Source of the DNA: Candidatus Nomurabacteria bacterium | GTDB taxonomy: Bacteria > Patescibacteriota > Minisyncoccia > Phycocordibacterales > UBA9973 | Direction of reading: 5' to 3' | DNA: 10,598 bases | NCBI GenBank assembly: GCA_021413625.1 | Contig: JAIOPY010000055.1 | Span: forward strand, 4,037 to 14,634 | Shown: one piece after another, positions 1 to 10,598 of the stretch | How the letters are laid out: each line of letters starts with the position of its first letter | Position numbering within the stretch: position 1 is the first letter of the stretch | Translations under genes and position numbers: made by a program | Notes under the pieces: model-generated | What the model saw: only the letters and a program-made list of their open reading frames with translations | What the model was told of the DNA's origin: nothing | The model's database searches: none

Positions 1-11
1 ATGCTTGAATT

Positions 12-593
12 TTACAAATGTGTTTCCTTGAGAGCCCTATTTATTTCGCGTAAAATATGTGCTCGGCTTTTAGCAACTTCAAACATAAGTTCTTGTTCTA
101 GCGGAGACTTAACAAAATTATTTAACACGTCTAAGCCACCTATGTATCCTAGATTGTTAAGTATGCGTAAAACCATAATAACTTCTACGCTATGTAATTC
201 TTCTTTTGTTTCTGATTTTTCTAAAAGGTGCAGTCCACTTAAAAAATCTTTAAATAAAAGCTCATTGGGGTCTTCGCCTGCCAACAATCGCCTCAAAAGG
301 CGAGAAATGTTTGCAAAAATGCCGAGCTTGTCTTTGTTTTCTAGCAAACTCTCTAATTTATTTGTTTTGGAAGCGCTAGTAACTCGCCAAATATCTTTGC
401 CTTGCACAAGGTCAATCTTTAAATATGCAAAATCTTGCAAAATAAAACGTAGTTTGGAAGACATTTTACGGACACCCTGCGCTGATGCCATAACCATGCC
501 TAAATCACGAGTAAAAATAAAATAACATTTACCCGCCTCCCCAAAATTTTTACTACTCAATATTATCCCCTCAGTATGATAAATGTGATGCAT
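12..593 (-). CDS. recO: DNA repair protein RecO, short form
   Basis: Likely RecO, the recombination mediator that works with RecR and RecF to load RecA onto SSB-coated single-stranded DNA and to anneal strands. The N-terminal OB-fold half is recognisable: an EGIILSS strand at residues 8-14, the KNFGEAGKCYFIFTRD segment at 15-30 and an SAQGVRK stretch at 37-43, followed by SSKLRFILQDFAYLKI and a VTSAS strand. At 193 aa it is clearly shorter than the roughly 240-aa enterobacterial protein. It has only one cysteine (C23), so the zinc-binding cysteine cluster found in many RecO proteins is absent. The start MHHIYHTEGI aligns with the usual RecO start. The gene lies 10 nt downstream of the MBL-fold gene, so it is probably the last visible gene of the ileS transcript. 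The upstream sequence has only a weak purine run (AGAGAA). The stop is TAA. Family assignment is by motif and overall pattern, from memory. Confidence 0.85.
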   Translation of the reverse strand: MHHIYHTEGIILSSKNFGEAGKCYFIFTRDLGMVMASAQGVRKMSSKLRFILQDFAYLKIDLVQGKDIWRVTSASKTNKLESLLENKDKLGIFANISRLLRRLLAGEDPNELLFKDFLSGLHLLEKSETKEELHSVEVIMVLRILNNLGYIGGLDVLNNFVKSPLEQELMFEVAKSRAHILREINRALKETHL

Positions 594-603
594 TTTTTAT
601 TCT

Positions 604-1239
604 CTATATATCTTCTTCTTTGCCCAATTCTAGCTTTTTGAATTTAATACCTGCTTCTTTTAAGAAATTTTCAGGTCCACTCCAGATAAAAGATGCCCAA
701 TCTTGTATATGAGCATCATGCACAGGAAACACTATTCTTGGTTTTAAATTTTTTGCATAATCAACTGCATCTTTAATACGCATCCAAGGACCTGTTATAG
801 GTAAAGCCAAGATATCTACTGAAGTATTCGGATTCTCAAACGCATCACCAGGGAAACAAAGCCCATCAATCATATACCCTGTATTCTGAACTCTGCCGTA
901 TGTGTTGTATATTTCAGCGTGTAAATTACCAAAACCTTTTATTTTAATCCCATTGAAATCAAAGCTCTCCCCATCTTCCAATTTTATAAAATCTATGCCG
1001 GCTTCAGTAAGCAATTTACCTACAGCGGTATTAGTAATAATCTTTGTATTTGGATTATTTTTTAATACTTCTTTAAGAGTTTCTAAATGATAGTGGTCTT
1101 GATGTTCATGAGTATATAAAATCAGGCTTACTCCTGACTCATTTTTCTGAGCAACTGAAAAGGACCCTGGGTCAGTCATAATTTTATGCCCATTAATCTC
1201 TATAGTTAGGCAACAATGCCCAATCTTTTTTATCTTCAT
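604..1239 (-). CDS. MBL-fold metallohydrolase, UlaG-like
   Basis: A 211-aa single-domain metallo-beta-lactamase-fold protein of the UlaG/Lactamase_B_3 type, predicted cytoplasmic. The metal-site signature is complete: THEHQDH at residues 43-49 (H44, H46, D48, H49), H107 in the NLHAEI segment, D132 in FPGDAF and H174 in PVHDAH. The N-terminus (GHCCLTIEINGHKIMTDPGS) is typical of the subgroup whose substrate strand begins right at the protein start. Relatives include L-ascorbate-6-phosphate lactonase and many uncharacterised hydrolases, so the substrate cannot be named. There is no signal peptide or membrane segment. It starts 2 nt after the ileS stop. An AAGG lies directly against the ATG, too close to be a normal ribosome binding site, so translation may be coupled to ileS. 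The stop is TAG. Confidence 0.85.
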   Translation of the reverse strand: MKIKKIGHCCLTIEINGHKIMTDPGSFSVAQKNESGVSLILYTHEHQDHYHLETLKEVLKNNPNTKIITNTAVGKLLTEAGIDFIKLEDGESFDFNGIKIKGFGNLHAEIYNTYGRVQNTGYMIDGLCFPGDAFENPNTSVDILALPITGPWMRIKDAVDYAKNLKPRIVFPVHDAHIQDWASFIWSGPENFLKEAGIKFKKLELGKEEDI

Positions 1240-1241
1240 CC

Positions 1242-4200
1242 TTATATTTTAGCAATTTTTACCTTAAATACCAAAGTTCCGATTTTTACTTCCTCGCCGT
1301 TGTTTTCTTTAAAATCTAGAGTAGAGATAAGCACTGTTTTTTTCATATCCGATTCAAATTTCTGGACTAGTTTTCTACCAGCATCATCTGTCCCTAGCCA
1401 AAGCATTATCGTATCATTGGTTGTTAACCCCATCTTTTTACGCATATCTTGTAACGCGCGCACGAGTTCACGATAATCCCCTTCTTCTTTTAATGCAGGA
1501 GTAAGGTTAGCATCCAACACCAGCTCTTCTTTTTGACCTTTATCTTCTTCCATTTCTTTCACATTCAACTCTTCTTTAACAATTGCTGTAAATTTTTTCG
1601 GAATAGAGATTTTAATTTTTATTTTTGAAAGTGGTTGTTTAACTGGTAAATTTTTAATTTGTCTTTCTTTGAGTCCCATTGAAACAATTTCCCGAACAGT
1701 TTTCATATCAATAATGACTTTTTTCATTCCACCTTTTGTGAAAACAAACTTAACTTTGCCTAAAATAGTTTTAGTGGGCCAATTTTCTAAATGCACACTT
1801 TCTTTATCAACTTCGTTTCTAAGTCCTTGCCAAATATCTTCAGCAGCAAAAGGAGCAAGGGGTGCCATTAATTTAGAAATGGTTTTTAATACATAATACA
1901 GTGTAGCTTTTGCTTCTTTGTCTCCGTCCTTTATTCTTTCTCGTGAACGACGTAAATACCAAGTTGAAAGGTCGCCAATAAAGTCCCGCATTGCCCTTGT
2001 AGGCTCAAGCAATTTGTAACCATCAAGATTATTAGTCATCAATTCAATAAGTTCATCAAGTTTTGCTAAAATCCATTTATCTAAAATATTATTAGATTTA
2101 GGGTAATTATTATTTTCTAAACTTTTATCTCTATAAAGTTCATAAAATGCCAAAACATTGTAAAGCAACCCAAAAACTTGTTGGTGTAAAAGCATTACTG
2201 TTTTTTCATCAAAATTCTTTGATTCTCCAGGTTGATTAACTCCATACATCCAAAGACGCAAAGTATCCACTCCGTATTTATCCATTGCTTCAAATGGCTC
2301 AACCACATTACCTAAAGATTTAGACATTTTTTTACCTTTAGCATCTAGTAAATGCCCAAGACAAATAACATTTTTATATGCCTTACCACGACCCATTAAT
2401 ACCCCAACTGCGTGCAGAGTATAAAACCAGCCACGAGTTTGGTCTATGGCTTCACATATATAGTCTGCTGGATAACCTTTGCCTTCTATCCATTCTTTAT
2501 TTTCAAAAGGATAATGGTCTTGCGCAAAAGGCATACAGCCAGAATCTAGCCAAACGTCTAAAACTTCTTTGGTTCGCTTAAACTCTTTGCCATCTTTTTC
2601 TAAAACCACATTATCAATAAATGGTTTATGTAAATCTAATTCATAACTTTGGTTACAAGGTATTGGCATAAAATTAAGCGTGCGAAGCTCTCCCATTTTT
2701 ATATACTCTTTCTCTGTAGGATATAGGCTTTCTTGTACTGTTAACCCAGAGGAAACAGACTCCAACATCCAAATAACGTCTTCATGGCTCACAATTAGAA
2801 TATTTTTATTTTGAAACTTTTCTTCTGTTTCATAAATAAAGTTTCCAACTCTTTGTTTGACTGCAGTTAATGTTTCTCCGCCTTTTGGTGCTTTCACAAA
2901 CCGTTCCTCTATTGAGGAAAAAAAATTATCATATTCGGCAACTGGTTTACCGTCAAACTCTCCAGTGTGAATTTCAGTAAGCCTTTCATCGGTAATAATT
3001 TTTTCTTCCGAAATACCCACCATTTCTGCCACTATTTTTGATGTTTGTTGTGTGCGTAGAAGTGGGGAAGCAAAAATATAATCCAACTTTTCATTTTTTA
3101 ACAATTCTGCTGATTTTTTTACTCTTTCTATGCCTCTTGGGGTTAAAGGAGAGGGATTGGTATTTGTGGAGTTAGAAATATTTTTAACATTTTTTTCAGA
3201 TTCTCCATGTCTCAACATAAAATACTTGTTACCTGATTTTTTTGTATATTTTTTTAAATCAGATAAAGAACCAACTACTAATTTCTCGCTTGAACCCACT
3301 GCTTCCCAAACAGGCAGGGGTGTTCCCCAATATCTCTCCCGAGAAATCGCCCAATCTTTTATTTCTCTTAGCCACTCTCCAAAACGCCCTTCTCTTATGT
3401 GGGATGGTTCCCAATTTATATCTTTATTTTCAGAAATTAATTTACCTTTAATGTTGGGTTCAGACATTCGGACATACCAAGAATCTCGCGCGTAATAAAT
3501 AAGCGCAGTTTTACAACGCCAACAATGCGGGTAGGAGTGCTCGTAATTTTCTTTTTTGAAAAATAAATTTTTCTTAGTTAGATAATCAATGATATCTACC
3601 GCGAGCGTTGGTTTACCATTGTCATCTTTTTCTTTAACAAACCTGCCTTCTAAAAATCCGGTCCCCTTAACAAATTTACCTTCAAGATTTACTAAATGGT
3701 GCTTTGGTAAACCAACTTGTGTGCCCAGCACAAAGTCATCCTGACCATACATCACTGCGGTATGCACTATACCTGTGCCGTCTTCAGTATTCACAAAGTC
3801 TGCAGCATAAACTTTGTATGCTTTTTCTAACTTTGGTTTTTCGCTGTCACTTATAGTATCGGCAAGAAACGGGAAAAGTGGTTCGTACTCTAGCCCAATG
3901 AGAACTGCACCTAGAAACTGATTTTCAAGAAAATATCCTTCTGTGGCAGGAGTAACAAAATCGGCTCTTTGCTTCGCAACTAAAAAGTATTCAGAATCTT
4001 TTCTATACAATTCATATTCCACCTTAAGACCAATAGCTAAAGCAACATTGCCTGGTAAAGTCCAAGGAGTAGTAGTCCAAGCCAGAACATAAGTATTTTC
4101 TGGTAAACCATGTCGTTTTGGATTTTTTACCTTAAATTTCACATATACAGATAAATCTTTTACATCTTCATAGCCTTGAGCTAGTTCATGAGATGACAGT

Positions 4201-4766
4201 GCTGTCCCGCATCTTGGGCACCAAGGTACAACTTTATAGTCCTTATAAAGTAAACCTTGTTCATTTGTTTTCTTGATTACATTCCAAACAGATTCAATAA
4301 AATTATTACTATAAGTAATATATGGATTTTCTTGGTCCACCCAGTAGCCGATTCTTTTAGTAAATTTGTTCCAAACATCTAAATATTCCCAAACACTTTC
4401 TTTACATTCTTTGTTAAATTTAGCGATGCCATATTCTTCAATAGCTTTTTTAGAATTAAGCCCTAATTTTTTTTCTACTTGTAGTTCTACAGGTAACCCA
4501 TGCGTGTCCCAACCACCTTTTCTACGCACGTGGTATCCCCGCATTGTTTTATATCTCGGAATCGCATCTTTAAAAGCTCTTGCTGCTAAATGGTGTATGC
4601 CAGGTTTGCCGTTTGCTGTCGGCGGACCTTCGTAGAAAACAAATTCTTTATTCCCCACTCTTGCTTCTGTGGATTTTTCAAAAATATTTTTTTCTTTCCA
4701 GAAATTCAAAACACGTTCTTCACGCAAAGCTGCTTCACTTTTTAAATTTTTATTTTCTTCGTTCAT
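1242..4766 (-). CDS. ileS: Isoleucyl-tRNA synthetase with embedded histidine phosphatase domain
   Basis: Charges tRNA-Ile with isoleucine; class I synthetase, 1174 aa from the chosen start. Landmarks in order: GPPTANGKPGIHH at 47-59 (HIGH motif in the GxHH form); GWDTHGLPVELQVEK at 85-99; first Cys pair C183/C186; CP1 editing domain with TTTPWTLPGN at 231-240 and GTGIVH at 330-335 with D344; second Cys pair C415/C418; ISRERYWGTPLPVW at 474-487; DVWLDSG at 737-743; KMSKS at 813-817; then anticodon-binding helices and a C-terminus without the Cys-rich zinc finger of E. coli-type IleRS. Between WGTPLPVW and LDLHKPFIDNV sits an extra domain of about 195 aa (roughly 512-706) with a histidine phosphatase signature. 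The start at 4766 (MNEENKNL) is preferred because the longer in-frame ATG at 4841 would translate through the terminator and T-box. No Shine-Dalgarno is seen; the U-tract of the terminator ends 5 nt before the ATG. The stop is TAA. Confidence 0.95.
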   Translation of the reverse strand: MNEENKNLKSEAALREERVLNFWKEKNIFEKSTEARVGNKEFVFYEGPPTANGKPGIHHLAARAFKDAIPRYKTMRGYHVRRKGGWDTHGLPVELQVEKKLGLNSKKAIEEYGIAKFNKECKESVWEYLDVWNKFTKRIGYWVDQENPYITYSNNFIESVWNVIKKTNEQGLLYKDYKVVPWCPRCGTALSSHELAQGYEDVKDLSVYVKFKVKNPKRHGLPENTYVLAWTTTPWTLPGNVALAIGLKVEYELYRKDSEYFLVAKQRADFVTPATEGYFLENQFLGAVLIGLEYEPLFPFLADTISDSEKPKLEKAYKVYAADFVNTEDGTGIVHTAVMYGQDDFVLGTQVGLPKHHLVNLEGKFVKGTGFLEGRFVKEKDDNGKPTLAVDIIDYLTKKNLFFKKENYEHSYPHCWRCKTALIYYARDSWYVRMSEPNIKGKLISENKDINWEPSHIREGRFGEWLREIKDWAISRERYWGTPLPVWEAVGSSEKLVVGSLSDLKKYTKKSGNKYFMLRHGESEKNVKNISNSTNTNPSPLTPRGIERVKKSAELLKNEKLDYIFASPLLRTQQTSKIVAEMVGISEEKIITDERLTEIHTGEFDGKPVAEYDNFFSSIEERFVKAPKGGETLTAVKQRVGNFIYETEEKFQNKNILIVSHEDVIWMLESVSSGLTVQESLYPTEKEYIKMGELRTLNFMPIPCNQSYELDLHKPFIDNVVLEKDGKEFKRTKEVLDVWLDSGCMPFAQDHYPFENKEWIEGKGYPADYICEAIDQTRGWFYTLHAVGVLMGRGKAYKNVICLGHLLDAKGKKMSKSLGNVVEPFEAMDKYGVDTLRLWMYGVNQPGESKNFDEKTVMLLHQQVFGLLYNVLAFYELYRDKSLENNNYPKSNNILDKWILAKLDELIELMTNNLDGYKLLEPTRAMRDFIGDLSTWYLRRSRERIKDGDKEAKATLYYVLKTISKLMAPLAPFAAEDIWQGLRNEVDKESVHLENWPTKTILGKVKFVFTKGGMKKVIIDMKTVREIVSMGLKERQIKNLPVKQPLSKIKIKISIPKKFTAIVKEELNVKEMEEDKGQKEELVLDANLTPALKEEGDYRELVRALQDMRKKMGLTTNDTIMLWLGTDDAGRKLVQKFESDMKKTVLISTLDFKENNGEEVKIGTLVFKVKIAKI
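2649..3233 (-). other. Histidine phosphatase domain inserted in IleRS
   Basis: Protein domain inside ileS, about residues 512-706, in the same reading frame with no break at either edge. It shows the branch-1 histidine phosphatase order: LRHGES at 518-523 with the putative phospho-accepting H520 (codon at 3207-3209) and R519; LTPRG at 541-545; SPLLRTQQTS at 567-576 with R571; ERLTEIHTGEFDG at 594-606 with candidate acid/base E598; GGETL at 629-633; and VSHEDVIWML at 659-668 with H661. All five residues expected in the phosphate pocket (R, H, R, E, H) are present, so it looks catalytically competent. GpmB/CobC-like enzymes share this layout, but their substrates range from sugar phosphates to phosphoproteins and nucleotides, so the substrate is unknown. 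The flanking IleRS sequence (VVGSLSDLKKY before, ELDLHKPFIDNV after) matches what is normally contiguous in IleRS, which places the insertion point. Confidence 0.9.
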
Positions 4767-4771
4767 AATTT

Positions 4772-4827
4772 TAAAAAGAAAAAACCCGTCCCCGTATAAC
4801 AATAAAATTGCTATACAAGGACGGGTT
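4772..4827 (-). terminator. Intrinsic terminator of the ileS T-box
   Basis: On the minus strand, positions 4827-4807 pair with 4803-4783 in an essentially continuous 21-bp helix (AACCCGUCC then UUGUAUAGCAAU against AUUGUUAUACGG then GGACGGGUU). It includes three G-U wobbles and a 3-nt UUU loop. It is followed by UUUUUUCUUUUU at 4784-4773. The 5' arm shares CCCGUCCUUGU (4825-4815) with the antiterminator, so only one of the two structures can form at a time. The end of the U-tract lies just before the ileS start codon. Confidence 0.9.
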
Positions 4828-4995
4828 TCCCGTGGTACCACCTTGTTTACTTCTTAATTAGAGCTTTGACGGGCTCTCCCGTTGGGTTCTACTCATATTT
4901 CTTCCCAAAGCTTTGGGCCGTTCAAGGCTCTGAATCGCCTTTCAGGCTCATGAAGAGTTGATATCCCTTCAACGCTTGTAATTTAATACTATCAA
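4779..4995 (-). promoter_or_regulatory. T-box riboswitch (tRNA-Ile sensing leader of ileS)
   Basis: Leader RNA that senses uncharged tRNA and lets transcription enter ileS when charged tRNA-Ile is scarce. The hallmark AAGGUGGUACCACGG is at 4843-4829. ACAAGG (4846-4841) pairs with CCUUGU (4820-4815), and ACGGG (4833-4829) pairs with CCCGU (4825-4821), forming the antiterminator with a UGGUACC bulge at 4840-4834. In UGGU the last U would face discriminator A73, as expected for tRNA-Ile. Upstream are a hairpin ACGGG-AGAG-CCCGU (4882-4869), CCCAA-AGCU-UUGGG (4917-4904), CUGAA-AGGCGA-UUCAG (4945-4930) and a specifier-type hairpin (4971-4951). The 5' edge is approximate. A TAGTAT box just after the argS stop (about 4991-4986) could be a -10 element, but no convincing -35 is seen, so transcripts may instead read in from argS. 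Antiterminator and terminator are clear; the Stem I fold is less certain. Confidence 0.93.
4951..4971 (-). other. Candidate specifier hairpin with AUC (Ile) triplet
   Basis: On the minus strand UGAAG (4971-4967) pairs with CUUCA (4955-4951), leaving an 11-nt loop GGAUAUCAACU. The loop exposes AUC at 4962-4960, an isoleucine codon, followed by an A as is usual after a T-box specifier. A competing pairing GUUGA (4973-4969) with UCAAC (4961-4957) would bury part of the triplet. The match to the downstream gene's amino acid supports this reading, but the long canonical Stem I with its distal loop motifs was not resolved by eye. Confidence 0.5.
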
Positions 4996-5011
4996 AATAT
5001 AAACCAGAAAG

Positions 5012-6709
5012 CTACATTCTCACTGGAGCATCTATCCCAAGCAAATGTAAGCCCTTCTTCATTACAAATGAGAAAGCATAAGTAAGGGCCACTTTATATG
5101 AAGAAGTTTTATCATCTTTACTGACGATAATGTTGTTGCCATAAAAGCTATTAAATGAACGCGCGAGTTCTATAAGGTAGTTTGCAATATAATGCGGTTC
5201 GTATTCTTCAGCTGCTCTTCTCACAACTTCAGGAAATCTATATAATAATTTTTCAACCTCTGTTACTTCAGGCAAAGAAACATGTGGGTCAGGTAAAATA
5301 TTTTCTTTTTGCGCTTTTTCTAAAACTGAACTTGCTCGCGCGTAGGAATATTGTAAATACGGACCAGAGTCCCCTTCAAAAGAAATAGATTTTTCAAAAT
5401 CATACATAATATCTCCGCCGGTAGATTGTTTTAAAATAGAATACTTTATAGCTGCCACCGCAACCTTGGAAACAATTTCAGTGTTTTCATCATAACCAAA
5501 ATTTTTATCTTTCATTTTCTCGTTTACTAAATTCTTGGTGTCGTTGATAAGCACTTCCCCTGTTATTACGTTGCCCTTTCTGGAGCTCATCTTACCTTCT
5601 GCAAAACGCATCATGCCGTGGGTAATATGCTTCATTTTATTTTCGTATTCTGGGTGAATTAATGAAAGAGCTTTAGCCACAACTTTCATATAGTCCGCTT
5701 GTTCATTTGCGGTAACTACTATAGAAAGGTTTGTGTCGGGCTTTGTCTTAAACTTCTCTTTAGCTAACCCAAGCTCTTTGGTTTCATAAGTTGGTAAGCC
5801 TTGTGAAGTAATGAAAACCCTAGTATGGAGTTTTGGGTCATATTTTTCAGCTTTAAACACAATCGCGTCATCGGACTCTTCAAAAATTTTACCTAAATTT
5901 TCACGAACTATCTTTTCTCCGATTGGCGCCATTAAACTTTCCAAAAAGTAAAAATCAAACTGCGTCCCTAGCATGTCATAAATATCTTCAAAAGCATTCA
6001 TGGTAACTTTTAGACCCCAGTCATATATTTTATTTATCTCATCATCACTGCGAGAATAAACTTTTTTATTTATTTCATCTATTTCATGTTTGTTTTCAGT
6101 GTAAGCTTCAGAGCCCATTGCATAAGCTTTACCAATATTTTCTGCTTGTAAAGAAGTTGCCACAGAATCATCTTGTAGCTTTTTATTTTTTAAAAGCCCA
6201 TAAACAGCTTTAGCCACATGAAGCCCCACATCTCCCTGATAATTCGCCCGAGAAACTTTAGCGCCAGAATTTTCAAGAATTCTAGCAATAGATTCTCCGA
6301 TGGCATTAGTCATCAAGTGACCTATATGAAACGGTTTAAAAGGATTTGGGTCGGTATATTCAATCATTATGTTTTTAGCAGTATGAAGCTTGTTCTCGGC
6401 AAAATCTTTTTTATTTAAAATATCTTCAACACTATGCTTAAAAAACTCTTGAGATAAATAGAAATTTATAAAGCCACCTACAGCTTCTACTTTTTCAACT
6501 TCCTTTGTTAGATTTTTACCTATTTCATTCGCAATTTTTTCTGCTAAATCTTTAGGGTTTGTTTTTATTTTTTTAGCACAAACCATGGCTATGTTTGTGG
6601 AATAATCCCCATTCTTAAAATCCTCAGGATGTTCCACTACAAAATCCACCTCTTCAATTTCAAGGTTCTTTAAAGCTGAGCTAATTAAATTTTGTATTTT
6701 ATCCTGCAT
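5012..6709 (-). CDS. argS: Arginyl-tRNA synthetase
   Basis: Charges tRNA-Arg; class I synthetase that needs tRNA for arginine activation. At 565 aa it is close to the E. coli length of 577. Domains in order: an N-terminal ArgRS additional domain (about 1-85, with the GDYSTNIAM segment at 34-42); EYTDPNPFKPFHIGH at 117-131 with an intact HIGH at 128-131; ANYQGDVGLH at 155-164; the KMSSRKGN signature at 373-380; and a DALR anticodon-binding domain from about 448 (GDSGPYLQYSYARAS) to the C-terminus, ending in the typical LLGIDAPVRM. All catalytic motifs look intact. It begins 9 nt after the mazG stop and is therefore probably on the same transcript as the nucleotide genes upstream. There is no clear ribosome binding site. 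It is followed by the 245-nt gap holding the ileS T-box. The stop is TAG. Confidence 0.97.
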   Translation of the reverse strand: MQDKIQNLISSALKNLEIEEVDFVVEHPEDFKNGDYSTNIAMVCAKKIKTNPKDLAEKIANEIGKNLTKEVEKVEAVGGFINFYLSQEFFKHSVEDILNKKDFAENKLHTAKNIMIEYTDPNPFKPFHIGHLMTNAIGESIARILENSGAKVSRANYQGDVGLHVAKAVYGLLKNKKLQDDSVATSLQAENIGKAYAMGSEAYTENKHEIDEINKKVYSRSDDEINKIYDWGLKVTMNAFEDIYDMLGTQFDFYFLESLMAPIGEKIVRENLGKIFEESDDAIVFKAEKYDPKLHTRVFITSQGLPTYETKELGLAKEKFKTKPDTNLSIVVTANEQADYMKVVAKALSLIHPEYENKMKHITHGMMRFAEGKMSSRKGNVITGEVLINDTKNLVNEKMKDKNFGYDENTEIVSKVAVAAIKYSILKQSTGGDIMYDFEKSISFEGDSGPYLQYSYARASSVLEKAQKENILPDPHVSLPEVTEVEKLLYRFPEVVRRAAEEYEPHYIANYLIELARSFNSFYGNNIIVSKDDKTSSYKVALTYAFSFVMKKGLHLLGIDAPVRM

Positions 6710-6718
6710 TACACTATT

Positions 6719-7051
6719 CTATCTTTTATCACCATCACCTTGCAATTTTCCTCTCTCTTTTCTTGATTGTAATTTATCTACATTAGTTTGAGCAATATCA
6801 CCTAAAGATAGCCCTAAGTCATGCGCAAGCACCGCCACATACCACAGAACGTCTCCAAGTTCTTCTTTTAAGGCTTGTTTTCTATCTGCACTTATTTCAC
6901 CCTCGCCATCATCACCACGCACCCACTTTTTTATTTTACCCAGAACTTCCCCTGCTTCGTTGCCAAGCCCCAACGCAGGGTAAATAATTTTATGCTTTTC
7001 GGCATGAAATGCAGTAGTTAATGCTTTTTTTTGATATTCATTTAGTTCCAT
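6719..7051 (-). CDS. MazG-type nucleotide pyrophosphohydrolase
   Basis: A 110-aa single-domain all-alpha NTP pyrophosphohydrolase of the MazG superfamily. These enzymes split nucleoside triphosphates into monophosphate and pyrophosphate and usually serve as house-cleaning enzymes. The Mg-binding ExxE...ExxD pattern is visible: GLGNEAGEVLGKIKK with E32 and E35, then EELGDVLWYVAVLA with E64 and D67. NVDKLQSRKERG at 90-101 and a GDGDKR tail are also typical. The protein has one such domain, unlike the two-domain E. coli MazG, and an acidic loop (GDDGEGE, 46-52) between the motifs. It starts 7 nt after the P-loop kinase gene and ends 9 nt before argS. The substrate is not predictable; dUTP, dCTP or damaged nucleotides are possible for the family. 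Despite the family name there is no toxin-antitoxin partner beside it. Confidence 0.88.
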   Translation of the reverse strand: MELNEYQKKALTTAFHAEKHKIIYPALGLGNEAGEVLGKIKKWVRGDDGEGEISADRKQALKEELGDVLWYVAVLAHDLGLSLGDIAQTNVDKLQSRKERGKLQGDGDKR

Positions 7052-7058
7052 ATAATTT

Positions 7059-7643
7059 TTACTTTTTTAATTTAAAATTTTTAATAATCATATCCACAAC
7101 TTTTTTAGGAGAAACATTTGTATTGTCTATAATAAGATTACTTTTTATATTTGGAGCAACATGCCAATCATATCCCAATTTTTTGAAAATCTTTTTACTA
7201 GTTAATTTTTTAAATTGCTTTCGCGATTCCATCCCAACCCGACGAAGCAGTTCTTTGTTATCTGCTTTCAAAAAAATTGGGTGAAATTTTGCTCCAAGTT
7301 TAGTTAATCTCTTTTGTAGAGTTTTAACATACTTTGGGTCTGAAAGTCCTGTCCTAGAAACAAAATCATGGCGATAACAATGTGTCGCCACAATATTCAT
7401 GCCTGCTTTTACCGTGTTTTCTAATAAATAATACCTTAAATAATCTTTAATGGCATGGCTGGCATAAGAGCCACGGTCAAATATTTCTCCAACAAAATCA
7501 TTTAAATGATGATTGTGGACTAATTTATATCCTAATTTTTTACTCAAAATTTTTGCTACGGTTAATTTACCCACAGCAATAGGACCATAAATAAAGACGA
7601 CATTTGGCTTTTTATTTTTTGATAATTTTTTTAATTTTTTCAT
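7059..7643 (-). CDS. P-loop kinase/phosphotransferase of unknown substrate
   Basis: A small P-loop ATP-binding protein resembling nucleoside, shikimate or chloramphenicol phosphotransferase-type kinases, often annotated only as AAA-family ATPase. From the chosen start it has 194 aa: Walker A GPIAVGKLT at 20-28, a HNHHLNDFV segment at 43-51 where such kinases often bind substrate, a second-strand ATHCYRHDF segment at 86-94, a lid-like ELLRRVGMESRKQ at 131-143, and a C-terminal IIDNTNVSPKKVV segment typical of these kinases. The start at 7643 (MKKLKKLSKN) is chosen over the in-frame ATG at 7694 because it leaves about 20 residues before Walker A and cuts the overlap with tmk from 83 to 32 nt; the longer start cannot be excluded. 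No ribosome binding site is visible, so translation is probably coupled to tmk. It lies between Tmk and MazG, so a nucleotide or nucleoside substrate is an inference from context only. Confidence 0.75.
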   Translation of the reverse strand: MKKLKKLSKNKKPNVVFIYGPIAVGKLTVAKILSKKLGYKLVHNHHLNDFVGEIFDRGSYASHAIKDYLRYYLLENTVKAGMNIVATHCYRHDFVSRTGLSDPKYVKTLQKRLTKLGAKFHPIFLKADNKELLRRVGMESRKQFKKLTSKKIFKKLGYDWHVAPNIKSNLIIDNTNVSPKKVVDMIIKNFKLKK

Positions 7644-8307
7644 AAACTTTTTTATGAATATCTTCGCGAGATTCCATTTTACCGTCCTTAACACATTCTA
7701 TTTTTATCCAACCTTTTTGAGTTTTTGCTAACCATAACGCACTTTTACGAGAATTTTCTAAAAAATTAACATCTTTTTCGTGGACGTCTTTTTTCTTACC
7801 TAAGTAGCTTCTACTCTTCCCCTTGTTTCGTTCACGAATTAATTTTAAAACAATGTTAATAGGAACATTTAAATAAAAAATTGCATCCGGTTTCGGAATT
7901 TTAAAAACTTTGTATTCCATCTCTGCCAACCATTTAATAAACGCTTCACGCTTTTTAGTATTAGAAATCTTTCCACCTTGATGGATTTGGTTTGCGCTTG
8001 CATACCTATTTGCGATAACCACATTGCCTTCTTTTAACCATTTTTCAATTTTGTTTTTAGATTCAAAACGGTCTGCTGCGTATAAAACTGAGGCAATTTT
8101 TGGGTGCACTCTCACGAAATCATAATACCTCTCAGACAAGCAGTGTCCTATAAATTTTCCAAAGAAGTTTGAGTAGTAATCAGGGAAATCAACAACTTTT
8201 ACTTTGTAGCCATCTTTCTTTAAATGTTTGATTAGAAGCTCTGTCTGCGTAGCCTTACCAGACCCATCTGTACCATCTATTACAATCAATTTTCCCTTTT
8301 TCGCCAT
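7612..8307 (-). CDS. tmk: Thymidylate kinase (dTMP kinase)
   Basis: Phosphorylates dTMP to dTDP with ATP, an essential step of dTTP synthesis in the cytoplasm. At 231 aa it is slightly longer than the usual 205-215. Visible motifs: P-loop GTDGSGKATQ at 12-21 with K18; VVDFPDYYS at 38-46 with the DFP-type dTMP-site motif; YAADRFES at 77-84 with the DR pair; VIANRYASANQIHQGGKI at 97-114 covering the base-binding region; and a long basic lid around RERNKGKSRSYLGKKKDVHEKD. The C-terminus is lysine-rich (KKVYEKIKKIIKK) and its codons overlap the start of the next gene by 32 nt. It starts 36 nt after the Nudix gene, in AT-rich sequence with no clear Shine-Dalgarno. Context with glyA upstream fits thymidylate synthesis. 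The stop is TAA. Confidence 0.93.
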   Translation of the reverse strand: MAKKGKLIVIDGTDGSGKATQTELLIKHLKKDGYKVKVVDFPDYYSNFFGKFIGHCLSERYYDFVRVHPKIASVLYAADRFESKNKIEKWLKEGNVVIANRYASANQIHQGGKISNTKKREAFIKWLAEMEYKVFKIPKPDAIFYLNVPINIVLKLIRERNKGKSRSYLGKKKDVHEKDVNFLENSRKSALWLAKTQKGWIKIECVKDGKMESREDIHKKVYEKIKKIIKK

Positions 8308-8343
8308 TTAGAAAATATAGCAGAAAAAAGCTTAAATAGAAAA

Positions 8344-8739
8344 TTACAGGAACTTCTGTAAAACTTCTTCTAGATAAGGGTCTAATCCTTCTTGCCCCAT
8401 CATTTCTTTTTTAGAAATCCAAATGAATTCAGAGTGTTCATCACTTATTTTTATTTCACCTTCTGCCTCTCCCAGATAAGTAAGCCTAACTACATGTCTT
8501 TTAGGGCGTAATATATCCTGCGCGGCAATCAACTTTGGTTCACCAGATAGAACCAAACCTGTCTCTTCTAATATTTCTCGTTGTAAATTCTGCATTAGGG
8601 TTGAACCAGGCTCAATACGTCCTCCAGGAATGTCTAACAATTTATGAACTTCGGAATATTTTTCTGGATTTCTACGTAAGACAAGAAAGTTTCCTTCTTT
8701 GTTCTTCAATAAAATTTTCACCCCTACTTGTAGTTCCAT
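8344..8739 (-). CDS. Nudix hydrolase with altered Nudix box
   Basis: A 131-aa Nudix-fold hydrolase; the family cleaves nucleoside diphosphates linked to another group, such as oxidised dNTPs, sugar nucleotides or capped RNA. The Nudix box runs from G40 to about V63: G40, then S46 where the first glutamate of Gx5E normally sits, then R54-E55 and E58-E59 followed by G61. The REUxEExGU half that binds metal is intact (REILEETGLV); only the first glutamate is replaced by serine. A preceding LLDIPGGRIEPG at 34-45 is standard. The substrate cannot be assigned. It begins 3 nt after the glyA stop, which suggests a shared transcript, and precedes tmk by 36 nt. There is no ribosome binding site to speak of. 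The stop is TAA. Confidence 0.9.
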   Translation of the reverse strand: MELQVGVKILLKNKEGNFLVLRRNPEKYSEVHKLLDIPGGRIEPGSTLMQNLQREILEETGLVLSGEPKLIAAQDILRPKRHVVRLTYLGEAEGEIKISDEHSEFIWISKKEMMGQEGLDPYLEEVLQKFL

Positions 8740-8742
8740 AAT

Positions 8743-9987
8743 TTATACAAAACTCTTAGGTATTGGAAACTTTTTAGCTAATTTTTTTATTTCTTTATGC
8801 ACTTCCATTTTAACTTTATTATTATCTTTATTCTTTAGGGTCTTTATCATCAGCTCAGCAACTTGTTTACATTCACGTTCTTTAAAACCACGAGTAGTTA
8901 TGGCTGGAGTGCCAAATCTTATTCCAGACGGGTCCATAGGCTTTCTGGTGTCTCCCGCAATAGAATTCATATTAAGTGTCATACCTAATTCATCAAGCAC
9001 GCTTTGGGCTTCTTTGCCGGTTACTCCTAAAGACCCATAAACATCCGCTAAAATAAGGTGATTGTCAGTTCCGCCACCAATCATTCTAACTTTATGTTTT
9101 TTAAACACTTCTGCCATGGCTTTAGCATTTTTAAGAACCTGTTGTGCATATTTTTTATATTTAGGAGTCATTGCTTCACCAAAAGCCACAGCTTTAGCCG
9201 CAATTATATGCATGTGTGGACCACCTTGAATACCAGGGAAAATTGCTTTATCTATTTTCTTGGCAATCTCTTCACTCTCCCTAGTAAGTATTAAACCTCC
9301 GCGTGGACCACGGAGAGTTTTGTGTGTAGTAGAAGTAATAATATCAAAACCATCATCAAATGGATTACGAAGGGCACCTGCAGCGATAAGCCCAGCAATG
9401 TGAGCCATGTCTGCCATTGTTATTGCACCCACCTCATGCGCAATCTCTACAAACTTTTTATAGTTCAACGTTCTCGGATATGCAGAAAAACCAGCAATAA
9501 TTAATTTTGGTTTATGTTCTTTGGCTACTTTCAACATATCTTCATAATCAATTTCTCCTGTGTCTGGATTTTTCATTTTATAAGTTACAAACTTATAAAT
9601 TTTTGCGGGCAAAGTCATTGGGTGTCCGTGGGTAAGGTGTCCACCATGAGACAAATCCATTCCCATAACAGTATCTCCTGGTTCAAGAAGAGCAGAATAC
9701 ACAGCTAGGTTTGCTGGCGCACCAGAGTGAGCCTGCACATTTGCAAATTTACATTTAAAAAGTTTACACGCACGTTCAATTGCCAACCTTTCAACTTGGT
9801 CAGTCCATTCTTGCCCACCGTAATATCTGCGTCCTGGATATCCTTCAGAATATTTATTTGTGAAAACAGAACCATTGGCTTTCAACACATCATCCGAAAC
9901 ATAGTTTTCAGAAGGGATTAATTCTAAGCCCTCTTTTTGCCTCTTTTCTTCACCTTTAATTAGTTTTTCAATTTTTTTGTCTCGCAT
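8743..9987 (-). CDS. glyA: Serine hydroxymethyltransferase
   Basis: PLP-dependent enzyme that interconverts serine plus tetrahydrofolate with glycine plus 5,10-methylene-tetrahydrofolate, the one-carbon donor for dTMP and purines. It has 414 aa, the usual bacterial length. Motifs: GLELIPSENYVS at 20-31; NKYSEGYPGRRYYGG at 44-58; SGAPANLAVY at 88-97; MADMAHIAGL at 191-200 with D193 and H196 of the PLP site; the active-site lysine K223 in STTHKTLRGPRGG; FPGIQGGPH at 250-258; and GIRFGTPAITTRG at 355-367 with substrate-carboxylate R357. All key residues are present. The start MRDKKIEKLI matches the family's N-terminus and lies 28 nt inside the end of the upstream ComEC-like gene, which suggests translational coupling. 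The position before a Nudix gene and tmk fits a nucleotide/one-carbon cluster. Confidence 0.98.
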   Translation of the reverse strand: MRDKKIEKLIKGEEKRQKEGLELIPSENYVSDDVLKANGSVFTNKYSEGYPGRRYYGGQEWTDQVERLAIERACKLFKCKFANVQAHSGAPANLAVYSALLEPGDTVMGMDLSHGGHLTHGHPMTLPAKIYKFVTYKMKNPDTGEIDYEDMLKVAKEHKPKLIIAGFSAYPRTLNYKKFVEIAHEVGAITMADMAHIAGLIAAGALRNPFDDGFDIITSTTHKTLRGPRGGLILTRESEEIAKKIDKAIFPGIQGGPHMHIIAAKAVAFGEAMTPKYKKYAQQVLKNAKAMAEVFKKHKVRMIGGGTDNHLILADVYGSLGVTGKEAQSVLDELGMTLNMNSIAGDTRKPMDPSGIRFGTPAITTRGFKERECKQVAELMIKTLKNKDNNKVKMEVHKEIKKLAKKFPIPKSFV

Positions 9988-10598
9988 GGTTTTATTCTAT
10001 CACAAGAAAAAACAATAGTCCCAAATAAATCAGTTCTTAAAATTTCGGCATTAAAACTAGCTAGTATGTCAAGAACATCCTTATGTGGGTGACCATAGCT
10101 ATTGTCTTCCCCGCTTGAAATTAAAGCATATTTTGGCGAAACCGCTTCTATAAAAACACCAGAAGAAGAAGTCCTAGAACCATGATGCCCGACTTTTAAA
10201 ACATCACTCTTAAGCATTGTTTTTGCATTTTCTTCAAGGATTATTTTTTCGGTCAAAGATGTAGCATCTCCCATAAGCATGATAGAAATATCGCCATAAA
10301 CAAGTTTGGCTACCAGAGAGCCGTCATTGGTGGACCACATTGAAACATCACGGTCAGGAAATAAAATATCTATCACCACTCCACCACCTAGATTTAAGCG
10401 CATACCTTTTCTAGCTAAAATATTTTGAATATTTTTATTTTTTATTTCATCTTTTAAATTTTGATAAATTTTAGAATCATTGACAGTGCCAGGTTCAAAA
10501 ACTTTATCTACTTTGTAACTTTTTAAAACATCTAAAAAACCACCAATGTGGTCTTGGTCGGGATTAGTAATGATGAACGCATCTAAATGTCTATCAAA
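9960..10598 (-). CDS. ComEC-like metallo-beta-lactamase domain, 5'-truncated by window
   Basis: The C-terminal 212 aa of an open frame that runs off the right edge of the window. It reads without a stop from 10598 and begins, as seen here, FDRHLDAFIITNPDQDH. It matches the C-terminal MBL domain of ComEC/Rec2 or its stand-alone relatives: TNPDQDHIGG at visible residues 11-20, MGDAT with D111, LKVGHHGSRTSS with H138 and H139, and NSYGHPH ending near H171. ComEC imports transforming DNA across the inner membrane, and its MBL domain is thought to degrade the non-transported strand. Stand-alone versions are secreted or membrane-tethered hydrolases of unknown role. Which form this is cannot be told, since the region where a transmembrane channel domain or signal peptide would lie is outside the window. 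The first metal-site histidine (THxDxDH in ComEC) is Asn here (N12). The end overlaps glyA by 28 nt; the stop is TAA. Confidence 0.85.
   Translation of the reverse strand, partial: FDRHLDAFIITNPDQDHIGGFLDVLKSYKVDKVFEPGTVNDSKIYQNLKDEIKNKNIQNILARKGMRLNLGGGVVIDILFPDRDVSMWSTNDGSLVAKLVYGDISIMLMGDATSLTEKIILEENAKTMLKSDVLKVGHHGSRTSSSGVFIEAVSPKYALISSGEDNSYGHPHKDVLDILASFNAEILRTDLFGTIVFSCDRIKPCETKKLKN

Follow-up and report, generated by a model that had tools for sequence, protein, structure and literature searches.

A window of 10,598 nt was analysed, taken from Candidatus Nomurabacteria bacterium (GCA_021413625.1, contig JAIOPY010000055.1, positions 4,037-14,634, forward strand), whose small genome (527 kb) is available as a fragmented draft of 84 contigs. 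The ileS gene of this window (1242..4766, minus strand) encodes an isoleucyl-tRNA synthetase (IleRS) with an embedded histidine phosphatase, 1174 aa long when read from the ATG at 4766; a further in-frame start, GTG, is found upstream at 4841. Upstream of ileS and on the same strand (5012-10403) are argS, a MazG-like gene, a dNK/AAA-like kinase gene and genes for thymidylate kinase, a NUDIX protein and GlyA, and downstream (12-1239) are a metallo-beta-lactamase-fold gene and recO. The ileS neighbourhood is one of genes for nucleotide handling beside two synthetase genes.

The synthetase part of the protein scores 849.4 bits with TIGR00392 (curated cut-off 621.4). Both the class I signature (residues 56-59; 4590..4601, minus strand, read from the translation) and the KMSKS motif (residues 813-817; 2316..2330, minus strand) are found, as had been expected from a sequence-only reading of this DNA, which held the IleRS motifs to be intact. 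The class I signature is GIHH in place of HIGH, i.e. of the swapped GXHH type. Like the window IleRS, some type 2 IleRS (IleRS2) carry the GXHH signature, which has been tied to their mupirocin hyper-resistance (PMC10485003).

The inserted phosphatase domain, which breaks up the class I domain of the synthetase, occupies residues 512-706, numbered from the ATG at 4766 (2649..3233, minus strand). Within it, the Pfam profile His_Phos_1 (PF00300) matches residues 516-674 (2745-3221, minus strand) at 110.6 bits against a gathering cut-off of 21.7 (E 1e-31), and the excised stretch alone gives E 2.9e-33, in agreement with the in-frame histidine phosphatase proposed earlier. The catalytic residues named in that proposal lie at the expected positions and are conserved in relatives. 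They comprise R519-H520 in LRHGES (3207..3212), of which H520 is the expected phospho-acceptor, the phosphate-binding R571 in SPLLRTQQTS (3054..3056), the expected proton donor E598 (2973..2975) and the second catalytic histidine, H661, in VSHED (2784..2786). S567 and E631, the latter in a GGE motif (2874..2876), show the same degree of conservation, and all are encoded on the minus strand. The window protein is apparently a complete IleRS with a branch-1 histidine phosphatase inside it, that is, two enzymes in one chain, and the earlier suggestion of a possibly bifunctional enzyme with both sites intact gains support from the conservation of the sequences.

The best solved IleRS, 8c8w, which we take to be the Priestia megaterium IleRS2 of the GXHH study, aligns to window residues 7-508 and resumes at residue 710. 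Its residues 478 and 486 border the gap left by the insert, so about 200 aa in the window IleRS stand against about 7 in 8c8w, and the insert does split segments that are normally adjacent. The framework, the KMSKS motif and the anticodon domain are common to the window IleRS and IleRS type 2 (8c8w; 1ile), but the former has about 200 more residues, a predicted second active site and no CxxC pairs in the loop. This loop, behind WGTPLPVW, is presumably the second connective peptide (connective peptide 2), and the phosphatase within it separates the two halves of a zinc knuckle (CxxC...CxxC). The left half (residues 488-493; 3288..3305, minus strand) has WEAVGSS and not the CxxC of many relatives, and CxxC is likewise absent from the right half (residues 723-728, LEKDGKE; 2583..2600, minus strand). 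In insert-free relatives found by a motif scan, about 27-38 residues separate the flanking motifs. Both CxxC pairs are retained in 38 of 87 phosphatase-bearing IleRS compared with 25 of 34 insert-free ones (counts that ignore relatedness); thus, zinc-knuckle loss is commoner with the insert yet not required by it. The location in this loop and the lower rate of retention would suit an insert that is structural and devoid of catalysis, but the 38 synthetases that keep both pairs beside the insert argue against such a role.

The excised domain matched 18 NCBIfam models and scores under the curated cut-off in each case, including dPGM_arch (91.1 against 225), CobC ribazole (77 against 162.9), PspA (72.2 against 350), GpmB (51.2 against 261) and SixA (35.4 against 74.5), and its assignment to a named equivalog was rejected. 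By profile, the closest solved relatives are phosphatase 1ebb/1h2e, presumably PhoE, phosphoserine phosphatase 1 (4ij5) and CobC (6nru). These PF00300 branch-1 enzymes share the catalytic residues and the profile with the window phosphatase, but they are free-standing proteins of 202-211 aa, whereas the latter is embedded in a tRNA synthetase. Extra domains are not new in synthetases. For an additional enzyme domain in IleRS, NCBI already has a precedent, ileS_w_GNAT (NF040702), in which IleRS is combined with an acetyltransferase; the added enzyme is a different one, and the window protein scores 323.6 against a cut-off of 1999. In the bifunctional RNase H/acid phosphatase (NF005567), too, a histidine phosphatase is linked to a second enzyme, but as an end-to-end fusion, as opposed to the internal loop insertion of the window; the score with this model is 76.2 bits (cut-off 326). 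To our knowledge, no synthetase is known with an embedded phosphatase having conserved catalytic residues. Full-text searches of open-licence papers yielded no description of a tRNA synthetase containing a histidine phosphatase, and the main text of PMC10485003 has zero mentions of 'Patescibacteria', 'candidate phyla' or 'phosphatase'.

Conservation of the catalytic site was followed in a set of IleRS made up of ORFs whose matches to the two IleRS halves add up to a score of at least 600 (128 ORFs, 121 distinct); fragments at contig ends were left out, and the set was deliberately enriched for phosphatase-bearing genomes. The insert is present at the same place in 87 of the 121 distinct IleRS, which bears out the expectation that related genomes may share it, and the sequences compared are 30-51 % identical to that of the window. 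Across the 102 phosphatase copies in these 87 IleRS, R519, H520, S567, R571 and H661 are invariant, E598 is kept in 101 with D in the remaining copy, and E631 is found in 100, with two gaps. Similarly, 23 IleRS among the best 80 of 584 relatives in the GTDB collection carry the insert, and their 24 copies all have R519, H520, S567 and R571; E598 is retained in 23, the other copy having D, and E631 and H661 each occur in 23, with a gap in the other copy. In this second set, L215 is truncated at a contig end. The sets overlap by at least one gene, since L214 and L086 (first set) are one and the same, and independence of the two is therefore not complete. The profile itself tolerates loss of catalytic residues, as a valyl-tRNA synthetase (ValRS) copy without the last histidine still scores 123 bits.

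The phosphatase domain is under purifying selection. Its dN/dS was 0.072, 0.093, 0.131, 0.165 and 0.257 in five of seven chosen pairs, the other two being saturated, and in the closest pair the value of 0.072 compares with 0.09 and 0.067 in the flanks. In the closest pairs, dN of the domain is not consistently above that of the synthetase halves; hence diversifying selection as such is not indicated, and faster evolution of the domain was rejected as proof of it, which slightly lowers the odds of the protective reading given below. Because the catalytic residues are invariant in the 102 copies bar one E-to-D change and two gaps, the embedded phosphatase is very likely catalytically active. Lack of conservation of these residues in orthologues, named beforehand as a refutation, is not what was observed. 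The same invariance, at 30-51 % identity, exceeds what folding would need and disfavours a structural-only insert, which we consider very improbable.

The insert is common in Patescibacteria. At least 20 of 145 genomes drawn evenly from the phylum carry a phosphatase at the window's IleRS site among the matches listed, which extend down to E ~6e-17; the 20 carriers have E <1e-60, with matches over nearly all 265 profile positions in frames of more than 1100 aa. A further genome of the phylum sample (G046) has a phosphatase at another IleRS site. Within the class to which the window belongs, the insert is found in 25 of the 32 genomes sampled, and the members without it are G174, G205, G256, G273, G281, G331 and G348; G394, of the same genus as the window and outside the 32-genome sample, is also without it. 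Of the 23 phosphatase-bearing IleRS from the GTDB collection (best 80 of 584 relatives), 16 are named as Patescibacteria lineages, namely Nomura-, Zambryski-, Yanofsky-, Giovannoni-, Sungi- and Peregrinibacteria, Paceibacterota and Parcubacteria. A further match, L217, is truncated at its contig end and was counted neither as a carrier nor as a non-carrier. The remaining matches among these best 80 are short flanking stretches, mostly from other phyla, with a few from Patescibacteria. On a tree of the 121 IleRS cores, presence and absence of the insert require 11 changes. As regards carriage by phages, 14 relatives were found in viral contigs, and none of them covers the insert.

This distribution bears on two of the alternatives. 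An assembly or binning artefact might be suspected from the fragmented 84-contig draft of the window's genome, but the same-site insert in 87 distinct IleRS and in 23 IleRS of the GTDB set refutes it, together with the chimera that had been named as a concern; an artefact is extremely improbable. A second alternative is that the phosphatase acts on the synthetase's normal product or substrate and so drives or repairs aminoacylation, with AMP from charging or editing, or the phosphorylated 3' end of a damaged tRNA, as example targets. The invariant catalytic residues would agree with such a housekeeping step, but the insert is missing in most of the phylum sample (among the matches listed) and in 7 of 32 class members.

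In some genomes the phosphatase is a separate gene by the synthetase. The first in-frame ATG of the insert-free ileS lies 4 nt past the stop of a 209-codon phosphatase ORF in G273 and 14 nt past the stop of a 200-codon phosphatase ORF in G348, while G331 has a related phosphatase gene about 0.9-1 kb upstream of ileS. The G273 phosphatase groups with the inserted phosphatases, with starred support, in a smaller tree; in a larger tree, from which two long-branched free phosphatases had been removed beforehand, those of G273 and G348 both fall among the inserted ones with support of 85-86. Five of eight insert-free class ileS examined have no flanking phosphatase gene within about 1.5 kb (G174), 4-5 kb (G205, G256 and G281) or a single 5.8-kb contig (G394). 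Thus, the partnership of phosphatase and ileS is not obligatory. The idea that a free phosphatase of G394 is the excised domain is unsupported, and this protein groups with ordinary free phosphatases. The association of the phosphatase with the synthetase, either inside IleRS or as a gene directly upstream, is well supported by these comparisons, and it also counts in favour of a housekeeping step.

Further, the phosphatase is found in more than one copy, site and host. More than one phosphatase domain occurs in 14 of the 87 IleRS (13 with two, one with three), and 12 of these 14 belong to one family (f82); L214, a named member of this family, is a Peregrinibacterium. G368, G242 and G046 have a phosphatase at a second IleRS site, which follows roughly position 181 in the C-terminal half. 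Phosphatases are also present in ValRS of G223, G229, G372, G364, G003, G044 and G046 (twice in the last), and all seven of these proteins pass the TIGR00422 valS model (698.8-899.2 bits; cut-off 612.1). Two genomes, G223 and G372, have the phosphatase in both IleRS and ValRS. By eye, the phosphatase of the G364 ValRS sits in a different loop, the last catalytic histidine is retained in seven of eight ValRS copies, and the G003 and G044 copies seemingly have D at the E598 position. In the G044 copy (L277:2526-5504, minus strand) the final catalytic histidine is replaced by serine, and this copy is possibly inactive. IleRS and ValRS both edit misacylated tRNA, and the finding of the phosphatase in these synthetases is a further point for a housekeeping step.

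Trees of the phosphatases suggest several recruitments. A single origin of all IleRS phosphatases was rejected (p 0.0087), for a group that was named after a tree had been seen. One origin for the 89 site-1 copies together with the upstream genes was not rejected (p 0.891). The constrained single-origin site-1 tree has a likelihood 54 units above that of the free quick tree, the search for which missed it; in this free tree the site-1 copies fall into two weakly supported parts. The smaller tree places the site-1 copies in one branch (97), with one ValRS copy and two further L100 copies. Repeated recruitment of the phosphatase to IleRS and ValRS is well supported by the sequence data.

Other arrangements were encountered in the same searches. 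Histidine phosphatases are fused to an MFS/Atg22-like transporter (L102:4185-6056, minus strand) and joined to D-2-hydroxyacid dehydrogenases (L103:3764-5413 and L279:1988-3643, both minus strand), and a 665-aa protein (L278:1653-3647) combines a histidine phosphatase with a nucleotidyltransferase domain. The 1277-aa ValRS of G229 (L075:2327-6157) carries a histidine phosphatase domain together with a serine-hydrolase domain and, in the editing region, a HAD-like domain; the 1281-aa ValRS of G372 (L080:2195-6037) has the first two of these. An IleRS of G046 (L275:2638-6990, minus strand) contains a GNAT insert at residues 666-764 (E 1.1e-6), with the phosphatase at the second site. Another IleRS (L286:2739-6146) shows by eye several proline-/glycine-rich low-complexity insertions, which are perhaps translated repeats. 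In two long frames (1795 aa, G003:C23:7649-7762; 1193 aa, G229:C11:235581-235718) the profile match is to the synthetase flank only.

The fusions to unrelated proteins, i.e. the transporter and the dehydrogenases, lend themselves to the view that this is a general metabolic phosphatase housed in an essential gene merely for its expression or retention. However, in 73 genomes for which matches were listed in full, 12 of the 14 genome-by-host cases in frames of more than 500 aa are IleRS (nine) or ValRS (three), the two others being a hydroxyacid dehydrogenase fusion and a protein with a nucleotidyltransferase domain. Recurrent insertion into loops of two related synthetases, and a free gene next to or near ileS in three genomes, also speak against a passenger, and we regard this explanation as unlikely.

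Exchange of the phosphatase between synthetase backbones was examined in the window's own genus and family. The genus has two synthetase types, between which identity of the N-terminal halves is only 44-48 % in the compared pairs; type A, which includes the window, has mostly GXHH and type B mostly HYGH. The two types are interspersed on an rpoB tree of 27 genomes (branch supports not inspected), and neighbours of opposite type are G399 (B) and G381 (A), G390 (B) and G400 (A), and G391 (B) and G386 (A). This tree covers 27 of 30 genomes, two having no rpoB match and G394 no insert, and the window's rpoB is partial (701 aa). Mostly-GXHH and mostly-HYGH cores are seen to swap between close relatives in this genus.

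For 24 genomes of the window's family, the tree of synthetase cores separates types A and B with full support. In contrast, the phosphatase tree of the same genomes needs 7 A/B changes, compared with 6.9 when labels are shuffled, and holding the type-B domains together was rejected (AU p 5e-6). Over 276 pairs of both kinds, mean identity within types is 71.9 % in the N-terminal half, 42.4 % in the domain and 65.1 % in the C-terminal half, and between types it is 44.3, 40.3 and 50.8 %, respectively. Patristic distances of the domain give Pearson correlations of 0.25 with rpoB, 0.14 with the N-terminal half and 0.16 with the C-terminal half; those of the two halves correlate at 0.57 with each other, and at 0.63 (C) and 0.04 (N) with rpoB. 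Individual pairs are more direct. Between L038 and L050, which differ in type, identity is 70 % for the domain as against 48 and 54 % outside it, and synonymous divergence is lower in the domain, whereas L050 and L053, of the same type, are 86 % identical in the N-terminal half, 41 % in the domain and 74 % in the C-terminal half. In the pairs plotted, DNA identity changes near the domain edges. A low average identity of the domain may reflect either exchange or old divergence, and only the well-supported discordant pairs are direct evidence of exchange. Taken in this way, exchange of the phosphatase domain independently of the synthetase core is well supported for the window's family; the exchanged part could be either the domains or the surrounding cores.

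Such independent exchange counts against a housekeeping step in aminoacylation, which, with the arguments on both sides given above, is possible but doubtful. It would also be unexpected in a dedicated regulator of one core. Under a regulatory role, the phosphatase would act on a protein partner or on the synthetase and make charging responsive to phosphate or energy state. Both proteins and small molecules are substrates of branch-1 members, and the closest solved relatives (the 1ebb/1h2e phosphatase, phosphoserine phosphatase 1 and CobC) are in keeping with this role, which nevertheless seems improbable.

The reading that we prefer, and put forward tentatively, is that of a tethered, exchangeable phosphatase which serves the synthetase, most likely in a protective or accessory capacity. 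By analogy with the superfamily, a phospho-histidine would form at H520, with the phosphate held by R519, R571 and H661 and with E598 as the proton donor. The phosphate would be taken off something that reaches or modifies the synthetase, and tethering would provide a high local concentration of phosphatase there. A phosphorylated inhibitor may be removed in this manner, or phosphorylation of the synthetase or its tRNA may be undone. A protective or accessory function is considered more likely than a fixed housekeeping step of aminoacylation on account of the evolutionary pattern: most of the phylum sample lacks the insert, and the domain is exchanged without its core.

A broader proposal, which we hold to be possible at best, is that Patescibacteria protect their aminoacyl-tRNA synthetases by a phosphatase cassette that is mobile and exchangeable, sits in a few permissive loops and is shuffled across backbones and species. 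IleRS and ValRS would then carry mainly histidine phosphatases and, singly, HAD-like, serine-hydrolase and GNAT domains, and the inserted domains would act against phosphorylated inhibitors or modifications that target the synthetase, by destroying or reversing them. The inserted GNAT (G046), HAD-like (G229) and serine-hydrolase (G229 and G372) domains, although single cases, fit a toolkit of small detoxifiers.

Since relatives supply insert-bearing, insert-free and split versions, the role of the phosphatase is testable with purified proteins. The embedded phosphatase is widespread in a large, mostly uncultured group of bacteria with small genomes. If its activity and substrate are found, they would reveal either a novel step connected with tRNA charging or a new form of protection of an essential enzyme.
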